The notes under the pieces are model-generated. The model was not told the origin of the DNA, searched no databases, and worked only from the letters and a program-made list of their open reading frames with translations. Both the position numbers and the translations under genes were made by a program. A stretch of 64,000 bases of DNA from Cellulomonas sp. 73-145. Lineage in GTDB: Bacteria; Actinomycetota; Actinomycetes; Actinomycetales; Cellulomonadaceae. Location: NCBI GenBank assembly GCA_001898185.1, contig MKTI01000002.1, forward strand, positions 62,001 through 126,000. Direction: 5' to 3'. Positions 1 through 64,000 of this stretch are shown in pieces. The first letter of the stretch is position 1, and every line of letters begins with the position of its first letter.

Positions 1-92
1 ACTTGAAGTAGCAACACAACTCGGAACCAACCCAGGGGCTTCTGGTGGCAAGGGACGCAGCGCCCGGAGCCCGCGCAGCGGGCGAGGACGAA

Positions 93-127
93 CGGGTCCC
101 GCGGCAGCCTGCGTGTCGCGGGACCCG
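93..127. terminator. terminator-like hairpin in a gene-free stretch
   Basis: An 11-bp perfect inverted repeat (arms 93-103 and 117-127, 13-nt loop). No T-run follows on either strand, so a terminator role is only suggested. The rest of 1-350 holds no gene I can support: frames there are short and lack the codon bias of the neighbouring genes. Confidence 0.35.
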
Positions 128-354
128 CGCTGCGGCGTGTGGTAGGTGTTAGGCGATCGGGCAGACCACCCAAGGCCCATGAGATCGATTCGGTAGCCCT
201 GCTTGGGGGGGCTGAGCAGCGCAGAAGGCCAGCGCCCAGAGAACGCTCGAAGGCAAAGACGACTGAGGCCCTCCGGTTCGTGACCGGATGCTGAGCCCCG
301 TCTGTGCTGCTCGCTCAGAAAGGCGCTCGGCGGTCCCTGTTGGTGCCGCTCGTG

Positions 355-495
355 TGGAGCCCTCGTGCGCGATCGCCCTGGCGGACAGCATCGAGCAGGA
401 CGATCGCCGCCTGACCGACCTGGCGGTGATGTTCGCCGACGGGCAGATCGGTCGAGCAGAGTGGATGGCCGCACCCGCGGCCCGGTTCGTCATGC
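355..495 (+). pseudogene. possible remnant of a large serine recombinase
   Basis: One open stretch reads LADSIEQDDRRLTDLAVMF followed by ADGQIGRAEWMAA. This resembles the coiled-coil segment near the C-terminus of large serine integrases, which typically reads like a charged helix ending in LAELFADGEI-x-RAEWLAAR. No catalytic resolvase domain, recombinase domain or zinc ribbon is present, and the frame loses coherence downstream. I read it as a scrap of a decayed integrase from an old mobile element. The match is by pattern only, over about 45 residues, so chance similarity cannot be excluded. Confidence 0.35.
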
Positions 496-575
496 GGGCA
501 CGATTAGCAACTGGTCGGCAATCCGATCATGCTCAAGCCCGATATCGGCGACAGACGCATTCCGAGCTACACCTC

Positions 576-912
576 TTAGGCCTTGACGTCCGCTAATGCG
601 CGGTCAATTCCGTTGTCGTGGGGGTCGCCCGGGTGAGTTGGGTCGCCGTGCCCAAGGACTGTGTGGATGTCCTCGTCGATGGCCGGGCCCCAGTTGTGGC
701 GGGGTGGGGCCGAAGAGGAGGACCGACGGAGTGCCGAGGGCCGTCGCGAGGTGGGCTACGCCGGTGTCACCGCAAGTCAGCACGGCGGCGTGGGCGACGA
801 CGTCGGCTAGGGCCGGGATGGTGAGCGTGCCCGCGCGGCTCTCGATGAGGTGACTCGCCGGTGCCGCAGCCCCCGTGAGTTGTGGGCGGGCCTGAGTCAC
901 GACCCAGGTTGC
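576..912 (-). pseudogene. GT9 (ADP-heptose) glycosyltransferase, C-terminal fragment, frameshifted
   Basis: On the minus strand one frame encodes the C-terminal half of a family 9 glycosyltransferase, with the hallmark CGDTGVAHLATALGTPSVLL and LFGPTPP. Just after that motif, near position 690, the frame slips: the original frame runs on as arginine- and proline-rich nonsense, while the next frame resumes sensible sequence (GPAIDEDIHTVLGHGDPTH) and ends in a stop at 576-578. The N-terminal acceptor domain is missing; the fragment is joined directly to the hldE remnant upstream. A single-base indel plus the internal deletion make it non-functional. Confidence 0.7.
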
Positions 913-1226
913 GCCTGGCTGCGGACGCGGGTCTTGGTGCAAGTCGCGCCCCGGTGCGGCAGGGCGAGCAGGTCCACCCGGCCGGTGAGCCCTGCGGTGA
1001 GCCGGTGACCGGCCTCGTCGACGGCCACCGGTGCCACCAGCGTGGCACGAGCACCGGAGCCGGCGCAGAGCAGCGCCGCGAGACCGGCACCGCCGGGGCT
1101 CTCCCGGGTACCCGTCACGTCGAGCACCGGCGCGGGTCCGTCCGGGGACAGGCGCTCCACCGTGCCGTCGACGTCGCGGTCCAGCATCACGTCGCCGACC
1201 ACCACCACGTGCGGGCGTCGCGCCAT
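913..1226 (-). pseudogene. heptose-7-phosphate kinase (HldE/RfaE type), N-terminal fragment
   Basis: From ATG 1226 the minus strand encodes about 100 residues of a PfkB-family sugar kinase: VVVVGDVMLDRDVDGTVERL, then the substrate-binding segment SPGGAGLAA, then TKTRVRSQAQP. This is the usual start of bifunctional D-glycero-D-manno-heptose-7-phosphate kinase. The catalytic C-terminal part of the kinase and the nucleotidyltransferase domain are gone; the sequence runs straight into the GT9 fragment near 905-915. A deletion that removed the back of hldE and the front of the glycosyltransferase gene explains the junction. Confidence 0.7.
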
Positions 1227-1405
1227 GCCCTCATCCCGATCTGCCGGTTCGGGGCCGGTTCCGGCTCCAGCTCGGGCCGGTCGTCACGCAGGGCCAGCAC
1301 CGCGCCGAGGGCAGCGCAAAGGGCGTGCGCCGCGACGAGGTGCACCGCCTGGACCGCAGCCGTGGAGGGGGCGTCCACGCACAGCGCGTCGTCGGACGCG
1401 GAGGC
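1227..1405 (-). pseudogene. phosphoheptose isomerase (GmhA), C-terminal fragment
   Basis: The minus strand reads DDALCVDAPSTAAVQAVHL then VAAHALCAALGAVL, the C-terminal helix region of SIS-domain sedoheptulose-7-phosphate isomerases, whose usual form is (S/T)-x-x-VQE-x-HL-x-x-x-H-x-LC. Upstream the frame breaks: possible further gmhA sequence (CLVIAAS) appears in another frame near 1460-1475. The end of the fragment overlaps the hldE start. With the two neighbouring remnants it preserves the order gmhA, hldE, GT9 expected of an actinobacterial heptose cluster. Confidence 0.6.
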
Positions 1406-1541
1406 CGGTGGGTGGAGCCGCGGCCCGTCACCACACCTTCACGTCGCCTGCTCGCGGCGATGACCAGGCACAAGGCCGTGCACTTCGAGGCGCCGCCACG
1501 CTGAGCGACCGCATGGGGTCGGAGGGGCCCGTGCGCACGGC

Positions 1542-1547
1542 TACCCT
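1542..1547 (+). promoter_or_regulatory. -10 element for leaderless tetR
   Basis: TACCCT lies 6 nt before GTG 1554 and no Shine-Dalgarno sequence is present, so the transcript probably starts on the initiation codon. Confidence 0.5.
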
Positions 1548-1553
1548 GCTCGG

Positions 1554-2153
1554 GTGGTGGGCACGGGTCAGGACTCCGGAGGGCTGCGGAGCCGCATCCT
1601 CGAGGCCACGCGACAGCTGCTGATCGAGGGCCGCGACCCCCGCGTCGTCAGCATCGCGCGTGTCTGCGCACGGGCGGCGTGCACGCCGCCGTCGCTGTAC
1701 CACTACTTCGCCACCAAAGACGAGCTGCTCAGCGAGGTCTGCGACGGCGTGATGCGCGAGTTCATGTCCGGGTTGCAGCTGCAGGTCCGCACCATCACCG
1801 ACCCGCTCGAGGAGCTCGCCGCCCGCGGCACCGCCTACCTGGAATGGGGGCTGGCCAACCCGGGCGAGTACCGCGTGCTGTTCGACCGCCCGAGCTGGGC
1901 GGTCGCCGGGGAGCAGCGGCAGTCGGACGCCAGCAACGGCCTCGCGGAGCTGGTCGACAACGTGGTGCGGTGCCGGCTCGCGGGCAAGCTGTCCACCGAC
2001 ACCGACCCGTTCATCCAGGCGCTCGCGCTGTGGGGCGAGGTGCACGGGCTGACGATGCTGGCGATCGCCAACCCGAACATCCCGCCGCACGTGCTGCACG
2101 GCGCGCTGCAGGCGTCGCAGGCCCGGCAGCTGGGGGTCAGGCCGCGGGCGTGA
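1554..2153 (+). CDS. TetR-family transcriptional regulator (WHG-type C-terminal domain)
   Basis: 199 aa. An N-terminal helix-turn-helix (about residues 12-60, recognition region CTPPSLYHYFATKDELL) is followed by an all-helical ligand domain. The late segment LALWGEVHGLTML fits the WHG subfamily of TetR C-terminal domains. GTG 1554 is chosen because a TANNNT element ends 6 nt upstream. The gene faces the five-gene operon that ends at 2137 and overlaps its last gene tail to tail by 17 bp, so the two transcripts would be antisense at their ends. Whether it regulates that operon is unknown; it lies at the wrong end for a classic divergent regulator. Confidence 0.85.
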   Translation: MVGTGQDSGGLRSRILEATRQLLIEGRDPRVVSIARVCARAACTPPSLYHYFATKDELLSEVCDGVMREFMSGLQLQVRTITDPLEELAARGTAYLEWGLANPGEYRVLFDRPSWAVAGEQRQSDASNGLAELVDNVVRCRLAGKLSTDTDPFIQALALWGEVHGLTMLAIANPNIPPHVLHGALQASQARQLGVRPRA

Positions 2154-3063
2154 CGACGAGCTTGCCCTGCACGTGACCGTCGCGCAGCCGCGCGTACGCC
2201 TCGCGCACCGCGTCGAGCTCCAGCGAGTAGCGGCCCGCGATCGGCACGCGCACCCGTCCAGCGGCCACCAGGTCGAGCACGTGCGCCACGTCCTGCGACG
2301 TCGCGTGCGCACCCCCGGTGGACACCGCGCCCTGGAGCCGGTCCGGCGGTGCGGCGATCGAGGCGATCCGCTCCACCGGCACGCCGAGCTCGATGCCGGC
2401 CGTCACGTACTCCGGCCCGTGCAGGTCCAGCACGGCGGTCACCGGCCCCGGTGCCGCGGCGCGCACCCGGTCGACGAGCCCGTCGCCGTGCGTCACGGGC
2501 ACCACGCCGAGGTCGCGCAGCAGCGGGTGGTTCGCCTCGCCGGCCACGCCGACCACCTGCACGCCGAGGTCCACCGCCAGCTGGGCGGCGATCAGCCCCA
2601 CGCCGCCGGCGGCGGCACTGAGCAGCAGCACGTCGCCGGGTCCCACGCCCACTGCGGCGAGGCCGGCCACCGCCGCCCGGCTCGCCACCTGCAGCGTCCC
2701 GGCCACCACCGGGTCGACCCCCTCGGGCACCGGCAGCACCGCGTCGGTCACGTCCACCACCAGCACGTCCGCCAGCGCACCCTCGGGCACCTGCGCGCAC
2801 ACGGTGTCGCCGACCGCGAACCGGTCGACCCCCGCACCGACCTGGTCCACCACCCCCGACACGTCGTGCCCCACGCCGCGGGAGCCGTCCGGAGCCGGCC
2901 CGCGCGCGAACAGGCCCCCGAACGCCTTCCAGTCGGCCGGGTTCAGGCCGGCGGCCGTCACCCGGACACGCAGCTGACCCGGACCGGCCACCGGGTCCGG
3001 GCCCTCGACCAGGCGGAGCACCTCCGGTCCGCCGTAGACGTCGTAGCGGATGCTGCGGGCCAT
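2137..3063 (-). CDS. NADP-dependent oxidoreductase, zinc-independent quinone reductase type (MDR superfamily)
   Basis: 308 aa. A GroES-like N-terminal domain (begins MARSIRYDVYGGPEVL, with AGLNPADWKAFGG and GHDVSGVVDQVGAGV) is followed by a Rossmann domain with the nucleotide-binding motif SAAAGGVGLIAAQLA. The zinc ligands of true alcohol dehydrogenases are absent, so it belongs with quinone oxidoreductases and enoyl reductases that use NADPH. Last gene of a coupled operon: its ATG shares one base with the upstream phosphodiesterase stop (TGATG). Substrate not predictable; a role in detoxifying a reactive carbonyl or quinone is the family default. Confidence 0.85.
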   Translation of the reverse strand: MARSIRYDVYGGPEVLRLVEGPDPVAGPGQLRVRVTAAGLNPADWKAFGGLFARGPAPDGSRGVGHDVSGVVDQVGAGVDRFAVGDTVCAQVPEGALADVLVVDVTDAVLPVPEGVDPVVAGTLQVASRAAVAGLAAVGVGPGDVLLLSAAAGGVGLIAAQLAVDLGVQVVGVAGEANHPLLRDLGVVPVTHGDGLVDRVRAAAPGPVTAVLDLHGPEYVTAGIELGVPVERIASIAAPPDRLQGAVSTGGAHATSQDVAHVLDLVAAGRVRVPIAGRYSLELDAVREAYARLRDGHVQGKLVVTPAA

Positions 3064-3827
3064 CAGCGCTCCCCCGCCCGGGCGGCCAGCCACCCGCGCA
3101 GCCGGTCCGGGCGGTTGGTGATCACGGCGTCCACCCCCAGCGCCTGGGCCTCGGCCCACATCCACGGCTCGTCGAGCGTCCACGCCATCACCTGCCGACC
3201 GGCGGCGTGCTGCGCCTCCACCAGGTCGGGGTGCGTCTGCAGCAGCCGGCCGTCGGGGTTGCACGTCATCACCCCGAGCCGCGAGCAGAGCGCGTCGAGC
3301 GCCGCCAGGTGCGGTGCGCCGTCGGGGCCCAGCGGCAGGTCCTCCACCAGCAGCCCGCGGTGCAGCTGCGGGGCCACCTCGCGCAGGGCGGCGACGCTGT
3401 CGGGCTCGAAGCTCTGTCCGACGACGCGCGGCAGCAGCCCCGCTTCGGCGAGCGGGCCGAGCAGCAGCCGCACGCGGTCGGCCGTCCACACGCCCTTGAG
3501 CTCCAGCAGCAGGTCGGTGCGGGGGTGGCGGACCAGCAGGTCGACCACCTCGTCCAGCACCGGCACCCGCTGACCGGCGTAGGCAGGGGCGAACCACGAG
3601 CCGGCGTCCAGGGTGCGCACCTGGTCCAGGGTCAGCGTGTCCACCCGGCCGGAGCCGTCGGTGGTGGCGTCCACCTCGTCGTCGTGGATCACCACGGCGT
3701 GCCCGTCGGCCGTGAGCTGCACGTCCAGCTCGATCGCGTCGACCCCCGCCGCGCAGGCCGCCTCGAACGCCGCCAGCGTGTTCTGCGGCGCCACGGAGCT
3801 GTTGCCCCGGTGCCCGATCACCCTCAT
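3063..3827 (-). CDS. glycerophosphodiester phosphodiesterase
   Basis: 254 aa, a single GDPD TIM barrel. Catalytic and metal residues are visible: GHRGNSSVAPQNT near the start (general-acid/base His), AIELDVQLTADGHAV (metal Glu and Asp) and VIHDDEVDATTDGSG (second His). The closing strand VMAWTLDE then GVDAVITNRPD is typical. It would hydrolyse glycerophosphodiesters to glycerol 3-phosphate and an alcohol. No signal peptide, so cytoplasmic. ATG 3827 overlaps the stop of the preceding GDPD gene (ATGA), indicating translational coupling. It is only distantly similar to its neighbour, which suggests two substrate ranges rather than a recent duplication. Confidence 0.88.
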   Translation of the reverse strand: MRVIGHRGNSSVAPQNTLAAFEAACAAGVDAIELDVQLTADGHAVVIHDDEVDATTDGSGRVDTLTLDQVRTLDAGSWFAPAYAGQRVPVLDEVVDLLVRHPRTDLLLELKGVWTADRVRLLLGPLAEAGLLPRVVGQSFEPDSVAALREVAPQLHRGLLVEDLPLGPDGAPHLAALDALCSRLGVMTCNPDGRLLQTHPDLVEAQHAAGRQVMAWTLDEPWMWAEAQALGVDAVITNRPDRLRGWLAARAGER

Positions 3828-4600
3828 GCCCACACCCCTCGCTCCCGCAGCACCTGCGCCAGCAGGTCCGCCCGGTCGCTGACCAGGCCGTCCACCCCCA
3901 GCTCGAGCAGCCGCCGCATCTCCTCCGGCTCGTTCACCGTCCACACGTGCACCTGCAGCCCGGCCCGGTGCGCAGCGGCGACCGTCCGCCGGTCCACCAC
4001 CGTCACGCGCCCCTGCGCCACCGGCACCTGCAGGCAGTCCACCGACCGCACCGCGCGCCGCAGCCCGCCGGCCGGCAGCCCGGTGCGCGCGCCGACCACG
4101 AACGCCGCCACCTCGCTGGTCGCCGCGGACGTCGCCACCGGCCGGGACAGCCCGGCCAGCGTCGCCAGCCGGCGCCGCACCGAGAACGACGCGATGCACA
4201 CGCGGTCGTGCGATGCCGTGCGCTCCACCGCCGCGACGACGGGCGCCACGGCCGACGCCGCCTTCACGTCGATGTTCACCCGCAGGTCGGGGCTCAGCCC
4301 CAGCACGTCCTCGAGCAGCGGCACCGGTTCGGCACCGCCGATCCGCGCCTCTCGCACGCGGGACCACGGCAGGTCCCGCACGCGCCCGTGCGCGTCGGTG
4401 GTGCGGTCCAGCGTCTCGTCGTGCAGCGCGACCGCCACGCCGTCGCTCGTCGCGTGCGCGTCCGTCTCCACGTAGCGGAACCCCAGGGCGACGGCTGCCG
4501 CGAAGGCCGCCAGCGAGTTCTCCAGCCCCTCCCGGGAGAACCCACGGTGCGCCAGCGCGACGAACCCGCTGGGGTCCGCGAGGTAGCCGGTCGCCGTCAC
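3824..4600 (-). CDS. glycerophosphodiester phosphodiesterase, second paralogue
   Basis: 258 aa. GDPD motifs: ALAHRGFSREGLENSLAAF, YVETDAHATSDGVAVALHD and the late VHVWTVNEPEEM followed by GVDGLVSDRADLL. The HRGFS/GLENS form is the subclass found in many actinobacteria next to lipases. Start is GTG 4600, which overlaps the stop of the upstream hydrolase gene by GTGA; its own stop overlaps the next GDPD start. No signal peptide. Two consecutive GDPDs behind a lipase-like enzyme imply stepwise breakdown of phospholipid head groups, or turnover of the cell's own lipids. Confidence 0.88.
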   Translation of the reverse strand: MTATGYLADPSGFVALAHRGFSREGLENSLAAFAAAVALGFRYVETDAHATSDGVAVALHDETLDRTTDAHGRVRDLPWSRVREARIGGAEPVPLLEDVLGLSPDLRVNIDVKAASAVAPVVAAVERTASHDRVCIASFSVRRRLATLAGLSRPVATSAATSEVAAFVVGARTGLPAGGLRRAVRSVDCLQVPVAQGRVTVVDRRTVAAAHRAGLQVHVWTVNEPEEMRRLLELGVDGLVSDRADLLAQVLRERGVWA

Positions 4601-5649
4601 CGGCGCGCCCGTTCGTCGAGGAACCGGGTCATCGCGGCGAGGTAGGCCGCCCGCGGCGCCTCCGCCGAGAGCGCCAGGTCGTGCACCGCGCCGGGGAACG
4701 ACCGCACCGTGACGTCCCGACCCAGACCGGGCGCCCGGCGGCTGATCGCCCGCACGTCCAGCACGGTGTCCTGCTCGTCCAGCGCCGGGTTGTCGGCGCG
4801 GTCGGGGCCGGACATCGCGGCGTGCCCCACCAGCACCGGGCAGCCGATCTCCAGCCCCCGCGACACGCGCGCCTGCGCCGACAGCACGGCCGCGAGCCAG
4901 CCCGCCCGGACCGGCACGCCGTCCGGCCGCTTGAGGGTGGTGTCGAACTCCCACCGCCCGCCGTTGGCCGCCAGCAGGTGGCTCGCGTACACCGACGGCC
5001 CCGAGGAGACGACGGTCAGCGGCGCCGTGCGCGCCAGCACGCGCAGCACCCGGTCGGTCACGCGCGGCACCCACGACCGTCCCAGCGCGAGGAACGGGCT
5101 GTTCAGCACCAGCGCGTCCGGACCGCCGTGCACCCGGTGCGCGTGCGCCCACAGCGCCGCGACCAGGCCACCCATCGAGTGCGCGTGCACCGCCACCGGC
5201 ACCGCGGGGTGCAGCCCGCGGGCCACCGCGACGGCGGCGCCGAGGTCGTCGGCCTGCTCCCGCACGTCGTCGAGGTAGTGCGGCACCTCCTCCGGCCGCC
5301 ACGACCGGCCCGCACGCCGCACGTCCACCGCGAGGAACGCCCAGCCGGCGTCCTCGACGGCGGCGGCGAGGTGCTCGGCGAAGAAGTAGTCGTTGTAGCC
5401 GTGAAGGTGCACCACCACGCCGCGCGGCGGTCGCCCACGGCGCAGCCGGCCGGCCGGAGCGCGCCGGACGACGGTCAGCACGGGGTCGGTCCGGCCCGCG
5501 GCCGCGGAGGCGAGCGGCCGCCCCGGCGCGGGCGGACCGGCGGGCAGCCGGGTGGCGACGAAGCCGTCCAGCTGCTCGTCGTCCACCCAGTGCAGGCCGC
5601 CCGCCGCCGCGTCGACCGCCGGCGACCACAGCAGCGTCCGCAGCCTCAT
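4597..5649 (-). CDS. alpha/beta hydrolase, serine aminopeptidase S33 / monoacylglycerol lipase-like
   Basis: 350 aa. Core alpha/beta hydrolase features: oxyanion-hole region VVVHLHGYNDYFF, nucleophile elbow HAHSMGGLVAALW (GxSxG, here HSMGG) and a late His in SFPGAVHDLALS. Such hydrolases act on mono- or lysolipids and esters. About 60 N-terminal residues precede the fold, and no clear signal peptide is present. ATG 5649 sits one base after the transporter stop. With two GDPDs immediately downstream it could deacylate lysophospholipids to glycerophosphodiesters that the GDPDs then cleave; this pathway is inferred from the operon. Confidence 0.82.
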   Translation of the reverse strand: MRLRTLLWSPAVDAAAGGLHWVDDEQLDGFVATRLPAGPPAPGRPLASAAAGRTDPVLTVVRRAPAGRLRRGRPPRGVVVHLHGYNDYFFAEHLAAAVEDAGWAFLAVDVRRAGRSWRPEEVPHYLDDVREQADDLGAAVAVARGLHPAVPVAVHAHSMGGLVAALWAHAHRVHGGPDALVLNSPFLALGRSWVPRVTDRVLRVLARTAPLTVVSSGPSVYASHLLAANGGRWEFDTTLKRPDGVPVRAGWLAAVLSAQARVSRGLEIGCPVLVGHAAMSGPDRADNPALDEQDTVLDVRAISRRAPGLGRDVTVRSFPGAVHDLALSAEAPRAAYLAAMTRFLDERARR

Positions 5650-5650
5650 G

Positions 5651-7066
5651 TCACGCCCGCTCGCCGGCAGTCGGGACGTCGCGCACCGCGACGTCGTGCC
5701 GGCCGTCCACCCCGCGTCCGCGCGGGAACCGCACCAGCAGCAGCAGCCCGAGGCCGAGCGCCAGCACCACCACGATGCCGAGGATGCCCCAGTACTGCGC
5801 GCCGCCCCAGGCGATGGCCAGCGAGAACGCCATCGGCGCCAGGAAGCTCGCCGCCCGGCCGGTGGTGGCGTACAGCCCGAACGCCTCGGCCTCGCGACCC
5901 GCGTCCGTCAGGCGCGCCAGCAACCCGCGGCTGGCGGACTGCGTGGGGCCGACGCACGACGACAGGACCAGACCGGCCACCCAGAACGCCGACTGCCCCT
6001 GGTCGTGCAGCACGAACACCGCGACGGCCGCCAGCACCAGCACGACGAGGGACACCGTGATCACGCGCCGCGGCCCGAACCGGTCGTCCAACCAGCCGGC
6101 GCCGATGGTGCTGATCCCGGCCACCACGTTGGCGGCGATGGCGAACACGATCACCTGCGACGAGGTGAACCCGAACGTGCCGGAGGCCAGCACGGCACCG
6201 AACGTGAACACCCCGGCGAGCCCGTCCCGGTACACCGCGCTGGCCACCAGGTACCCCAGCGTCGACCGGCGGGTGCGCCACAGGTGCGCCACGTCGTGAC
6301 CGAGCTTGCGGTACGCGCCGAGCGCGCCGATCGCACGCGGGTCCGGGCGGGCGCGCTCCGGCACCGCGACCAGCACGGGGACGGCGAACACCGCCATCCA
6401 GACGGCGGACACCGCGACCGCGGCACGGATGTTCCAGCCGTCGGCCGACGTCACGCCGAACCAGCCGACTTCGGGGTTGATGAACCCCACGAACAGCACG
6501 ATCAGCAGCACGATCCCGCCGACGTACCCCGAGCCCCAGCCGATGCCGCTGACCCGGCCCACCGTGGCGGGCGTGGTGATCTGCAGCAGCAGGGCGTTGT
6601 ACGCCACGGACGCCAGCTCGAAGAACACGTTGCCGGCCGCCAGCAGCACCACGCCGAGCAGCACGGCGTGGGACCGGGCGCCGTCGTGCGGGTGCACCAG
6701 CACCATGGCCGCCATCGCGGCCACCGTCACCGCCGTGTTCGCGCCGAGCCACACCTTGCGCCGGCCGGACGCGTCCGAGAGCGCGCCGAGCGCCGGTGCG
6801 AGCAGCGCCACCAGGATGCCCGCGACGGTCAGCCCCCAGCCCAGCCACTGCGAGTGCAGCGCCGTGGTGGCGGTCACGTCGGCCCCCGGCTCGACGAACA
6901 CCTTCGAGGTCAGCCAGACGGTGAACACGAACGTGGTCACCACGGCGTTGAACGCCGCCGACCCCCAGTCCCAGGCGGCCCAGGCGAGCACCCGGCCGGT
7001 GGTCAGGCGCGCGGCACGTGCGGGCGGCGTGGAGGTCCGGCCGGGGCCGAGATCGTCGTCGATCAC
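5651..7066 (-). CDS. MFS transporter, UMF1 (Atg22-like) family
   Basis: 471 aa with about 11-12 hydrophobic segments. The start of the membrane part, VLAWAAWDWGSAAFNAVVTT, is the signature of UMF1-family permeases (bacterial relatives of yeast vacuolar effluxer Atg22). The long ectodomain loop after the first helix (FVEPGADVTATTALHSQ) is also usual. Start taken as GTG 7066, the first start after the basic N-terminus, which overlaps the stop of an eight-codon upstream ORF (GTGA). First large gene of the operon; by position it might move glycerophosphodiesters, lysolipids or breakdown products, but no substrate of bacterial UMF1 proteins is known to me. Confidence 0.83.
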   Translation of the reverse strand: MIDDDLGPGRTSTPPARAARLTTGRVLAWAAWDWGSAAFNAVVTTFVFTVWLTSKVFVEPGADVTATTALHSQWLGWGLTVAGILVALLAPALGALSDASGRRKVWLGANTAVTVAAMAAMVLVHPHDGARSHAVLLGVVLLAAGNVFFELASVAYNALLLQITTPATVGRVSGIGWGSGYVGGIVLLIVLFVGFINPEVGWFGVTSADGWNIRAAVAVSAVWMAVFAVPVLVAVPERARPDPRAIGALGAYRKLGHDVAHLWRTRRSTLGYLVASAVYRDGLAGVFTFGAVLASGTFGFTSSQVIVFAIAANVVAGISTIGAGWLDDRFGPRRVITVSLVVLVLAAVAVFVLHDQGQSAFWVAGLVLSSCVGPTQSASRGLLARLTDAGREAEAFGLYATTGRAASFLAPMAFSLAIAWGGAQYWGILGIVVVLALGLGLLLLVRFPRGRGVDGRHDVAVRDVPTAGERA

Positions 7067-7089
7067 GGCCGGCTGCAGTCGTCGGTCAC
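7063..7089 (-). CDS. putative leaderless eight-codon upstream ORF (VTDDCSRP)
   Basis: A GTG at 7089 sits 6 nt after a perfect TANNNT element and opens an eight-codon frame that ends in a TGA overlapping the GTG of the transporter. The arrangement (leaderless short ORF whose termination overlaps the start of the next gene) would couple translation of the operon to this peptide. It contains one Cys codon. Too short for any homology argument; the claim rests on geometry alone. Confidence 0.4.
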   Translation of the reverse strand: MTDDCSRP

Positions 7090-7095
7090 GGCCGG

Positions 7096-7101
7096 ATGGT
7101 A
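7096..7101 (-). promoter_or_regulatory. -10 element of the transporter-lipase-GDPD operon
   Basis: TACCAT on the minus strand, 6 nt before GTG 7089. It predicts a transcript starting on the upstream ORF rather than on the transporter gene. Confidence 0.45.
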
Positions 7102-7281
7102 CGGCGGCACGACGACCACCGCCCCGCGGCCGCGCAGGCACGCGGGTGAACACTGCACGAACGCTCACCGGAGGCCGCCGGAGCGGACCACCGAGGGAAG
7201 CCGTGGGTCCTCTCCGGCGGCCGCACCGGCTGCGGGCGCGCCACCGTTGAAGGGCCGTCCCCGGGCGCCCAGACTCGCACC

Positions 7282-7965
7282 ATGACATCTCCCCGCCGGC
7301 GGCCGGGCGGCCGCCGTCTGCTCGCGAGCCTCGCCCCGGCTGCTCTCGCGATCGCCCTGGCCGGGTGCAGCGGCGGCGCCACGCCGGGATCAGCCGGCCC
7401 CACCGGCACCACACCGGGAACGCCGGCGGGCAGCGGGAGCAGCAGCACGCCCGTCCCGAGCAGCGCGACCAGCGGCACGACACCGTCGACCCCGACCGCC
7501 TCGACGCCAGCGGCGTCGGGTACCGGGTCAGCCCCCGGCGGCTGCACGTCCGCGCACCTGTCGGCGTCGCTGGTACCGGGTGGTGCCGCCGCGGGCAGCA
7601 CCATGCCCGTGCTGGTGCTGACCAACACCGGCAGCGACACCTGCACCCTGCAGGGCTGGCCGGGCGTCTCGTTCGTCGGCGGCGGCAACGGCACCCAGCT
7701 CGGTGCCGCGGCGGACCGGGACGACACCGGCTCGCACACCCTCGTCACCCTGGCGCCCGGCGCGGCCGCGCACGTCCCGATGCGGATCGCCAACGCGCAG
7801 AACTACGACGCCGCGGCGTGCAACCCCGCACCGGCGGACGGGCTGCGCGTCTACCCGTCGGGCCAGAAGGACTCGCTGTTCGTCTCGGCCAGCGGCCTGA
7901 CGGCGTGCCGGTCCGACGTGCAGCACCTCCTCTCGGTCCAGGCGGTGCAGCCGGGCGCTTCCTGA
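7282..7965 (+). CDS. lipoprotein with DUF4232 domain
   Basis: 227 aa. A basic, hydrophobic signal peptide ends in the lipobox ALAGCSGG (Cys about residue 32), so the mature protein is lipid-anchored outside the membrane. About 65 residues of Gly/Ser/Thr/Pro-rich linker follow, then a DUF4232 beta-sandwich (PGGCTSAHLSASL, VLVLTNTGSDTCTLQGWPGV, with a conserved disulfide-type Cys pair, and a late TACRSDV). The domain is common in actinobacterial cell-surface proteins and has no assigned function. It faces the UPF0182 gene across a strong shared terminator. Confidence 0.85.
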   Translation: MTSPRRRPGGRRLLASLAPAALAIALAGCSGGATPGSAGPTGTTPGTPAGSGSSSTPVPSSATSGTTPSTPTASTPAASGTGSAPGGCTSAHLSASLVPGGAAAGSTMPVLVLTNTGSDTCTLQGWPGVSFVGGGNGTQLGAAADRDDTGSHTLVTLAPGAAAHVPMRIANAQNYDAAACNPAPADGLRVYPSGQKDSLFVSASGLTACRSDVQHLLSVQAVQPGAS

Positions 7966-7969
7966 ACGA

Positions 7970-8008
7970 GGTGAGGGTGGGTGCGCACCTGGCGCACCCA
8001 CCCTCACC
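7970..8008. terminator. bidirectional intrinsic terminator
   Basis: A perfect 17-bp stem (7970-7986 with 7992-8008) and 5-nt loop directly after the lipoprotein stop and before the stop of the convergent UPF0182 gene. It lacks a strong T-run, as is common in GC-rich actinobacteria. Confidence 0.8.
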
Positions 8009-8023
8009 CGTCAGCCACCCGCG

Positions 8024-11000
8024 TCAGCTGCCCAGCCGCGCCTGCGCGTCGATCGCGGCCTGGATCGCCGCGTCCAGCCGGGACTGCGCTGCGCCGTACG
8101 CCGCGAAGTCGTTCGCCGCGAGCGCCGCCTGACCGTCCTTCATCGCCTGGCTGGCCGCCTGCAGCGCCGACTGCAGGTCGGCGCGCGCCGAGGCGTCACC
8201 ACCCGTGGAGGAGCCGCTCGGCGACGGCGTCGGGCTGGCGCTCGGCGTCGGCGTGCCGGACGGAGCCGGCGACGGGGTGCCGCTGGGGATCGGCGACAGG
8301 CTCGGCGCCCCACCGGACCCGGCGTCACCGGCCTGGGCGCCGGAGTTGCCGCCGAACACCTGGTTCAGCGCCTCGTCCAGCGTCTCGGCGAACCCGATCT
8401 TGTTGCCGAACGACACCAGCACGCGCTGCAGCAGCGGGAACGTGGTGCCGCTCGACGCCTGCACGTACACGGGCTGCACGTAGAGCAGTCCCCCGCCCAC
8501 CGGCAGCGTCAGCAGGTTGCCGCGCAGCACCGACGAGTCGCCGCGGCCCAGGATGTTCAGCTCGTTCGACACGGTGGCGTCCGCCGTGAAGGCCGAGTTG
8601 GCCTGTCCCGGTCCGGGCACCGTCGAGTCGCGCGGCAGCGTCAGCAGCCGCAACGTGCCGTAGTCCGGCGACGGTTTGCCGGCGACGTTGCCTGCCTCGG
8701 CGTCCGCCGCCAGGTATCCCGTCAGCACCTCACGCGCGGTGGAGCCGGCCGGGATGAACGTCGACATCAGCGAGAAGTTCGCCGACTTCTGGTCCGGCAT
8801 CTGCAGGGTCAGGTAGTACGGCGGCTGGTCGACCTTCTCGGTGGTGGTGGTCGGGTCCAGCGGGTTGGCCCAGAAGTCGTTGCCGGAGAAGAACTGCCCG
8901 GCGTCCGTGACGTGGTACTTGGCCAGCAGCGTGCGCTGCACCTTGAACAGGTCCTCCGGGTACCGGATGTGGCTCATCAGCGCACCGCTGATGTCCGACA
9001 TCGGCTTGACCGACGTGGGGAACACCTTCGACCACGCCTTGAGCACCGGGTCCTGCGTGTCCCAGGTGTACAGGTCCACCGACCCGTCGTACGCGTCGAC
9101 CGTCGCCTTCACCGAGTTGCGGATGTAGTTCACCGTCTTCGGCTGCAGCGCCTGCACGTTGGAGCTGGTCTGGGTGACCGAGTCGGTGGTCGCGTCCGAG
9201 AGCGACTGGCTGGCGCTGTACGGGTACTGGTCCGAGGTGGTGTAGCCGTCGATGATCCACTTCACGCGGCCGTCGATCACCGCCGGGTACACCCGGCCGT
9301 CCAGCTCGAGGTAGGGCGCCACCTTGGCCACGCGGTCCCGCGGGTTGCGGTCGTAGAGGATCTGCGACTGCGGGGTGACGCGGTTGGAGAACAGGATCTG
9401 CTCGTCCCCGAACTTGATCGAGTACATGATCTTGTTCCACAGGTTGCCGATGCTCGGCCCCGCGGAGACCGTCTGCGTCGGGAACCGCGTGTTCAGCGAC
9501 CCGGAGCCGCCCGTGTCGTCCGGGTAGTCGAACTCCCACCCCGCGGAGCCGTCGGGACCGCCGACGATCGAGTACGGCGGGGACGTCTCGCCGAAGTAGA
9601 TGCGCGGCTCGTAGGTGCCGATGTCACCGCTCGACGGGATGCCGCCCTCCCAGAACGCCGGCTGACCGTTGGCGCCGCGCGTGTTGCCGTAGGCCGCCAC
9701 CACGCCGTACCCGTGGGTGTACACGGTGGTGTTGTTCACCCAGTTCTTCTGCGAGTCGCTCAGCCCGGCCAGATCGAGCTCGCGGACGGCGATCACGGTG
9801 TCGCGGCTCTGACCGTTGACCGTGTACCGGTCCACCGACAGCGTCTGCGGGAAGTCGTAGAACCCGCGGATCTGCTGCAGCTGCTTGAACGACGGCGACA
9901 CGAGCTGCGGGTCGAGCAGGCGGATCGAGTTGGTCGTCTCGGCGTCGGAGCGCAGCGCGCCCGCCTCCGCGGTCACCTTGGCCGGGTACTCGCTCGTCTT
10001 GACGTCCGTCAGCCCGTACGCCTGCCGCGTCGAGTCGATGTTGCGCTGGATGTACTCCTTCTCGGCGTCCTGCTGGTTGGGCTGCACCTGGAAGCGCTGC
10101 ACGATCGCCGGGTAGATGCCGCCGACGACGATGGCAGACAGGAGCATCAGCGCGACGCCGATGCCCGGCAGCCGCCAGTTGCCGGTGATCGCCGAGTAGA
10201 CGAACGCCGCGGCGACGACGAGGGCGGCGACGGTGAGGATCGCCTTGGACGGCATCACCGCGTGCACGTCGGTGAAGGTCGCGCCGGCGAACTTCTGCCC
10301 GGCGCTGTTCTTCATCAGCAGCGAGTACCGGTCCAGCCAGTAGCTCGCGGCGATCAGCACCAGCAGGACCGCGGCCAGCACCGACAGGTGCACGCGCGCG
10401 GCGCGGGTGGTCCGGTTGCCCTTGGCGGCGGGGCCCAGCCGCAGGCCGCCGTACAGGTAGTGGGTCGCCAGCGCGCCGATGCCGGACAGGATCACCACTG
10501 CCATCAGGAACGACACCGTGAACCGCAGCATCGGCAGCGTGAACATGTAGAAGCCGAGGTCCAGGTGGAACTGCGGGTCGGTCGTGCCGACGCGCTGCGC
10601 GTGCATCGCCAGCTGCACCGTGTCCCAGCGCTGCGCCGCGGCACCGCCGGCGAACAGCCCCAGCAGCACCGGTCCGACCAGCATCACCAGCCGGCGCAGC
10701 GGCTCGATCGCCTCGCGGTACTGGTCGAGGCTGGTCTGCTCGGGCGTCGACGGCGCGTACACCGGACGCGAGTGGTAGGCGAACCGCAGGCTGCCCGCCA
10801 CCGCGACGGCCATGACGGCGAACCCGACGACGAACAGCACGGCCCGGGTGCCCCACTCGGTCCACAGCACCTGCAGGTAGCCGAGCTGGTTGAACCACAG
10901 CGCCTCGGTCCACACGTGCGACAGGATCACGACGACGATCGCGATGCCGGCGAGGATCGCGATGGTCGGCAGCAGCGGCCCGCGTCGACGCCGGGCGGGA

Positions 11001-11032
11001 CGGGGGCGGGGGCGGGGCGGTGAGGCGAACAT
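8024..11032 (-). CDS. UPF0182 family membrane protein
   Basis: 1002 aa. An Arg/Pro-rich N-terminus is followed by about seven transmembrane helices in the first 320 residues (e.g. LLPTIAILAGIAIVVVILSH) and a large extracytoplasmic domain. Orthologue by family and neighbourhood of M. tuberculosis Rv3193c. The last 120 residues are family-atypical: a Gly/Ser/Pro-rich linker with PSGTPSPAPSGTPTPSAS, then a short alanine-rich helix. Function unknown. ATG 11032 is the first start before the basic region; longer upstream frames are poorly coding. Divergent from the PPA1309-family gene with a 121-bp gap that shows no clear operator. Confidence 0.9.
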   Translation of the reverse strand: MFASPPRPRPRPARRRRGPLLPTIAILAGIAIVVVILSHVWTEALWFNQLGYLQVLWTEWGTRAVLFVVGFAVMAVAVAGSLRFAYHSRPVYAPSTPEQTSLDQYREAIEPLRRLVMLVGPVLLGLFAGGAAAQRWDTVQLAMHAQRVGTTDPQFHLDLGFYMFTLPMLRFTVSFLMAVVILSGIGALATHYLYGGLRLGPAAKGNRTTRAARVHLSVLAAVLLVLIAASYWLDRYSLLMKNSAGQKFAGATFTDVHAVMPSKAILTVAALVVAAAFVYSAITGNWRLPGIGVALMLLSAIVVGGIYPAIVQRFQVQPNQQDAEKEYIQRNIDSTRQAYGLTDVKTSEYPAKVTAEAGALRSDAETTNSIRLLDPQLVSPSFKQLQQIRGFYDFPQTLSVDRYTVNGQSRDTVIAVRELDLAGLSDSQKNWVNNTTVYTHGYGVVAAYGNTRGANGQPAFWEGGIPSSGDIGTYEPRIYFGETSPPYSIVGGPDGSAGWEFDYPDDTGGSGSLNTRFPTQTVSAGPSIGNLWNKIMYSIKFGDEQILFSNRVTPQSQILYDRNPRDRVAKVAPYLELDGRVYPAVIDGRVKWIIDGYTTSDQYPYSASQSLSDATTDSVTQTSSNVQALQPKTVNYIRNSVKATVDAYDGSVDLYTWDTQDPVLKAWSKVFPTSVKPMSDISGALMSHIRYPEDLFKVQRTLLAKYHVTDAGQFFSGNDFWANPLDPTTTTEKVDQPPYYLTLQMPDQKSANFSLMSTFIPAGSTAREVLTGYLAADAEAGNVAGKPSPDYGTLRLLTLPRDSTVPGPGQANSAFTADATVSNELNILGRGDSSVLRGNLLTLPVGGGLLYVQPVYVQASSGTTFPLLQRVLVSFGNKIGFAETLDEALNQVFGGNSGAQAGDAGSGGAPSLSPIPSGTPSPAPSGTPTPSASPTPSPSGSSTGGDASARADLQSALQAASQAMKDGQAALAANDFAAYGAAQSRLDAAIQAAIDAQARLGS

Positions 11033-11153
11033 CCGGCGGTGGGTCCTCGTCGTGTGAGCGGTCCGGCCTCCTGGCCGGGTGGCCCACGAAGGGGCCAGCC
11101 GGTGAACGCGCCGGTCGGGGCCCAGGTTCCCACACCGATGCGACGATGAGGCC

Positions 11154-11807
11154 ATGGCGGACGCACACCAGGCAGCGGGCGACGCGCCCGACGAGACACC
11201 GGCCCCGAGCGGCGCTCCCGCGACCGACGCAACGGCAGGAGACGACGACGCCACGACGAGCGGCGCAGGCTCCGTCGCGGCCCGTACCGCGCTGACCGCC
11301 GCGGTCCGGGAGATCGAGCTGCACGTCGCCCGCGCGGGCTGGGACGCACCCGTCCGGGTGTTCGCCCTGGTGCGCACCCAGCAGGCGCTCGCCACCGAAC
11401 CGACGCTCGCCGAGCAGCTGGAGCCGGACGTGCTCGCCGCCGCCCGCACCAACCCCTGGCACCTGACCTCCGTCGAGCAGGAGGGCCTGCCGGCCGCGGA
11501 GGACGTCGAGCAGCTGCTGGGCCAGCTGTCCTGGCCGTCGACGGTGGACGGTGCGGCGCTCACGGTGGAGCGCGTGGTGCTCCCGCCGGCCGCCGAGGCG
11601 CAGATGCCGGCCGACCCGGACGCGGCGGTCGCCTACCTGATGAGCCACCCGGACCGGCAGGACGTGCGGATCGCCGTCGGCGTGCTGCGCGACGGTGCCG
11701 CATGGTGCGCCGTCCGCACCCGCGCGCACGACTCCGACGACCAGGTGGGCGGCGGTCCCGACGTGGTCCCCGGCCTGGTCGCGGCGCTGCGCTCGACGCT
11801 CGACTGA
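11154..11807 (+). CDS. PPA1309 family protein
   Basis: 217 aa, soluble, alanine- and acid-rich N-terminus of about 45 residues, then the conserved core (AVREIELHVARAGWDAPVRV, NPWHLTSVEQE, AEAQMPADPDAAVAYLMSHP, GVLRDGAAWCAVRTR). The family is restricted to actinobacteria and sits beside the UPF0182 and PDZ/Lon genes in this conserved block; no biochemical role is known. Ends 4 bp from the convergent protease gene. A GACGAT element 6 nt upstream of the ATG could make it leaderless, though it departs from TANNNT. Confidence 0.85.
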   Translation: MADAHQAAGDAPDETPAPSGAPATDATAGDDDATTSGAGSVAARTALTAAVREIELHVARAGWDAPVRVFALVRTQQALATEPTLAEQLEPDVLAAARTNPWHLTSVEQEGLPAAEDVEQLLGQLSWPSTVDGAALTVERVVLPPAAEAQMPADPDAAVAYLMSHPDRQDVRIAVGVLRDGAAWCAVRTRAHDSDDQVGGGPDVVPGLVAALRSTLD

Positions 11808-11811
11808 CGCG

Positions 11812-12945
11812 TCAGCGCGTGCAGGTGGGCAACGAGCCGCCCGCGCCCTTGCCGATCGCGGTCATCGCCGCCACCGCGTCCGACAGCGTCGCCACCTTGA
11901 CCACGTGCAGGCCTGCGGGGACGTGACCCACCACCTCGTCGCAGTTCGACGCCGGTGCCAGGAACCAGTCGGCACCGTCGCGCCGGGCGCCCACCAGCTT
12001 CTGCTGGATGCCGCCGATCGGCCCGACCTCCCCGGTGACGTCCATCGTCCCGGTGCCGGCGATCTTGGCGCCGTTCGCCTCGTCGGCCGGGGTCAGCTTG
12101 TCGACGATGCCGAGGGCGAACATCGTCCCCGCGCTCGGCCCGCCGATCCCGTCGATGCTGATGTCCACCTTGACGGGGAACGTGAACGTCGGGTCGATCA
12201 TCACCCCGATCAGCGCGCGGCCGTCGGGGCGCTTCGACGTCACGATCGGCACCTGCTGGTCGGCACCGTCGCGCCGCACCGTCAGCGTGACCGTGCTCCC
12301 GGGTGTCACGGCCTCGAGCTTGCGCACCAGCGTCTGGTAGTCCGGCAGCGTCGTGCTGTCCAGCTGCTCCAGCACGTCGCCCTTGTGCAGCTTGGTCGCG
12401 GCGTCGGTGCCGTCCTGCGTGCCGGCGACGGTCAGCGTCGCCGGGACGGTGTAGCCCAGCTGCGTCAGCGCCGCGACCGTCGCGTTCTCCTGCGAGCTGG
12501 TCATCTCCTGGGAGTTGGCCGCGTCGATCTGCTGCTGCGTCTGCCCCTTGGGGACCACCGCCTCGGCCGGGTCGACGACGGAGGTCGGGTCGAACCAGCC
12601 GCGCAGCACTCCTGCCAGGGACGACGGGTACCCCGGCCCCCCAGTGCCGGACACGGTGGTCAGCCGCAGCTGACCGGTGGACGGGTACGTCTGGGCGCCG
12701 GAGATCCGGATCAGCGGCGTGCCGTTCTGGGAGCCCAGCACGTCGCGCGTCGGTCCCGGGCTGGTCACGGCGTACGGGACCGGGATCACCACGGCGACGG
12801 CGATCAGCACGGCCGTCAGCAGCATGCCGCCGGACAGCAGCACGGAGCGCGGGTCGACCGGTCGGCGCGGCTCGACGGCCGCCGCCGCACCCTCGTCGGG
12901 TGCCGGCGCGATCTCGTCGGGACGGGGCTCGGGGCTGGCGAACAC
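11812..12945 (-). CDS. membrane-anchored PDZ / Lon-like (S16) serine protease, YlbL family
   Basis: 377 aa. A short cytoplasmic N-terminus, one transmembrane helix (residues about 35-60, LLTAVLIAVAVVIPVPYAV), an extracytoplasmic PDZ domain (HKGDVLEQLDSTTL) and a C-terminal Lon proteolytic domain. The Ser-Lys dyad is intact: catalytic Ser in GIGGPSAGTMFALGI and Lys in GPIGGIQQKLVGA. There is no AAA ATPase, so it is an ATP-independent relative of Lon acting outside the membrane. GTG 12945 is chosen because homologues start shortly before the helix. Corresponds by neighbourhood to Rv3194c. Confidence 0.9.
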   Translation of the reverse strand: MFASPEPRPDEIAPAPDEGAAAAVEPRRPVDPRSVLLSGGMLLTAVLIAVAVVIPVPYAVTSPGPTRDVLGSQNGTPLIRISGAQTYPSTGQLRLTTVSGTGGPGYPSSLAGVLRGWFDPTSVVDPAEAVVPKGQTQQQIDAANSQEMTSSQENATVAALTQLGYTVPATLTVAGTQDGTDAATKLHKGDVLEQLDSTTLPDYQTLVRKLEAVTPGSTVTLTVRRDGADQQVPIVTSKRPDGRALIGVMIDPTFTFPVKVDISIDGIGGPSAGTMFALGIVDKLTPADEANGAKIAGTGTMDVTGEVGPIGGIQQKLVGARRDGADWFLAPASNCDEVVGHVPAGLHVVKVATLSDAVAAMTAIGKGAGGSLPTCTR

Positions 12946-13196
12946 CCGCCGATCATCGCGCACGCGTCTGGGACCGCGCGTACCGACGGGCGCCACCGCC
13001 CGACCGCGGGACGGGCGCCGGTGACGCGGCGCTGCGCCGTGAGCGAACCCGCTGCTCCAGGCGGTGCCGGCCCTCGTTCGGCCGCGACGGCGGCGGTTAC
13101 CGTGGAGCCGCGACCCCACGACGGCGGCCGCACCGACCGCGACCGGCGGACGCAGGTGCGCGCGACGCGTCGGCCGCCGACCGTCCAGGAGGACCC

Positions 13197-14669
13197 ATGA
13201 GCCCGCAGACGCCGGACCCCGCCGTGCCCGGTGAGCAGCCCGACTGGGAGCAGGTGCTCCGCTCGATGCTGGGCCCGGCCGCCGACGAGGCGATCGCCCA
13301 GCTGCGCGCGGCGGGTATCGACCCCGCCGCGATGGCCTCGGGGGCGGGCCTGCCCCAGGACCCCGCCGCCCTGCAGCAGGTGTTCAGCCAGGTGCAGCGG
13401 ATGTTCGCCGAGTCCGGTGACGAGCCGGTCAACTGGTCGATGGCCCACGAGCTGGCCCGCCAGCAGGCCTCCCTGGGCGGCGACCCGTCCGTCAGCCGTG
13501 CCGAGACCGACCAGGTCGCCCAGGCGTTCTCGGTGGCCGAGCTGTGGCTCGATGCCGCCACCGACCTGCCGCCCACGGGGGCGACGGGCCGCGCGTGGAG
13601 CCGCGCGGAGTGGGTCGAGGCGACGCTGCCGACGTGGCGCACCCTGACGGAACCCGTCGCGTCCTCCCTGTCCACCGCGCTGGTGCAGGCGCTCGGCTCG
13701 TCGCTGCCGGAGGGTTTCGCCGAGGAGCTCGGGGCGCCGGGCGGACCCGGCGGGGCGTTCGGCGGCCTGCCCCCGGCCGCGCTGAGCGGCCTGCTCGGCG
13801 ACGGCACCGGTGGGCCGATCGACATGGGTCAGCTGCTGCGGCGCCTCGGGTCGGCGGTGTTCGGCCTCCAGGTCGGTCAGGCCTCCGGCACCCTGTCCCG
13901 CGAGGTGTTCGGCGCCACGGACATCGGCCTGCCCCTGCTCGAGCAGCCCGTGCCCGTGCTGGTGCCGCACAACGTGGCGGAGTTCGGTGAGGGCCTCGAG
14001 GTGCCGGCCGACGAGGTACGCCTGTTCCTGGCGCTGCGCGAGGCGGCGGCGACGCGCCTGTTCACGCACGTCCCCTGGCTGCGCGCGCACCTGTTCGGCC
14101 TGGTCGAGGCCTATGCGCGCGGCATCGCCATCGACGCCGACGAGCTCGGCGAGGCGGTCCGTTCGGTGGACCCGACCGACCCGCAGGCGCTGCAGGAGGC
14201 GCTGACCGGCGGCATCTTCGTCCCGCAGAACACCCCCGAGCAGGCCGCCGCCCTCGAGCGCCTCGAGACCTCGCTGGCGCTGGTCGAGGGCTGGGTCGAC
14301 GAGGTGACGGCCCAGGCCGCCCTCCCCCACCTGCCGCACGCGGTCCCGCTGCGGGAGATGCTGCGTCGCCGACGCGCGTCCGGCGGACCGGCCGAGCAGA
14401 CGTTCGCCAGCCTCGTCGGCCTCGAGCTGCGCCCCCGACGGCTGCGCGACGCCGCCACCCTGTGGGCGGCCATCGACGCAGAGCGCGGCCAGTCGGGGCG
14501 CGACGCCGTCTGGCAGCACCCCGACCTGATGCCCACCACGGCGGACCTGGACGACCCGTCCGGCTACGCCGCCCGCCGGCAGGCCGCGATCGACGAGGGC
14601 GCGGAGCTGGACCGGGCGCTGGCCGAGATCCTGGGTGAGGAGCCGCCGAAGGACGACGAGCAGAGCTGA
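13197..14669 (+). CDS. zinc-dependent metalloprotease-like protein (DUF2342 / zincin family)
   Basis: 490 aa. Start ATG 13197 has an ideal AGGAGG four bases upstream. The N-terminus (DWEQVLRSMLGPAADEAI) and the core (GQLLRRLGSAVFGLQVGQA, GLPLLEQPVPVLVPHNVAEF) match the actinobacterial DUF2342 proteins predicted to be zincins, orthologous in position to Rv3195. The segment I would expect to hold the metal motif reads LREAAATRLFTHVPWLRAHL; homologues as I remember them have a His after EAA, so catalytic competence is uncertain. Cytoplasmic, no signal peptide. Its partner in the block is the PDZ/Lon-like protease on the opposite strand. Confidence 0.85.
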   Translation: MSPQTPDPAVPGEQPDWEQVLRSMLGPAADEAIAQLRAAGIDPAAMASGAGLPQDPAALQQVFSQVQRMFAESGDEPVNWSMAHELARQQASLGGDPSVSRAETDQVAQAFSVAELWLDAATDLPPTGATGRAWSRAEWVEATLPTWRTLTEPVASSLSTALVQALGSSLPEGFAEELGAPGGPGGAFGGLPPAALSGLLGDGTGGPIDMGQLLRRLGSAVFGLQVGQASGTLSREVFGATDIGLPLLEQPVPVLVPHNVAEFGEGLEVPADEVRLFLALREAAATRLFTHVPWLRAHLFGLVEAYARGIAIDADELGEAVRSVDPTDPQALQEALTGGIFVPQNTPEQAAALERLETSLALVEGWVDEVTAQAALPHLPHAVPLREMLRRRRASGGPAEQTFASLVGLELRPRRLRDAATLWAAIDAERGQSGRDAVWQHPDLMPTTADLDDPSGYAARRQAAIDEGAELDRALAEILGEEPPKDDEQS

Positions 14670-14754
14670 CCTGCTCGCACGGCGTCACCGACCGGGCGGC
14701 ACCCCTGGCTGGGCGGCGCCACGTCAGGACGTCCGCCGGGTCGGCGGTCCCGGT

Positions 14755-15381
14755 TCAGGCCGGTCGACCGTCCTCCTCGACGTCGTCGTCCACCCCGTCC
14801 GGCCCGTCGTCCGGCGCATCGTCGTGCGACCACGGCCCGGTCGGCGACGGCACGGCCGCGGGCCGCACGCCCTCCCGGTCCACGGCGTGCGCGTACCCCT
14901 CGAGGAAGCCGCGCGCCCTCTCGGTGTGCGGGTAGCGCTCCAGCTCGGCCCAGAACTCGGGACCGTGCCCGGGGTGCAGCAGGTGCGTCAGCTCGTGCAG
15001 CAGCACGTAGTCCGTCACCCACCGCGGCATGCCGCGGATGCGGTCCGAGATGCGGATGGTGCCGTCTGTCGGCGTGCACGACCCCCAGCGGCGCCCCTGC
15101 TGGGTGGACCACCGGACCGACGACGGCACCGCGCGGCCGCCGAGGTACCGCGCCGACAGGTCCGCCGCGCGGGACAGCAGCTCGTCGTCGGACGGCCGGC
15201 GCCGCTTCTCCTGCGCCGCCAGCCGGGCCACCATCCGGCCCACCCACTCGGCCTCCTGCGCCCGGGTGAACCGGGCCGGGATGGCGACGATGGTGCGGCC
15301 GTCCTCCCGCCACGCCGTCACCGTCCGGGCACGGCGGCGCGAGCGGCGGACCTCGACCGACGGGTCGTGCGCGGGCGGCAC
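14755..15381 (-). CDS. YgjP-like (M48/DUF45) metallopeptidase
   Basis: 208 aa. Contains HELTHLLHPGH (about residues 129-139), the HExxH zinc motif with the third His six residues on, plus the upstream family hallmark WGSCTPTDGTIRIS. N-terminal part EVRRSRRRARTV then RTIVAIPARFT is typical. The C-terminal 40 residues are acidic low-complexity (DDAPDDGPDGVDDD). GTG 15381 is preferred over the longer frame (to 15456) because TACGGT lies 7 nt upstream and homologues begin near EVRRS. Cytoplasmic; substrates unknown. Confidence 0.87.
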   Translation of the reverse strand: MPPAHDPSVEVRRSRRRARTVTAWREDGRTIVAIPARFTRAQEAEWVGRMVARLAAQEKRRRPSDDELLSRAADLSARYLGGRAVPSSVRWSTQQGRRWGSCTPTDGTIRISDRIRGMPRWVTDYVLLHELTHLLHPGHGPEFWAELERYPHTERARGFLEGYAHAVDREGVRPAAVPSPTGPWSHDDAPDDGPDGVDDDVEEDGRPA

Positions 15382-15388
15382 AGGCCGC

Positions 15389-15394
15389 ACCGTA
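15389..15394 (-). promoter_or_regulatory. -10 element for leaderless YgjP-like gene
   Basis: TACGGT on the minus strand, 7 nt before GTG 15381; no ribosome-binding site precedes that codon. Confidence 0.45.
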
Positions 15395-15475
15395 GCGCGG
15401 CGCGGCGACACCACGGCAGATCCCAGGTGCGACAGGCGGCCGCGCAGGCTCCGCACGCACGGAGCGCCTGGCCAC

Positions 15476-15481
15476 TACTGT
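15476..15481 (+). promoter_or_regulatory. probable -10 element of the DUF5679 gene
   Basis: TACTGT, which would give a transcript start near 15489 and a leader of roughly 75 nt carrying the GAGGAGGGA ribosome-binding site. Confidence 0.35.
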
Positions 15482-15565
15482 GAGCGCGGGCGCGCCGGCA
15501 CGGCGCCGACCCTGTCGCCGGCCGGCATGCTCCGGTCGGGCGAACCACACCGAGGAGGGACCTGA

Positions 15566-15724
15566 ATGGCCGAGACGTACGCGGGTGAGTTCTACTGCGT
15601 GAAGTGCAAGGAGAAGCGGCAGGCGGAGGGCGACGTCGTCGTCTCCGAGTCCGGTCGCAAGATGGCCAAGGCCATCTGCCCGGTCTGCGGCACCAAGCTG
15701 AACCGGATCCTGGGCAAGGCCTGA
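15566..15724 (+). CDS. small zinc-ribbon protein (DUF5679)
   Basis: 52 aa. Two CxxC knuckles, FYCVKCKEKR and AICPVCGTKLNRILGK, form a treble-clef or ribbon zinc site; the basic remainder would suit nucleic-acid or ribosome binding. Good ribosome-binding site (GAGGAGG, 7 nt before ATG). Proteins of this size and pattern are widespread in actinobacteria, with no known function. It ends in a strong terminator, so it is probably monocistronic and well expressed. Confidence 0.85.
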   Translation: MAETYAGEFYCVKCKEKRQAEGDVVVSESGRKMAKAICPVCGTKLNRILGKA

Positions 15725-15739
15725 CCCTCACGTCCCGAG

Positions 15740-15777
15740 CGAAGGGCACCGTCACCACCGGGTGACGGTGCCCTTCG
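15740..15777 (+). terminator. intrinsic terminator of the DUF5679 gene
   Basis: A perfect 17-bp stem (15740-15756 with 15761-15777) with a 4-nt loop, 15 bp after the stop codon. Confidence 0.8.
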
Positions 15778-15824
15778 TCGTCCCCGGCCCCTTCGTCGTC
15801 CTCGGCCCCTTCGTCGTCCCCGGC
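15771..15824 (+). repeat. 18-bp tandem repeat, three copies, grown from the terminator arm
   Basis: Units 15771-15788, 15789-15806 and 15807-15824 differ by a single base. The first unit begins inside the descending arm of the preceding terminator, so the array looks like slippage copies of the terminator edge. Confidence 0.85.
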
Positions 15825-15917
15825 CCTGCGGACGGCCGTCGGCCCTGTGGACGGTCCGCGGTCCGGTGCCGGCCCCGCCTGGCACAGTGGCCGCCCGACG
15901 GCGGACGAGGAGGGACC

Positions 15918-16922
15918 ATGAGGCTGCGGCCCGGGCTGCGCGTGCTGACCCGCACGAACGGTGAGGTCCAGGTCGGTACCGACCCGCGGTGGGCGGTTCG
16001 CCTCGACGGGTTGACCGAGCGGGAGACCGCCGCCGTGCTGGCGCTCGGCGCCGGCGCCGACTCCGACCAGCTGGCCGCAGGCACGGGAGCGCGGCTCGCC
16101 CAGCTCGCGACGCTGCTGCGCGACGCCGGCCTGGCGGCGCCGGACCGCCGCTCGCCCGCCGTCCTCGGCCCCGCCGCAGCCGATGCGACCGTGTGCGGGC
16201 TGCTGCGACCGGACGGCGACGGCGCCCGGGTGGTCGACGCGAGGCGGGCCGCCGTCGTCGGCGTGGTCGGGCTGGGGCCGATCGGCCTGGCGACGGCAGG
16301 GACGCTGGCGGCCGCCGGGGTCGGGACCGTCCTGGTCGACGACGCGAGCCCGGTGCGCTCGGTGGACGTCGGCGTGTGCGGCTACCGGTGGTCCGACGTC
16401 GGGTCGGTGCGGGAGCGGGCCGCGGCCCGCGTGCTGCGGGACATCGCGCCGGACGTCCGCACCGACTCCTCCGCCGAGCCGGACGTGGTGGTCGTCGTCG
16501 AGCACGGCGCCGCGGATCCCGCCCGCACCGAGCTGCTGCTCGGCACTGGCACGGTGCACCTGCCCGTGCTGGTGCGCGAGGCGGACGCCGTCGTCGGGCC
16601 CCTCGTCGTGCCGGGTACCGGACCCTGCCTGCGGTGCCTGGACCTGCACCGCGCCGACGCCGACCCCTGCTGGCCGCGGATCGTCGCCCAGCTGGTCGGT
16701 GCACCGCCCGCCGCCGAGGTCGGTGCGATGGCCGTCGTCTGCGCCGGGCTCGCCGCCGCCGCGGTGCTCCGTGCGGTCGACGACCCGCCGGCACGCACGC
16801 GGCTGCGGACCGGCGCGACGTTCGAGGTCGGTCTCCCGGACGTCCTGCCCCGGACACGCACGTGGGAGGTGCACCCGGACTGCGGGTGCACCTCCCACGG
16901 TGCTGCTGCCGTCGCCGGCTGA
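15918..16922 (+). CDS. ThiF/E1-like protein (adenylyltransferase fold)
   Basis: 334 aa. About 110 N-terminal residues unlike the catalytic core are followed by a Rossmann nucleotide-binding motif (VVGLGPIGLATAGTL) and the E1-like beta-strand DDASPV. Four Cys could bind zinc: Cys237 and Cys240 (CLRC) and Cys322 and Cys324 (HPDCGC). Family members activate C-terminal carboxylates or serve as precursor-binding partners in peptide modification. No partner peptide, sulfur carrier or cyclodehydratase gene is adjacent. Start ATG 15918 follows GAGGAGGGA. The last 60 bases contain a perfect hairpin (separate entry). Confidence 0.8.
   Translation: MRLRPGLRVLTRTNGEVQVGTDPRWAVRLDGLTERETAAVLALGAGADSDQLAAGTGARLAQLATLLRDAGLAAPDRRSPAVLGPAAADATVCGLLRPDGDGARVVDARRAAVVGVVGLGPIGLATAGTLAAAGVGTVLVDDASPVRSVDVGVCGYRWSDVGSVRERAAARVLRDIAPDVRTDSSAEPDVVVVVEHGAADPARTELLLGTGTVHLPVLVREADAVVGPLVVPGTGPCLRCLDLHRADADPCWPRIVAQLVGAPPAAEVGAMAVVCAGLAAAAVLRAVDDPPARTRLRTGATFEVGLPDVLPRTRTWEVHPDCGCTSHGAAAVAG
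16861..16899. terminator. perfect 16-bp hairpin inside the ThiF-like coding end
   Basis: Arms 16861-16876 and 16884-16899 with a 7-nt loop, 23 nt before the stop. It encodes the conserved HPDCGC segment and is strong enough to act as a terminator for this gene and for whiB7, which converges on it. Confidence 0.65.
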
Positions 16923-16991
16923 GCGCCCCCTGCGCCCCCAGCCATCCCGTCCGCGAGAAGCCCGGTGCGAGGCCGGCACGCGGAGCCGGGG

Positions 16992-17330
16992 TCAGGCTGC
17001 CGGCTTCGCCTCCTTGCGCGGACGGCCCCGCCCGCGCTTCACGGCGACGACCTGGCCGGCGACGAAGACCTCGCCGCCCCAGACGCCCCACGGCTCGGCG
17101 CGTTCGATCGCACCGGCGAGGCAGCCGTCCAGCAGCGGGCAGGTCCGGCAGAGCGCCTTGGCGCGCTCCACCTCCGCCGTCCGCTCGGCGAACCACAGCT
17201 CCGGGTCGTTCGAGCGGCAGGGGATCAGCTCGGCGACGAGCTGGTCGAGGGTGTCGGGCGCGGTTGCGCCGGGCGGCCACGGGCCGGAACCCCCGTTGTT
17301 CACGGTGTCGAGCAGCGTGGTGAGCCGCAC
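16992..17330 (-). CDS. whiB7: WhiB7 iron-sulfur transcription factor
   Basis: 112 aa. [4Fe-4S] ligands Cys38, Cys61, Cys64 and Cys70; the sigma-binding turn GVWGG (82-86); and the AT-hook RGRGRPRK (99-106) that distinguishes WhiB7 from other WhiB proteins. WhiB7 binds the primary sigma factor and activates genes for intrinsic antibiotic resistance when translation is impaired. GTG 17330 follows a strong TAGGAGG. The gene is preceded by a roughly 380-nt leader with an upstream ORF, an intrinsic attenuator and a promoter carrying the AT-rich element WhiB7 itself recognises, so autoregulation and attenuation are both predicted. Confidence 0.95.
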   Translation of the reverse strand: MRLTTLLDTVNNGGSGPWPPGATAPDTLDQLVAELIPCRSNDPELWFAERTAEVERAKALCRTCPLLDGCLAGAIERAEPWGVWGGEVFVAGQVVAVKRGRGRPRKEAKPAA

Positions 17331-17420
17331 GATGTCCTCCTACGTCCTTGCTGGTGAGCGTTGTGCTGCGACGGTGCGGACCTGCGCCGTGCGCTCACCG
17401 GACGTCCGGAGAGACGAGAA

Positions 17421-17454
17421 AGGCCGCGGGTCCGAGTTCCGGACTCCGCGGCCT
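17421..17454 (-). terminator. attenuator in the whiB7 leader
   Basis: On the minus strand a 9-bp perfect GC stem (17421-17429 with 17446-17454), with an inner GTCCG/CGGAC pairing, is followed by a T-rich tract. It lies 20 nt after the leader ORF stop and 90 nt before whiB7, the place of the antibiotic-responsive terminator described for mycobacterial whiB7. Confidence 0.85.
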
Positions 17455-17474
17455 GTGCCGACCTCACGGTCGGA

Positions 17475-17645
17475 TCAGGTCATACGAGTCCCGGGACGGG
17501 GATCGGTGGTGGCGCCACGGACGACGCCGACGTACGTCGAGAGGCCGGCGGGCACAGTGCGCCCCTGGAACGTGCGGGACGTGGCCGCGGGGATGCGCAC
17601 GCGCAGGCGCTCGCAACGCTCGGATGCATCGAGCATCAGCTTCAT
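17475..17645 (-). CDS. whiB7 leader peptide (upstream ORF)
   Basis: 56 codons, beginning MKLMLDASERCERLRVRI and ending PGTRMT. ATG 17645 has GGAGGAGG at good spacing, unlike the overlapping GTG frame from 17655, whose ribosome site would touch the start codon. Its stop lies just before the attenuator, so the position of a stalled ribosome could decide whether the terminator folds. Leader ORFs of whiB7 vary in sequence between genera, so absence of homology is expected. The frame has some GC3 bias but its peptide is probably not the functional product. Confidence 0.65.
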   Translation of the reverse strand: MKLMLDASERCERLRVRIPAATSRTFQGRTVPAGLSTYVGVVRGATTDPRPGTRMT

Positions 17646-17712
17646 CAGTGGCCACCTCCTCCCACGATCCGGGCTGCGACCTGCACGGTCGCGCCCTCCG
17701 ACAAGGACCCGT

Positions 17713-19800
17713 TCACCTTAGGGGGGCCTTCGTGGACGTCACAACCCTTTTTCCGGGCTTCGTGCCAGACATTCTTGAAGGGGCCGCCGAGGGGTCGCCG
17801 GCCGCACCCTCGGCGAGGGCGTCCGCGATCACGGCGAGCACGTCCCGGCCGTAGCGCACCAGCTGGTTCTGACCGAAGCCGGCGATGCGGGTCAGTGCCT
17901 CGGGGCTGGCCGGGCGGTGCCGCGCCAGCTCCCCCAGGACGCGGTCCGTCAGCACCTTCGACGGCTCCTTGCCGTCCGCCGCCGCCCGGTCGGCACGCCA
18001 GCGCTGGAGCCGTGCGAGGGCACGGGCCGCCGCGGGATCCTCGTCGGACGCTGTGCCGTCCGACGCCCCGGCCTCGCGACCGGCGGGCCAGAGGGCGTCG
18101 AGGAACTGCGAGCGGGTACGGGTCGCCCGCGACCCCGGGGTGCGGGCCTTGGCCCAGGACAGCTCGAGGCGGTCCCGGGCGCGGGTCACCCCGACGTACA
18201 GCAGCCGACGCTCCTCCTCGCGAGCCGCGTCCGTCTCGGCCAAGGAGATCGGCAGCAGCCCCTCGCTGAGCCCGACGAGGAACACGACGTCCCACTCCAG
18301 GCCCTTCGCCGCGTGCAGGGACGCCAGCGTCACGCCGTCGGTGGTCGGCGCCTGCTGGGCAGCCGCACGCTCGTCGAGCTCGGCCACCAGGTCGGCCAGG
18401 GTGGCCGGCCTGCCCTCGGCTCCGGCCGCCACCTCGTCGGCCAGGCCGACGAGCGCCTGCATCGCGTCCCACCGCTCGCGGACCTGACCGCGCTCGGCCG
18501 GTGGTGCCGGCGCCCAGCCGGCGGAGAGCAGCACGTCGCGCACCAGCTGCGGCATCGGCTCGTCCGCGTCGGCCGACCGCGCGGCGCCGCGCAGCAGCAG
18601 CACCGCCTGGCGCACGTCCTGCCGGGAGAAGAACCGGTCGCCGCCGCGCAGCTGGTAGCCGAGGCCCAGCCGGGACAGCGCGTCCTCGAAGGCCTCCGAC
18701 TGCACGTTGGTCCGGAACAGGACCGCCATGCGGGACGCCGGCGTGCCGGCCGCCACCAGGCGGGCCACCCGTTGCGCGACGCCGGCCGCCTCCGCCTCGT
18801 CGTCCGCGTACGTCGTCCACTGCACCGCGGGACCGTCGGGACGCTGCGCGACCAGGTGCAGCGGGGCGTGACCGGGTCGCTTCGGAGCGGTGGCCAGCAC
18901 GGCGTTGGCCAGCCGTACCACCTGCGGGGTGGAGCGGTAGTCCCGGACCAGGTCGATCTGCGTGGTCCCCGGGTGCGTCTGGGCGAACTCGAGCAGGTGC
19001 CGCGGGCTCGCCCCGGCGAAGGAGTAGATCGTCTGGCTCGGGTCGCCGACGACGCACACGTCGTGCCGACCGCCGAGCCACTGGTCCAGCAGGTACTGCT
19101 GCAGCGGGCTGACGTCCTGGTACTCGTCGACCACGAAGTGCCGGTACTGGGCGCGCACCTGCTCGGCGACCTCGCCACGCTGGGCCAGCATGGCGGCGGT
19201 GAGCAGCAGCACGTCCTCGAAGTCGATGACGCCCCGCGCCTCCTTGGCGTCCTCGTAGGCGGACATCAGGCGCGGCACGTCCTGCTGGTCGACCCCGCCG
19301 GGGGCCGGCCGCCGGGCGGCACGCGCCGCGGCGACGTAGTCGTCGGACGGGACCAGGCTGACCTTCGCCCACTCGATCTCCGCGGCGAGGTCACGGATCG
19401 CGAGCCGGTCGACACCCTCGAGCTCGGCCCGGCGGGCCGCCTCCGCCACCACGGGCGCCTTCTGCTCGAGCAGCCGGGGCGGGGCACCCCCCACCACGCG
19501 GGGCCAGAAGAAGCCGAGCTGCCGCAGCGCCGCCGAGTGGAACGTGCGCGCCTGCACGCCGCCAGCGCCGAGGGCGCGCAGCCGCAGCCGCATCTCCCCG
19601 GCGGCGCGCGCGGTGAACGTCACGGCGAGCACGCCGGCCGGCCGGTACTGGCCGGTGCGCACGCCGTAGGCGATGCGGTGCGTGATCGCCCTGGTCTTGC
19701 CCGTGCCGGCGCCCGCGAGCACGCACACCGGCCCCGTCAGGGCGGTGGCGACGGCACGCTGCTCGGGGTCGAGCGCGGCCAGCAGGTCGTCGGCGGACAT
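17713..19800 (-). CDS. uvrD2: ATP-dependent DNA helicase UvrD2
   Basis: 695 aa, superfamily 1A 3'-5' helicase. Motif I LAGAGTGKTRAI, motif II VVDEYQDVSPLQQYLL, motif III GDPSQTIYSFAGASPRHL, motif V region LASLHAAKGLEWDVVF and motif VI VGVTRARDRLELSW are all intact. An HRDC-like domain closes the protein (ARHRPASPEALTRIAGFGQ), as in mycobacterial UvrD2; I see no tetracysteine zinc motif between. ATG 19800 is preferred to the ATG nine bases upstream because GGGAGG is spaced correctly for it. The 3' end doubles as the whiB7 promoter. The final 30 residues are basic and poorly structured. Confidence 0.93.
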   Translation of the reverse strand: MSADDLLAALDPEQRAVATALTGPVCVLAGAGTGKTRAITHRIAYGVRTGQYRPAGVLAVTFTARAAGEMRLRLRALGAGGVQARTFHSAALRQLGFFWPRVVGGAPPRLLEQKAPVVAEAARRAELEGVDRLAIRDLAAEIEWAKVSLVPSDDYVAAARAARRPAPGGVDQQDVPRLMSAYEDAKEARGVIDFEDVLLLTAAMLAQRGEVAEQVRAQYRHFVVDEYQDVSPLQQYLLDQWLGGRHDVCVVGDPSQTIYSFAGASPRHLLEFAQTHPGTTQIDLVRDYRSTPQVVRLANAVLATAPKRPGHAPLHLVAQRPDGPAVQWTTYADDEAEAAGVAQRVARLVAAGTPASRMAVLFRTNVQSEAFEDALSRLGLGYQLRGGDRFFSRQDVRQAVLLLRGAARSADADEPMPQLVRDVLLSAGWAPAPPAERGQVRERWDAMQALVGLADEVAAGAEGRPATLADLVAELDERAAAQQAPTTDGVTLASLHAAKGLEWDVVFLVGLSEGLLPISLAETDAAREEERRLLYVGVTRARDRLELSWAKARTPGSRATRTRSQFLDALWPAGREAGASDGTASDEDPAAARALARLQRWRADRAAADGKEPSKVLTDRVLGELARHRPASPEALTRIAGFGQNQLVRYGRDVLAVIADALAEGAAGDPSAAPSRMSGTKPGKRVVTSTKAPLR
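17715..17752 (-). promoter_or_regulatory. WhiB7-type promoter of whiB7, inside the uvrD2 3' end
   Basis: Minus-strand layout: AAAAA, three bases, -35 TTGTGA, an 18-bp spacer, -10 TAAGGT. An A/T run exactly 3 bp upstream of the -35 hexamer is the known WhiB7 target. The promoter lies within the last codons of uvrD2. Predicted start near 17708. Confidence 0.8.
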
Positions 19801-19994
19801 CGGGCACATCCTCCCAGCCGGCACCGACACCGTGGCGGCCGACCGGTGGACGGCGGGAACACGGCACCGCGGTGCGGCGTTGCGCCGGACGGCCGGCAGA
19901 GTGACCGCGGCAGAGCGACCACGCTCGGCGGCTGCACGGACCACGACGCAGCACGAGACGCAGCACGACGAACCGACGAGGACCCAGAGGACCC

Positions 19995-20264
19995 ATGAGC
20001 GACACCCGGACGTCCGAGATCCCGCAGCAGCCGCTGACCATGTACACCACCACGTGGTGCGGGTACTGCCGCCGGCTCAAGAGCCAGCTCGACGCTGCCG
20101 GGATCGACTACTCCGAGGTGGACGTCGAGCAGGTGCCCGACGCCGCCGCCTTCGTCGAGTCGGTCAACGAGGGCAACCGGACGGTGCCGACCGTCGTCTT
20201 CCCCGATGGCTCCGCCGCCACCAACCCGTCGCTGGCTCAGGTGCGGGAGCGGCTAGGCGTCTGA
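19995..20264 (+). CDS. mrx1: mycoredoxin (glutaredoxin-like, CGYC)
   Basis: 89 aa thioredoxin fold with active site WCGYC (Cys22, Cys25) and the cis-Pro region TVPTVVF. Mycoredoxin-1 reduces mycothiol mixed disulfides in actinobacteria. The gene sits between uvrD2 and nudC exactly as in mycobacteria, which supports the assignment over a generic glutaredoxin. Ribosome-binding site GAGG at 7 nt. Diverges from uvrD2 across 194 bp that shows no clear operator, and converges on nudC with a 15-bp gap. Confidence 0.92.
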   Translation: MSDTRTSEIPQQPLTMYTTTWCGYCRRLKSQLDAAGIDYSEVDVEQVPDAAAFVESVNEGNRTVPTVVFPDGSAATNPSLAQVRERLGV

Positions 20265-20279
20265 CGGCCGGGGCGGCCC

Positions 20280-21572
20280 TCAGTCCGAGGTCGGCACCGG
20301 GGCGCCGTACCAGTCCTCGATCAGGGCGTGCGCGATGGACGCCGGGCTGGGCAGCACCAGGTCACCGGTGGCGACGGCGGCCGCGAGCTCGTCGCGGCTG
20401 AACCAGCGGGCCTCCGTCAGCTCGACCCCGTCGACCACCACGTCGGTGCTCAGGGCGCGGGCGCGGAAGCCCAGCATCAGCGACGCGGGGAACGGCCACG
20501 GCTGGCTGCCGGCGTACGCCACGTCGCCCACCAGGACGCTCGTCTCCTCCGCCACCTCGCGACGGACCGCGTGCTCGATCGACTCGCCCGCCTCGACGAA
20601 GCCGGCGAGCGTGGAGAACCGGTGCGGTGCCCAGGCGGCGGCGTGGCCCAGGAGCAGCCGATCCGAGTCGTCCACCACCGCCATGATCACGGCGGGGTCC
20701 GTGCGCGGGTAGTGCTCCGAGCCGTCGACCGTGCACCGGCGGGTCCAGCCGGCCGCCGTGCTCGTCGTCGGCGCCCCGCAGCGCGGGCAGCGCGGGTGCC
20801 GGGCGTGCCACGCGTCGAGCGCGACGGCGGTGGTCGCCAGGCCGGCATCCGCGTCGGACAGCTCGGCACCGATCGCGCGCAGGGCGACCCAGCGCAGGCT
20901 CGGGAGGGGCTCGGGCACGGGTTCGGCGTCGACGTCCGACGGGGAGGTGGGTGCCGTGTCGGCGGCGGACGACGAGACCGTCGACGACGTCGAACCCGAG
21001 GACGAGGACGGCGACGAGGAGGTGCCGTTCGTCAGGCCCGTGCTCGCCGCGATCGCGGCGTCCGCGGCCGCACCGCTGTCCCGGCGGGGCCGGTGCACCA
21101 GCACGTCGGAGGGCGCTCCGGACCGCGGGGCGCTGTGCTCCGGGCGGACGCGGCGGGCCAGGACGTCGCCGTCGTCGTCGCGGCCGAGGAACAGCCAGCC
21201 GCCGTCGCCGGGCTCGGCGTCCGCCGGCTCCGGGTCAGCCGGCGCCGCGTCAGCGGGTGCGGTGCCGCGCGGCGCCGCGTCAGCCGGCTCGGTATCGTGC
21301 GGTGCCGCATCGGCCGCTCGGGCCACCGCCTCGGCCGTGCCGGGGTCCAGGAACGCCACCCGCACCGTGCCGCCTGCGCGACGGCCCCACCCCTCACCGA
21401 CCAGGGGGTCCGCATCCCCGGCAGGCGTGCGCATCACCACCGAGCCGTCCCGGACCAGGAGCACCCGGGTGCGGCCGTCCGCCCGGGCTCGCCGGATCAG
21501 CTCGTCGTCGGCACGGGCGACGGCGGTGCGGTCGACCGAGGCGCGCGAGAGGGGCAGGTCGTCGGAGATCAT
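20280..21572 (-). CDS. nudC: NAD(+) diphosphatase NudC-like Nudix hydrolase with two low-complexity inserts
   Basis: 430 aa, over 100 residues longer than typical NudC. Nudix box GFVEAGESIEHAVRREVAEE is complete, and the NudC motif following it (GSQPWPFPASLMLGF) is present. The zinc ribbon has Cys262, Cys265 and Cys280, but the fourth ligand position is Ser285. Two inserts account for the length: residues about 86-124 (repeated Ala-Asp-Pro units) and about 165-222 (Ser/Thr-rich). NudC hydrolyses NAD(H) and can remove NAD caps from RNA. ATG 21572 is chosen from TACGGT 6 nt upstream (leaderless). Confidence 0.9.
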   Translation of the reverse strand: MISDDLPLSRASVDRTAVARADDELIRRARADGRTRVLLVRDGSVVMRTPAGDADPLVGEGWGRRAGGTVRVAFLDPGTAEAVARAADAAPHDTEPADAAPRGTAPADAAPADPEPADAEPGDGGWLFLGRDDDGDVLARRVRPEHSAPRSGAPSDVLVHRPRRDSGAAADAAIAASTGLTNGTSSSPSSSSGSTSSTVSSSAADTAPTSPSDVDAEPVPEPLPSLRWVALRAIGAELSDADAGLATTAVALDAWHARHPRCPRCGAPTTSTAAGWTRRCTVDGSEHYPRTDPAVIMAVVDDSDRLLLGHAAAWAPHRFSTLAGFVEAGESIEHAVRREVAEETSVLVGDVAYAGSQPWPFPASLMLGFRARALSTDVVVDGVELTEARWFSRDELAAAVATGDLVLPSPASIAHALIEDWYGAPVPTSD

Positions 21573-21578
21573 GCGCCG

Positions 21579-21584
21579 ACCGTA
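21579..21584 (-). promoter_or_regulatory. -10 element for leaderless nudC
   Basis: TACGGT on the minus strand, 6 nt before ATG 21572. Confidence 0.5.
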
Positions 21585-21712
21585 CGCGGCGGTCGGTCCG
21601 CGCCCGGGCTGCCGGCTGCGGTCCCCCGGCCCACCGCCGGGTCGCACGACCTCGCGTGCCGCCGACGCCGGACACGCCGGGTCAGGCACCCGGGACCACC
21701 ACGAACCCGACC

Positions 21713-21718
21713 TACTCT
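21713..21718 (+). promoter_or_regulatory. -10 element for the leaderless phosphotransferase gene
   Basis: TACTCT, 6 nt before GTG 21725; divergent from the nudC promoter with about 130 bp between them. Confidence 0.5.
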
Positions 21719-21724
21719 GACCAC

Positions 21725-22672
21725 GTGCCTCGCTCGCCCCTCGCCCTCGCAGCCCTCGCGACCGTCGCGGTCCCCGGCCTCGACGCGGTCGACGTGCGAC
21801 GACCGCTGAGCGGCGGCTCCGAGTTCGACGTGGCGATGGTGATCGACTCCGCCGCGCGCCGCTGGGTGGTGCGCTGCCCCGTCGGGGCCGCGTCCGGGGC
21901 GGCGCTCGAGGCCGAGGTCGCGCTGCTCGAGCGCCTCGGTGCGCAGGTCGACGCGGGTGCGCTGCCGTTCGACGTGCCCCGTCCGGAAGGCTTCGCGCAC
22001 CTGCCCGAGGGCGGCCGCGCCTGCGTGCACCCGCTGGTCAAGGGCCGCCCGCTGCGCCTGGAGTCGCTGCGGCCCGGTCCCGGTCTCGCCGCCTCGCTGG
22101 GCCGGGCGATCGGCGCGCTGCACGAGCTGCCGACCTCGGTGGTCGAGGACGCCGGCATGCCCGTCTACGAGGCGGGGGCGTACCGGGAGCGACGCCAGGC
22201 GGAGGTCGACGAGGCAGCACGCACGGGCAAGGTCCCCGCGAGCCTGCTGCGCCGGTGGGAGGCGAAGCTCGAGGACGTGTCGCTGTGGCGGTTCCGGCCG
22301 ACCGTGGTCCACGGCGACCTGACCAGCGAGCACGTCCTGGTCGCCGACGACGACGTCAGCGGGGTCCTCGACTGGGGCGAGGCGATGGTGGCCGACCCGG
22401 CCGACGACCTCGCGTGGCTGCTGGTCGCCGCACCCCAGGACGCGGTGGACTCGATCCTCGAGGCCTACCAGCTGCGGCGCACCGAGCTGATCGACCCGCA
22501 CCTCGCCGAGCGTGCGCTGCTGGCCGGCGAGCTGGCGCTGGCACGCTGGCTGCTGGTGGGCGTGCGCTCGCACGACGACGAGGTGGTGGCCGATGCGGTC
22601 GCGATGCTCCTGGACCTCGAGGAGCACCTCCGCATGCAGGAGGAGCAGGAGCAGGCCGCCGAGGCGGTCTAG
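21725..22672 (+). CDS. aminoglycoside/macrolide phosphotransferase-like kinase
   Basis: 315 aa. Protein-kinase-like fold of the APH family: catalytic loop VVHGDLTSEHVLV and the metal-binding GVLDWGEAMVADPADDLAW. The N-terminal lobe (RPLSGGSEFDVAMVIDS) and the spacing resemble chromosomal macrolide 2'-phosphotransferases of Micrococcales such as Mph(H). It lies 4 kb from whiB7 in a conserved neighbourhood. Orthologues are widespread in species not selected for resistance, so a house-keeping substrate is equally possible. GTG 21725 has a -10 element 6 nt upstream. The C-terminus is Glu/Gln-rich (EEHLRMQEEQEQ). Converges on adnB with a 14-bp gap. Confidence 0.82.
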   Translation: MPRSPLALAALATVAVPGLDAVDVRRPLSGGSEFDVAMVIDSAARRWVVRCPVGAASGAALEAEVALLERLGAQVDAGALPFDVPRPEGFAHLPEGGRACVHPLVKGRPLRLESLRPGPGLAASLGRAIGALHELPTSVVEDAGMPVYEAGAYRERRQAEVDEAARTGKVPASLLRRWEAKLEDVSLWRFRPTVVHGDLTSEHVLVADDDVSGVLDWGEAMVADPADDLAWLLVAAPQDAVDSILEAYQLRRTELIDPHLAERALLAGELALARWLLVGVRSHDDEVVADAVAMLLDLEEHLRMQEEQEQAAEAV

Positions 22673-22686
22673 GGCCGCCCGGCGCG

Positions 22687-25600
22687 TCACACGGTGACGC
22701 CGCGGAGCATCGCGGCGATCTGCTCCTCGTCCATCAGTCGTTCCGGCCACACCGTCTGCTCCGCACCGACGTAGCAGAACGCTGCACGCACCGACTCCAG
22801 CGGCATTCCCGTCCACCGCGACCACGCGAGCCGGTACACCGCCAGCTGCAGCTCGCGGTGCGCCCGCTCGGCCGGGTCGGTCGGTGGCGCTCCCGTCTTC
22901 CAGTCGACCACCACCACGGCGTGCGGGTCACCGGGCGCGTCCGGGTCCGGGAACACCGCGTCGATGCGGCTGCGCAGCACGTAGCCGTCCACCGACGTCT
23001 GCACGTCCACCTCGACCGCCAGCGGCGTCCGGTACGCCCACGGGGAGCGCAGGAACGCCGCACGCAGCCCCGCGAGGTCGGCGTCGACCGCGACCGAGTC
23101 GTCGTCGGCACCGGGTAGCGCATCGAGATCCACCAGCGAGGCAGCCCCGAACCAGCCCTCGACCCAGGCGTGGAAGGCCGTGCCGCGGCGGGCCTGCGGG
23201 GCGGGGGCCGACGGGACCGGGCGGCGCAGCTCGGCGGCGAAGCCGGTCGCGTCGGCGTCGAGGCGCACCAGCGCCGACGCGGACAGGTGCGACGGCAGCT
23301 CCACGGGCCCGTCCGGCTCCCGAGCGGCGGACCGCTCGGCGAGCAGCCGGTCGGCGAGCACGTCCCAGGCGGTGCCGGCACCGTCGGGCCCGCCGGCGCC
23401 CTGGGCGGCGGCGCGCACGGCGCCCGCCGCCTCCTCCAGCGCAGCGCGTCGCCGACCGTCGTCCCCGAACGGGTCGCCCGGCCACTGCGTGGTGGCCACC
23501 ACGTCGTCACGCGGGTTGGCCGCGCCCACCTCGGGCGGCGCCTCCCAGCCGGCCTCCGAGACCGCCCCCGCCTCGAGCAGCTCGGCGAGGAACGGGGACA
23601 CGGCCCGTGGTCGGGTCGCGGTGCCCCACCAGGCACCCGTCAGCAGCAGGTCCGTCCGTGCACGGGTCAGCGCGACGTAGGCGAGCCGCCGCTCCTCGGC
23701 CAGCTCGTGCCGGCCCGCGTCCAGCCGGAACTCCAGCCGCCGTCGGTCCAGGTCCTGCGGGCTCGCGGCGCCCGCGTAGCGGAAGGCGGGGAGGTCGTCC
23801 CGGTCGCCTCGCAGCGGATACGGCAGCGTGCCGAGGCCCGTCAGCCAGCCGGAGCTCGTCGGCCCGTCGGCCCCGCTCGCCAGCACGGGAAGCACGCCGT
23901 CCACCAGGCCGGGCACGGCGACCACGTCCCACTCCAGCCCCTTGGCGGCGTGCACGGTGATCAGCTGGACGGCGTCCGGGTCCGGCTCGCTCACGGGCAG
24001 CTCGAGACCGTCCTCGCGCGCGTCGGCCGCCTCCAGCCAGGCGAGGAAGCCGCCGAGCGTGGGCAGCTCCGCGGAGCGCGCGAACTCGCCGGCCACCCGG
24101 GCGAACGAGTCGAGGTGCAGGCGGGCACGGGCGGCGCCGACGCCCGGTCGGGACGCGACCTCGATGTCGAGGCCGAGCAGGCGTTCCGTCTCCGCCACCA
24201 GCTCCGGCAGCGGCAGGTAGGTGTGCCGGCGGACGTCACGCAGCACGGCGGCGAGGCGTGCCAGGCGGGTCCGGCCGACCTCGGTCAGCACGCGCCCGTC
24301 ATGGCTGCGCCAGCCCGGAGCGGGTAGGTCGTCGAGCGCGTCGACGATGCTGCGCTCGTCCACCACGTCGTGCTCGCGAGAGCCGTCGTCGGTCGACCGC
24401 GACCTGCCCGGACCGCGGGCGGCGAGCTCGCGCGCCCAGGCCGCGAGCGCGTGCAGGTCCGCGGCGCCGAGTCGGGTGCGCGCCCCGGTGAGCAGCCGCA
24501 TCAGCGCGTCTCCGCGCGACGGGTCGTGGGCCGCCTGCAGCGCCGCGACCAGGTCGACCACCTCGGGTGTGGAGAGCAGCCCCCCGAGGCCGACCACCTC
24601 GACCGGCAGCCCTGCCGCCCGCAGGGCAGGTGCCAGCACCTCGAACTGCGACCGCTTCCGGCACAGCACGGCGGCGCTGACGCGGCGGCCGTCCTCGCTC
24701 GCCGGACGCCACCGCTCGGCGACGAACCGTGCGACCGCCGACGCCTCCTCCTCCACCGTGGCGCACATCAGCGCCGCCACGTGACCGGGCCCCGCGCCGG
24801 GCCGGGCGCCGAGCACCGGGACCTCCACGGGGTGCACGCGAGCCGCGGCGGCAGCCCGCAGCGGACCCGCCACGAGGTTCGCCGCGTCGAGGATCGCCCG
24901 GTCGTTGCGCCACGACGTGGAGAGCTGGTGCACGTCGGCCGGCCGCCGGCCGTCGTCGTCCACCGCCGGGAACGAGGTCGGGAACCGTTCCAGACCGCCC
25001 GCACTGGCCCCGCGCCAGCCGTAGATGGACTGGTGCGGGTCACCGACCGCCATCACGGGGTGGCCGTCGCCGAAGAGGGCTCGCAGCAGCTCCAGCTGGG
25101 CGTGGGACGTGTCCTGGTACTCGTCGAGCAGCACCACGCGGTACCGGTCCCGTTCGGCGCTCGCGACGGCCGGCACCTCGCCGGCCAGCCTGGCCGCCAG
25201 CGCGACCTGGTCGCCGAAGTCGATGACGTCTCCGGCGCGCTTGCGGTCCCGGTAGGCGGCCACCACGTCGAGCAGCCGCAGCCGCTCCTGCAGCGAGCCG
25301 ATCAGGGTGCGGAGCTCCTGCTTCAGCGGCCGCGGCGGATCCCCCGAGGGTGTCGACGTCAGGCCGTCGACGATCCGCTCGATCCCGCGCCGGGCGTCCG
25401 CCACCGTCACCAGGTGCTCGTCGAGCGCGCCGGACAGCTCGAGCACCGCGTCCACCACGGTGGACGTCGCCTTGTCCGTGTCGAGGTCGCCGGACCACGA
25501 CTCGACGACGTCGGCCGCCAGCTGCCACTGCGCCGCCTCGCCCAGCAGCCGGGCGCCTGGCTCGAGGCCGAGCCGAAGGGCGTGCTCGCCGACCAGCCCC

Positions 25601-25992
25601 GCGGCGTAGGCGTGGTACGTCGAGACGGTCGGCCGGCTGAGGGCACCGAGGGGGTCGTCGGGGTCGTGCAGGCCGAGGAGCTCCGCACCGGGCAGCTCCA
25701 GCCGGGCCGACCGGGCGCTGCGCACCAGCGCCCGCAGCCGCCGACGGACGCGGTCCTCGAGCTCACCGGCCGCCTTCCGGGTGAAGGTGAGCCCGAGGAC
25801 CTGCTCGGGCGCGACCAGGCCGTTGGCCAGCAGCCAGACGACGCGCGCCGCCATCGTCTCCGTCTTGCCGGACCCCGCCCCGGCCACGACCAGCGCCGGG
25901 CGCAACGGCGACTCGATCACCCGCTGCTGCTCCGGCGTCGGCGGTTCCTTGTTCAGCAGCGCGGCGATCTGCACCGCGGACAGCGCGCTCAT
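22687..25992 (-). CDS. adnB: AdnB-like helicase-nuclease subunit
   Basis: 1101 aa. UvrD-type motor: motif I VVAGAGSGKTETMAARV, motif II VLLDEYQDTSHAQLELL, GDPHQSIYGWRGASAGGL, LITVHAAKGLEWDVVAV and YVALTRARTDLLLTG. The C-terminal RecB-like nuclease carries VVVVDWKTGAPPTD with the catalytic Asp and Lys. No Fe-S cysteine cluster is seen. AdnAB resects double-strand breaks in actinobacteria in place of RecBCD or AddAB. Start ATG 25992 overlaps the adnA stop (ATGA), so the heterodimer subunits are translationally coupled. Gene order adnA-adnB matches Rv3202c-Rv3201c. Confidence 0.93.
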   Translation of the reverse strand: MSALSAVQIAALLNKEPPTPEQQRVIESPLRPALVVAGAGSGKTETMAARVVWLLANGLVAPEQVLGLTFTRKAAGELEDRVRRRLRALVRSARSARLELPGAELLGLHDPDDPLGALSRPTVSTYHAYAAGLVGEHALRLGLEPGARLLGEAAQWQLAADVVESWSGDLDTDKATSTVVDAVLELSGALDEHLVTVADARRGIERIVDGLTSTPSGDPPRPLKQELRTLIGSLQERLRLLDVVAAYRDRKRAGDVIDFGDQVALAARLAGEVPAVASAERDRYRVVLLDEYQDTSHAQLELLRALFGDGHPVMAVGDPHQSIYGWRGASAGGLERFPTSFPAVDDDGRRPADVHQLSTSWRNDRAILDAANLVAGPLRAAAAARVHPVEVPVLGARPGAGPGHVAALMCATVEEEASAVARFVAERWRPASEDGRRVSAAVLCRKRSQFEVLAPALRAAGLPVEVVGLGGLLSTPEVVDLVAALQAAHDPSRGDALMRLLTGARTRLGAADLHALAAWARELAARGPGRSRSTDDGSREHDVVDERSIVDALDDLPAPGWRSHDGRVLTEVGRTRLARLAAVLRDVRRHTYLPLPELVAETERLLGLDIEVASRPGVGAARARLHLDSFARVAGEFARSAELPTLGGFLAWLEAADAREDGLELPVSEPDPDAVQLITVHAAKGLEWDVVAVPGLVDGVLPVLASGADGPTSSGWLTGLGTLPYPLRGDRDDLPAFRYAGAASPQDLDRRRLEFRLDAGRHELAEERRLAYVALTRARTDLLLTGAWWGTATRPRAVSPFLAELLEAGAVSEAGWEAPPEVGAANPRDDVVATTQWPGDPFGDDGRRRAALEEAAGAVRAAAQGAGGPDGAGTAWDVLADRLLAERSAAREPDGPVELPSHLSASALVRLDADATGFAAELRRPVPSAPAPQARRGTAFHAWVEGWFGAASLVDLDALPGADDDSVAVDADLAGLRAAFLRSPWAYRTPLAVEVDVQTSVDGYVLRSRIDAVFPDPDAPGDPHAVVVVDWKTGAPPTDPAERAHRELQLAVYRLAWSRWTGMPLESVRAAFCYVGAEQTVWPERLMDEEQIAAMLRGVTV

Positions 25993-28900
25993 CCGGCCAC
26001 CACCTGCTGACCCTCGTCGCGCAGCGGGCACGAGCGGCGCACCGGGCACCGGTCGCACATCGCGTTGTGCGTCGCGGGGAACCGCGCGGCCGCCATCGCA
26101 CCGGCCACCTCGTCGATCATCGTCCGGGCCCAGCTCGGGCCGTCCACCTCCGGGCCGATCGGCGGCTGCACCCGCTGGGCCGCCTTCTTGCCGCTGCCCA
26201 GGTACACCAGCCGGGCGTCGGCGCTGGAGGTGCCGGGGGCCAGCTCCTCGAACGCGCCGCCCTCCACCGCCAGCTGGTAGGCGGCCAGCTGGGGGTTCGC
26301 CTCGGCCTCGGACTGCGGCGGCGGCGTACGACCCGTCTTGAGGTCGATCACCCGCACCGCGCCGTCGGCGGCCCGCTCCACCCGGTCGGCCGAACCACGC
26401 ACCAGGGCCCGCTCGGTGGTCAGGGTGAACTCCGCCTCGACCAGCAGCGGCTCCCCCGCCGTCTGCACGTAGTCGGCCAGCCGGTCCACCATCTGCTCGG
26501 CACGCCGTCGCGCCGCACGCGCCGGCCAGCCGTCACCGAGCCCCAGCTCGGACCACCGGCGGTCGAGCGCCTCCCGCAGCTCGGTCCTGGTGCCGCGGGG
26601 CAGCTCCTGCGCGATGGCGTGCACCAGCGTGCCGAGCGTCTGCTGACCCGAGTCGGCGGGTGTGCCGCCCGCCGACTCCAGCGCCCAGCGCAGCGTGCAG
26701 CGTTGCGCCGCCTCGATGCGCGACGGCGACACAGGCACGCGGGTGTCCTCGTCCCACAGCGGCGTGTCCGACGACGGCTGCGCGAGCCCCGACCACTCCG
26801 CCGGGTCGGCACCCTCGACGCCAGCGGCCGCCAGACGCGCGAGCGTGCGTGCCGCGGCCCGGTCCGGGTGCCCGTCCGCGACCGAGGCGACGAGCGACGC
26901 CCGCAGCGACGCCACCAGGCCGCGCAGGTCCAGCGGCGCCGGCGCCGTGGTACGGCGCTCGGCCCCGTCCTCCTGCTCGGGCGGCTGGACCAGGTCGAGG
27001 AAGGGCGACGGCTGCTGGTCCGTGTCCGCGACGGCCGTGACCAGCAGCCGTCGGCGCGCGCGCGAGCACGCGACCGTGAACGAGCGCAGCTCGTCCGCCA
27101 GCACCGCCGCCCGTGCCTGCACCGGGTCGCCACGACCGTCCGACGCCCCGGCCCGCCCGTCGAGCAGGTCCACCAGCGCCGCGGCGCCGAGCATGCTGTC
27201 CCGCAGCCGCAGGTCGGGCCACACGCCCTCCTGCACGCCCGTCACCGCCACCACGTCCCACTCGCGGCCGGCCGCGCCCGCGGGGGTCAGCACGCTGACC
27301 GCCTGGTGCCGGGCGCGCGCCGCCAGCGAGTCGACGGGCAGGTCCTGCCCCTCCAGCCACGTGACGAACGCCCCCGGCGGCGCCTGCGGGTTCCGGTCGA
27401 CGAACGTCTCGGCCGCGCGGAACAGGGCCAGCACGGCGTCGAGATCCCGGTCCGCCCGCTGTCCCGAGGCGCCACCTGACAGGGCCGCCCGCCGCCACGT
27501 CTCGGCGACCCGCGCGGCGTCCCACACCGCCCACAGCACCCCCTGCGCATCCGCGCCGTCGCGCAGCGCCGCGTCGCGACCCGCGGCCAGCACGGAGGCC
27601 AGCCGCCGCAACGGGCCGGCGGCCGTCGGGGGCAGCCCCGCGGTCCTCGCCTGCTCCGCCGCGGCCTCGACCAGCAGCGCGTCGCTGCTGCGGCCGCCAC
27701 CGCCGGCCAGCTCGACGGCGCGCAGGGCCCGCCGGACCCGTCGCAGACCCACGGCATCGAGGCCGATCAGAGGCGAGCACAGCAGTCGAGCGGCCAGCGG
27801 CGCGTCGAGCGTTGTCACGCCGCAGGCGACCCCCATCGCGTCGAGCAGGGGGCGCACGGCGGGCTCGTCGCGCAGCGCGACCTGCGACCCGAGCACGCTG
27901 ACCGGAACGCCGGCCGCCGCCAGCGCCCGACGCAGCCGCGTGACACCGTCCCCGGACCGCGCCACCACCGTCATCCGGTCCCAGCCGAGGCCCTCCTCCA
28001 GCCGCGCGCTGCGCAGCGCGTGGGCCACCAGCGCCGCCTCCTGCGCCTCGCTCGGCAGCACCGCCACCCGCACCGAGCCGACCGGCGCCGCCGGCGGGGC
28101 GGCCGCGCGTCGGTGCTGCGCGGTGCCGACCGTGCCGACCCGCTCGGCGACCCGGGCCGTCACCGCGCGAAGGGCACCCCCCTGCCGCCATGCCGTCGTC
28201 AGGGCCAGCACGCGCGCGTCCAGCTCGCCCGGGCCGTCACCGGCGACCGCGGCTCGGGACACCAGCGCCGGGTCGGCACCCCTGAACGTCTGCACCGCGG
28301 CGTCGGGGTCGGCGAGCAGCAGCAGCCGGGCACCGTCCTCCGCCAGCACGCGCAGCAGCCGTGCGGTGGCGGCGGTCGACTCCTGGTGGTCGTCGACGAC
28401 GACGAGACCCCACCGCGGCCGTGGCACGCGGGGCACCTCCTCCGCCCACGACTCGAGCGCGCGCACCGCCTCGTCGACGACGACGGCAGGGTCGAGCCGG
28501 GCACCGACGTCCGGCGTCGACGTGCGCAGCGCCATCACCGCGAGGTACTCCTCGTAGACCCGCGCCGCGGCGCACCACTCCGGCCGTTCGTGCCGCCTGC
28601 CGAGCGCGGCAAGCTCCTCGGGCGCCAGCCCGCACTCCGCGGCACGCATCAGCAGGTCGCGCAGCTCGTCGCGGAACGCCCGCCGCCCGAGCGCCTCGAC
28701 GGGTACGTCGGCCGGCCACCCGACCTCGGCCCCGTCGCCCTCGGCATGGCCGGCGAGCAGCTCGGCGAGGACCAGGTCCTGCTCGGCCCCGGACACCAGC
28801 GCGGGCGGCGGCTCGCCGAGCGCCACGGCGCGTGCCCGCAGCACCGCGAACGCCACCGCGGCCGGCGTCTGCACCAGCGGACGTCCCGCGGTGTGCGGCC

Positions 28901-29288
28901 AGCGGGCGGCGAGCCGGTCCCGCAGGTCACCCGCGAGCCGGCGGCTCGCGGCCAGCACCAGCACGTCGTCGGCCCGGGCCCCGCGCCGAGCCGCCTCGAC
29001 CACCGCCTCCAGCGCGACGGTCGTCTTGCCGGTACCGGGTGCGCCGAGCACGAGCAGGGCACGCTCGCCGCCCGCCACCGCCTCGACCGCGGCACGCTGG
29101 GCGTCGTCGAGAGCGACCGGCCTGCCGGGACCGTCCTGCGGCACGTCGGCCAGCGTCGGCCGCGCCAGCACCGGACCCGCACCGGACGTGCTCGATCGAC
29201 CGGCCGCCGTGCCGGACGTCCCACGGGCGCCCGACCTTCCGACGTCCGCCGGTGCGCGGAGCACCGGAGGGGGTGGGCTGTCGGGCAC
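25989..29288 (-). CDS. adnA: AdnA-like helicase-nuclease subunit
   Basis: About 1099 aa. Motif I is LVLGAPGTGKTTVALEA. Motif II reads LVVVDDHQESTAATARLL, so the usual Asp-Glu pair is Asp-Asp, consistent with AdnA being the weaker motor. The C-terminal nuclease has VRVIDLKTGRTPPP, and cysteines in QRCTLRWAL and CDRCPVRRSCPL can hold the [4Fe-4S] cluster known in AddB-type nucleases. The start is uncertain: GTG 29288 precedes the first conserved stretch, but the frame is open to 29375 and that N-terminus is Arg/Gly-rich. Divergent from the TetR gene, so the promoter is in 29290-29440. Confidence 0.88.
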   Translation of the reverse strand: MPDSPPPPVLRAPADVGRSGARGTSGTAAGRSSTSGAGPVLARPTLADVPQDGPGRPVALDDAQRAAVEAVAGGERALLVLGAPGTGKTTVALEAVVEAARRGARADDVLVLAASRRLAGDLRDRLAARWPHTAGRPLVQTPAAVAFAVLRARAVALGEPPPALVSGAEQDLVLAELLAGHAEGDGAEVGWPADVPVEALGRRAFRDELRDLLMRAAECGLAPEELAALGRRHERPEWCAAARVYEEYLAVMALRTSTPDVGARLDPAVVVDEAVRALESWAEEVPRVPRPRWGLVVVDDHQESTAATARLLRVLAEDGARLLLLADPDAAVQTFRGADPALVSRAAVAGDGPGELDARVLALTTAWRQGGALRAVTARVAERVGTVGTAQHRRAAAPPAAPVGSVRVAVLPSEAQEAALVAHALRSARLEEGLGWDRMTVVARSGDGVTRLRRALAAAGVPVSVLGSQVALRDEPAVRPLLDAMGVACGVTTLDAPLAARLLCSPLIGLDAVGLRRVRRALRAVELAGGGGRSSDALLVEAAAEQARTAGLPPTAAGPLRRLASVLAAGRDAALRDGADAQGVLWAVWDAARVAETWRRAALSGGASGQRADRDLDAVLALFRAAETFVDRNPQAPPGAFVTWLEGQDLPVDSLAARARHQAVSVLTPAGAAGREWDVVAVTGVQEGVWPDLRLRDSMLGAAALVDLLDGRAGASDGRGDPVQARAAVLADELRSFTVACSRARRRLLVTAVADTDQQPSPFLDLVQPPEQEDGAERRTTAPAPLDLRGLVASLRASLVASVADGHPDRAAARTLARLAAAGVEGADPAEWSGLAQPSSDTPLWDEDTRVPVSPSRIEAAQRCTLRWALESAGGTPADSGQQTLGTLVHAIAQELPRGTRTELREALDRRWSELGLGDGWPARAARRRAEQMVDRLADYVQTAGEPLLVEAEFTLTTERALVRGSADRVERAADGAVRVIDLKTGRTPPPQSEAEANPQLAAYQLAVEGGAFEELAPGTSSADARLVYLGSGKKAAQRVQPPIGPEVDGPSWARTMIDEVAGAMAAARFPATHNAMCDRCPVRRSCPLRDEGQQVVAG

Positions 29289-29429
29289 GGCCAGATCCCA
29301 CCACGTCCCACCGACATGCCGACGCACCACCGCCGCAGCCGACCTGGGTCGGCCGCGCCGACCGGCGCCGAGCACCTCCCACCGGCACGCTCACCCGGCG
29401 CCCACCGGGTCGCCCGGCCGTGCGCTGGC

Positions 29430-29435
29430 TACCAT
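29430..29435 (+). promoter_or_regulatory. -10 element for leaderless tetR
   Basis: TACCAT, 6 nt before ATG 29442; no Shine-Dalgarno sequence in front of the start. Confidence 0.5.
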
Positions 29436-29441
29436 CACCGG

Positions 29442-30230
29442 ATGAGCGCCGTCCCGCCCGTCGACGGGGACTCGGCCGCCTCCGTACCGGCACCGCCGGC
29501 GGGCCGCGCCGCGGGTCCGCGGATGCGCCGCGACCAGCGCCGGGACCAGCTGCTGACCATCGCGCAGCAGCTGTTCGCCAGCGAGGGCTACCACCACGTG
29601 TCGATGGACGACATCGCCGACCGCGCGCTGGTCAGCAAGCCGGTGCTGTACCGGCACTTCCCGTCCAAGCTCGACCTCTACCTGGCGGTGGTGGACGCCT
29701 GCGGCGAGGACCTGCTGACCACCATGGACCGCGCCCTCGAACCGGTGCAGCACGGCCAGGCGACGGACGGTCGCGAGGTCGTCGCCGCCATCGTGCGGGC
29801 GTACATCTCCTTCGTCGAGGTCGCGGGCGAGGCGTCCAGCCTGCTGTTCGAGTCCGACGTCACCCGCGACCCCGGCGTCCGGGCCCGGGTCGAGCGGGCC
29901 TCCGTCTCCACCGGGACGCGCATCGCCGAGGCGCTGCAGCAGGCCGCCGGCCTCGGGCCTGCGGAGGCCGCGACCGTGTCCGCCGCCCTGGTGACCATGG
30001 CGCAGGGAGCGGCGGTGCACCGCCTGCGCCATGCCGGCACGCTGACGGCGGAGGCGACCACGGACCTCGTCTCCCGGCTGGCGTGGGGCGGGGTGGGCGG
30101 CCTGATCACGGACGTGTCGCGGCCCGCCGGGAGCACGGCGCCGACCAGGGCCGGGACGACGGACGCGGCGACCCACGGCGCCGAGGCGGCCGAGGCCGCC
30201 GACCCGGGCCCCTCGCCCGCCACCACCTAG
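29442..30230 (+). CDS. TetR-family regulator (Rv3208-like)
   Basis: 262 aa. A 25-residue Pro/Ala-rich N-terminus leads into a standard TetR HTH (LLTIAQQLFASEGYHHVSMD then RALVSKPVLYRHFPSKLDLY, residues about 30-75). The C-terminal ligand domain (AIVRAYISFVEVAGEASSLL) matches the regulator that accompanies DUF3107, the ferritin-like gene and the rhlE-type helicase in actinobacteria. The last 45 residues are low-complexity Ala/Thr/Pro. Transcribed toward DUF3107, 118 bp away, but the gap carries its own purine-rich stretch, so co-transcription is likely rather than certain. Confidence 0.88.
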   Translation: MSAVPPVDGDSAASVPAPPAGRAAGPRMRRDQRRDQLLTIAQQLFASEGYHHVSMDDIADRALVSKPVLYRHFPSKLDLYLAVVDACGEDLLTTMDRALEPVQHGQATDGREVVAAIVRAYISFVEVAGEASSLLFESDVTRDPGVRARVERASVSTGTRIAEALQQAAGLGPAEAATVSAALVTMAQGAAVHRLRHAGTLTAEATTDLVSRLAWGGVGGLITDVSRPAGSTAPTRAGTTDAATHGAEAAEAADPGPSPATT

Positions 30231-30348
30231 GATCGACCGGTGGTGGCGCGTCAGCGCCCTGGGAGGCCACCCCGCCCGTCCCACCCCGCGAGGGGACGAC
30301 GACGGGGACGACGACGGTGGGCTCCCGCACCGGACAGGAGGAGGAACG

Positions 30349-30573
30349 GTGGACATCACGATCGGCGTGCAGAACCTGCCCCGGGAGATCACGCTCGAGT
30401 CCGACCAGACGTCGGACGAGGTCGCCGCCGCCGTCGCCGCCGCGCTCGCCGGCAAGGCGGCGCTGGAGCTGGTGGACAGCAAGGGACGACGGGTCATCGT
30501 GCCGACCGCGACCCTCGGCTACGTCGAGATCGGCGCGGAGACCCGGCCGCGGGTCGGCTTCGGCACCATCTGA
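30349..30573 (+). CDS. DUF3107 protein (TB9.4 family)
   Basis: 74 aa. GTG 30349 follows AGGAGGAACG. Short beta-rich sequence MDITIGVQNLPREITLES with a conserved end GYVEIGAETRPRVGFG; matches the family of M. tuberculosis Rv3208A. Always found next to this TetR and upstream of the RNA helicase. Function unknown. Faces the ferritin-like gene with a 30-bp gap. Confidence 0.9.
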   Translation: MDITIGVQNLPREITLESDQTSDEVAAAVAAALAGKAALELVDSKGRRVIVPTATLGYVEIGAETRPRVGFGTI

Positions 30574-30603
30574 CGGCAGCGCACGACGGCTGCGCCGACC
30601 CGC

Positions 30604-31377
30604 TCAGGCGGTGAGGCGCAGCCGGTTCATCCGCCGGGTGTGCTCGGCCGTCAGCTCACCGAGCACCGCGGCGCTCTCGCCCGCCCGGGGCCGTGCGTTC
30701 GTCGTCGTCGGCTCCGCATCCGCGGACTCCGCCCCGTGCCGGCTGCGCGCCGCGTGCAGCAGCCGCTCCAGCGCGGGCCGCTGCGCCAGCAGCCGCTGCA
30801 CCACGCTGAGGGACTCGCCGACCAGACGCCGGCCCCACAGCGCCAGCCGAGCAGCCAGCACCGTGTCCTGCGCGGACGCGGCGTCCAGCTCCGCGGCCGC
30901 CAGCTCGGCGGGCGACCCCGCACCGAGCACCTCGAGGACGAGGGTGCGCGAGCGCTCGTCCAGCCCCTCGGCGGCGAGCCGGCAGAAGTCGTCGGCGACG
31001 CCGTAGCCGACGTACGCGGTCAGCAGTCGCTCCCACCACGACCCTGGCGCCGTCCGGGCGTCGAAGTCGTCCATCACGTGCTCGTGCCGCGCCATCGCCG
31101 CCACCGGGTCGGCACCGAGCTCGGCGATCCGGTCGAGCACCCGGTCACGCCCCTGGACGCACTCGGCGGCGCACCGGCTCAGCGCCAGGCGCTGCTCGAT
31201 CGAGGGCGCAGCCTGGGAGTCGGCGGCGAGGCGGACGAACTCGGTGTGCGCCACCTGCGCGACGAGGCCCAGCAGCTCCACCGCGTCGGCGGCCTGGGTC
31301 CCGGCGTCGGCGGCCTGGGTCGCGGCGGACGCCGGGGCGGACGTCTGCGGGGCGGGGACGGCTGCGTCGGCGGTCAT
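30604..31377 (-). CDS. ferritin-like four-helix protein (MiaE_2 / Rv3210c type)
   Basis: 257 aa. Ferritin-like fold with potential di-iron ligands in AHTEFVRLAADS, AMARHEHVMDDFDA and a C-terminal helix region SVVQRLLAQRPALERLLHAA. Related to the tRNA hydroxylase MiaE superfamily, but the actinobacterial group has no assigned substrate. The first 35 residues are a low-complexity Ala/Thr stretch with two copies of TQAADA-like units. ATG 31377 is preceded by TACCCT at 6 nt (leaderless). Its promoter and that of the helicase lie back to back within 50 bp, suggesting joint control. Confidence 0.82.
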   Translation of the reverse strand: MTADAAVPAPQTSAPASAATQAADAGTQAADAVELLGLVAQVAHTEFVRLAADSQAAPSIEQRLALSRCAAECVQGRDRVLDRIAELGADPVAAMARHEHVMDDFDARTAPGSWWERLLTAYVGYGVADDFCRLAAEGLDERSRTLVLEVLGAGSPAELAAAELDAASAQDTVLAARLALWGRRLVGESLSVVQRLLAQRPALERLLHAARSRHGAESADAEPTTTNARPRAGESAAVLGELTAEHTRRMNRLRLTA

Positions 31378-31383
31378 CCTTGG

Positions 31384-31389
31384 AGGGTA
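31384..31389 (-). promoter_or_regulatory. -10 element for the leaderless ferritin-like gene
   Basis: TACCCT on the minus strand, 6 nt before ATG 31377. Confidence 0.5.
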
Positions 31390-31425
31390 ACGCCCGGCGC
31401 ACCGGGCGGCGCCACCGAGGTCCGG

Positions 31426-31661
31426 TAGACTCGCGCCCGTACATCGGTTGCCCGGTCGTCTTGCATCTCGGGTCCACCCCTGCGAGGTGGCCCACCTCCC
31501 CGGCACCGGTCCGCTTGGACCGGACGTCGTGCGTGAGGCGGAATTCACGATCGGCTGCCGGCCAACCCGCGTGGCGCCGCCGCCGCGTCCGGGGTGCCAG
31601 GCGACACGCCGTGGCCGCCCTGGCCGCCGCCCGCCGCCACCCTTCGCAGTGAAGAGTCCAC
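31426..31661 (+). promoter_or_regulatory. promoter and long structured 5' leader of the RNA helicase gene
   Basis: A -10 element TAGACT at 31426-31431 predicts a start near 31438 and a leader of about 224 nt. It holds a perfect 7-bp hairpin with a GCTT loop (31506-31523), a hairpin GGGTCCACC/GGTGGCCC just upstream (about 31471-31494), and a CGTGA/TCACG stem around 31533-31550. A weakly biased frame crosses it from 31448, but its codon usage is not that of the neighbours. Long leaders on cold-shock RNA helicases usually control translation or stability. Confidence 0.55.
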
Positions 31662-33398
31662 GTGACCACCACCGATCAGCAGCCGGCTGACACCATGCTC
31701 ACCGCCGCGGACGCCGTGGCGACGCCCGTCGGCGCCTACTCCCGCGCGTCCTCCTCCGTGCAGGCCGTCGACGCCTCGTTCGCCGACTTCGACATCCGCC
31801 CCGAGACCGTCGCCGCGCTCGCGTCGCACGGCATCACGCACCCGTTCCCGATCCAGGCGATGACGCTGCCGGTCGCGCTGGCAGGCCACGACATCATCGG
31901 CCAGGCCAAGACGGGCACCGGCAAGACCCTCGGCTTCGGCATCCCGCTCCTCGAGCACGTGATCGCGCCCGACGAGGACGGTTACGCCGACCTGACCGCG
32001 CCCGGCAAGCCGCAGGCGCTCGTCGTCGTCCCCACCCGCGAGCTGGCCGTCCAGGTGGCCGGCGACCTCGCGATGGCGGCCGCGACCCGCAAGGTCCGCA
32101 TCGTGCAGGTGTACGGCGGCCGTGCCTACGAGCCGCAGGTCGAGGCGCTCGCCCGCGGTGCCGAGGTGGTGGTCGGCACCCCCGGCCGCATGATCGACCT
32201 GCTCACGCAGCGCAGCCTGATCCTGTCCCACGCCCGCACGGTGGTGCTGGACGAGGCCGACGAGATGCTGGACCTCGGCTTCCTCCCCGACGTCGAGCGG
32301 CTGCTCGGCGCCACCTCCGCGAGCCGCCACACCATGCTGTTCTCGGCCACCATGCCGGGCGCGGTCGTCGCGATGGCCCGCCGGTACATGAGCCAGCCGA
32401 CGCACATCCGCGCCAGCGACCCGGACGACGACTCCAAGACCGTCAAGAACATCCACCAGGTCGCCTACCGCGCCCACGCGCTGGACAAGGTGGAGCTGCT
32501 CGCGCGGATCCTGCAGGCCCGCGGCCGTGGCCTGACCATCGTCTTCGCGCGGACCAAGCGGACCGCCGCCAAGGTGGCGGACGAGCTGAACGAGCGCGGC
32601 TTCGCCGCCGGCGCCATCCACGGGGACCTCGGCCAGGGTGCCCGGGAGCAGGCGCTGCGCGCCTTCCGCCACGGCAAGGTCGACGTCCTTGTGGCCACCG
32701 ACGTCGCCGCCCGTGGCATCGACGTCGAGGACGTCACGCACGTCATCAACTACCAGTGCCCCGAGGACGAGAAGATCTACCTGCACCGCACCGGCCGCAC
32801 CGGCCGCGCGGGGCACAAGGGCACGGCGGTGACCTTCGTCGACTGGGACGACGTGCCGCGCTGGGGCCTGATCGACAAGGCGCTCGAGCTCGGCATCCCC
32901 CAGCCGGTGGAGACCTACTCCTCCTCGGCGCACGTGCGCGAGGACCTCGACGTCCCCGAGGGCATCACCGGACGGCTGCCGAAGTCGCAGCAGACCCGCG
33001 AGGGCCTGGCGGCGGAGGTGCTCGAGGACCTGGGTGAGACCGGCAAGCACGGCGGTGCGCCGAAGCACGACGGACCTCGCGGGCGCGGTGGCCGTGGCGA
33101 CGGTCCTCGCGGCGAGGGTGGTCGCGGCGAAGGTGGTCGCGGCGAGCGGAGCCGGCAGCGCTCCGGCGGCCGGTCCGAGGGCCGGTCCGAGGGCCGGTCA
33201 CAGGGACGGGGTGACGACGAGCGCACCCGCACGTCGGACGCCGCACCCACCGCTGAGGGCGCAGCCCCGGTGAGCGGCGAGGCGACGTCCGCCGACGAGA
33301 CGCGCAAGCGTCGGTCGCGCAACCGTCGGCGCACGCGTGGCGGCCGCCCGGTCGAGGGCGCCGCGGGCGGCACGGCGGAGGCCGGCTCCGAGGGCTGA
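31662..33398 (+). CDS. DEAD-box RNA helicase (RhlE/DeaD-like)
   Basis: 578 aa. All DEAD-box motifs are present: Q motif HPFPIQAMTLPVAL, I AKTGTGKTLGF, Ia VPTREL, GG, TPGRMIDLL, II VLDEADEMLDLGF, III FSATMPGA, IV-V VLVATDVAARGIDVED and VI HRTGRTGRAGHKG. The last 130 residues are a basic, RGG-rich tail (repeats of GRGD, GRGE, GRSEGRS) that binds RNA nonspecifically. Likely roles are ribosome assembly and mRNA unwinding in the cold. GTG 31662 has only a modest ribosome site (GAAGAG), consistent with control by the long leader. Syntenic with rhlE (Rv3211). Confidence 0.93.
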   Translation: MTTTDQQPADTMLTAADAVATPVGAYSRASSSVQAVDASFADFDIRPETVAALASHGITHPFPIQAMTLPVALAGHDIIGQAKTGTGKTLGFGIPLLEHVIAPDEDGYADLTAPGKPQALVVVPTRELAVQVAGDLAMAAATRKVRIVQVYGGRAYEPQVEALARGAEVVVGTPGRMIDLLTQRSLILSHARTVVLDEADEMLDLGFLPDVERLLGATSASRHTMLFSATMPGAVVAMARRYMSQPTHIRASDPDDDSKTVKNIHQVAYRAHALDKVELLARILQARGRGLTIVFARTKRTAAKVADELNERGFAAGAIHGDLGQGAREQALRAFRHGKVDVLVATDVAARGIDVEDVTHVINYQCPEDEKIYLHRTGRTGRAGHKGTAVTFVDWDDVPRWGLIDKALELGIPQPVETYSSSAHVREDLDVPEGITGRLPKSQQTREGLAAEVLEDLGETGKHGGAPKHDGPRGRGGRGDGPRGEGGRGEGGRGERSRQRSGGRSEGRSEGRSQGRGDDERTRTSDAAPTAEGAAPVSGEATSADETRKRRSRNRRRTRGGRPVEGAAGGTAEAGSEG

Positions 33399-33421
33399 GC
33401 CCGGAACCGCATCCGGAACGA

Positions 33422-33470
33422 CGAACGGGCCGTCGCTCGCACCTTCGGGTGCGGCGGCGGCCCGTCGTCG
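33422..33470. terminator. shared terminator between the RNA helicase and marC
   Basis: A long imperfect hairpin with a TTCG tetraloop; the closing stem GCACC/GGTGC and outer GGGCC/GGCCC are perfect. It lies 24 bp after the helicase stop and serves the convergent marC as well. Confidence 0.7.
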
Positions 33471-33518
33471 TCAGGGCTGCAGCGGGACGCGCCCCGTCCG
33501 GTCGGACGCAGTGTCCGG

Positions 33519-34139
33519 TCAGACCTGCCGGGCGAACGTGAGCACGGCGTCCGCGAGCAGCTGCGCCGCGATCGCCGCGAGCAGCAGACCGGCGATCCGG
33601 CTGACCAGCATGGTCCCCGAGTCACCGAGCACCCGGTGGATCGCGTTGGCGAACCGCATCGCCAGGTAGAGGCAGATGTGCACGCCGACCACGGCCAGCG
33701 CGATGGCAATCCAGTCGCCGGCGGTGCGCGCCTGCTGCGCGAACACCATCGTCGCGACGATCGCACCGGGACCGGCCAGCAGCGGGGTGCCCAGCGGCAC
33801 CATGGCGATGTTGCCGCGGGCGACGTCCGGCGCCGGCTCGTCGTCCATCTTCCCGGTGAGCAGCTCCATCGCCACCACCAGCAGCAGCAGGCCGCCCGCC
33901 GCCTGCAGGGCCGGCAGCGAGACGTGCAGGTACGTCAGCAGCTGCTGGCCGAAGAGCGCGAACCCGACGATCACGCCGAACGCGACGAGGATCGCCTGCC
34001 GGGCCGCCCGCACGCGCTGCGCGCGGTTCATCGCCCCGGTCAGCACCAGGAAGATCGGCACGGTCCCGGGCGGGTCCATGATCACGAACAGCGTGACGAA
34101 CGCCGACAGCAGCAGCTGGACGTTCAGCACGGCCCTCAC
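33519..34139 (-). CDS. MarC-family integral membrane protein
   Basis: 206 aa with six hydrophobic segments and the family motifs FVIMDPPGTVPIFL (helix 1), VPLGTPLLAGPGAI (mid-loop) and a late RIAGLLLAAIAAQL. MarC/YhgN proteins have no agreed function. GTG 34139 overlaps the stop of the upstream PHP gene by GTGA, so the two are coupled. Confidence 0.88.
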   Translation of the reverse strand: MRAVLNVQLLLSAFVTLFVIMDPPGTVPIFLVLTGAMNRAQRVRAARQAILVAFGVIVGFALFGQQLLTYLHVSLPALQAAGGLLLLVVAMELLTGKMDDEPAPDVARGNIAMVPLGTPLLAGPGAIVATMVFAQQARTAGDWIAIALAVVGVHICLYLAMRFANAIHRVLGDSGTMLVSRIAGLLLAAIAAQLLADAVLTFARQV

Positions 34140-34996
34140 GGCCGGACCACCGGCATGCTCCCCCGCTCCTCGATCGCGGCCAGCACCGCCGGGTCGGTGA
34201 GGTTCTCCCCCAGCACGTTCGGCTTGCCGGCACCGTGGTAGTCGCTCGACCCGGTGACCAGCAGGCCGAGTCGGTTCGCCAGCACCCGCAGGCGGTCACG
34301 CTGCGCCGGGCTGTGGTCCCGGTGGTCCACCTCGAGCGCCACCAGGCCCGCCTCGGCCATCTCCTCGATGACGTCGTCCGCCACCACCCGGCCGCGGCCG
34401 TCGGCACCGGGGTGCGCGAACACCGGCACCCCACCGGCGGCGACGACCGCCCGCACCGCGTCGACCGCGGTCGGCGCGGCGTAGCCGACGTAGTACGGGC
34501 CCCGCGCGGAGAGCAGGTCGACGAAGGCGGCGGACCGGTCGGGCACGACGCCCAGCTCCACCAGCGCGTCGGCGATGTGCGGCCGGCCGACGGCCACCGC
34601 GTCCTTCGCCTGCAGCAGCACGTCGGCCCAGGTCACCGGCACGCCGCCGGCGGCGAGCCGCGCCACCATCCGCTCCGCCCGGTGCTCCCGGGAGTCCCGC
34701 GTGCGGGCCAGCACGTCGGCGAGCACCGGCGCCGTCGGGTCCTGCAGGTAGCTGAGCAGGTGCACGCTGACACCGCCCGCGAGCGCCGACACCTCGGTGC
34801 CCCGCACCAGCGCGACGCCCGCGCGCTCCGCCTCGTGCGCCGCCTCGGCCCAGCCGCTCGTCGTGTCGTGGTCCGTCAGGCCCACCACGTCCAGGCCCGC
34901 CGCCCGCGCGTCGCGGACCACCTGCGACGGAGAGCCCGTCCCGTCCGATGCCGACGAGTGCGTGTGGAGGTCGATGCGCACGTCGGACGGGGTCAC
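34136..34996 (-). CDS. PHP-domain phosphoesterase (TrpH/RNase AM-like)
   Basis: 286 aa. Metal-binding motifs of the PHP superfamily: RIDLHTHSSASDGTGSP, VVGLTDHDTTSGW, a central GTEVSA and C-terminal GSSDYHGAGKPN. Enterobacterial relatives degrade 3',5'-bisphosphonucleotides and short RNA 5'-3'. GTG 34996 has TACCGT 6 nt upstream and homologues begin at this point, so the longer frame to 35200 is rejected. Coupled to marC. Confidence 0.87.
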   Translation of the reverse strand: MTPSDVRIDLHTHSSASDGTGSPSQVVRDARAAGLDVVGLTDHDTTSGWAEAAHEAERAGVALVRGTEVSALAGGVSVHLLSYLQDPTAPVLADVLARTRDSREHRAERMVARLAAGGVPVTWADVLLQAKDAVAVGRPHIADALVELGVVPDRSAAFVDLLSARGPYYVGYAAPTAVDAVRAVVAAGGVPVFAHPGADGRGRVVADDVIEEMAEAGLVALEVDHRDHSPAQRDRLRVLANRLGLLVTGSSDYHGAGKPNVLGENLTDPAVLAAIEERGSMPVVRP

Positions 34997-35002
34997 CCGG
35001 AC

Positions 35003-35008
35003 ACGGTA
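35003..35008 (-). promoter_or_regulatory. -10 element for the leaderless PHP gene
   Basis: TACCGT on the minus strand, 6 nt before GTG 34996. Confidence 0.5.
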
Positions 35009-35071
35009 GTGCCCGGATCCGATGCCTCCGCCCTCTCGTGGTGCTGATCGGCCGGGACGCCGCTGCTCCGC

Positions 35072-35095
35072 CGTCCCACAAGGGACGTTCGGACC
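35072..35095 (+). promoter_or_regulatory. candidate operator upstream of the hydrogenase operon
   Basis: Two overlapping patterns: a perfect 6-bp inverted repeat CGTCCC-ACAA-GGGACG (35072-35087), and GGGACGTTCGGACC (35082-35095), which matches 10 of 14 positions of the core DosR/DevR hypoxia box GGGACTTTAGTCCC as I recall it. It sits about 110-130 bp before the first hydrogenase gene. Confidence 0.3.
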
Positions 35096-35202
35096 ACGCG
35101 CACCGCGCGCGATGGGGCGTGGACTGAGGACGTCACAGCGTGAGGCGCGCCGAGGTAGCCGCGCGGTGCGCCTGGCGCTCCGAGCGCGAGGCGGTAGCAC
35201 CT

Positions 35203-36393
35203 GTGAGCATCCGCACCCCCCTGACCCTGGCGTCGATCGAGCCCGACGCCGGCCTGCGAGCCGCCCTGGCGCTCGACCCGGCGGGGGTGGTGGCCACCGT
35301 CACGGACTCAGGCATCAAGGGTCGCGGCGGTGCCGGTTTCCCCACCGGTCGCAAGTGGGCCCTCGCCGCGGGTGCGCCGGCGCCGGACGGCGTGCGCTAC
35401 GTCGTGTGCAACGCCGACGAGGGCGAGCCGTCCACGTTCAAGGACCGCGTGCTGCTGGACGAGCTGCCGGACCTGGTGTTCGAGGGCATGACGATCGCGG
35501 CCTACGCGATCGGCGCGCACGAGGGCATCTGCTACCTGCGCGGCGAGTACGTCTACCTGCTCGACGCACTCGAGGCGTGCCTCGCCCGACGGCGGGAGGC
35601 CGGGCTGCTCGGCGACGACGTGCTGGGCTCCGGCTTCTCCTTCGACGTGCGGGTGTTCCTCGGCGCCGGCGCGTACGTCTGCGGCGAGGAGACGGCGCTG
35701 ATCGAGAGCCTCGAGGGCCGTCGCGGCGAGGCGCGCAGCCGCCCGCCGTTCCCGGTGGTGCGCGGGTACAACGGGGCGCCCACCGTGGTGAACAACGTCG
35801 AGACCTTCGCCTGGACGGCGGCGATCCTCGCGCGCGGCGCCGACTGGTTCGCGGCGATCGGCACCGACCGGTCCACCGGCCCCAAGCTGCTCAGCGTGTC
35901 CGGCGACGTGCAGCACCCCGGCATCTACGAGTTCCCGCTCGGCGTGCCGATCGCCACCGTCCTGGAGGCGGCGGGTGGTGCGGACGCCAAGGCGGTGATC
36001 GTCGGCGGCGCGGCCGGCACGTGCGTGCCGCGTCGCGACTTCGGCCGGGCGATCAGCTACGAGGACGTGTCCACCGGCGGCGCCGTCATCGTCCTCGGAC
36101 CCTGGCGCGACCTGCTCGAGGTGGCCGAGAACCTGCAGTGGTTCTTCGTCAACGAGTCGTGCGGCCAGTGCACCCCGTGCCGGGTCGGCAGCCTCAAGCT
36201 CCTCGAGGGCATCCGTCGGTTGCGCCGTGGCGAGTGCACGCGGCAGGAGCTGGCGGACCTGGTCAGCCTGGGCGGCACCATGCAGATCGCGTCCAAGTGC
36301 GGGCTGGGGCAGGCCGCACCGAACGTGTTCCTGTCCCTGGTCAGAAGCCTGGAGCAGGAGATGCTCAGCCACATCCCGGCCGGCGCACGGTGA
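35203..36393 (+). CDS. hydB: NuoF-like flavoprotein subunit of [FeFe] hydrogenase (HydB-like)
   Basis: 396 aa. NADH/FMN site (IKGRGGAGFPTGRKWAL, VCNADEGEPSTFKDR, GAGAYVCGEETALIESLEG), an SLBB domain (LSVSGDVQHPGIYEF) and the [4Fe-4S] motif ESCGQCTPCRVG. It is shorter than typical HydB of trimeric hydrogenases: no N-terminal [2Fe-2S] thioredoxin domain and no C-terminal two-cluster ferredoxin domain. It would oxidise NADH (or reduce NAD) and pass electrons to the catalytic subunit. GTG 35203 is chosen by the GAGGCGG upstream; an in-frame GTG at 35140 is possible. The catalytic subunit gene starts 10 bp after its stop. Confidence 0.88.
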   Translation: MSIRTPLTLASIEPDAGLRAALALDPAGVVATVTDSGIKGRGGAGFPTGRKWALAAGAPAPDGVRYVVCNADEGEPSTFKDRVLLDELPDLVFEGMTIAAYAIGAHEGICYLRGEYVYLLDALEACLARRREAGLLGDDVLGSGFSFDVRVFLGAGAYVCGEETALIESLEGRRGEARSRPPFPVVRGYNGAPTVVNNVETFAWTAAILARGADWFAAIGTDRSTGPKLLSVSGDVQHPGIYEFPLGVPIATVLEAAGGADAKAVIVGGAAGTCVPRRDFGRAISYEDVSTGGAVIVLGPWRDLLEVAENLQWFFVNESCGQCTPCRVGSLKLLEGIRRLRRGECTRQELADLVSLGGTMQIASKCGLGQAAPNVFLSLVRSLEQEMLSHIPAGAR

Positions 36394-36403
36394 GGGGACG
36401 ACG

Positions 36404-38335
36404 ATGACCACCACCACGGCACCCGGCACCGCGACGAGCACGGACACCGTGCGGGTCGTCGTCGACGGAGTCCCCGTCGACGTCCCCGTCGGCTCGTCGA
36501 TCCTCGACGCCGCCCACCTCGCGGGCCGCCGCATCCCCACCCTGTGCCACCACCCGGACCTGCCGGACGTGGGCATCTGCCGCGTCTGCCTCGTCGAGGT
36601 GGTCGGCCAGCGCGCGCTGCAGGCGTCGTGCGCGTACCCGATCACCGAACCCGTCGAGATCCGCACCTACAGCCGCCGCGTGCGCCAGGCCCGCCAGACG
36701 GTGGTCGACCTGATGCTCGCCGAGCACTACGGCTCCTGCCAGACGTGCGGCCGCAACGGCGCCTGCGAGCTGCAGGACCTGGCCGCCGAGTACGGCTCGG
36801 ACCACTACCGGTTCGGCCGGCAGACCGAGCCGACGCGACCGTTCGACCTGGTCGGTCCGTCGATCGTCCGCGACATGAACAAGTGCGTGCACTGCACCCG
36901 CTGCATCCGCACGTGCGCGCAGGTGCAGGGCGTCGGTGCCCTCGGCGTGATCGGCCGCGGCAGCTCGACGACCATGTCGCCGTACCTGACGCTGCCGATC
37001 TCCGACGTGGTCTGCATCAACTGCGGCCAGTGCATCGACCGCTGCCCCACGGGCGCCCTGCAGGAGCACGACGACACCGAGCTCGTGTGGCGGGCGATCG
37101 AGGACCCGACCAAGCACGTCGTGATCCAGACGGCACCGGCGCCGCGCGCCGCGATGGGTGAGGAGTTCGGGCTGCCGCCGGGGACGCCCGTGACGTGGCA
37201 GCTGAACACGGCGCTGCGTGGCATCGGCTTCGACAAGGTGTTCGACACCAACTTCGCCGCCGACCTGACCATCATCGAGGAGGGCACGGAGCTGCTGCTC
37301 CGCCTGTACGAGAACCTCGTCCTCGACGACCACAGCCGGCCGCTGCCCCAGTTCACCTCGTGCAGCCCGGGCTGGATCAAGTACCTCGAGCACCGGTACC
37401 CCGAGGCGATCGGCAACCTGTCCAGCTGCAAGAGCCCCCAGCAGATGTTCGGCGCGGTGATCAAGGGCTTCTACGCGCAGCGCGCGGGGGTGGACCCGGC
37501 CGACGTCGTCTCGGTGTCGCTGATGCCGTGCACCGCGAAGAAGTTCGAGGCGGCCCGGCCGGAGATGGCCGACTCGGGCTACCGCGACGTCGACGTCTCG
37601 CTGACCACGCGGGAGCTGGCCCGGATGATCCGCGAGTGCGGCATCCGGCTGCCCGACCTGCCGGAGTCGGACTTCGACGACCCGTTCGGCACCGCGTCGG
37701 GGTCCGGCGTCATCTTCGGGGCGACCGGCGGCGTGATGGAGGCCGCGCTGCGCACCGTCGTCGAGCTGGTCACGGGTCGGCCGGTCGAGGAGCTGTTCGA
37801 CCACGCCGACATCACGCCGGTGCGTGGCTTCGAGGACACGCGCTACACCGAGATCACGCTCCCGGACCAGCTGGGACCGGTCCCGGCGATCCTCGCGGGG
37901 AAGATCCCGGACCTCGACTGGCTGCGCGGTGCGACGCTGCGGCTGGGCGTGGTGCACGGGACGGGCAACGCCCGGAAGGTGATGGAGGACATCGCCGCCG
38001 GCGGGCTGTTCAGCCAATGCCACTTCATCGAGTTCATGGGCTGCCCGGGCGGCTGCCTGGGCGGCGGCGGGCAGCCCGTGCCCACCGATGCGACGATCCG
38101 GGCCGCGCGCGCCAGGGCCATCTACGCGGAGGACGCCCACTACGGGGAGACGGGCCGCGCGCGCAAGAGCCACGAGAACCCCGCGGTGCTGCGGCTGTAC
38201 GACGAGCTGCTCACCGACGGCCCCAACGGGCCGACGGCCCACCACCTGCTGCACACCACGTACACGCCGCGCGGCAGCTTCATCACCGTGGGCGGCACGG
38301 GCAAGCGGAGCGCGACGAGGGAGGCCTCCCGATGA
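36404..38335 (+). CDS. hydA: [FeFe] hydrogenase catalytic subunit
   Basis: 643 aa. N-terminal electron relay: plant-type [2Fe-2S] domain (TLCHHPDLPDVGICRVCLVE), a His-Cys cluster (HYGSCQTCGRNGACELQ) and two [4Fe-4S] clusters (CVHCTRCIRTC and CINCGQCIDRCP). The H-cluster domain has L1 FTSCSPGW (Cys320, Ser321), L2 MPCTAKKFE (Cys376) and L3 EFMGCPGGCLGGGGQP (Cys547, Cys551), then the small-subunit-like tail. L1 differs from the textbook TSCCP by having Ser as the second residue. This is the M3 architecture of NADH-linked or bifurcating enzymes. No Tat signal; cytoplasmic. The maturases HydEFG must be elsewhere. Confidence 0.93.
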   Translation: MTTTTAPGTATSTDTVRVVVDGVPVDVPVGSSILDAAHLAGRRIPTLCHHPDLPDVGICRVCLVEVVGQRALQASCAYPITEPVEIRTYSRRVRQARQTVVDLMLAEHYGSCQTCGRNGACELQDLAAEYGSDHYRFGRQTEPTRPFDLVGPSIVRDMNKCVHCTRCIRTCAQVQGVGALGVIGRGSSTTMSPYLTLPISDVVCINCGQCIDRCPTGALQEHDDTELVWRAIEDPTKHVVIQTAPAPRAAMGEEFGLPPGTPVTWQLNTALRGIGFDKVFDTNFAADLTIIEEGTELLLRLYENLVLDDHSRPLPQFTSCSPGWIKYLEHRYPEAIGNLSSCKSPQQMFGAVIKGFYAQRAGVDPADVVSVSLMPCTAKKFEAARPEMADSGYRDVDVSLTTRELARMIRECGIRLPDLPESDFDDPFGTASGSGVIFGATGGVMEAALRTVVELVTGRPVEELFDHADITPVRGFEDTRYTEITLPDQLGPVPAILAGKIPDLDWLRGATLRLGVVHGTGNARKVMEDIAAGGLFSQCHFIEFMGCPGGCLGGGGQPVPTDATIRAARARAIYAEDAHYGETGRARKSHENPAVLRLYDELLTDGPNGPTAHHLLHTTYTPRGSFITVGGTGKRSATREASR

Positions 38336-38913
38336 CCGGCATCCCGGCCGACGTGCTGGAGCGTGAGGCCGACCTGGTCGGCGCGATCGACCGGCTGGTG
38401 GCGCAGCACGGCGCCCGACGCAGCTCCCTGCTGCCGATCCTGGAGGCGCTGCGCGAGCAGCGACGCCAGATCAGCGACGTCGCCATGCAGGTGGTCGCCG
38501 ACCGCCTCGGCCTGCCCCCCGTGGAGGTCCAGGGCGTGGTGACCTTCTACCACTTCCTCGGCACCGAGCCGACGGGCCGGCACGTCGTCCACCTGTGCCG
38601 GACGATCTCCTGCGCGATGGCAGGCATGGGGGCGATCGCCGAGCGCCTGGAGAACGAGCTCGGCATCCGGTTCGGCGAGACGACGGACGACGGCCTGGTC
38701 ACCCTCGCCTGGGCCAACTGCATCGGCATGTGCGACCGCCCGCCGGCGATCCTGCTGGACAGGCAGGCGATCGGCCGGGTGACGCCCGACGACGCGTGCG
38801 AGCTGGTCGCACGCCTCCGTGCAGGGTCGTCGGACGACACGGTCGGTGGGACTCCGGTGGGAAACTGGTCGGGTGACCGAGGACCTGACCCCAGAGACGA
38901 CGACTCCCGCTGA
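38332..38913 (+). CDS. hydC: NuoE-like [2Fe-2S] subunit of [FeFe] hydrogenase (HydC-like)
   Basis: 193 aa. An N-terminal helical bundle (SSLLPILEALREQRRQISDV) leads into a thioredoxin-like domain binding one [2Fe-2S] cluster by Cys-x4-Cys (LCRTISCAMAG) and Cys-x3-Cys (CIGMCDRPP). ATG 38332 overlaps the hydA stop (ATGA). The C-terminal 40 residues are polar and unconserved and overlap the start of the peptidase gene by 41 bp in another frame. With HydB and HydA it completes the heterotrimer core. Confidence 0.9.
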   Translation: MTGIPADVLEREADLVGAIDRLVAQHGARRSSLLPILEALREQRRQISDVAMQVVADRLGLPPVEVQGVVTFYHFLGTEPTGRHVVHLCRTISCAMAGMGAIAERLENELGIRFGETTDDGLVTLAWANCIGMCDRPPAILLDRQAIGRVTPDDACELVARLRAGSSDDTVGGTPVGNWSGDRGPDPRDDDSR

Positions 38914-40417
38914 CCACCCCGCCGACCAGCCGCTCCAGGACCGCGGCGGCAACCGTTCGCTGCGGCCGTCGTCGGCGGAGTTCCTCCGGTTCGTCACGTC
39001 CGGCTGGGCTCCCCGCCCGGCCGGCACGGTGACTCGCTCCGCCGTCGCGGACCTCACCCCGGCGCGCCGCACGGCGCTGGCCGCCGACTTCGCCGGCCAG
39101 CGCCTCGTCGTCCCCGCGGGCCGCCCCCAGGTCCGGTCGAACGACACCGACTTCCGCTTCCGCCCGCACGCCGCGTTCGCCCACCTGACCGGGCTCGGCA
39201 TGGAGCAGGAGCCGGAGGCCGTGCTCGTGCTGCACCCGGTCGAGGACGGCACCGGGGAGAGCGGCGGGAGCCACCGGCCCGTGCTGTACCTGCGCCCCCT
39301 GTCCGGCCGGGACAGCGAGGAGTTCTTCGCCGACAGTGCGCGCGGCGAGTTCTGGGTGGGCGCCCGGCCGACCCTCGAGGACATGGCCACGCTGACCGGC
39401 ATCCCCACGGCCCACCTCGACGACCTGCGCGACGCGCTCGCCAAGGACGCCGGCGCCGACGGCGTGCTGCTGGCCGTGGTCCCGGACGTCGACGAGGCCG
39501 TGTCGCAGATCGTCGAGGAGATCCGCGCCGACGAGGCGGCGGGCAAGCGGCGCGACGAGCGGCTGGCCGAGGCGCTGTCCGAGCTGCGGCTGGTCAAGGA
39601 CGCGCACGAGGTCGAGCAGATGCGCGAGGCCGTCGCCACGACGATCGCCGGGTTCGAGAAGGTGGTGCGGCAGCTGCCGGCGGCCACCACGCACCGGCGC
39701 GGCGAGCGCGTGGTCGAGGGCACGTTCATCGGGCACGCGCGGCAGGAGGGCAACGACGTCGGCTACGCGACGATCGCCGCCGCCGGCGAGCACGCGACCA
39801 CGCTGCACTGGACCGACAACGACGGCACGGTGCGCCCCGGCCAGCTGCTGCTGCTCGACGCCGGCGTCGAGATCGACTCGCTCTACACCGCCGACGTCAC
39901 CCGCACGCTGCCGGTCGACGGCCGCTTCACGGACGCGCAGCGCAAGGTCTACCAGGCGGTGCTCGATGCGGCCGATGCCGCGTTCGCCGTCGTGCGACCG
40001 GGCATCCGGTTCCGGGAGGTGCACGGCGCCGCGATGGACGTGATCGCCGACCGGCTCGCCTCCTGGGGGCTGCTGCCGGTCAGCGCCGCCGAGTCGCTGC
40101 GGCCGGACGCCCAGTTCCACCGCCGCTGGATGGTGCACGGCACCAGCCACCACCTCGGGATCGACGTCCACGACTGCGCGCAGGCGCGCGTCGAGATGTA
40201 CCTCGACGGCGTCGTCCGGGCCGGGATGGTGTTCACCATCGAGCCGGGCCTGTACTTCAAGTCGGACGACCTGCTCGTCCCCGAGGAGCTGCGCGGCATC
40301 GGCGTCCGCATCGAGGACGACGTGCTGGTGACCGCGGACGGTGCCGAGAACCTGTCCGCGGCCCTGCCCCGCGACCCCGACGCCGTGGAGGCGTGGATGG
40401 CCGGCCTGCTGGCCTGA
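38873..40417 (+). CDS. Xaa-Pro aminopeptidase (M24B, PepP type)
   Basis: 514 aa. Creatinase-like N-terminal domain (FAHLTGLGMEQEPEAVLVLH) and a pita-bread catalytic domain with the five metal ligands in order: Asp in LLLDAGVEIDSLYTADVTRT (two), His in HGTSHHLGIDVHD, Glu in VFTIEPGLYF and Glu in VRIEDDVLVT. It removes N-terminal residues preceding proline. GTG 38873 lies within the end of hydC, with GAAACT 6 nt upstream, so it may have its own leaderless transcript from inside the hydrogenase operon. No functional link to the hydrogenase is apparent. Confidence 0.9.
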   Translation: MTEDLTPETTTPADHPADQPLQDRGGNRSLRPSSAEFLRFVTSGWAPRPAGTVTRSAVADLTPARRTALAADFAGQRLVVPAGRPQVRSNDTDFRFRPHAAFAHLTGLGMEQEPEAVLVLHPVEDGTGESGGSHRPVLYLRPLSGRDSEEFFADSARGEFWVGARPTLEDMATLTGIPTAHLDDLRDALAKDAGADGVLLAVVPDVDEAVSQIVEEIRADEAAGKRRDERLAEALSELRLVKDAHEVEQMREAVATTIAGFEKVVRQLPAATTHRRGERVVEGTFIGHARQEGNDVGYATIAAAGEHATTLHWTDNDGTVRPGQLLLLDAGVEIDSLYTADVTRTLPVDGRFTDAQRKVYQAVLDAADAAFAVVRPGIRFREVHGAAMDVIADRLASWGLLPVSAAESLRPDAQFHRRWMVHGTSHHLGIDVHDCAQARVEMYLDGVVRAGMVFTIEPGLYFKSDDLLVPEELRGIGVRIEDDVLVTADGAENLSAALPRDPDAVEAWMAGLLA

Positions 40418-40426
40418 GCCGGCCGG

Positions 40427-41143
40427 TCAGGCCGTCGGCCCACCCGGTCCGGCCGGTCCACCCGGGCCGGCCGGTCCAGTCGGCTCACCCGCACGCGGCG
40501 GAGCCGACGGACCCGTCGGCGAGGCGGGAGGCACCGGCGGTGCGGGGGGCGCGACCGGCGGCACGTCGGGACGCGCCGGTCCCGGGTAGGCGGCGGCGGG
40601 GTCCGACGGCGGGGGTCCCATCGGCCGGCTGGGCTCCGGGGTGCCGCCCGGCCAGCCGGAGCGGACCCCGCCGATCGACGCGAGCAGCTGGCGCGCCTTG
40701 CCGGCGTGCTCCGCAGCGCACAGCACCGAGTACGACGTGGCGACGATCTGGCTCGACGAGGTGAAGTCGCGGCGGCCGCGCGAGAACGAGTACGTGATCA
40801 CCGAGAACAGCAGCCCGAACGCCCCGCCGAACAGGATCGCCGGCAGGAACAGGCTGGTCGCGTTGGACGAGAAGAGCGTGAAGATCAGCCCGACGAACAG
40901 CCCGAACCAGGCGCCGGAGGCGAACCCGCCGAGCGCCACCGACGGGTACGACAGCCGCCGCAGCACCCGCTCCACCATCTGTAGGTCGGTGCCGACGATC
41001 GTCACGTTCTGCACGGGGAACTGCGAGTCGGCGAGGTGGTCCACCGCCCGCTGCGCCTCGAGGTAGGTGCCGTAGGAGGCGACGGTCTCGCCCTTGGGCA
41101 GCGTCGGTGTGCTCGGGGGCCGGTTCGGACGGGTGAACGACAT
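40427..41143 (-). CDS. general-stress-protein-like membrane protein
   Basis: 238 aa. The N-terminal domain (VASYGTYLEAQRAVDHLADS then VQNVTIVGTDLQMVERV) resembles the 17M-type stress domain that precedes a glycine-rich membrane region; two transmembrane helices follow (WFGLFVGLIFTLF and FLPAILFGGAFGLLFSVI). The last 85 residues are a Pro/Gly/Ala tail ending in PAGPGGPAGPGG repeats. Function unknown. The gene ends 9 bp from the convergent peptidase gene. Confidence 0.8.
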   Translation of the reverse strand: MSFTRPNRPPSTPTLPKGETVASYGTYLEAQRAVDHLADSQFPVQNVTIVGTDLQMVERVLRRLSYPSVALGGFASGAWFGLFVGLIFTLFSSNATSLFLPAILFGGAFGLLFSVITYSFSRGRRDFTSSSQIVATSYSVLCAAEHAGKARQLLASIGGVRSGWPGGTPEPSRPMGPPPSDPAAAYPGPARPDVPPVAPPAPPVPPASPTGPSAPPRAGEPTGPAGPGGPAGPGGPTA

Positions 41144-41222
41144 GCGTCGATCCTGGCCCACGCTGCTGTGATGTGCCTAGGGCAGCCCCGGCACACCCGG
41201 TGCCGTGCGGAGGCGCACCGCT

Positions 41223-41228
41223 TAGGCT
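41223..41228 (+). promoter_or_regulatory. -10 element for the leaderless MgtE-like gene
   Basis: TAGGCT, 7 nt before GTG 41236. Confidence 0.5.
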
Positions 41229-41235
41229 CACCTGC

Positions 41236-42504
41236 GTGAGCGCCGCCGGGACCCGCGTCTTCGTCGCACGGCTCGCGGGCACCATGGTGTTCGACCCCAT
41301 CGGGGACCAGGTCGGCCGCGTCCGCGACGTCGTGGTGCTCGTGCGCCCCAAGGGAGCGGCACGCGCGGTCGGCCTAGTGGTCGAGGTACCCGGGCGACGG
41401 CGGATCTTCCTGCCGATGACCCGGGTCACGGCGATCGACCCCGGACAGGTGATCTCCACCGGCCTGCTCAACATGCGCCGCTTCGAGCAGCGCGCCGCCG
41501 AGACCCTGGTCGTCGGGGAGCTGCTGGACCGGACGGTCGAGCTGGCCGACGGCACGGGCTCCGTGCTGATCGAGGACGTCGCCATCGAGCGGCAGCGCAA
41601 CGGCGACTGGCTCGCCACCAAGCTCTTCGTCCGGCGTCATCGGGTCGGTGGCGGGTTGCTGCGCCGCCGCGGCGAGACGTTGCTGGTCGGCGCCGACGAG
41701 GTCACCGGCCTCGCGCGCTCCACCGACGGTCAGGGCGCCGCGCTGCTGCTCGCCCAGTACGCCGACCTCAAGCCCGCGGACCTGGCGGACGTGCTGCACG
41801 ACCTCAGCACCGAACGCCGCATCGAGGTGGCGGTGGCCCTGGACAACGAACGCCTCGCCGACGTCCTGGAGGAGCTGCCGGAGGACGACCAGGTGGAGAT
41901 CCTGCAGGGGCTCGACCTGACGCGTGCGGCCGACGTCCTCGAGACGATGCAGCCGGACGACGCGGCGGACCTGCTCGGCGAGCTGCCCGACGCCGAGCAG
42001 GCTGAGCTGCTCGGCCTGATGGAGCCGGAGGAGGCGCGGGACGTCCGGCGGCTCCTCGCGTACGAGGACAACACCGCGGGCGGCCTCATGACCACCGAAC
42101 CGGTGATCCTCGGTCCCGAGACGTCGATCGCCGCCGCGCTGGCGCACGTGCGCCGGCAGGACCTGAACCCGGCGCTCGCCTCGATCGTGTTCGTCGCCCG
42201 GCCCCCGCTCGAGACGCCGACGGGCCGCTTCATCGGGGTGGTGCACCTGCAGCGGATGCTGCGCGAGCCACCGCACCAGCCGATCGGGGCGATCGTCGAC
42301 ACCGACCTCGAACCGGTGACCGCCGACGCCCCGCTGCTGAGCGTGACCCGCGAGCTGGCGACGTACAACCTGCTGGCGCTCCCGGTGGTCGACGCCGAGC
42401 GCCGGTTGCTCGGGGCCGTGTCCGTGGACGACGTGCTCGACCATCTGCTGCCGGAGGACTGGCGCGAGGCCGACGACGAGACGACGGGTGCGGTACGTGG
42501 CTGA
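41236..42504 (+). CDS. PRC-barrel / MgtE N-domain / CBS protein without a membrane channel
   Basis: 422 aa. Two PRC-barrel-like repeats at the N-terminus (MVFDPIGDQVGRVRDVVVLV; ELLDRTVELADGTGSVLI), then the MgtE cytosolic superhelix (VLEELPEDDQVEILQGLDL, MQPDDAADLLGELPDAEQAE) and a CBS pair (AYEDNTAGGLMTTEPVIL ... LPVVDAERRLLGAVSVDDVL). The MgtE transmembrane channel is absent, so this is a magnesium-sensor-like module without a pore. The neighbouring DUF1003 membrane protein overlaps it and may be the partner. Start chosen from the leaderless promoter geometry. Confidence 0.87.
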   Translation: MSAAGTRVFVARLAGTMVFDPIGDQVGRVRDVVVLVRPKGAARAVGLVVEVPGRRRIFLPMTRVTAIDPGQVISTGLLNMRRFEQRAAETLVVGELLDRTVELADGTGSVLIEDVAIERQRNGDWLATKLFVRRHRVGGGLLRRRGETLLVGADEVTGLARSTDGQGAALLLAQYADLKPADLADVLHDLSTERRIEVAVALDNERLADVLEELPEDDQVEILQGLDLTRAADVLETMQPDDAADLLGELPDAEQAELLGLMEPEEARDVRRLLAYEDNTAGGLMTTEPVILGPETSIAAALAHVRRQDLNPALASIVFVARPPLETPTGRFIGVVHLQRMLREPPHQPIGAIVDTDLEPVTADAPLLSVTRELATYNLLALPVVDAERRLLGAVSVDDVLDHLLPEDWREADDETTGAVRG

Positions 42505-43021
42505 GCGCCGGCTGGACACACCGCGCGAGCAGGGCCGGACGTGGCGGCCCGCCCTGGACCCGGATGCCATCGGCCGCGGCGCCGAGGCGTTCGCCCGGTT
42601 CATGGGCACCGGGCGCTTCCTGCTCTACATGACCGGCTTCATCATCGTCTGGATCTTCCTCAACGTCGTCGGGCTGGTCGGCCACTGGGACCCGTACCCG
42701 TTCATCCTGCTCAACCTCTGCTTCTCGGTTCAGGCGTCGTACGCGGCGCCGCTGATCCTGCTCGCCCAGAACCGGCAGGACGACCGCGACCGCGTCGCGC
42801 TCGAGCAGGACCGGCAGCAGGCGGAGCGGAGCCTGGCGGACACCGAGTTCCTGGCCCGCGAGATGGCGGCGCTGCGCATCGCGCTGTCGGAGGTCGCCAC
42901 CCGAGACTTCGTGCGCTCCGAGCTCCGGGCCCTGCTGGAGGACCTGACCGAGGACCGCGACGCCGACGTCGTGCCGACCACCAGCGGCGGCACCGACCGG
43001 AGCGCGCCACCCAGCGCCTGA
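42488..43021 (+). CDS. DUF1003 membrane protein
   Basis: 177 aa. Two transmembrane helices with the family pattern FARFMGTGRFLLYMTGFIIV then WDPYPFILLNLCFSVQASYA, followed by a coiled-coil of charged residues (RDRVALEQDRQQAERSLADT). It overlaps the MgtE-like gene by 17 bp. An in-frame GTG at 42497 (VAERRLDTP) is an equally good start because homologues begin near RLDTP. Coupling to the MgtE-domain protein is conserved and suggests a shared ion-related job. Confidence 0.87.
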   Translation: MRYVAERRLDTPREQGRTWRPALDPDAIGRGAEAFARFMGTGRFLLYMTGFIIVWIFLNVVGLVGHWDPYPFILLNLCFSVQASYAAPLILLAQNRQDDRDRVALEQDRQQAERSLADTEFLAREMAALRIALSEVATRDFVRSELRALLEDLTEDRDADVVPTTSGGTDRSAPPSA

Positions 43022-43085
43022 CGCCCGGGCCTTCGCAGACCCAGGAGGCGACGAGGGTCACAGATGGAGGCCCGGCCGCCGCACC

Positions 43086-43091
43086 TACGAT
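43086..43091 (+). promoter_or_regulatory. -10 element for leaderless mrp
   Basis: TACGAT, 6 nt before ATG 43098. Confidence 0.5.
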
Positions 43092-43097
43092 TGCCCC

Positions 43098-44264
43098 ATG
43101 CCGACCGACACCCCGCCCACCGCCACGTCTCCCGCCCCCGGCGGTCTCGAAGAGGCGATCCGGGCAGCGCTGGCACGGGTGCAGGACCCGGAGATCCACC
43201 GGCCGATCACCGAGCTCGGCATGGTGCGCTCCATCGAGCTCGACGGCGGCCGCGCCGTGGTCGGCATCGACCTCACCGTGCCGGGCTGCCCGCTGAAGGA
43301 CACGCTGCAGCGGGACGTCACGGCCGCGGTCGCCGCGGTACCGGGCGTCGACGAGGTGGTGGTCCAGCTCGGGTCGATGACGGCCGAGCAGCGTGCCGAG
43401 CTGCGCTCCCGGCTGCGCGGCGGCGCCGGCGAGCCCGTCATCCCGTTCGCCCAGCCCGGTTCGCTGACCAGGGTGATCGCCGTGGCGTCCGGCAAGGGTG
43501 GCGTCGGCAAGTCCTCCGTCACGGCCAACCTCGCGGTGGCGATGGCCAGCCAGGGCCTGTCCGTCGGCGTGGTCGACGCGGACATCTACGGCTTCTCGCT
43601 GCCGCGCATGCTCGGTGCCGACCGCCCGCCCACGCAGGTGGACGACATGCTCCTGCCGCCCGAGGCGAACGGCGTCAAGGTGGTGTCGATCGGCCAGTTC
43701 GTCGCCCCCGGCCAGCCCGTGGTGTGGCGCGGACCGATGCTGCACCGGGCCTTGCAGCAGTTCCTCGCCGACGTGTTCTGGGGCGACCTCGACGTGCTGC
43801 TGCTGGACCTCCCGCCCGGGACGGGCGACATCGCCATCTCCGTGGCCCAGCTGCTGCCCGCCTCCGAGCTGGTGGTGGTCACCACCCCGCAGGTCGCCGC
43901 GGCCGAGGTCGCCGAGCGTGCCGGTGCCGTCGCGGTGCAGACGCGGCAGCGGGTGATCGGCGTCGTGGAGAACATGTCCTGGCTGGAGCAGCCGGACGGC
44001 ACCCGGTTCGAGCTGTTCGGCGCCGGCGGCGGCGCCCGGGTCGCCGAGAGCCTGTCCCGCCTCACGGGCACGGACGTGCCCCTGCTGGGTCAGGTGCCGC
44101 TCGACGTGTCGCTGCGCGAGGCGGGCGACGGCGGGACCCCGGTGGTCGCAGCGAACCCCGAGACGGCCGCCGCCCAGGTGCTCACCGACATCGCCAAGCG
44201 GCTGGCGGTGCGGCCCCGCGGCCTGGCAGGCCGCTCGCTCGGGCTCTCCCCCGTCGGCCACTGA
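43098..44264 (+). CDS. mrp: Mrp/ApbC-family P-loop ATPase (Fe-S carrier)
   Basis: 388 aa. An N-terminal MIP18/DUF59 domain (LARVQDPEIHRPITELGMVR) is followed by a deviant Walker A SGKGGVGKSSVTANLA (residues about 131-146), VVDADIYGFSLPRMLG and LLLDLPPGTGDIAISV. Mrp proteins assemble or deliver Fe-S clusters. The CxxC pair that usually follows ENMS is missing here (ENMSWLEQPDGTRFELFG), so cluster binding must differ. A Fe-S carrier 5 kb from the Fe-S-rich hydrogenase operon is suggestive but probably coincidental, since mrp is a conserved neighbour of the MgtE-like and DUF1003 genes. Confidence 0.92.
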   Translation: MPTDTPPTATSPAPGGLEEAIRAALARVQDPEIHRPITELGMVRSIELDGGRAVVGIDLTVPGCPLKDTLQRDVTAAVAAVPGVDEVVVQLGSMTAEQRAELRSRLRGGAGEPVIPFAQPGSLTRVIAVASGKGGVGKSSVTANLAVAMASQGLSVGVVDADIYGFSLPRMLGADRPPTQVDDMLLPPEANGVKVVSIGQFVAPGQPVVWRGPMLHRALQQFLADVFWGDLDVLLLDLPPGTGDIAISVAQLLPASELVVVTTPQVAAAEVAERAGAVAVQTRQRVIGVVENMSWLEQPDGTRFELFGAGGGARVAESLSRLTGTDVPLLGQVPLDVSLREAGDGGTPVVAANPETAAAQVLTDIAKRLAVRPRGLAGRSLGLSPVGH

Positions 44265-44287
44265 CGCGAGTCCCACGGGGCGCGCCG

Positions 44288-44310
44288 GTCCCCCGACGGC
44301 CATCGGGGAC
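44288..44310. terminator. hairpin between mrp and exonuclease III genes
   Basis: GTCCCCCGA pairs with TCGGGGAC (one bulged C) around a short loop, between two convergent stops. Confidence 0.5.
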
Positions 44311-44324
44311 GCGCAGCCGAGCGG

Positions 44325-45122
44325 TCAGGCGTCGAACTCGACGACCAGGGGGGCGTGGTCGCTGAACCGCTCGGCGTACGACGGCGCGCGGTCCACCGTC
44401 GCCCCGACGGCGAGCGGAGCCAGCGGGGCCGACGCGAGCTGGTAGTCGATCCGCCACCCGGCGTCGTTGTCGAACGCCTTGCCCCGCCAGGACCACCAGG
44501 TGTACGGCCCGGGACCGTCGCCGCCCAGCTCACGGCCCAGGTCGTGCCAGCCGAGCTCGTCGAACCAGTGGTCCAGGTACGCCCGCTCCTGCGGCAGGAA
44601 GCCGGCGTTCGCCAGGTTGCCCTTCCAGTTCTTGATGTCCACCTCGCGGTGGGCGATGTTCAGGTCGCCTCCGACCACGGCGAGCCCGCCCACCTGCGCC
44701 AGCTCCCGCAGCCGCGCACCGACGTGCTCGCAGAACGCGTACTTCTCCTCCAGCGACGGCGTGCCCACCGTCGCGGAGTGCAGGTACACCGAGACGACCG
44801 TCAGCGTCCGGCCGTCCGGCAGCGTGACGTCCGCCTCGACCCACCGCCCGGCGTCGCCCGTCGCCCCCGTCCCGAGCCCGACGCGGACGGCCGTCATCGG
44901 CAACCGCGACGCGATCGCCACGCCGGCCCGGCCCTTCGCGGCCCCCGCCTCGTGGGCGAGGTCCCACTCGGCCGGGTCGAGGTGGTCCGCGAGGATCTCG
45001 TCCGACCCGCGGACCTCCTGCAGCAGCAGCACGTCCGGCTGACGCTTGTCCAGCCACTGACCCATGCCGCGGCGGAAGGCGGCACGGATGCCGTTGACGT
45101 TGACGGTGGCGACGCTCAGCAC
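44325..45122 (-). CDS. xthA: exodeoxyribonuclease III
   Basis: 265 aa, endonuclease/exonuclease/phosphatase fold. Visible catalytic segments: VATVNVNGIRAA, LLQEVRGSDEIL (metal Glu), VVSVYLHSATVG (Tyr), VVGGDLNIAHREVDI (Asp, Asn), WWSWRGKAFDNDAGWRIDY and the final SDHAPLVVEF. Acts on abasic sites and 3' blocks in base-excision repair. GTG 45122 is the natural start; a CACGAT element 6 nt before it fits only loosely as a -10. Confidence 0.92.
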   Translation of the reverse strand: MLSVATVNVNGIRAAFRRGMGQWLDKRQPDVLLLQEVRGSDEILADHLDPAEWDLAHEAGAAKGRAGVAIASRLPMTAVRVGLGTGATGDAGRWVEADVTLPDGRTLTVVSVYLHSATVGTPSLEEKYAFCEHVGARLRELAQVGGLAVVGGDLNIAHREVDIKNWKGNLANAGFLPQERAYLDHWFDELGWHDLGRELGGDGPGPYTWWSWRGKAFDNDAGWRIDYQLASAPLAPLAVGATVDRAPSYAERFSDHAPLVVEFDA

Positions 45123-45159
45123 CGGGACATCGTGCCCGACGCCGCCGACATCCCCCAGG

Positions 45160-45639
45160 TCAGCGACCGGCGTAGGCGGCCTCGAGCGGAGCCACCTCGA
45201 GCTTCGTCATCGTGAGCATGACGGCCATCGCACGGGCGACGCCGGCGGGATCCGACCCGCTCATCACGCGCGTCAGCCCGGCGGGCACCACCTGCCACGA
45301 CACGCCGAACCGGTCGACGAGCCATCCGCACTGACCCGGCTGCCCGCCGTCGGCGGTCAACGCGTCCCAGTACCGGTCGACCTCCTCCTGCGTGTCCACC
45401 TGCAGGAGCACGGAGAAGGCCGCGTCCAGCCGGAGGGCGGGGCCGCCGTTCAGGAACGTGAACGGCACGCCGACCAGCTCGAGCTCGACGATGAACGGCG
45501 CACCGTCCGCCACACCGGGTGTGCCCGCCGGCGCCTGCACCACCGAGGTGACCCTCGTGTCCGGCAGCAGCGCGGCGTAGTGCTGCGCCGCCGGCAGCGC
45601 CTGGTCGTCGAACCACAGGTGCGAGCGAACCGTCGTCAT
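45160..45639 (-). CDS. VOC-superfamily protein (PhnB / 3-demethylubiquinone-methyltransferase-like)
   Basis: 159 aa. The sequence SHLWFDDQALPAAQHYAALL, the FIVELELVGVPFTFLNGGP strand and QCGWLVDRFGVSWQVVP are typical of the PhnB branch of glyoxalase-fold proteins. Annotated widely as a methyltransferase by domain name, but this branch lacks a methyltransferase fold; function unknown. The C-terminal MAVMLTMTKLEVAPLEAAY is the common closing helix. Separated by 37 bp from the exonuclease III gene, same strand, probably co-transcribed. Confidence 0.85.
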   Translation of the reverse strand: MTTVRSHLWFDDQALPAAQHYAALLPDTRVTSVVQAPAGTPGVADGAPFIVELELVGVPFTFLNGGPALRLDAAFSVLLQVDTQEEVDRYWDALTADGGQPGQCGWLVDRFGVSWQVVPAGLTRVMSGSDPAGVARAMAVMLTMTKLEVAPLEAAYAGR

Positions 45640-45723
45640 GACCGACCCCGTCCCCGGCGCCCCCTGCGGGCACCGTCAGCCGTACCGACCGTCCGCACCA
45701 CGCGATCTCATCGCGGGGCGGGC

Positions 45724-45756
45724 CGGGTGCCGCGCCTGGGTGGGACGCGGCACCCG
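45724..45756 (-). terminator. terminator of the glyA-folD operon
   Basis: An 11-bp perfect stem (45724-45734 with 45746-45756) and 11-nt loop, 20 bp beyond the folD stop. Confidence 0.7.
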
Positions 45757-45775
45757 CCCACGGCCGGCCACGCGC

Positions 45776-46657
45776 TCAGGCGAGGATGCGCTCCGCGGCC
45801 TCGACGACGTTGGTGAGCAGCATCGCCCGCGTCATCGGCCCGACGCCGCCCGGGTTGGGCGACACCCACGCCGCCACCTCGCGCACCGCCGGGTCCACGT
45901 CGCCCACCACACGCGACCGGCCCGTCGCCGGGTCGGTCACCCGCGAGACCCCGACGTCCACGACGACGGCACCGGGCCGCACCATGTCCGCCGTCACGAT
46001 GCCCGGCACCCCCGCCGCGGCGACCACGACGTCGGCGTTGCGCGTGTGCGCCGCCAGGTCCGCCGTCCCGGTGTGGGTCAGCGTCACCGTGGCGTTGAGC
46101 TCCCTGCGCGTGAGCAGCAGCCCGATCGACCGCCCGACGGTCACCCCGCGGCCGACGACCACCACGTCCGCCCCGCGCAGGTCGACCCCGTGCCGGGTCA
46201 GCAGCTCGACGATGCCGCGCGGCGTGCACGGCAGGGGTGACGTCACCGGCTCGTTCACGCGCAGCACCAGCCGGCCGAGGTTGGTGGGGTGCAGCCCGTC
46301 GGCGTCCTTCGCCGGGTCGATCAGCTCCAGCACGCGGTGCGTGTCGATGCCCTTGGGCAGCGGCAGCTGCACGATGAACCCGGTGCAGTCCGGGTCCTCG
46401 TTCAGCCGCGTGACCGCCGCCTCGATCTGCTCCTGCGTGGCGTCCGCCGGCAGGTCCTCACGGATCGACGCGATGCCGACCTGCGCACAGTCGCGGTGCT
46501 TGCCCTCGACGTAGAGCCGCGACCCGGGGTCGTCCCCGACCAGCAGCGTGCCGAGCCCGGGACGCAGCCCCCGGGCCGCCAGCGCGGCGACCCGGGAGGT
46601 GAGCTCGTCCTTGATGGCAGCCGCTGTCGCGGTGCCGTCCAGCAGCCGTGCCGTCAT
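45776..46657 (-). CDS. folD: bifunctional methylene-THF dehydrogenase / methenyl-THF cyclohydrolase
   Basis: 293 aa. Catalytic segment [14 protein letters not shown] (the key Lys), [29 protein letters not shown] and the NADP-binding [16 protein letters not shown] are all present; the C-terminal [16 protein letters not shown] and [12 protein letters not shown] complete the family profile. It interconverts 5,10-methylene- and 10-formyl-THF. ATG 46657 shares a base with the glyA stop (TGATG), so the two one-carbon genes are translationally coupled and both lie under the ZTP riboswitch. FolD and GlyA together turn serine into 10-formyl-THF. Confidence 0.95.
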
Positions 46658-47934
46658 CAGTACTGCTTCAGGCCGGCGTACAGCGGGAACGCCTCGGTCA
46701 GCTTGGCGACCCGGGCGCGCAGCGCGTCGATGTCCGCGGCGGCGCCGTCCACCAGCGCGGTCGCGATCACGTCCGCCACCTCGGTGAACTCGGCCGCACC
46801 GAAACCGCGCGTGGCGAGCGCCGGGGTGCCGATGCGCAGGCCGGAGGTGACGCGCGGAGGGCGCGGGTCGAACGGCACGGCGTTGCGGTTCACCGTGATG
46901 CCTGCGTCGTGCAGGAGGTCCTCGGCCTGCTGGCCGTCCAGCGGCGAGTTCCGCAGGTCCACCAGCACCAGGTGCACGTCCGTGCCGCCGGTGAGCACCG
47001 AGACCCCCGCGTCCTTGACGTCAGCCGCCGACAGGCGCTCCGCGATGATCTTGGCGCCCTCCAGCGTGCGGCGCTGGCGGTCGACGAACTCCGGGGTGCC
47101 GGCGATCTTGAACGCGACGGCCTTCGCGGCGACCACGTGCATCAGCGGGCCACCCTGCTGACCGGGGAAGACGGCCGAGTCGATCTTCTTCGCGTACTCC
47201 TCGCGCGACAGGATGAAGCCCGAGCGCGGGCCGCCGATCGTCTTGTGCACGGTCGACGAGACGACGTCGGAGTACGGCACGGGCGACGGGTGCAGCCCGG
47301 CGGCGACGAGGCCGGCGAAGTGCGCCATGTCCACCCAGAGCTTGGCGCCCACCTCGTCCGCGATCTCGCGGAACGCCGCGAAGTCCAGGTGCCGCGGGTA
47401 CGCCGACCAGCCGCCGATGATGACGGCCGGACGGTGCTTGAGCGCGGCCTCACGCACCGCCTCAGGGGTGATCAGGAACGACTCGGGGTCCACCCCGTAC
47501 GCCGCGACGTCGTACAGCCGGCCGGAGAAGTTGATCTTCATGCCGTGGGTCAGGTGACCGCCGTGGGCCAGCTGGAGGCCGAGGATCCGGTCACCCGGGG
47601 TGGCCAGCGCGTGCAGCACGGCCGCGTTGGCCGTCGCGCCCGAGTGCGGCTGCACGTTGGCGTGCTCGGCACCGAACAGCGCCTTGGCGCGGTCGATCGC
47701 GATGGTCTCGGCGATGTCGACCTGCTCGCAGCCGCCGTAGTACCGCTTGCCGGGGTAGCCCTCGGCGTACTTGTTGGTCAGCACCGACCCCTGCGCCTGG
47801 AGCACCGCGCGGGGGACGAAGTTCTCGCTGGCGATCATCTCCAGCGTGCCCTGCTGCCGGGCGAGCTCACCGTCCAGGACGGCGGCGATGTCGGGGTCGA
47901 GCTCGGCGATGGACTGATCCATCAGATCGGTCAT
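46657..47934 (-). CDS. glyA: serine hydroxymethyltransferase
   Basis: 425 aa, fold-type I PLP enzyme. Motifs: [19 protein letters not shown]-like [28 protein letters not shown], the PLP Lys in [17 protein letters not shown] and the C-terminal [20 protein letters not shown]. It makes glycine and 5,10-methylene-THF from serine. ATG 47934 follows a modest GGAG ribosome site. The 5' leader of about 155 nt begins with a ZTP riboswitch, so expression should rise when 10-formyl-THF is scarce and ZMP/ZTP accumulates. Confidence 0.96.
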
Positions 47935-48010
47935 GGTGGCGCTCCGTTCGCAGTCAGCGGTGGGCGGCGGCCGGCGACGGGCACCCCGCACCGTGGTGGT
48001 GGGTGACCGG

Positions 48011-48092
48011 GGGCCCAGGCGTCCGACCCGCTGGTCCTGCTGCTGCGTCGCTCCCCGGTGGTGACCCACCCGTTGCGCCAGTCGCGACCCGC
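48011..48092 (-). promoter_or_regulatory. ZTP (pfl) riboswitch upstream of glyA-folD
   Basis: On the minus strand the RNA begins GGGTCGCGACTGGCG (48090-48076), continues with a GTGGG...CCACC stem and the near-invariant CCGGGGAGCG, has a variable linker, and ends GCCTGGGC (48020-48013). These blocks, in this order, are the conserved pieces of the pfl motif that binds ZMP/ZTP. Downstream to the glyA start there is GC-rich sequence with a GGTGGTGGG region that could pair to hide the ribosome site, suggesting translational control; no T-run terminator is visible. Confidence 0.92.
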
Positions 48093-48094
48093 CA

Positions 48095-48100
48095 AGACTA
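48095..48100 (-). promoter_or_regulatory. -10 element of the glyA-folD operon
   Basis: TAGTCT on the minus strand, 4 bp before the first conserved base of the riboswitch; the transcript would start at about 48088-48090, right at the aptamer. Confidence 0.6.
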
Positions 48101-48129
48101 CCAACGGGTCCGTCGCCCGCCGCCAGCCT

Positions 48130-48165
48130 GTCTCAGGACCACCGCCCGTCTCAGGACCACCGCCC
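48130..48165. repeat. 18-bp perfect tandem repeat, two copies
   Basis: Units 48130-48147 and 48148-48165 are identical. They lie between the marR stop and the glyA promoter, immediately upstream of the -35 region. Confidence 0.85.
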
Positions 48166-48189
48166 GCGGCCCTGATCGGACCGTCCCCG

Positions 48190-48714
48190 TCAGTCGTGCG
48201 CGGGCGGCTCCTCGAGCGCCGCCAGCCACACCCGCAGGATCTCCTCCAGCTGCCCGGCCCGCTCCTCGCCGATCATCGCCACCAGCCGGTGCTCGTTCGC
48301 GATGTGCTCGGTGTAGGCGGCGTCGATCACCTCGCGGCCCCGCGCGGTCAGCGCGACCACCCTGCCGCGGCCGTCGTGCGCGTCGCGACGACGTTCGACG
48401 AGCCCGGCCCGCTCCAGCCGGTCGATCCGCTTGGTCATCCCGCCGGTGGTCACCAGCGTGTGCTCCGCGAGGTCGCCGGCGCTCCGCTCGAACGGCTCTC
48501 CTCCGCGCCGCAACGTGGCGAGCACGTCGAAGTCGCCCTCGCCCAGGCCGTGCCTCCGGTAGACCTCCACGAGCCGGTCCGTCAGGTGGTTCGCCACCCG
48601 GTGCAGGCGGGTGACAACACCCTGGGGGCTGACGTCGAGGTCCGGCCGCTCCCGCTCCCAGGCGGACCGCAGCAGGTCGATGCGGTCCGGGCCCGGCACC
48701 CCGTCGTCCGTCAT
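48190..48714 (-). CDS. MarR-family transcriptional regulator
   Basis: 174 aa. Winged-helix core: FDVLATLRRGGEPFERSAGD, LVTTGGMTKRIDRLERAGLV (recognition helix) and wing RRRDAHDGRGRVVALTARG. Divergent from an EamA-type exporter with only 41 bp between starts, which contain overlapping leaderless promoters and a palindrome; the regulator most likely represses both. ATG 48714 has TACGCT 6 nt upstream. Confidence 0.9.
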   Translation of the reverse strand: MTDDGVPGPDRIDLLRSAWERERPDLDVSPQGVVTRLHRVANHLTDRLVEVYRRHGLGEGDFDVLATLRRGGEPFERSAGDLAEHTLVTTGGMTKRIDRLERAGLVERRRDAHDGRGRVVALTARGREVIDAAYTEHIANEHRLVAMIGEERAGQLEEILRVWLAALEEPPAHD

Positions 48715-48765
48715 GCCCGCAGCGTATATCTTCCCGGTCAGGTACTATCCCTTCCATGGAAGGTA
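48715..48765. promoter_or_regulatory. divergent leaderless promoters and candidate MarR operator
   Basis: TACGCT (48726-48721, minus) lies 6 nt before the marR ATG and TACTAT (48743-48748, plus) 7 nt before the eamA ATG. A perfect 14-bp palindrome CCTTCCATGGAAGG (about 48750-48763) straddles the eamA start codon and its predicted +1; bound repressor would block that promoter. Confidence 0.55.
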
Positions 48766-49712
48766 ACTGGCGCGCCTCCGCCACCACCGCGATCGCACCC
48801 GTCGCGTGGGGCGCCACCTACTTCGTCACGCGGCACGCCCTGCCGGCCCAGCTCCCGCTGTGGGGCTCGGCGCTGCGCGCACTCCCCGCCGGCCTGCTGC
48901 TGCTCCTCGTCGCCCGACGGCTGCCGCGCGGTCGGTGGTGGTGGCGCTCCGCCGTGCTGGGCCTGCTCAACACCAGCGTGTTCTTCGTTCTCGTGTACGT
49001 CGCCTCGCAGCGGCTGGAGACCAGCACCGCCTCGACCGTCATGGCGACGTCGCCCTTCGTGCTCATGCTGGTCGCCCGGCCGCTGCTCGGCCAGCACCCG
49101 ACCCGCGCCGCCCTGGTCGGCGCCGCCCTCGGCGTGGCGGGCGTCGTGGCGATGCTGACCACGGGCGCCGCGCACCCCGACCCGCTCGGCATCGCGGCCT
49201 CGGTCAGCGCGATGGTGATGTCGTCGGTCGGCTACGGCCTGGCGACGCGATGGCGCGACGACATCGACGTCATCAGCTCCACCGCCTGGCAGCTGGTGGG
49301 CGGCGGCCTGCTGCTGACCCCGGCAGCCCTGCTCGTGGAGGGGCCGCCGCCGCACCTCGGACCGGAGGCGCTCCTCGCCGTCGCCTACGTGACGCTGGTC
49401 GCCACCGCGGTCGCCTACCTGGCCTGGTTCTCCGGCCTGCGCCGACTGCCCGCCTCGGCGGTGGGCCTGCTGGGACTCCTGAACCCGGTCACCGGCGTCA
49501 CGCTCGGGCTGCTGCTCGGCGGCGAGCGGCTCGGCCCGCTCCAGGTCGTCGGCACGATCACCGTGCTGGCCGCCGTGCTGGTCGGTCAGCCGTCGACCGC
49601 CGCCGTCGTCGCGCGCCTGCGGGCACCGCTCGTCCGGGGCAGTGCGCCCGTCCCGGGCTCAGCCGACGAGTCTCCGCGGCTCGCCGAACCGTGCGGCGTC
49701 AGTCCTCGGTAG
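48756..49712 (+). CDS. EamA/DMT-family exporter
   Basis: 318 aa, ten predicted membrane helices in two EamA repeats. First repeat: APVAWGATYFVTRHALPAQL, and STASTVMATSPFVLMLVARP. Second: TAWQLVGGGLLLTPAALL and RLPASAVGLLGLLNPVTGV, with the common PVTGVTLGLLLGGERL end. Such transporters export amino acids, metabolites or drugs. Under probable control of the divergent MarR. The last 40 residues are hydrophilic and overlap the convergent GNAT gene by 14 bp. Confidence 0.9.
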   Translation: MEGNWRASATTAIAPVAWGATYFVTRHALPAQLPLWGSALRALPAGLLLLLVARRLPRGRWWWRSAVLGLLNTSVFFVLVYVASQRLETSTASTVMATSPFVLMLVARPLLGQHPTRAALVGAALGVAGVVAMLTTGAAHPDPLGIAASVSAMVMSSVGYGLATRWRDDIDVISSTAWQLVGGGLLLTPAALLVEGPPPHLGPEALLAVAYVTLVATAVAYLAWFSGLRRLPASAVGLLGLLNPVTGVTLGLLLGGERLGPLQVVGTITVLAAVLVGQPSTAAVVARLRAPLVRGSAPVPGSADESPRLAEPCGVSPR

Positions 49713-50229
49713 CGGCACCGTCGTCGGCGGGCTCCAGCTCCTCGCCGGGGTCCCGACCCAGGAACCGGCGCAGGTAGGCGTAGGTCAGGTCCCCGGCCGT
49801 CCGGTCGTGCTGGTACTCGTAGCCCCGCCGCGTGTACATCGCGATGTTCTGCACGGAGTCCCGCGCGGTGAAGATCCACACCTCGCTGATGCCGTCCGGC
49901 AGGAACGTCGCCACGGCGTCGAGCAGGTGCGTGCCGACGCCCTTGCCCTGCTGGTCGGGCGCGACCGCGAACCGGCCGAGCGTCGCCTTCGACCCCTCGA
50001 CCAGCACCCGGATCGAGCCGACCAGCCGGTGCCGCTGCCACATGCCGACGGTGATCACACCCGGTGCGGACAGGTCCGCTCGCAGCTCCTTGAGCGTCTG
50101 CGTCAGCGGCGGGATGAAGGGGTCGTTGGCGAGCTGCGCCTCCGTCACGAACGCAGCCCGGCGCAGCGTCAGCAGCTCGCCGGCGTCCTCCGCGGTGACG
50201 AGGCGGATCTCGATGTCGTCGGCCGTCAT
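49699..50229 (-). CDS. GNAT-family N-acetyltransferase
   Basis: 176 aa. GNAT fold with the acetyl-CoA pyrophosphate loop LGRFAVAPDQQGKGVGTHLL (Q/R-x-x-G-x-G/A) and the following helix and strand AMYTRRGYEYQHD. Substrate not predictable from sequence. The last 20 residues are acidic. GACGAT lies 6 nt before ATG 50229, so it may be leaderless; the promoter is back to back with that of purU. Confidence 0.88.
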   Translation of the reverse strand: MTADDIEIRLVTAEDAGELLTLRRAAFVTEAQLANDPFIPPLTQTLKELRADLSAPGVITVGMWQRHRLVGSIRVLVEGSKATLGRFAVAPDQQGKGVGTHLLDAVATFLPDGISEVWIFTARDSVQNIAMYTRRGYEYQHDRTAGDLTYAYLRRFLGRDPGEELEPADDGAATED

Positions 50230-50263
50230 GCGGCCATCGTCCCAGGCCCGGCACCGACCGCAC

Positions 50264-50269
50264 TACTCT
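50264..50269 (+). promoter_or_regulatory. -10 element for leaderless purU
   Basis: TACTCT, 8 nt before GTG 50278; no ribosome-binding site is visible. Confidence 0.45.
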
Positions 50270-50277
50270 CGGGCCTC

Positions 50278-51144
50278 GTGTCCCCCACCACAGACGCCGA
50301 CGCCACCGCGTGGGTGCTGACCCTGTCCTGCCCCGACCGTCCCGGCATCGTCGCCGCGGTCGCCGGCCTGCTGGCCGAGCACGGGGGGAACATCACCGAG
50401 TCGCAGCAGTTCGGGGACGCCGACTCGGGTCTGTTCTTCATGCGCGTGCAGGTGACGGCAGCGGCGTCGCGGGAGTCGCTGGAGACGGCGCTGGCCGCGT
50501 TGGCGGAGCGGTTCGACCTCACCTGGGAGCTCGACGTCGCCGGTCGACCGGTCCGGACCCTGGTGATGGTCTCCACCGCGGCGCACTGCCTGAACGACCT
50601 CGCCTTCCGCCAGCGGTCGGAGAGCCTGCCGATCGACATCGTGGCCGTCGTGTCCAACCACGAGGTGCTGCGCCCGCTGGCCGAGTTCTACGACATCGCC
50701 TTCCATCACCTGCCGGTCAGCCCCGACACCAAGGCGCAGGCCGAGGCGCGGCTGCTCGAGCTGGTCGACCAGCTCGACGTCGAGCTGGTCGTGCTGGCCC
50801 GCTACATGCAGGTGCTGTCCGACGACCTGTGCCGACGGCTGCCCGGCCGGGTGATCAACATCCACCACTCGTTCCTGCCGTCGTTCAAGGGCGCCCGCCC
50901 GTACGCCCAGGCGCACGCCCGCGGCGTCAAGCTGATCGGAGCGACGGCGCACTACGTGACCGCGGCGCTCGACGAGGGGCCGATCATCGAGCAGGACGTC
51001 GAGCGGGTGGACCACAACCGCACGATCACCGACATGGTGCGCCTCGGCCAGGACGTCGAACGTCGTGCGCTGGCCCGTGCCGTCCGCTGGCACGCCGAGC
51101 ACCGGGTGCTGCTGGACGGCGGCCGCACCATCGTCTTCCGCTGA
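50278..51144 (+). CDS. purU: formyltetrahydrofolate deformylase
   Basis: 288 aa. N-terminal ACT domain (WVLTLSCPDRPGIVAAVAGL, residues about 12-90) that in known enzymes senses Met/Gly, then a formyltransferase-fold catalytic domain with NIHHSFLPSFKGARPY (catalytic His and Asn) and DEGPIIEQDVERVDH (Asp). It releases formate from 10-formyl-THF, opposing the flux made by GlyA-FolD and used by PurH. It is 2 kb from the riboswitch operon but separately transcribed. GTG 50278 is the only reasonable start. Confidence 0.94.
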   Translation: MSPTTDADATAWVLTLSCPDRPGIVAAVAGLLAEHGGNITESQQFGDADSGLFFMRVQVTAAASRESLETALAALAERFDLTWELDVAGRPVRTLVMVSTAAHCLNDLAFRQRSESLPIDIVAVVSNHEVLRPLAEFYDIAFHHLPVSPDTKAQAEARLLELVDQLDVELVVLARYMQVLSDDLCRRLPGRVINIHHSFLPSFKGARPYAQAHARGVKLIGATAHYVTAALDEGPIIEQDVERVDHNRTITDMVRLGQDVERRALARAVRWHAEHRVLLDGGRTIVFR

Positions 51145-51160
51145 GCCTTCCGCTCGCCCG

Positions 51161-51217
51161 CACTGCCCGCGCCGGCCCGAGCTGCCCGCGCTCGCCCGAG
51201 CTGCCCGCGTCGGCCCA
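51161..51217. repeat. 19-bp tandem repeat, three copies, between purU and chvE
   Basis: Units 51161-51179, 51180-51198 and 51199-51217 share AGCTGCCCGCG-like cores with four or fewer changes; a partial fourth follows. Confidence 0.75.
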
Positions 51218-51234
51218 AGCTGCTCCGACACGCC

Positions 51235-51270
51235 ACGAGGGCCCCGCACCTTCCGGTGCAGGGCCCTCGT
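51235..51270. terminator. bidirectional terminator between purU and chvE
   Basis: Stem ACGAGGGCCC/GGGCCCTCGT closed by GCACC/GGTGC with one mismatch and a TTCC loop; located between convergent genes. Confidence 0.75.
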
Positions 51271-51288
51271 GCGTGCTGTGCTGACGAA

Positions 51289-52392
51289 CTACTTGGTCAG
51301 CGGGGCCAGCGTCGGGTCGTTCGCGTAGACCTGAGCCGCGTTGGCCTTGGTCACGATGACCGGGGTCAGCAGGTAGGCCGGGACGACCTTGACACCGTTG
51401 TTGTAGGACTTGGTGTCGTTCACCTGAGCGTCCTTGCCGGCCTGCAGGTCCTTGATGGTCGCGATGACCTGCTTGACGAGCTCGCGGGTGTCCTTGTAGA
51501 TGGTGGAGTACTGCTCACCAGCCATGATGGACTTCACAGACTCGACCTCGGAGTCCTGGCCGGTGACGACCGGGACGTCCTTGCCGGCCTGCTTGACCGA
51601 GGTCATCGCAGCGCGGCCGAGGGTGTCGTTCGGCGACAGGATGCCGTCGAGCTTCTTGTCGGTGTAGGTGCCCGCCAGGATCGTGTCCATGCGCTTCTGG
51701 GCGTTCTCAGCCTTCCAGCCCTGGGTCGAGACCTGCTCGATCGTGGTCTGGCCGGACGGGACGACGAGCGTGCCGTCCTTGATCTTCGGCTCGAGCACGG
51801 ACATCGCGCCGTTGAAGAACGGGGCGGAGTTCGCGTCGTCGGGCGAACCGGCGATGAGCTCGATGTTGTAGGGGCCGTTGCCCTTGCGCGCCTTGAGGCC
51901 GTCCAGCAGGGCCTGGCCCTGCAGCTGGCCGACCTTGTAGTTGTCGAACGCGATGTACAGGTCCACCGCGTCCGTGTTCTTCAGCAGGCGGTCGTAGGCG
52001 ATGATCGTCGCGCCGGAGGACTTGGCGTCCTTCAGCTGGCTGCCGAGCTGCGAACCGTCGATGGCGCCGACGACGATGACCTTGGCCTTCTGCTCCACCA
52101 TCGAGGAGATCTGGTTCTGCTGCTCGGTCACGCCACCGTTGGCGAACTGGACCAGCGGCTTGAAGCCGGCGGACTTGAGGCCGTCGTTGAACAGGCTCTC
52201 CGCGAGGACCCAGTTCTCCGAGGTCTTCTGCGGCAGGGCGACGCCGATCGTCGCGTCTGCAGCGAAGCCCTTGGCGGCGGCGCTGGAGCCGGCCGAGGAG
52301 GCCGCAGTGGAACGCGAGTTGGACGAGCAACCGGTGAGCACCAGGGCCCCGGCGGCGCCGACCGCGATGGCCGCGGCTGCGAACTTCTTCAT
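51289..52392 (-). CDS. chvE: sugar ABC transporter substrate-binding lipoprotein (ChvE-like)
   Basis: 367 aa. Signal peptide with lipobox LVLTGCSSN (Cys about 22), a Ser-rich linker, then a periplasmic-binding-protein type I fold: TIGVALPQKTSENWVLAE, the FANGGVTEQQNQISSM segment and AIDGSQLGSQLKDAKSSGAT. Closest in pattern to ChvE/multiple-sugar-binding receptors that take xylose, galactose and arabinose. It is the last gene of the operon, 67 bp after gguB; that gap has a 6-bp hairpin (GCACCC/GGGTGC) that may raise the stability of its mRNA. Its codon use is less extreme in GC3 than its neighbours, as expected of a highly expressed gene. Confidence 0.93.
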   Translation of the reverse strand: MKKFAAAAIAVGAAGALVLTGCSSNSRSTAASSAGSSAAAKGFAADATIGVALPQKTSENWVLAESLFNDGLKSAGFKPLVQFANGGVTEQQNQISSMVEQKAKVIVVGAIDGSQLGSQLKDAKSSGATIIAYDRLLKNTDAVDLYIAFDNYKVGQLQGQALLDGLKARKGNGPYNIELIAGSPDDANSAPFFNGAMSVLEPKIKDGTLVVPSGQTTIEQVSTQGWKAENAQKRMDTILAGTYTDKKLDGILSPNDTLGRAAMTSVKQAGKDVPVVTGQDSEVESVKSIMAGEQYSTIYKDTRELVKQVIATIKDLQAGKDAQVNDTKSYNNGVKVVPAYLLTPVIVTKANAAQVYANDPTLAPLTK

Positions 52393-52459
52393 GGGATATC
52401 GCTTTCTTGTCGGGCACCCGTCTTTGGGTGCGGGTGTAACAGCGGAAATCTGTGGAGGA

Positions 52460-53740
52460 CTAGCCCCGGGCCGCGGTCTCGCCGGCGCTGACCGGCACAG
52501 AGGGCTGCTCGGAGGTTCCGGGCGAGACGATGTCGTTGCGCCGGTTGCGGAAGAGGGTGCCGATGATCGACGGGCGACCCTGGACCTTGTTGTAGACGTC
52601 GAACGCCACAGCGGCGAGCAGCACCAGGCCCTTGATGATCTGCGTGCGGTCGGAACCGACACCCATCAGCTGAAGGCCGTTGTTCAGCACGGCCATCACA
52701 AGACCACCGATCATCGACCCGACGACGGTGCCGACACCGCCGGAGACCGCCGCACCGCCGATGAACACGGCGGCGATCGCGTCGAGCTCCCAGCCGGTGC
52801 CGTCGAACGGGCCCGACGCGGTGGAACGACCGATGAACACGATGCCGGCCAGGGCGGACAGCAGGGACATGTTCAGCATGACGACGAAGTTGGTCCGCTT
52901 GATGTTGACGCCGGACAGGGCCGCTGCGGCCCGGTTGCCACCGACTGCGTACACGTGGCGACCGGTGATGGTCCGCGCCGAGATGAAGTGGTAGACGATG
53001 ACGAGCACCACGAGGATGACGCCGGAGACCGGGAAGGACGTGCCGGGGCGGCCGGAGCCGAACAGCCAGGTCACGTAGCCGAGCAGAGCCACGATGAGCA
53101 CGGTCCGGATTACCGACACCATGACCGGCATCTGGGCGCCGTTGAGCTTGGCGGCCTTGCTGCGCCGACGGAACTCCACCCAGACGGTGAACACGATCGC
53201 GAGCACGCCGAGCAGCAGCGTCGAGTTGTTCAGACCGGTGTTGGGGCCCCACTCGGGCAGGTAGCCCGCGCCGAGGTACTGGATCTGGCTGGGCACCGGG
53301 ATGGTGTTCGACTTTCCGATGTACTGGTTGGCGCCGCGGAACAGCATCATGCCGGCCAGCGTGGTGATGAAGCCGGGGATGCCGACGTAGGCGACCCAGG
53401 CGCCCTGCCAGGCACCGATCAGGGCGCCGACCACCAGGCCGAGGATCACCCCGAGCCACCACGGGATGCCCCAGTCGCGGATCGCGAGCGCCACCACGAT
53501 GCCCACGACCGCCGCGACCGACCCGACCGACAGGTCGATGTGCCCGGCGATGATCACCAGCACCATGCCGATGGCCAGGATCAGCACGTAGGCGTTGCCG
53601 TTGATGATGTTCTGGGCGTTGGTCGACGTGAGGACCTTGCCACCCGTCGTGAACTGGAAGATCGCGATCAGCGCCGCGAGCGCGAACACCATTCCGAACT
53701 GGCGCGCGCCGCCGCTGAACAGCTGCTTGAGAGACTTCAT
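52460..53740 (-). CDS. gguB: multiple-sugar ABC transporter permease (GguB/MmsB-like)
   Basis: 426 aa, about ten membrane segments of the BPD_transp_2 (ribose/xylose) class. Family markers: IDLSVGSVAAVVGIVVALAI, AWQGAWVAYVGIPGFITTLA, GRHVYAVGGNRAAAALSGV and AAVFIGGAAVSGGVGTVVGS. The longer middle loop (RRRSKAAKLNGAQMPVM) marks the GguB/MmsB group over RbsC. The final 30 residues are hydrophilic. Forms a homodimeric channel with GguA as the ATPase. Confidence 0.93.
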   Translation of the reverse strand: MKSLKQLFSGGARQFGMVFALAALIAIFQFTTGGKVLTSTNAQNIINGNAYVLILAIGMVLVIIAGHIDLSVGSVAAVVGIVVALAIRDWGIPWWLGVILGLVVGALIGAWQGAWVAYVGIPGFITTLAGMMLFRGANQYIGKSNTIPVPSQIQYLGAGYLPEWGPNTGLNNSTLLLGVLAIVFTVWVEFRRRSKAAKLNGAQMPVMVSVIRTVLIVALLGYVTWLFGSGRPGTSFPVSGVILVVLVIVYHFISARTITGRHVYAVGGNRAAAALSGVNIKRTNFVVMLNMSLLSALAGIVFIGRSTASGPFDGTGWELDAIAAVFIGGAAVSGGVGTVVGSMIGGLVMAVLNNGLQLMGVGSDRTQIIKGLVLLAAVAFDVYNKVQGRPSIIGTLFRNRRNDIVSPGTSEQPSVPVSAGETAARG

Positions 53741-53769
53741 CGTCGAGATTCCTTCGTGCCGGTAGGGCT

Positions 53770-55317
<1,548 letters not shown>

Positions 55318-55368
55318 TTCACGCTCCTCGTGCCACACTGCACACCGCGACCCCGCGGGTCCGGACAG

Positions 55369-55397
55369 ACACTAGGCAGGGCACCCCATCGCGTCAA
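55369..55397 (-). promoter_or_regulatory. promoter of the gguA-gguB-chvE operon
   Basis: Minus strand: -35 TTGACG (55397-55392), 17-bp spacer, -10 TAGTGT (55374-55369). Near-consensus primary-sigma promoter; predicted leader about 45 nt. The remaining 150 bp up to 55560 hold TGCCGTGACATTGGCATC-like imperfect dyads (about 55445-55470) that could be a sugar-repressor site, but I cannot assign one. Confidence 0.7.
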
Positions 55398-55625
55398 CTC
55401 ATGAACGCAAGGCCGTGTCCGTACCCTCACCGCATCGTGACCTTGCCGTGACATTGGCATCCGTTGCCATCGGCTCGCCCCGACTCCGCCCGAGTTTTCG
55501 CGTCCGGATCCGCCCGACTTCACGCAGTACAGGGGCCGGCCCGCTTCTTGTCATCACTTCTTGAACGCTAGGAACGGGACCGGGAAGTTCACCCGCCGCG
55601 GCCTCGGTGCGGCACGATCTGGGTC

Positions 55626-55907
55626 ATGCGTCTGGAGATCCGCGTGCGCCCTGGCTCGTCCCGGGCGGGCGTCGGAGGCGAGCACGCGGGTCGCCTCGTG
55701 GTGGCCGTGCACGAGCGCGCGGTCGACGGCAAGGCGACGGATGCCGCCCTCGGCGCCGTCGCCGACGCCCTGGGCGTCCCCACCCGCAGGGTGCGCCTGG
55801 TGCGCGGGGCCACGAGCCGCGACAAGCTCGTGGAGGTCGAGACCCACGACACGCAGGAGGAGGCCGACCTGCTCGAGCTCGTCGACCGGCTGCGGTCGCC
55901 TCGCTGA
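55626..55907 (+). CDS. DUF167 (YggU) family protein
   Basis: 93 aa. MRLEIRVRPGSSRAGVGGE, VVAVHERAVDGKATDAALGA and TRRVRLVRGATSRDKLVEVE match the small alpha/beta YggU fold. Function unknown. Divergent from the sugar-transporter operon, convergent with the orphan ATPase gene; the 40-bp gap to that gene has a short GCCCCCGGGGG palindrome only. Confidence 0.88.
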   Translation: MRLEIRVRPGSSRAGVGGEHAGRLVVAVHERAVDGKATDAALGAVADALGVPTRRVRLVRGATSRDKLVEVETHDTQEEADLLELVDRLRSPR

Positions 55908-55947
55908 CCGTTCAGCCCCCGGGGGACGGCTTGCGGCTCGACGACGG

Positions 55948-56736
55948 CTAGATGACGGAGCGCAGGTGAGACACCGGCCGGTTCGACGAGGCACCGGTGA
56001 TCGCGGCGATGATCGCCTCGTAGCTGGTGGTGGCCGTGTCGAAGGAGCCGTTGTTGCGCCCGTGGCGCAGGACCTCGATGCGGTCCGACACCGAACGGAC
56101 GTCCGTCATGTTGTGGCTGATGAGCACGACGCCGAGGCCGAGGTCGCGCAGGCGCTCGATGTGCGTGAGTACCTCGGCGGTCTGGGCGACGGACAGCGCC
56201 GCGGTCGGCTCGTCGAGCACGACGAGCCGAGGTTGGCCGACCAGCGTCCGCGCGATAGCGACGGCCTGGCGCTGGCCGCCCGACAGCGTGCGCAGCGGCG
56301 AGTGCACCGACGGGATGCCGGCCGTGATCTGCTGCAGGATGCGCCGAGCCGTCTGCTCCATGCGCTCCTCGGCCAGCCAGCCACCGGACGCGCGGACCTC
56401 CTGGCCGAGGAAGATGTTGGCCGTCACGTCGAGGTTCTCGCACAGCGCGAGGTCCTGGAACACGGTGGCGATCCCGAGCTCGCGAGCCGCCTTGGCGGAC
56501 GTGATGCTGGCCGGCTCGCCGTCGAGCTCGACCAGGCCGGCGTCGGGGCGCAGCACGCCCGCGATGATCTTCGCCAGGGTGGACTTGCCCGCACCGTTGT
56601 CGCCGACGAGCGCGACGACCTCGTGCGCGTGCACCTCGAAGTCGACGCCGATCAGGGCCTCGACGGCACCGAACCGCTTGGTCACTCCCTGCATCGACAG
56701 CAGGGGCGGGCGGATGTCGGGCGTCGTCGCCGTCAT
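55948..56736 (-). CDS. orphan sugar-type ABC ATPase (single domain)
   Basis: 262 aa, one ABC domain of the ribose/fructose class: Walker [37 protein letters not shown], signature RTLSGGQRQAVAIARTL, Walker B LVVLDEPTAALSVAQT and the switch His in VVLISHNMTDV. Single-domain enzymes of this class (FrcA-like) normally sit with a permease and a binding protein; neither is here. It lies 59 bp downstream of the ROK regulator. It may serve a permease elsewhere. ATG 56736 (GAGGAGCAGGAG upstream) is preferred to the ATG at 56760. Confidence 0.9.
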   Translation of the reverse strand: MTATTPDIRPPLLSMQGVTKRFGAVEALIGVDFEVHAHEVVALVGDNGAGKSTLAKIIAGVLRPDAGLVELDGEPASITSAKAARELGIATVFQDLALCENLDVTANIFLGQEVRASGGWLAEERMEQTARRILQQITAGIPSVHSPLRTLSGGQRQAVAIARTLVGQPRLVVLDEPTAALSVAQTAEVLTHIERLRDLGLGVVLISHNMTDVRSVSDRIEVLRHGRNNGSFDTATTSYEAIIAAITGASSNRPVSHLRSVI

Positions 56737-56795
56737 GCTCTCCTGCTCCTCGTCGGTCATAGGTCCCGTCAGTGAATCGGTGCGGACGTCCACAG

Positions 56796-57986
56796 TCAAC
56801 CAACCCCCCAGCGCCCGACCGGCTCGTCGTCGACGGCCCTCACCAACAGATCGGTCGACGACAGCACGAGCAGGAGGGCACCCATCACCTCGGCGTTGGC
56901 GCCGAGGTCGGCAGGGACCACCTCGAGGGGTGCGATCTGGTTCAGCAGCACCCGGCGGCGGATCGCCTCGCGCATGGGTCCGAGCAGGATCTCCCCCGTC
57001 TCGGCCAGCTCGCCGCCGACCACGACGCACTGCGGGTTGACGGCCATGCCGAGGCCGGCGACGACGGCGCCGATGGTGGCACCGGCGTCGGCGACGATCT
57101 GGCGGCAGCCGGGGTCACCGCTCAGCGCCTGGGCGATCACGTCGCGGAGCGCCAGCGTGCCGTGGCTGGCGCGCAGCGGGGCGAGCAGTGCCTGCGCACC
57201 GACCACCGTGTTGAGGCACCCGCGGCTGCCGCACAGGCAGATGTCGCCGCCGGCGTCGACCTGCACGTGGCCGATCTCCCCCGCGGTGCCGGCGAAACCG
57301 CGGTGGACCTGGCCGCCGATGACGATGCCGCCGCCGACGCCGTACGAGGCACGCACGTACACCGAGTCCTGGTAGCCGCGGGAGGCGCCGATGCGGCTCT
57401 CGGCCAGGGCGCCGAGGTTGGCGTCGTTGTCGACGAACACCGGCCGGTTCAGCCGCTTGGACATCACGTAGCCCACGGACACGTCGTCCCAGCCGCGCAT
57501 GATGCCGGGCACCGAGATGGTGCCGGTGGCGACGTCGACCGGCGCCGGGAGCGCGATGCCGATGCCGAGCACCTCGTCCAGGGCGGACCCGACGCGCTCG
57601 AGCAGGTCGACGATCAGCAGGGCGGCGCGGTCCAGGCTGGTGTCCGCACGGTGGTCGGGCGGCAGCGGCAACGTCTGGTCCGCCAGCACCTCGTGGGAGG
57701 CGTCCGCCAGCGAGATGCGCAGGTGCCGCAGGCCGATGTGGACGCCGACAGCCACCCCGGTGCGGTGCGCGAGCGTGACGAGCTGGGCACGGCGACCGCT
57801 GCGGACCGTGGTGCGGACCTCGACCACTCCGGCGCCGAGCAGCTCCTTGACGATGTTGGACACCGTGGCCGCTGACAGGCCGGTGGTGCCGGCGAGCTCC
57901 ACCTGGGTCAGGCCGCCGAAACGGCGGACGGCGTCGACGATCAGCGCGCGGTTCGCCCCTCGCAGGGCGGACTGCGACCCCGACAT
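56796..57986 (-). CDS. ROK-family transcriptional regulator
   Basis: 396 aa. N-terminal winged helix (FGGLTQVELAGTTGLSAATV, residues about 22-60), then an ROK sugar-kinase-like fold with VGVHIGLRHLRISLAD, VFVDNDANLGALAESR, GVGGGIVIGGQVHRGFAGTA, GEIGHVQVD and the zinc motif CLCGSRGCLNT. The kinase motif DxGxT is altered to HIGLR, consistent with a regulator that binds but does not phosphorylate sugar. Start ATG 57986 follows GGAGGGCGAGG. Likely controls the adjacent ATPase gene and perhaps the sugar operon. The 169 bp upstream contain a TTTGATTCAC dyad near 58075. Confidence 0.9.
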   Translation of the reverse strand: MSGSQSALRGANRALIVDAVRRFGGLTQVELAGTTGLSAATVSNIVKELLGAGVVEVRTTVRSGRRAQLVTLAHRTGVAVGVHIGLRHLRISLADASHEVLADQTLPLPPDHRADTSLDRAALLIVDLLERVGSALDEVLGIGIALPAPVDVATGTISVPGIMRGWDDVSVGYVMSKRLNRPVFVDNDANLGALAESRIGASRGYQDSVYVRASYGVGGGIVIGGQVHRGFAGTAGEIGHVQVDAGGDICLCGSRGCLNTVVGAQALLAPLRASHGTLALRDVIAQALSGDPGCRQIVADAGATIGAVVAGLGMAVNPQCVVVGGELAETGEILLGPMREAIRRRVLLNQIAPLEVVPADLGANAEVMGALLLVLSSTDLLVRAVDDEPVGRWGVG

Positions 57987-58155
57987 CGTCCTCGCCCTCC
58001 CGCCGCGCCGCGCCGCGCCGGAGGCGGCGCCGGTTCGTCGGCGCACCGGGCCTGCCCGGGCGGTTTCTGGGTGAATCAAACCACCGATCGTCAAGACCTT
58101 GCCCCGGCAGGCGCGGCGGCCGACCGGGGCGAGGTGGGGACGAGGACGGTGCGGA

Positions 58156-59148
58156 TCAGACCAGGCCGAGGGCGCGGACCTGGGCCCGCTCCTCCTCGAG
58201 CTCGGCGACCGAGGCGGCGAGCCGCTCCCGCGAGAAGGCGTCGAGCTGCAGGTCAGGCACGATGGTGAAGCGTCCGTCGGCCGCCGTGACGGGGAACGAG
58301 GAGACCAGCCCCTCGGGGACGCCGTAGGAGCCGTCGGACACCACGCCGGCCGACGTCCAGTCCCCCGCTGGGGTGCCGTGCACCCAGGTGTGGACGTGGT
58401 CGATCGCGGCGTTCGCGGCCGACGCCGCCGACGAGGCGCCGCGCGCCTCGATGATCGCCGCACCGCGCTTGGCCACCGTCGGGATGAATGTCTCGCGGAC
58501 CCAGGTCTCGTCGCCGACCACCTCGGGAGCCGGGCGGCCGCCGATGGTCGCCTGGGTGATGTCCGGGTACTGGGTGGCGGAGTGGTTGCCCCAGATGGTC
58601 AGCCGAGTGACGTCGGACACCGCTGCGCCGGTGCGGGCGGCGAGCTGCGCGACCGCGCGGTTGTGGTCCAGACGCGTCATCGCGGTGAAGCGGTCGGCCG
58701 GGACGTCGGGCGCGTGCTGCTGCGCGATGTACGCGTTGGTGTTCGCGGGGTTGCCGACGACGAGGACGCGCACGTCGTCCGCCGCACCGGCGTTGATCGC
58801 CGCACCCTGCGGCGCGAAGATCCCGCCGTTCGCCGTCAGCAGGTCGCCGCGCTCCATCCCGGCCGTGCGGGGGCGGGCGCCGACGAGCAGCGCCACCTGG
58901 ACGCCGTCGAACGCGGCCGTCGCGTCGTCGTGGATGTCCGTGCCGGCGAGCAGCGGGAACGCGCAGTCCTCCAGCTCGAGCGCGACGCCCTCGGCCGCCT
59001 TGACGGCCTGCGGGATCTCGAGCAGGTGCAGCCGGACCGGGGTGTCGGGGCCGAGCAGCTGGCCGGAGGCGATCCGGAACAGCAGCGCGTAGCCGATCTG
59101 GCCGGCCGCGCCGGTCACCGTCACGTGCACGGGGGTGGGTGCGGACAC
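58156..59148 (-). CDS. mdh: malate dehydrogenase
   Basis: 330 aa, cytosolic-type NAD malate dehydrogenase. NAD site [36 protein letters not shown] (substrate Arg), [27 protein letters not shown] (substrate Arg/Asp) and the catalytic His in [16 protein letters not shown] 59148 has AAGGAGA at 7 nt. It lies 67 bp after icd on the same strand, making a two-gene TCA operon; a 16-bp perfect GC palindrome (59175-59190) sits between them. Confidence 0.95.
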
Positions 59149-59215
59149 GTTCGTTCTCCTTCGAATCGATCGCGCGGCGGCCGGCCGCCGGGTGGTGCTG
59201 CTGGTGCCGGGCGCC

Positions 59216-60433
59216 TCAGGCGAGGCGGGCGGCGAGGTTCTCGTCGAGCTGGGCGAGGAACTCCTCGGTGGTCAGCCAGGGCTGCTTCGGCCCGACGAGC
59301 GAGGCGAGGTCCTTGGTCATCGCACCCGACTCGACGGTCTTGATGACGACGTCCTCGAGGGTCTCCGCGAAGCGCGTCACCTCGGGCGTGCCGTCGAGCG
59401 AGCCGCGGTGCTTGAGGCCGCCGGTCCACGCGTAGATCGAGGCGATCGGGTTGGTGGACGTCGGCTTGCCGGCCTGGTGCTGGCGGTAGTGCCGCGTGAC
59501 GGTGCCGTGGGCGGCCTCCGCCTCGACCGTCTTGCCGTCGGGCGTCATCAGCACGGACGTCATCAGGCCGAGGGAGCCGAAGCCCTGCGCCACCGTGTCG
59601 GACTGCACGTCGCCGTCGTAGTTCTTGCAGGCCCAGACGTAGCCGCCCTCCCACTTCAGGGCCGAGGCGACCATGTCGTCGATCAGGCGGTGCTCGTAGG
59701 TGAGGCCGGCGGCGTCGAACTGCGCCTTGTACTCGGTCTCGAACACCTCGGCGAACAGGTCCTTGAACTGGCCGTCGTACGCCTTGAGGATCGTGTTCTT
59801 GGTCGACAGGTACACCGGGTAGCCGCGCTGCAGACCGTAGGCGAACGAGGCGCGCGCGAAGTCCTTGATCGACTCCGTGAAGTTGTACATGCCCATCGCG
59901 ACGCCGCCGGCCTCGGGGTAGACCACGACGTCCTGGCTGATCGGCGCGGAGCCGTCCGCCGGGGTGAAGGTCAGCGTCAGCGTGCCGGCGCCCGGGACGA
60001 CGAAGTCGGTGGCGCGGTACTGGTCACCGAAGGCGTGGCGGCCGATGACGATCGGCTTGGTCCAGCCCGGCACCAGGCGCGGGATGTTGCTGATGATGAT
60101 CGGCTCGCGGAACACGACGCCGCCGAGGATGTTGCGGATGGTCCCGTTGGGGCTCTTCCACATCTTCTTCAGGCCGAACTCTGCGACGCGGGCCTCGTCG
60201 GGCGTGATCGTCGCGCACTTGACGCCGACGCCGTGCTCCGCGATCGCGTGCGCCGCGTCGATGGTCACCTGGTCGTCCGTCGCGTCCCGGTGCTGGATCG
60301 ACAGGTCGTAGTAGAGGAGGTCGACGTCGAGGTACGGGTGGATCAGACGGTCCTTGATGAACTGCCAGATGATCCGGGTCATCTCGTCGCCGTCGAGCTC
60401 GACGACCGGACCGACGACGCTGATCTTCGCCAT
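59216..60433 (-). CDS. icd: NADP-dependent isocitrate dehydrogenase, homodimeric eukaryote-like type
   Basis: 405 aa. [20 protein letters not shown] at the start, substrate-binding [29 protein letters not shown] and metal-binding [14 protein letters not shown], with the NADP segment [20 protein letters not shown]. This is the roughly 400-aa type, not the roughly 740-aa monomeric form common in other actinobacteria. ATG 60433 has AGGAGAG upstream. A TAATCT -10 and a CTCGATGTCGAG dyad lie about 55-70 bp before the start. Confidence 0.95.
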
Positions 60434-60484
60434 GATGCGGGCTCTCCTGTGGGCCGGGGCCGGCACGGCTGGGTGCCGCGCGCT

Positions 60485-60502
60485 AGATTACTCGACATCG
60501 AG
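60485..60502 (-). promoter_or_regulatory. icd promoter element with overlapping dyad
   Basis: Minus strand: the dyad CTCGATGTCGAG (60502-60491) directly abuts the -10 TAATCT (60490-60485), so a bound protein would occupy the -35/-10 spacer. Regulator unknown. Confidence 0.4.
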
Positions 60503-60609
60503 AGATCTCGCGGCGCGGGTCCCGGCGCCGGGCTCTGACGCGCCACAGCACCGGCTGGCATGCTGGGGGCCGATCCCCGATCTCCACCCGTACTCACGAC
60601 AGGACGACC

Positions 60610-61605
60610 ATGTCCCAGCAGAAGCCCGACCCCGCCGACATCACGGCGGCGACCGCGTCCGACGCACCCGTCGAGACCGAGGCCGTCCCGGCCGGCACCC
60701 ACCCCGAGCCGGTGTCGGAGCCCGAGGAGCTGGCCGACGTCACCGCCGAGGGCGAGCTGGTGCTCGACGAGGACGTCGAGACCTACGTCGAGGGGCCCTC
60801 GCTGGCCGCCAAGCTCGGCGCCGAGGCGCTCGGCACGTTCGTGCTGGTGTTCGCCGGCGTCGGCGTCGCCCTGTACTCCGCCTTCAGCGGCGTCGGCGGC
60901 ACCCTGGCGGTCGCGCTCGCCTTCGGCATCGCCGTGCTGGCGGGCATCATCGCGTTCGGCCGGGTCTCCGGCGGGCACTTCAACCCCGCGGTGACCCTCG
61001 GCGCGGCGGTGGCCGGCCGCACCCGCTGGGCCGACGTGCTGCCCTACTGGCTGGCCCAGGTGGTCGGCGGCGCGCTCGGTGCGGCCGTGCTGTTCCTGAC
61101 GGTGCCGAGCGGTCTGCCGCAGATCCTGGGGCACCAGACCGGCGGCGTCCGCGCCCTGTTCAGCACGGTCTCCACCGGCTACGGCACCCACTCCCCGCTG
61201 GCGCACGTGCTGGCGCAGAACCAGATCACGTCCGACGTCACGTTCGGCGTCGGCGCCGCGCTGCTGGCCGAGGCGGTCGGCACGGCGATCTTCGTCGCGG
61301 TGATCCTCGGCGCCACGGACCGTCGCGCCAACCTGCAGCACGTCCCGTTCGCGGTGGGCCTGACGCTGTCCGCCGTCATCCTGGTGCTGCTGCCGATCAC
61401 CAACGCGTCGGTGAACCCGGCGCGGTCGCTCGCGACGGCGATCTTCTCCGAGGGCTGGGCGCTCAAGCAGGTCTGGCTGTTCTGGGTGGCTCCGCTGCTC
61501 GGCGCCGCCGTGTCCGGCCTGCTGTACCGGGCCTTCGCGCGCGAGCCGATCGAGGACGACCTGTTCGGCGAGGAGGACGAGGAGGAGATCCTCGTCGTGC
61601 AGTAA
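60610..61605 (+). CDS. aquaporin / glycerol-facilitator (MIP family)
   Basis: 331 aa. Six membrane helices with both NPA boxes: SGGHFNPAVTLG (NPA at about 124-126) and ASVNPARSLATAIF (about 269-271). The Arg after the second NPA is present. Unusual acidic extensions: the first 55 residues (Glu/Asp/Pro/Thr-rich, LADVTAEGELVLDEDVET) and the C-terminal EEDEEEILVV. Water versus glycerol selectivity cannot be set by eye. Opposite strand to icd with a 176-bp gap. Confidence 0.92.
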   Translation: MSQQKPDPADITAATASDAPVETEAVPAGTHPEPVSEPEELADVTAEGELVLDEDVETYVEGPSLAAKLGAEALGTFVLVFAGVGVALYSAFSGVGGTLAVALAFGIAVLAGIIAFGRVSGGHFNPAVTLGAAVAGRTRWADVLPYWLAQVVGGALGAAVLFLTVPSGLPQILGHQTGGVRALFSTVSTGYGTHSPLAHVLAQNQITSDVTFGVGAALLAEAVGTAIFVAVILGATDRRANLQHVPFAVGLTLSAVILVLLPITNASVNPARSLATAIFSEGWALKQVWLFWVAPLLGAAVSGLLYRAFAREPIEDDLFGEEDEEEILVVQ

Positions 61606-61624
61606 GGCACCTTCGCACTCCGTC

Positions 61625-61672
61625 GACGCCCGCCGTCTGCCTCCCGCTCCGGGAGCTCAGCCGGCGGGCGTC
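61625..61672. terminator. bipartite hairpin between aquaporin and flavoprotein genes
   Basis: An 11-bp perfect outer stem (61625-61635 with 61662-61672) enclosing a CTCCCG/CGGGAG inner hairpin; it overlaps the stop of the flavoprotein gene. Confidence 0.65.
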
Positions 61673-62928
61673 GCGCTGAGCAGGGTGCGCAGCGGCACGC
61701 CCTGGTCCGCGGCGGCCGCGACGTCGACCCGGGGCAGCTCGGCGCCGCCGAACGCACGCCGTGCCGGACCGACCTCTCGGTGCCGGTCGACGACCAGGAC
61801 CGCGGTGACGCGGTCGCCGGCGAGCCAGAGGACGCTCCAGCCGGCGGACGCCGTGGGGTCGCCGCGGACGACGACCTCGTCCGCGGCGCCGGGCTGGCCG
61901 AGCAGCACCAGGTCGTGGCCCAGCTGGGTGGAGAACACTTCGGGCGCGGGGTCGGCCAGCGCGGGGTCGTCCAGCACGGGGTCGTCCAGCGTGACCAGGT
62001 GGCGCGCCAGCGCCTCTGGTCCGCGCAGCGCCGCCTCCCAGTGCCCGCCCGGGACCCAGCCGTGCCGGGCCGACCGACGCACCGCCACGTCGCCGACGGC
62101 CCATACGCCCGGGACGGGTCGGTGACCCGCCAGCACCCGGTACCGCTCGTCGACCCGGACGGCACCGGACGCGTCCCGCGGCAGGGTGTCCCCCAGCCAG
62201 CCCGTCGCCGGTCGGGCGCCCACAGCGGCCAGCACCGTGGCCGCAGGCAGCCGTCGACCGTCAGCCAGCCGGACGCCGCCGTCCTCCACGGCAGCGACGG
62301 GCGCGCCGGTCAGCAGCTCGACGCCGGCCGCCGCGTACCAGGGCGCGGTCAGCGCACCGACCCGGCTGCCCAGCGCGGTGCTCAGCGGGGCGTTCGCCGC
62401 CTCGACGACGGTCACGGCGCTGCCGCTCGCCGCGACCACACCGGCCACCTCGGCACCGATCCAGCCCGCGCCGATCACCACCAGCGGCCCACCGGCCGCG
62501 AGCGCGGCACGCAGCTGGTCGGCGTCCGCTGTGGTGTGCAGCGTGCGGGCGGAGGGCCAGGCCGGAGGGCGGACGGCATGGGCGCCGGTCGCGAGCACGA
62601 CGTGGTCGGCGTGCACCGCGCCGGTGTCCGTGGCGACGCCGGGCCGTCCGGGCTCGTCGAGAAGCAGGGCGCGGGCGGGTCGGTCCAGCTCGACGCGGTC
62701 GGCGAGGGCATCGACGTCCACCCCCAGCTCGTCGGTCAGCCAGGCGGGTGCGGTGCGGTCGAGCAGGTGCTTCGACAGCGGCGGCCGGTCGTACGGCGGC
62801 ACGCCCTCGGCACCGAGCACGTGGATGTGGCCGTCGAACCCGGCCGTGCGCAGCTCGGCAACGGTGCGCGTGGCCGCCAGCCCGGCGCCGACCACCAGGA
62901 CGTCACGGGCGGCCGGGTTGGTGCGCAC
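61657..62928 (-). CDS. FAD-dependent oxidoreductase (ferredoxin reductase-like)
   Basis: 423 aa. FAD-binding GxGxxA at the start (VLVVGAGLAATRTVAELRTA), PPYDRPPLSKHLL (the RPPLSK box of ferredoxin reductases), VVIGAGWIGAEVAGVVA (NAD site) and a C-terminal VPGVWAVGDVAVR. It belongs to the putidaredoxin/rhodocoxin reductase group that feeds monooxygenases or, here, an unknown ferredoxin. No ferredoxin or P450 gene is adjacent. GTG 62928 chosen because TACCGT lies 6 nt upstream and the FAD motif starts 8 residues later; the open frame to 63246 is rejected. Confidence 0.9.
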   Translation of the reverse strand: MRTNPAARDVLVVGAGLAATRTVAELRTAGFDGHIHVLGAEGVPPYDRPPLSKHLLDRTAPAWLTDELGVDVDALADRVELDRPARALLLDEPGRPGVATDTGAVHADHVVLATGAHAVRPPAWPSARTLHTTADADQLRAALAAGGPLVVIGAGWIGAEVAGVVAASGSAVTVVEAANAPLSTALGSRVGALTAPWYAAAGVELLTGAPVAAVEDGGVRLADGRRLPAATVLAAVGARPATGWLGDTLPRDASGAVRVDERYRVLAGHRPVPGVWAVGDVAVRRSARHGWVPGGHWEAALRGPEALARHLVTLDDPVLDDPALADPAPEVFSTQLGHDLVLLGQPGAADEVVVRGDPTASAGWSVLWLAGDRVTAVLVVDRHREVGPARRAFGGAELPRVDVAAAADQGVPLRTLLSATPAG

Positions 62929-62934
62929 CGGGCC

Positions 62935-62940
62935 ACGGTA
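62935..62940 (-). promoter_or_regulatory. -10 element for the leaderless flavoprotein gene
   Basis: TACCGT on the minus strand, 6 nt before GTG 62928. Confidence 0.5.
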
Positions 62941-62962
62941 GTCTGCCGAGAGGGAGGCACGG

Positions 62963-63427
62963 ATGGGCGCTGAGCATGCGGTCGGTCGTGCGCCGACGGG
63001 CGCACCGACCTCCGGTGGCGCACCCCGCACACCGTCCGCCACCGCGTCCACGTGGCCCCGGATCGACGCAGACGGCACCTCGACGAGCAACCCCGGCGCC
63101 GTGCCACCGATGGCTGCGTCCTCGCCGTCGCCCGCAACGGGAGCCGTCCCGCTGGTCGCCCGGCGCCGGCCTCGTCTGCCGCGTTCGGTCCTGCTGGTGG
63201 TGCTCGGGGTCGTCCTCGTGGTGGTCGGCGCCCTGCTGCTCGGCACCCGCGCGGCGGCGGGTCTGCTCGCGCTGCAGCTGCTGGTGTGCGCCGTCGTGCG
63301 GGCCGTCCGCCCGGCCCCCGGACCGAACGCGTTGGCCGTGCGCTCACGCGCTCTCGACGTGCTGACCCTGACTGCGTTCGCCCTAGTCCTGGGCGTGCTG
63401 GCGGCGATCGTCCCCAGCGCGCGCTGA
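62963..63427 (+). CDS. small membrane protein (DUF3017-like)
   Basis: 154 aa. About 70 residues of Pro/Ser/Thr-rich cytoplasmic sequence, then three hydrophobic segments (RSVLLVVLGVVLVVVGALLL, AAAGLLALQLLVCAVVRAV, LDVLTLTAFALVLGVLAAIV). The helix spacing and the ARP-AP-GPNALAVRSR loop fit DUF3017, a small actinobacterial membrane family that is usually found by folD, purH and mdh. ATG 62963 follows GAGGGAGG. Function unknown. Position next to purH and near mdh matches the ancestral arrangement from which folD has moved away. Confidence 0.75.
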   Translation: MGAEHAVGRAPTGAPTSGGAPRTPSATASTWPRIDADGTSTSNPGAVPPMAASSPSPATGAVPLVARRRPRLPRSVLLVVLGVVLVVVGALLLGTRAAAGLLALQLLVCAVVRAVRPAPGPNALAVRSRALDVLTLTAFALVLGVLAAIVPSAR

Positions 63428-63430
63428 CGG

Positions 63431-63504
63431 CTGCCGCGACAGCCGCGGCAGGCACCGTCGCGGGACGGGCTCGTCCGGGACCGCCGTCTGCACGGTCCCG
63501 GACG
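63431..63504. terminator. two hairpins between the DUF3017 gene and purH
   Basis: First, 8-bp stem 63431-63438 with 63444-63451; second, 12-bp perfect stem 63472-63483 with 63493-63504 ending 8 bp before the purH stop. They could terminate both convergent transcripts. Confidence 0.65.
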
Positions 63505-63511
63505 GTGCCCG

Positions 63512-64000
63512 TCAGTGGGCGAAGTGCCGCGTCCCGGTCAGGTACAGGGTGACGCCGGCCGCCTTCGCCGCCTCGATCACCTCGGGGTCACGCACGGAGC
63601 CGCCCGGCTGCACGACGGCGCGCACCCCGGCGTCCAGCAGCACCTGGAGGCCGTCGGCGAACGGGAAGAAGGCGTCCGACGCAGCGACCGAACCGCGCGC
63701 CCGCGCCTGACCGTCCGCGTCGGCGCGCTCGACGGCCAGCCGGCACGAGTCCACGCGGTTGACCTGCCCCATCCCGACCCCGACCGAGGCGCCGTCGGCG
63801 GCGAGCAGGATCGCGTTCGACTTCACCGCCCGGACGGCCCGCCAGGCGAAGGCCAGGTCGGCCAGCGTGGCGTCGTCGGCGGCGTCGCCCGCGGCGAGCG
63901 TCCACGTGGTCGGGTCGTCGCCCACGGCGTCGATCCGGTCCGCCTGCTGCACGAGCAGGCCACCGCTGATCGAGCGCTGCTCGAGGCGGGCGGCCGGCGG
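63512..64000 (-). CDS. purH: bifunctional AICAR formyltransferase / IMP cyclohydrolase, C-terminal part (runs off the window)
   Basis: The last 162 codons of purH; the rest lies beyond 64000. Formyltransferase-domain motifs: [19 protein letters not shown] (the KSNAI segment binding AICAR), [30 protein letters not shown] (the catalytic region around DAFFPF), [15 protein letters not shown] and the closing LTGTRHFAH. It uses 10-formyl-THF to formylate AICAR (ZMP), the molecule sensed by the riboswitch upstream of glyA-folD 15 kb away. Confidence 0.95.

Follow-up and report, generated by a model that had tools for sequence, protein, structure and literature searches.

A conserved uORF attenuator in front of whiB7 in Cellulomonas, with a candidate polymerase pause element and a putative Arg-x-Arg arrest site in its leader

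The window (the whole 64-kb stretch of Cellulomonas DNA analysed here) contains a switch 5′ of the antibiotic-response gene whiB7 that is, with a probability of about 0.9, a ribosome-controlled transcription attenuator. On the minus strand a WhiB7-box promoter, a leader ORF (uORF), an intrinsic terminator and whiB7 follow one another in that order (Table 1), and the sequence anatomy, its conservation and the coordinated changes of terminator and antiterminator among relatives are observed directly. Judged by its sequence, the locus is the known whiB7/wblC uORF attenuator and is homologous to published examples; the attenuator of mycobacteria and Streptomyces was reportedly described by Burian and Thompson in 2018 and by Lee, Lee and Roe in 2022. 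A preliminary description of this DNA had read promoter, leader ORF and attenuator as a three-part control region, and this is borne out at base level and by conservation of the three parts in relatives. Its further claim of an independent example fails because other members of the order and the class have the locus too, with uvrD2 beside it and with the three parts.

Table 1. Features of the whiB7 control region, in window coordinates
Feature	Position	Strand	Basis
whiB7, 112 aa, GTG start	16992..17330	-	Pfam Whib above cut-off
Intrinsic terminator hairpin AGGCCGCGG..CCGCGGCCT	17421..17454	-	Folding, conservation, paired changes
Antiterminator 3′ strand GAGTCC, shared with the terminator 5′ arm and loop	17441..17446	-	Covariation, folding
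Small hairpin CCGACC/GGTCGG, between uORF stop and terminator	17458..17473	-	Predicted fold
Leader uORF, 56 aa, ATG 17645 to TGA 17475	17475..17645	-	ORF translation, conservation
Antiterminator 5′ strand GGACTC, uORF codons G-T-R, 8 nt before stop	17486..17491	-	Covariation, folding
Pause-like element GGGCGCACTGTGCCC	17550..17564	-	Conservation, synonymous resampling; function inferred
Arg-Leu-Arg-Val-Arg (RLRVR), residues 13-17, R-x-R macrolide-arrest-type	17595..17609	-	Motif enrichment; putative function
Shine-Dalgarno AGGAGGT of uORF	17654..17660	-	Sequence
uvrD2-type helicase, UvrD and HRDC domains, stop TGA 17715-17713	17713..19944	-	Pfam domains
WhiB7-box promoter	17715..17752	-	Base-level reading, pattern search, conservation among loci

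The comparison covers 166 distinct loci (window included), mostly from the order, that remained of 205 after score-based exclusion of four other WhiB genes and removal of repeats with identical 300 nt before whiB7, and 67 more chosen class-wide, which include one place twice (L231, L264). The species are related, so locus counts are not independent events, and the uORF and the whiB7 start were chosen automatically. For the antiterminator, 173 of the 233 loci were used after exclusion of 40 without a uORF, 19 without a terminator and one without the core, and these were reduced to 145 non-redundant loci.

The whiB7/wblC attenuator was recognized by a WhiB protein with an AT-hook, an AT-rich box 3 nt upstream of the -35, an intrinsic terminator between uORF and whiB7, and an antiterminator that excludes the terminator; the window has the first three, and covariation establishes the last for the family. 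The whiB7 product matches Pfam Whib (E 3e-15), and a C-terminal AT-hook, RGRGRPRK, was spotted by eye in its translation. Rfam gave no match up to E 1 in positions 16900-17900.

The promoter consists of AAAAA (17752-17748), GGG, TTGTGA (17744-17739), an 18-bp spacer and TAAGGT (17720-17715), exactly as first described. According to passages of PMC3905903 and PMC7157823, WhiB7 promoters are typified by an AT-rich box only 3 nt ahead of the -35. The pattern AAAAWN3TTGN21TANNNT, with one mismatch allowed, has one match in the 64-kb window and none in 100 shuffles; AWAAWN3TTGN21TANNNT has a single match in the whole 3.87-Mb genome, which is the whiB7 promoter (reversed control, 0), and this near-strict pattern found no second WhiB7-box promoter in the genome. 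A promoter score of at least 15 is reached in 145 of 166 loci against 5 of 3320 resampled sequences, a control that preserves dinucleotide frequencies only on average; the remaining 21 loci lack a promoter of score 15, and the spacer is 18 in 138 of the 145 having one.

The 56-codon leader ORF and its good ribosome site are likewise as the preliminary description gave them. Of the 152 loci whose terminator scores at least 26, 114 have a uORF at the matching place, the other 38 having none under the ribosome-site filter used, and at the sequence level the uORF, its ribosome site and its position are kept among relatives.

The terminator arms (17454-17446 and 17429-17421) form 9 bp and are 100% complementary. 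The predicted hairpin has an energy of -29.3 kcal/mol (z -5.4), equalled by none of 200 shuffles, and is followed by the tail TTCTCGTCTCTC (17420-17409), which is T-rich, yet has no clean T run. Terminator scores of at least 28 occur in 145 of 166 loci against 18 of 830 resampled sequences, again with dinucleotide frequencies preserved only on average, and the hairpin thus persists in the relatives where its absence would have spoken against the first reading. Among 171 terminators the stem has paired changes, with GC in 159, AT in 10 and GT in 2 at pair 4, and CG in 161, TA in 7 and TG in 3 at pair 5.

Comparison of sequences identifies the antiterminator as a GGACTC-type element in the last uORF codons that covaries with the terminator 5′ arm. 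Across the 145 non-redundant loci the helix score is 18.2 for cognate strands, 13.8 for non-cognate strands of another arm class, and 15.4 on average (maximum 16.1) in 300 permutations; variants among relatives include GGAGCC/GGCTCC, GAAGC/GCTTC and GAATC/GATTC. For window RNA that ends at the terminator loop, the predicted fold is the antiterminator, enclosing the small hairpin, at -30.6 kcal/mol versus -29.3 for the terminator hairpin. The window example itself is weak: its 6 contiguous pairs give a duplex of -13.3 kcal/mol, 109th of 145 and matched in strength by 21% of pooled shuffles, and the 68-nt fold has a z of only -1.2, with 24 of 200 shuffles equally stable. Another pairing suggested by the window alone, GCGCACTGTGCC with GGCACAGGCCGC, was rejected, the 5′ segment being kept in relatives mostly without such a partner. 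The earlier reading had missed the antiterminator, along with the pause-like element and Arg-x-Arg.

The window leader peptide contains the R/K-x-R/K macrolide arrest motif as RLRVR, and leader peptides are enriched for Arg-x-Arg. In the reading frame, Arg pairs at offset 2 number 194 against 78 expected (2.5-fold), while those at offsets 1, 3 and 4 are near expectation. It is possible, though we think it unlikely, that GC-rich sequence or RNA constraints produced the motif incidentally and that it holds no ribosome-arrest signal. An offset-2 Arg excess is also present in UvrD2 C-termini (598/358, z 16.8), although these proteins are homologous with shared fixed sites, and in the +2 frame of the uORFs (721/552, z 9.4); offset 5 is somewhat raised in the redundant peptide set (96 versus 72.5, z 3.0) but not in 122 less related peptides (57 versus 52.9). 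Codon variation argues against such a by-product, with 42 codon triplets among 68 Arg-x-Arg motifs, as does the persistence of the excess outside the own family unit (16.4 of 25 family units versus 7.6, maximum 12.3), where families are labels only and the own unit includes leftover loci from other families. Position is divided: Arg-x-Arg falls 18-54 nt before the antiterminator in 54 of 111 loci, with clustering that is strong in the order set (49 of 79) but not in the class set (5 of 32 versus 2.1, maximum 8), and the last such codon of the window lies outside this zone, ~106 nt before the antiterminator. Ribosome stalling in the whiB7 uORF is stated as not yet tested in a passage of a 2025 paper (PMC12121999).

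Many uORFs also carry a GG-N6-T-S-Y-G-Y-CC element, first spotted by looking and counted afterwards, that contains the consensus elemental pause bases. All of these are present in the window (G-10 at 17563, Y-1 as T at 17554, G+1 at 17553), which places the predicted RNA 3′ end at 17554; the pause consensus also holds G-11, T-3 and G-2. The pattern at this place matches the opposite strand too, and the extended form occurs 8 times in the whole window versus 18.8 in shuffles, so that only the conserved place counts as evidence. GGN6TSYG is found in 84 of 114 unselected order-level uORFs, against 24.6 (maximum 36) in the synonymous control, and in 33 of 64 unselected class-level uORFs (control 14.3, maximum 21), and the extended form in 69 and 27 of these redundant sets, respectively. 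Higher figures come from sets picked by a peptide pattern spanning the element and are inflated by that choice: GGN6TNYG in 39 of 40 non-redundant loci, and the extended form in 29 of 35 Cellulomonas-type leaders, all 29 in one codon phase. The extended form is present in 13 of 39 other order-level leaders and 16 of 51 in the class set; most of these distant leaders thus lack it, as do 7 of 8 in a family (f22) guessed to be mycobacteria or kin. On the antisense strand the corresponding counts are 6 of 35, 4 of 39 and 0 of 51. Cellulomonas leaders place the element at an almost constant distance from the uORF start. All three leader sets have N6 as their commonest spacing, with others close: N6 33, N7 31 and N5 30 of 35 in Cellulomonas-type leaders, the latter two being high partly because of a four-G run; N6 21 and N7 20 of 39 in other order-level leaders; and N6 22 of 51 in the class set, where short-motif spacing is unspecific and other spacings reach 4 to 20 (N10 20).

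This conservation might instead reflect a peptide motif, Q-G-x-x-V-S/P, acting in the ribosome tunnel with no polymerase pause, and the shared codon phase and similar peptides (QGTAVS, GTGLSG) of Cellulomonas (29 of 29 matches) and of family f37, guessed to be Streptomyces, are what such a motif would leave. It is nonetheless an improbable account: 39 of the 40 selected Cellulomonas-type leaders retain the third-codon T, whichever of Ala, Gly, Thr, Ser or Arg is encoded, resampling with synonymous codons retains it in 1.0 of 40 on average, and elsewhere the same nucleotides lie in phases 0, 1 and 2 (6, 5 and 2 order-level leaders; 7, 1 and 8 in the class set). Because all three codon phases occur over all groups, the element is probably read as nucleic acid. 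A role as an RNA structural segment, such as an anti-antiterminator or a sequestered ribosome site, is less probable still; the GG...CC ends could make a short stem and complements lie near the terminator in the window and some relatives, but the cognate element beats permuted ones by no more than ~1 sd in any of seven leader regions (63 non-redundant loci), and the +5/+15 pair is without covariation, being C with C or T in 6 of 40. A search of these seven regions for an RNA partner found none, and a local hairpin was set aside for want of covariation support. The NusG-dependent pause of B. subtilis has TTNTTT at -11 to -6 (PMC12288461, in part), whereas the window has GGGCGC at these positions. 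A point against the pause is that, according to passages of PMC12558654, pauses of E. coli hold M. tuberculosis RNA polymerase less strongly than they hold the E. coli enzyme.

The preliminary description had also placed the promoter in the uvrD2 coding end and expected the overlap to constrain both. The overlap is real: the AT box, -35 and spacer are coding because the uvrD2 TGA occupies 17715-17713, and the last T of the whiB7 -10 is the first base of that stop. The general constraint did not hold up, as the overlap is found in only 3 of the 145 order-set loci where both parts were located (the window, G027 and G034/SG140) and in none of 50 class-set loci. In the other 142 order-set loci the -35 lies 4 to 192 nt past the uvrD2 stop, or 553 (L186) or 1302 (L103). 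Outside the window's lineage the promoter is past the stop, or the stop codon is within the WhiB7 box; the box codon in the same frame reads TAA in relatives that have the 7-nt spacing and AAA in the window. A single T-to-A loss of the stop inside the box may have produced the overlap, a suggestion that remains a guess because those relatives are not the window's neighbours in the tree. Functional coupling of DNA repair with the antibiotic response, to which the three overlapping loci might point, is very improbable given this rarity and the differing UvrD2 tails of the two overlap loci compared, and the overlap is a small, lineage-specific curiosity.

The uORF/terminator/antiterminator switch is described for whiB7/wblC in passages of PMC11550727, PMC9618640 and PMC13393426, and the systems of mycobacteria and Streptomyces (also PMC12121999, in part) share with the window a WhiB7-activated promoter, leader ORF, intrinsic terminator and antiterminator. 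The window differs in its leader peptide sequence and in the uvrD2 overlap, confined to its lineage; the present comparison places the antiterminator with covariation and adds the pause-like element and R-x-R. As far as part of PMC6851288 describes it, the B. subtilis tlrB (yxjB) leader similarly has a leader peptide, a macrolide arrest motif (RYR there), an intrinsic terminator, and a polymerase pause that buys time for leader translation, the role proposed here; that pause is NusG-dependent with a T-rich motif rather than GG-N6-T-S-Y-G, and the stalled ribosome directly blocks the terminator, whereas an antiterminator is proposed here. No homology of the two leaders is claimed. The vmlR leader of B. 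subtilis (PMC9226507, in part) is alike in its uORF, antibiotic stall, antiterminator and terminator, and pauses were mapped there, but it has a very short uORF (MIN) and a NusG TTNTTT pause. The consensus elemental pause and ops (PMC12288461, PMC10268239, PMC6336406 and PMC11001881, each in part) share G-10, Y-1 and G+1 with the whiB7 element, which differs in being conserved within a leader ORF at a defined distance and in its extension by T-3 and by YCC at +2 to +4. The open-access literature searched yielded no description of a pause element or Arg-x-Arg arrest site in whiB7 uORFs, and apparently no paper in it brings together whiB7, an arrest motif and a macrolide.

For this organism, polymerase pausing, ribosome arrest and the direction of the switch are inferred from sequence as follows. 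RNA polymerase would start at the WhiB7-activated promoter, transcribe the uORF and halt briefly at GG-N6-T-S-Y-G, ~90 nt past the uORF start, letting a ribosome load and catch up. In normal translation the ribosome at the uORF stop would mask GGACTC, the terminator would form and transcription would end. An early stall, from a macrolide at Arg-x-Arg or from amino acid shortage, would leave GGACTC free to pair with the terminator 5′ arm, so that whiB7 would be transcribed and could amplify itself through its own box.

More tentatively, and at slightly less than even odds, uORFs in much of the Actinomycetia may hold a frame-independent pause (~60-140 nt past the start) and an Arg-x-Arg arrest site upstream of the antiterminator, which would make whiB7 a convergent counterpart of Bacillus tlrB with a drug spectrum partly written in the leader peptide. 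The comparison pinpoints one predicted polymerase halt base, a possible Arg-x-Arg stall and covarying antiterminator strands. If the proposal is true, the pause holds polymerase until the ribosome is loaded and Arg-x-Arg converts macrolide binding into a stall, which would explain how polymerase and ribosome stay in step in the whiB7 switch, and why seemingly unrelated leader peptides have a few features in common, in a gene that governs intrinsic antibiotic resistance in actinobacteria.

The promoter, leader ORF (uORF), terminator and whiB7 gene given in the preliminary description are all present on the minus strand. Even when one mismatch is tolerated, the WhiB7-box promoter pattern occurs once in the window, and a near form of it occurs once in the whole genome. 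The WhiB7 protein is 99% identical to its Cellulomonas sp. SG140 counterpart, which places the window in a Cellulomonas genome. The observation holds, and its interpretation is borne out in part. The locus had been proposed as an independent example of this regulatory logic; it is instead a member of the whiB7/wblC attenuator known from the available portions of published reports (PMC11550727, PMC9618640, PMC13393426).

Features of the whiB7 control region (window positions)
Feature	Position	Strand	Remarks
WhiB7-box promoter	17752-17715	minus	
Leader uORF	17645-17475	minus	stop codon 17477-17475
RLRVR, R/K-x-R/K motif	uORF residues 13-17		
Pause-like element, predicted polymerase halt	17554		
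Antiterminator strands GGACTC / GAGTCC	17491-17486 / 17446-17441	minus	complementarity, RNA fold
Small GC hairpin between uORF stop and terminator	17458-17473		enclosed by predicted antiterminator
Intrinsic terminator	17454-17421	minus	
whiB7	17330-16992	minus	

The three-part attenuator is kept in relatives. We collected 205 loci, 166 of which have distinct whiB7 upstream regions (the order set), and a class-wide set of 67 further loci (66 distinct places). Promoters scoring at least 15 are present in 145/166 order-set loci and in 5/3320 resampled regions, with a spacer of exactly 18 in 138 of the 145; a hairpin with a T-rich tail scoring at least 28 is found in 145/166 loci versus 18/830 controls, and the proposed attenuator hairpin thus stands. 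Of the 152 loci whose terminator scores at least 26, 114 carry a uORF that has a good ribosome site. In the class set 65/67 loci have a promoter scoring at least 14 and 64/67 a uORF. The terminator stem AGGCCGCGG/CCGCGGCCT is almost invariant, with paired changes at two positions: among 171 non-redundant terminators of both sets, pair 4 is GC in 159, AT in 10 and GT in 2, and pair 5 is CG in 161, TA in 7 and TG in 3.

A whiB7 match at E 1e-18 is absent in 67/149 genomes of the order, and none of the listed order-level genomes with a match belongs to families f4, f6, f7, f9, f19 or f20, in which whole-family loss of whiB7 is possible. Two whiB7-like matches per genome are common in genera g7 and g15 (own family) and g38 (family f14).

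The preliminary description also held that overlap of the promoter with the uvrD2 end would constrain both. In the window, uvrD2 codons run through the promoter's AT box, -35 and spacer, and the TGA stop begins with the final T of the -10. Promoter and uvrD2 stop could both be placed in 145/166 order-set loci, and the promoter lies within uvrD2 in three of these (the window, G027 and G034/SG140); in the other 142 the -35 lies 4–192 nt downstream of the uvrD2 stop, except for loci L186 (553 nt) and L103 (1302 nt). No class-set locus (0/50) has the promoter inside uvrD2. In 19 order-set loci the -35 comes 7 or 8 nt after a TAA stop; these and the loci whose stop overlaps the AT box (next paragraph) are scattered over several separate groups in a tree of 127 rows. 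The overlap is therefore not a general constraint.

In several separate lineages the TAA stop of uvrD2 lies inside the AT-rich WhiB7 box, with overlap of stop and AT box as called in 21/145 order-set loci (L019, L022, L029, L030, L031, L033, L050, L052, L053, L055, L057, L121, L122, L126, L128, L141, L142, L145 and others), so that one short AT stretch is both stop codon and activator site. In L103 (Cellulomonas cellasea NBRC 3753), where the whiB7 promoter is ~1.3 kb from the uvrD2 stop, the largest gap ahead of that in L186, the two genes may have been separated by an insertion.

Many relatives have GACTCCG(C/T) shortly 5' of the uORF stop, complementary to the terminator 5' arm GCGGAGTC. 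These nucleotides translate variously as Pro-Asp-Ser, Arg-Thr-Pro or, in the window, Gly-Thr-Arg, which argues that the constraint acts on RNA. The uORF ends tend to change along with differing terminator arms, and in 145 non-redundant loci the cognate helix scores 18.2 versus 13.8 with other-class arms (maximum of 300 permutations, 16.1). For the largest second arm class, GAACC (27 loci), the case is weak since this arm matches its own uORF ends barely better than other arms do (15.5 versus 14.5). The window pairing is weak on its own, but RNA extending as far as the terminator loop is predicted to adopt the antiterminator fold around the small hairpin (-30.6 kcal/mol, z -1.2). Judging from ordinary ribosome size, a ribosome on the stop codon would cover GGACTC.

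Upstream in the uORF is a pause-like element. The polymerase pause consensus is given as G-10, Y-1, G+1 in the available portions of PMC12288461 and PMC10268239; the former reports that Mycobacterium tuberculosis NusG favours pausing, and the accessible part of PMC12558654 that M. tuberculosis RNA polymerase shows only weak recognition of E. coli pauses. Cellulomonas uORFs share CCAGGGG-N5-T-(G/C)-T-G-Y-CC, and GG-N6-T-N-Y-G is present at this element in 39/40 non-redundant loci picked by the surrounding peptide pattern (synonymous resampling mean 1.0, maximum 5). The third-codon T is retained though the amino acid varies (Ala, Gly, Thr, Ser or Arg), and the distance from uORF start to predicted RNA 3' end has a median of 89.5 nt and an sd of 6.7, compared with 34 for uORF length. 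With no peptide selection, 84/114 leaders at order level have GGN6TSYG 60–160 nt into the uORF, where synonymous controls give 24.6 (maximum 36); at class level 33/64 have it, with controls giving 14.3 (maximum 21). The extended form, GG-N6-T-S-Y-G-Y-CC, is seen in 29/35 Cellulomonas-type (picked by peptide), 13/39 other order-level and 16/51 class-level non-redundant leaders, against synonymous controls of 0.75, 2.2 and 3.3, respectively; corresponding counts are 6/35, 4/39 and 0/51 on the antisense strand and 0/34, 0/38 and 0/38 in UvrD2 coding windows. Its codon phase is always 0 in Cellulomonas-type leaders and 0, 1 or 2 in the other sets, and motif spacing is non-specific in the distant sets. 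No leader region pairs with the element above permutation in 63 loci. The extended element is missing in 7/8 leaders of family f22, which we take to be mycobacteria or kin.

The leader peptides are rich in R/K-x-R/K, found in 153/172 distinct peptides (shuffled 88, maximum 106) and described in the available text of PMC6851288 as a macrolide arrest motif in tlrB and further leaders. Arg pairs at offset 2 number 194 versus 78 expected, with offsets 1, 3 and 4 close to expectation, and the excess persists among 122 less related peptides (134 versus 55); an excess at offset 5 appears in the full set (z 3.0) and not in the reduced one. In the two controls, the +2 frame of the uORFs (Arg 721/552) and UvrD2 C-termini (598/358), which are homologous sequences sharing fixed sites, the ratios are smaller, yet the excess is clear. 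Summed over 26 family units, the Arg-x-Arg fraction is 17.3 versus 7.9 (sd 1.6, maximum 13.1). The motif lies 18–54 nt 5' of the antiterminator in 49/79 order-set loci versus 7.3 (maximum 16); the class-set count, 5/32 versus 2.1 (maximum 8), is not significant. The window RLRVR is ~106 nt 5' of the antiterminator and thus outside the common spacing.

On sequence grounds, these added parts suggest a design like that of Bacillus tlrB, with pausing and stalling predicted: a pause would allow ribosome loading, the leader peptide would be drug-sensitive, and the choice would be made at the terminator. The window element lacks the NusG pause motif of Bacillus. Taken singly, the locus has modest interest, which the comparison raises because ribosome stalling in the whiB7 uORF, described as yet untested in the available portion of a 2025 paper (PMC12121999), becomes a directly testable question.
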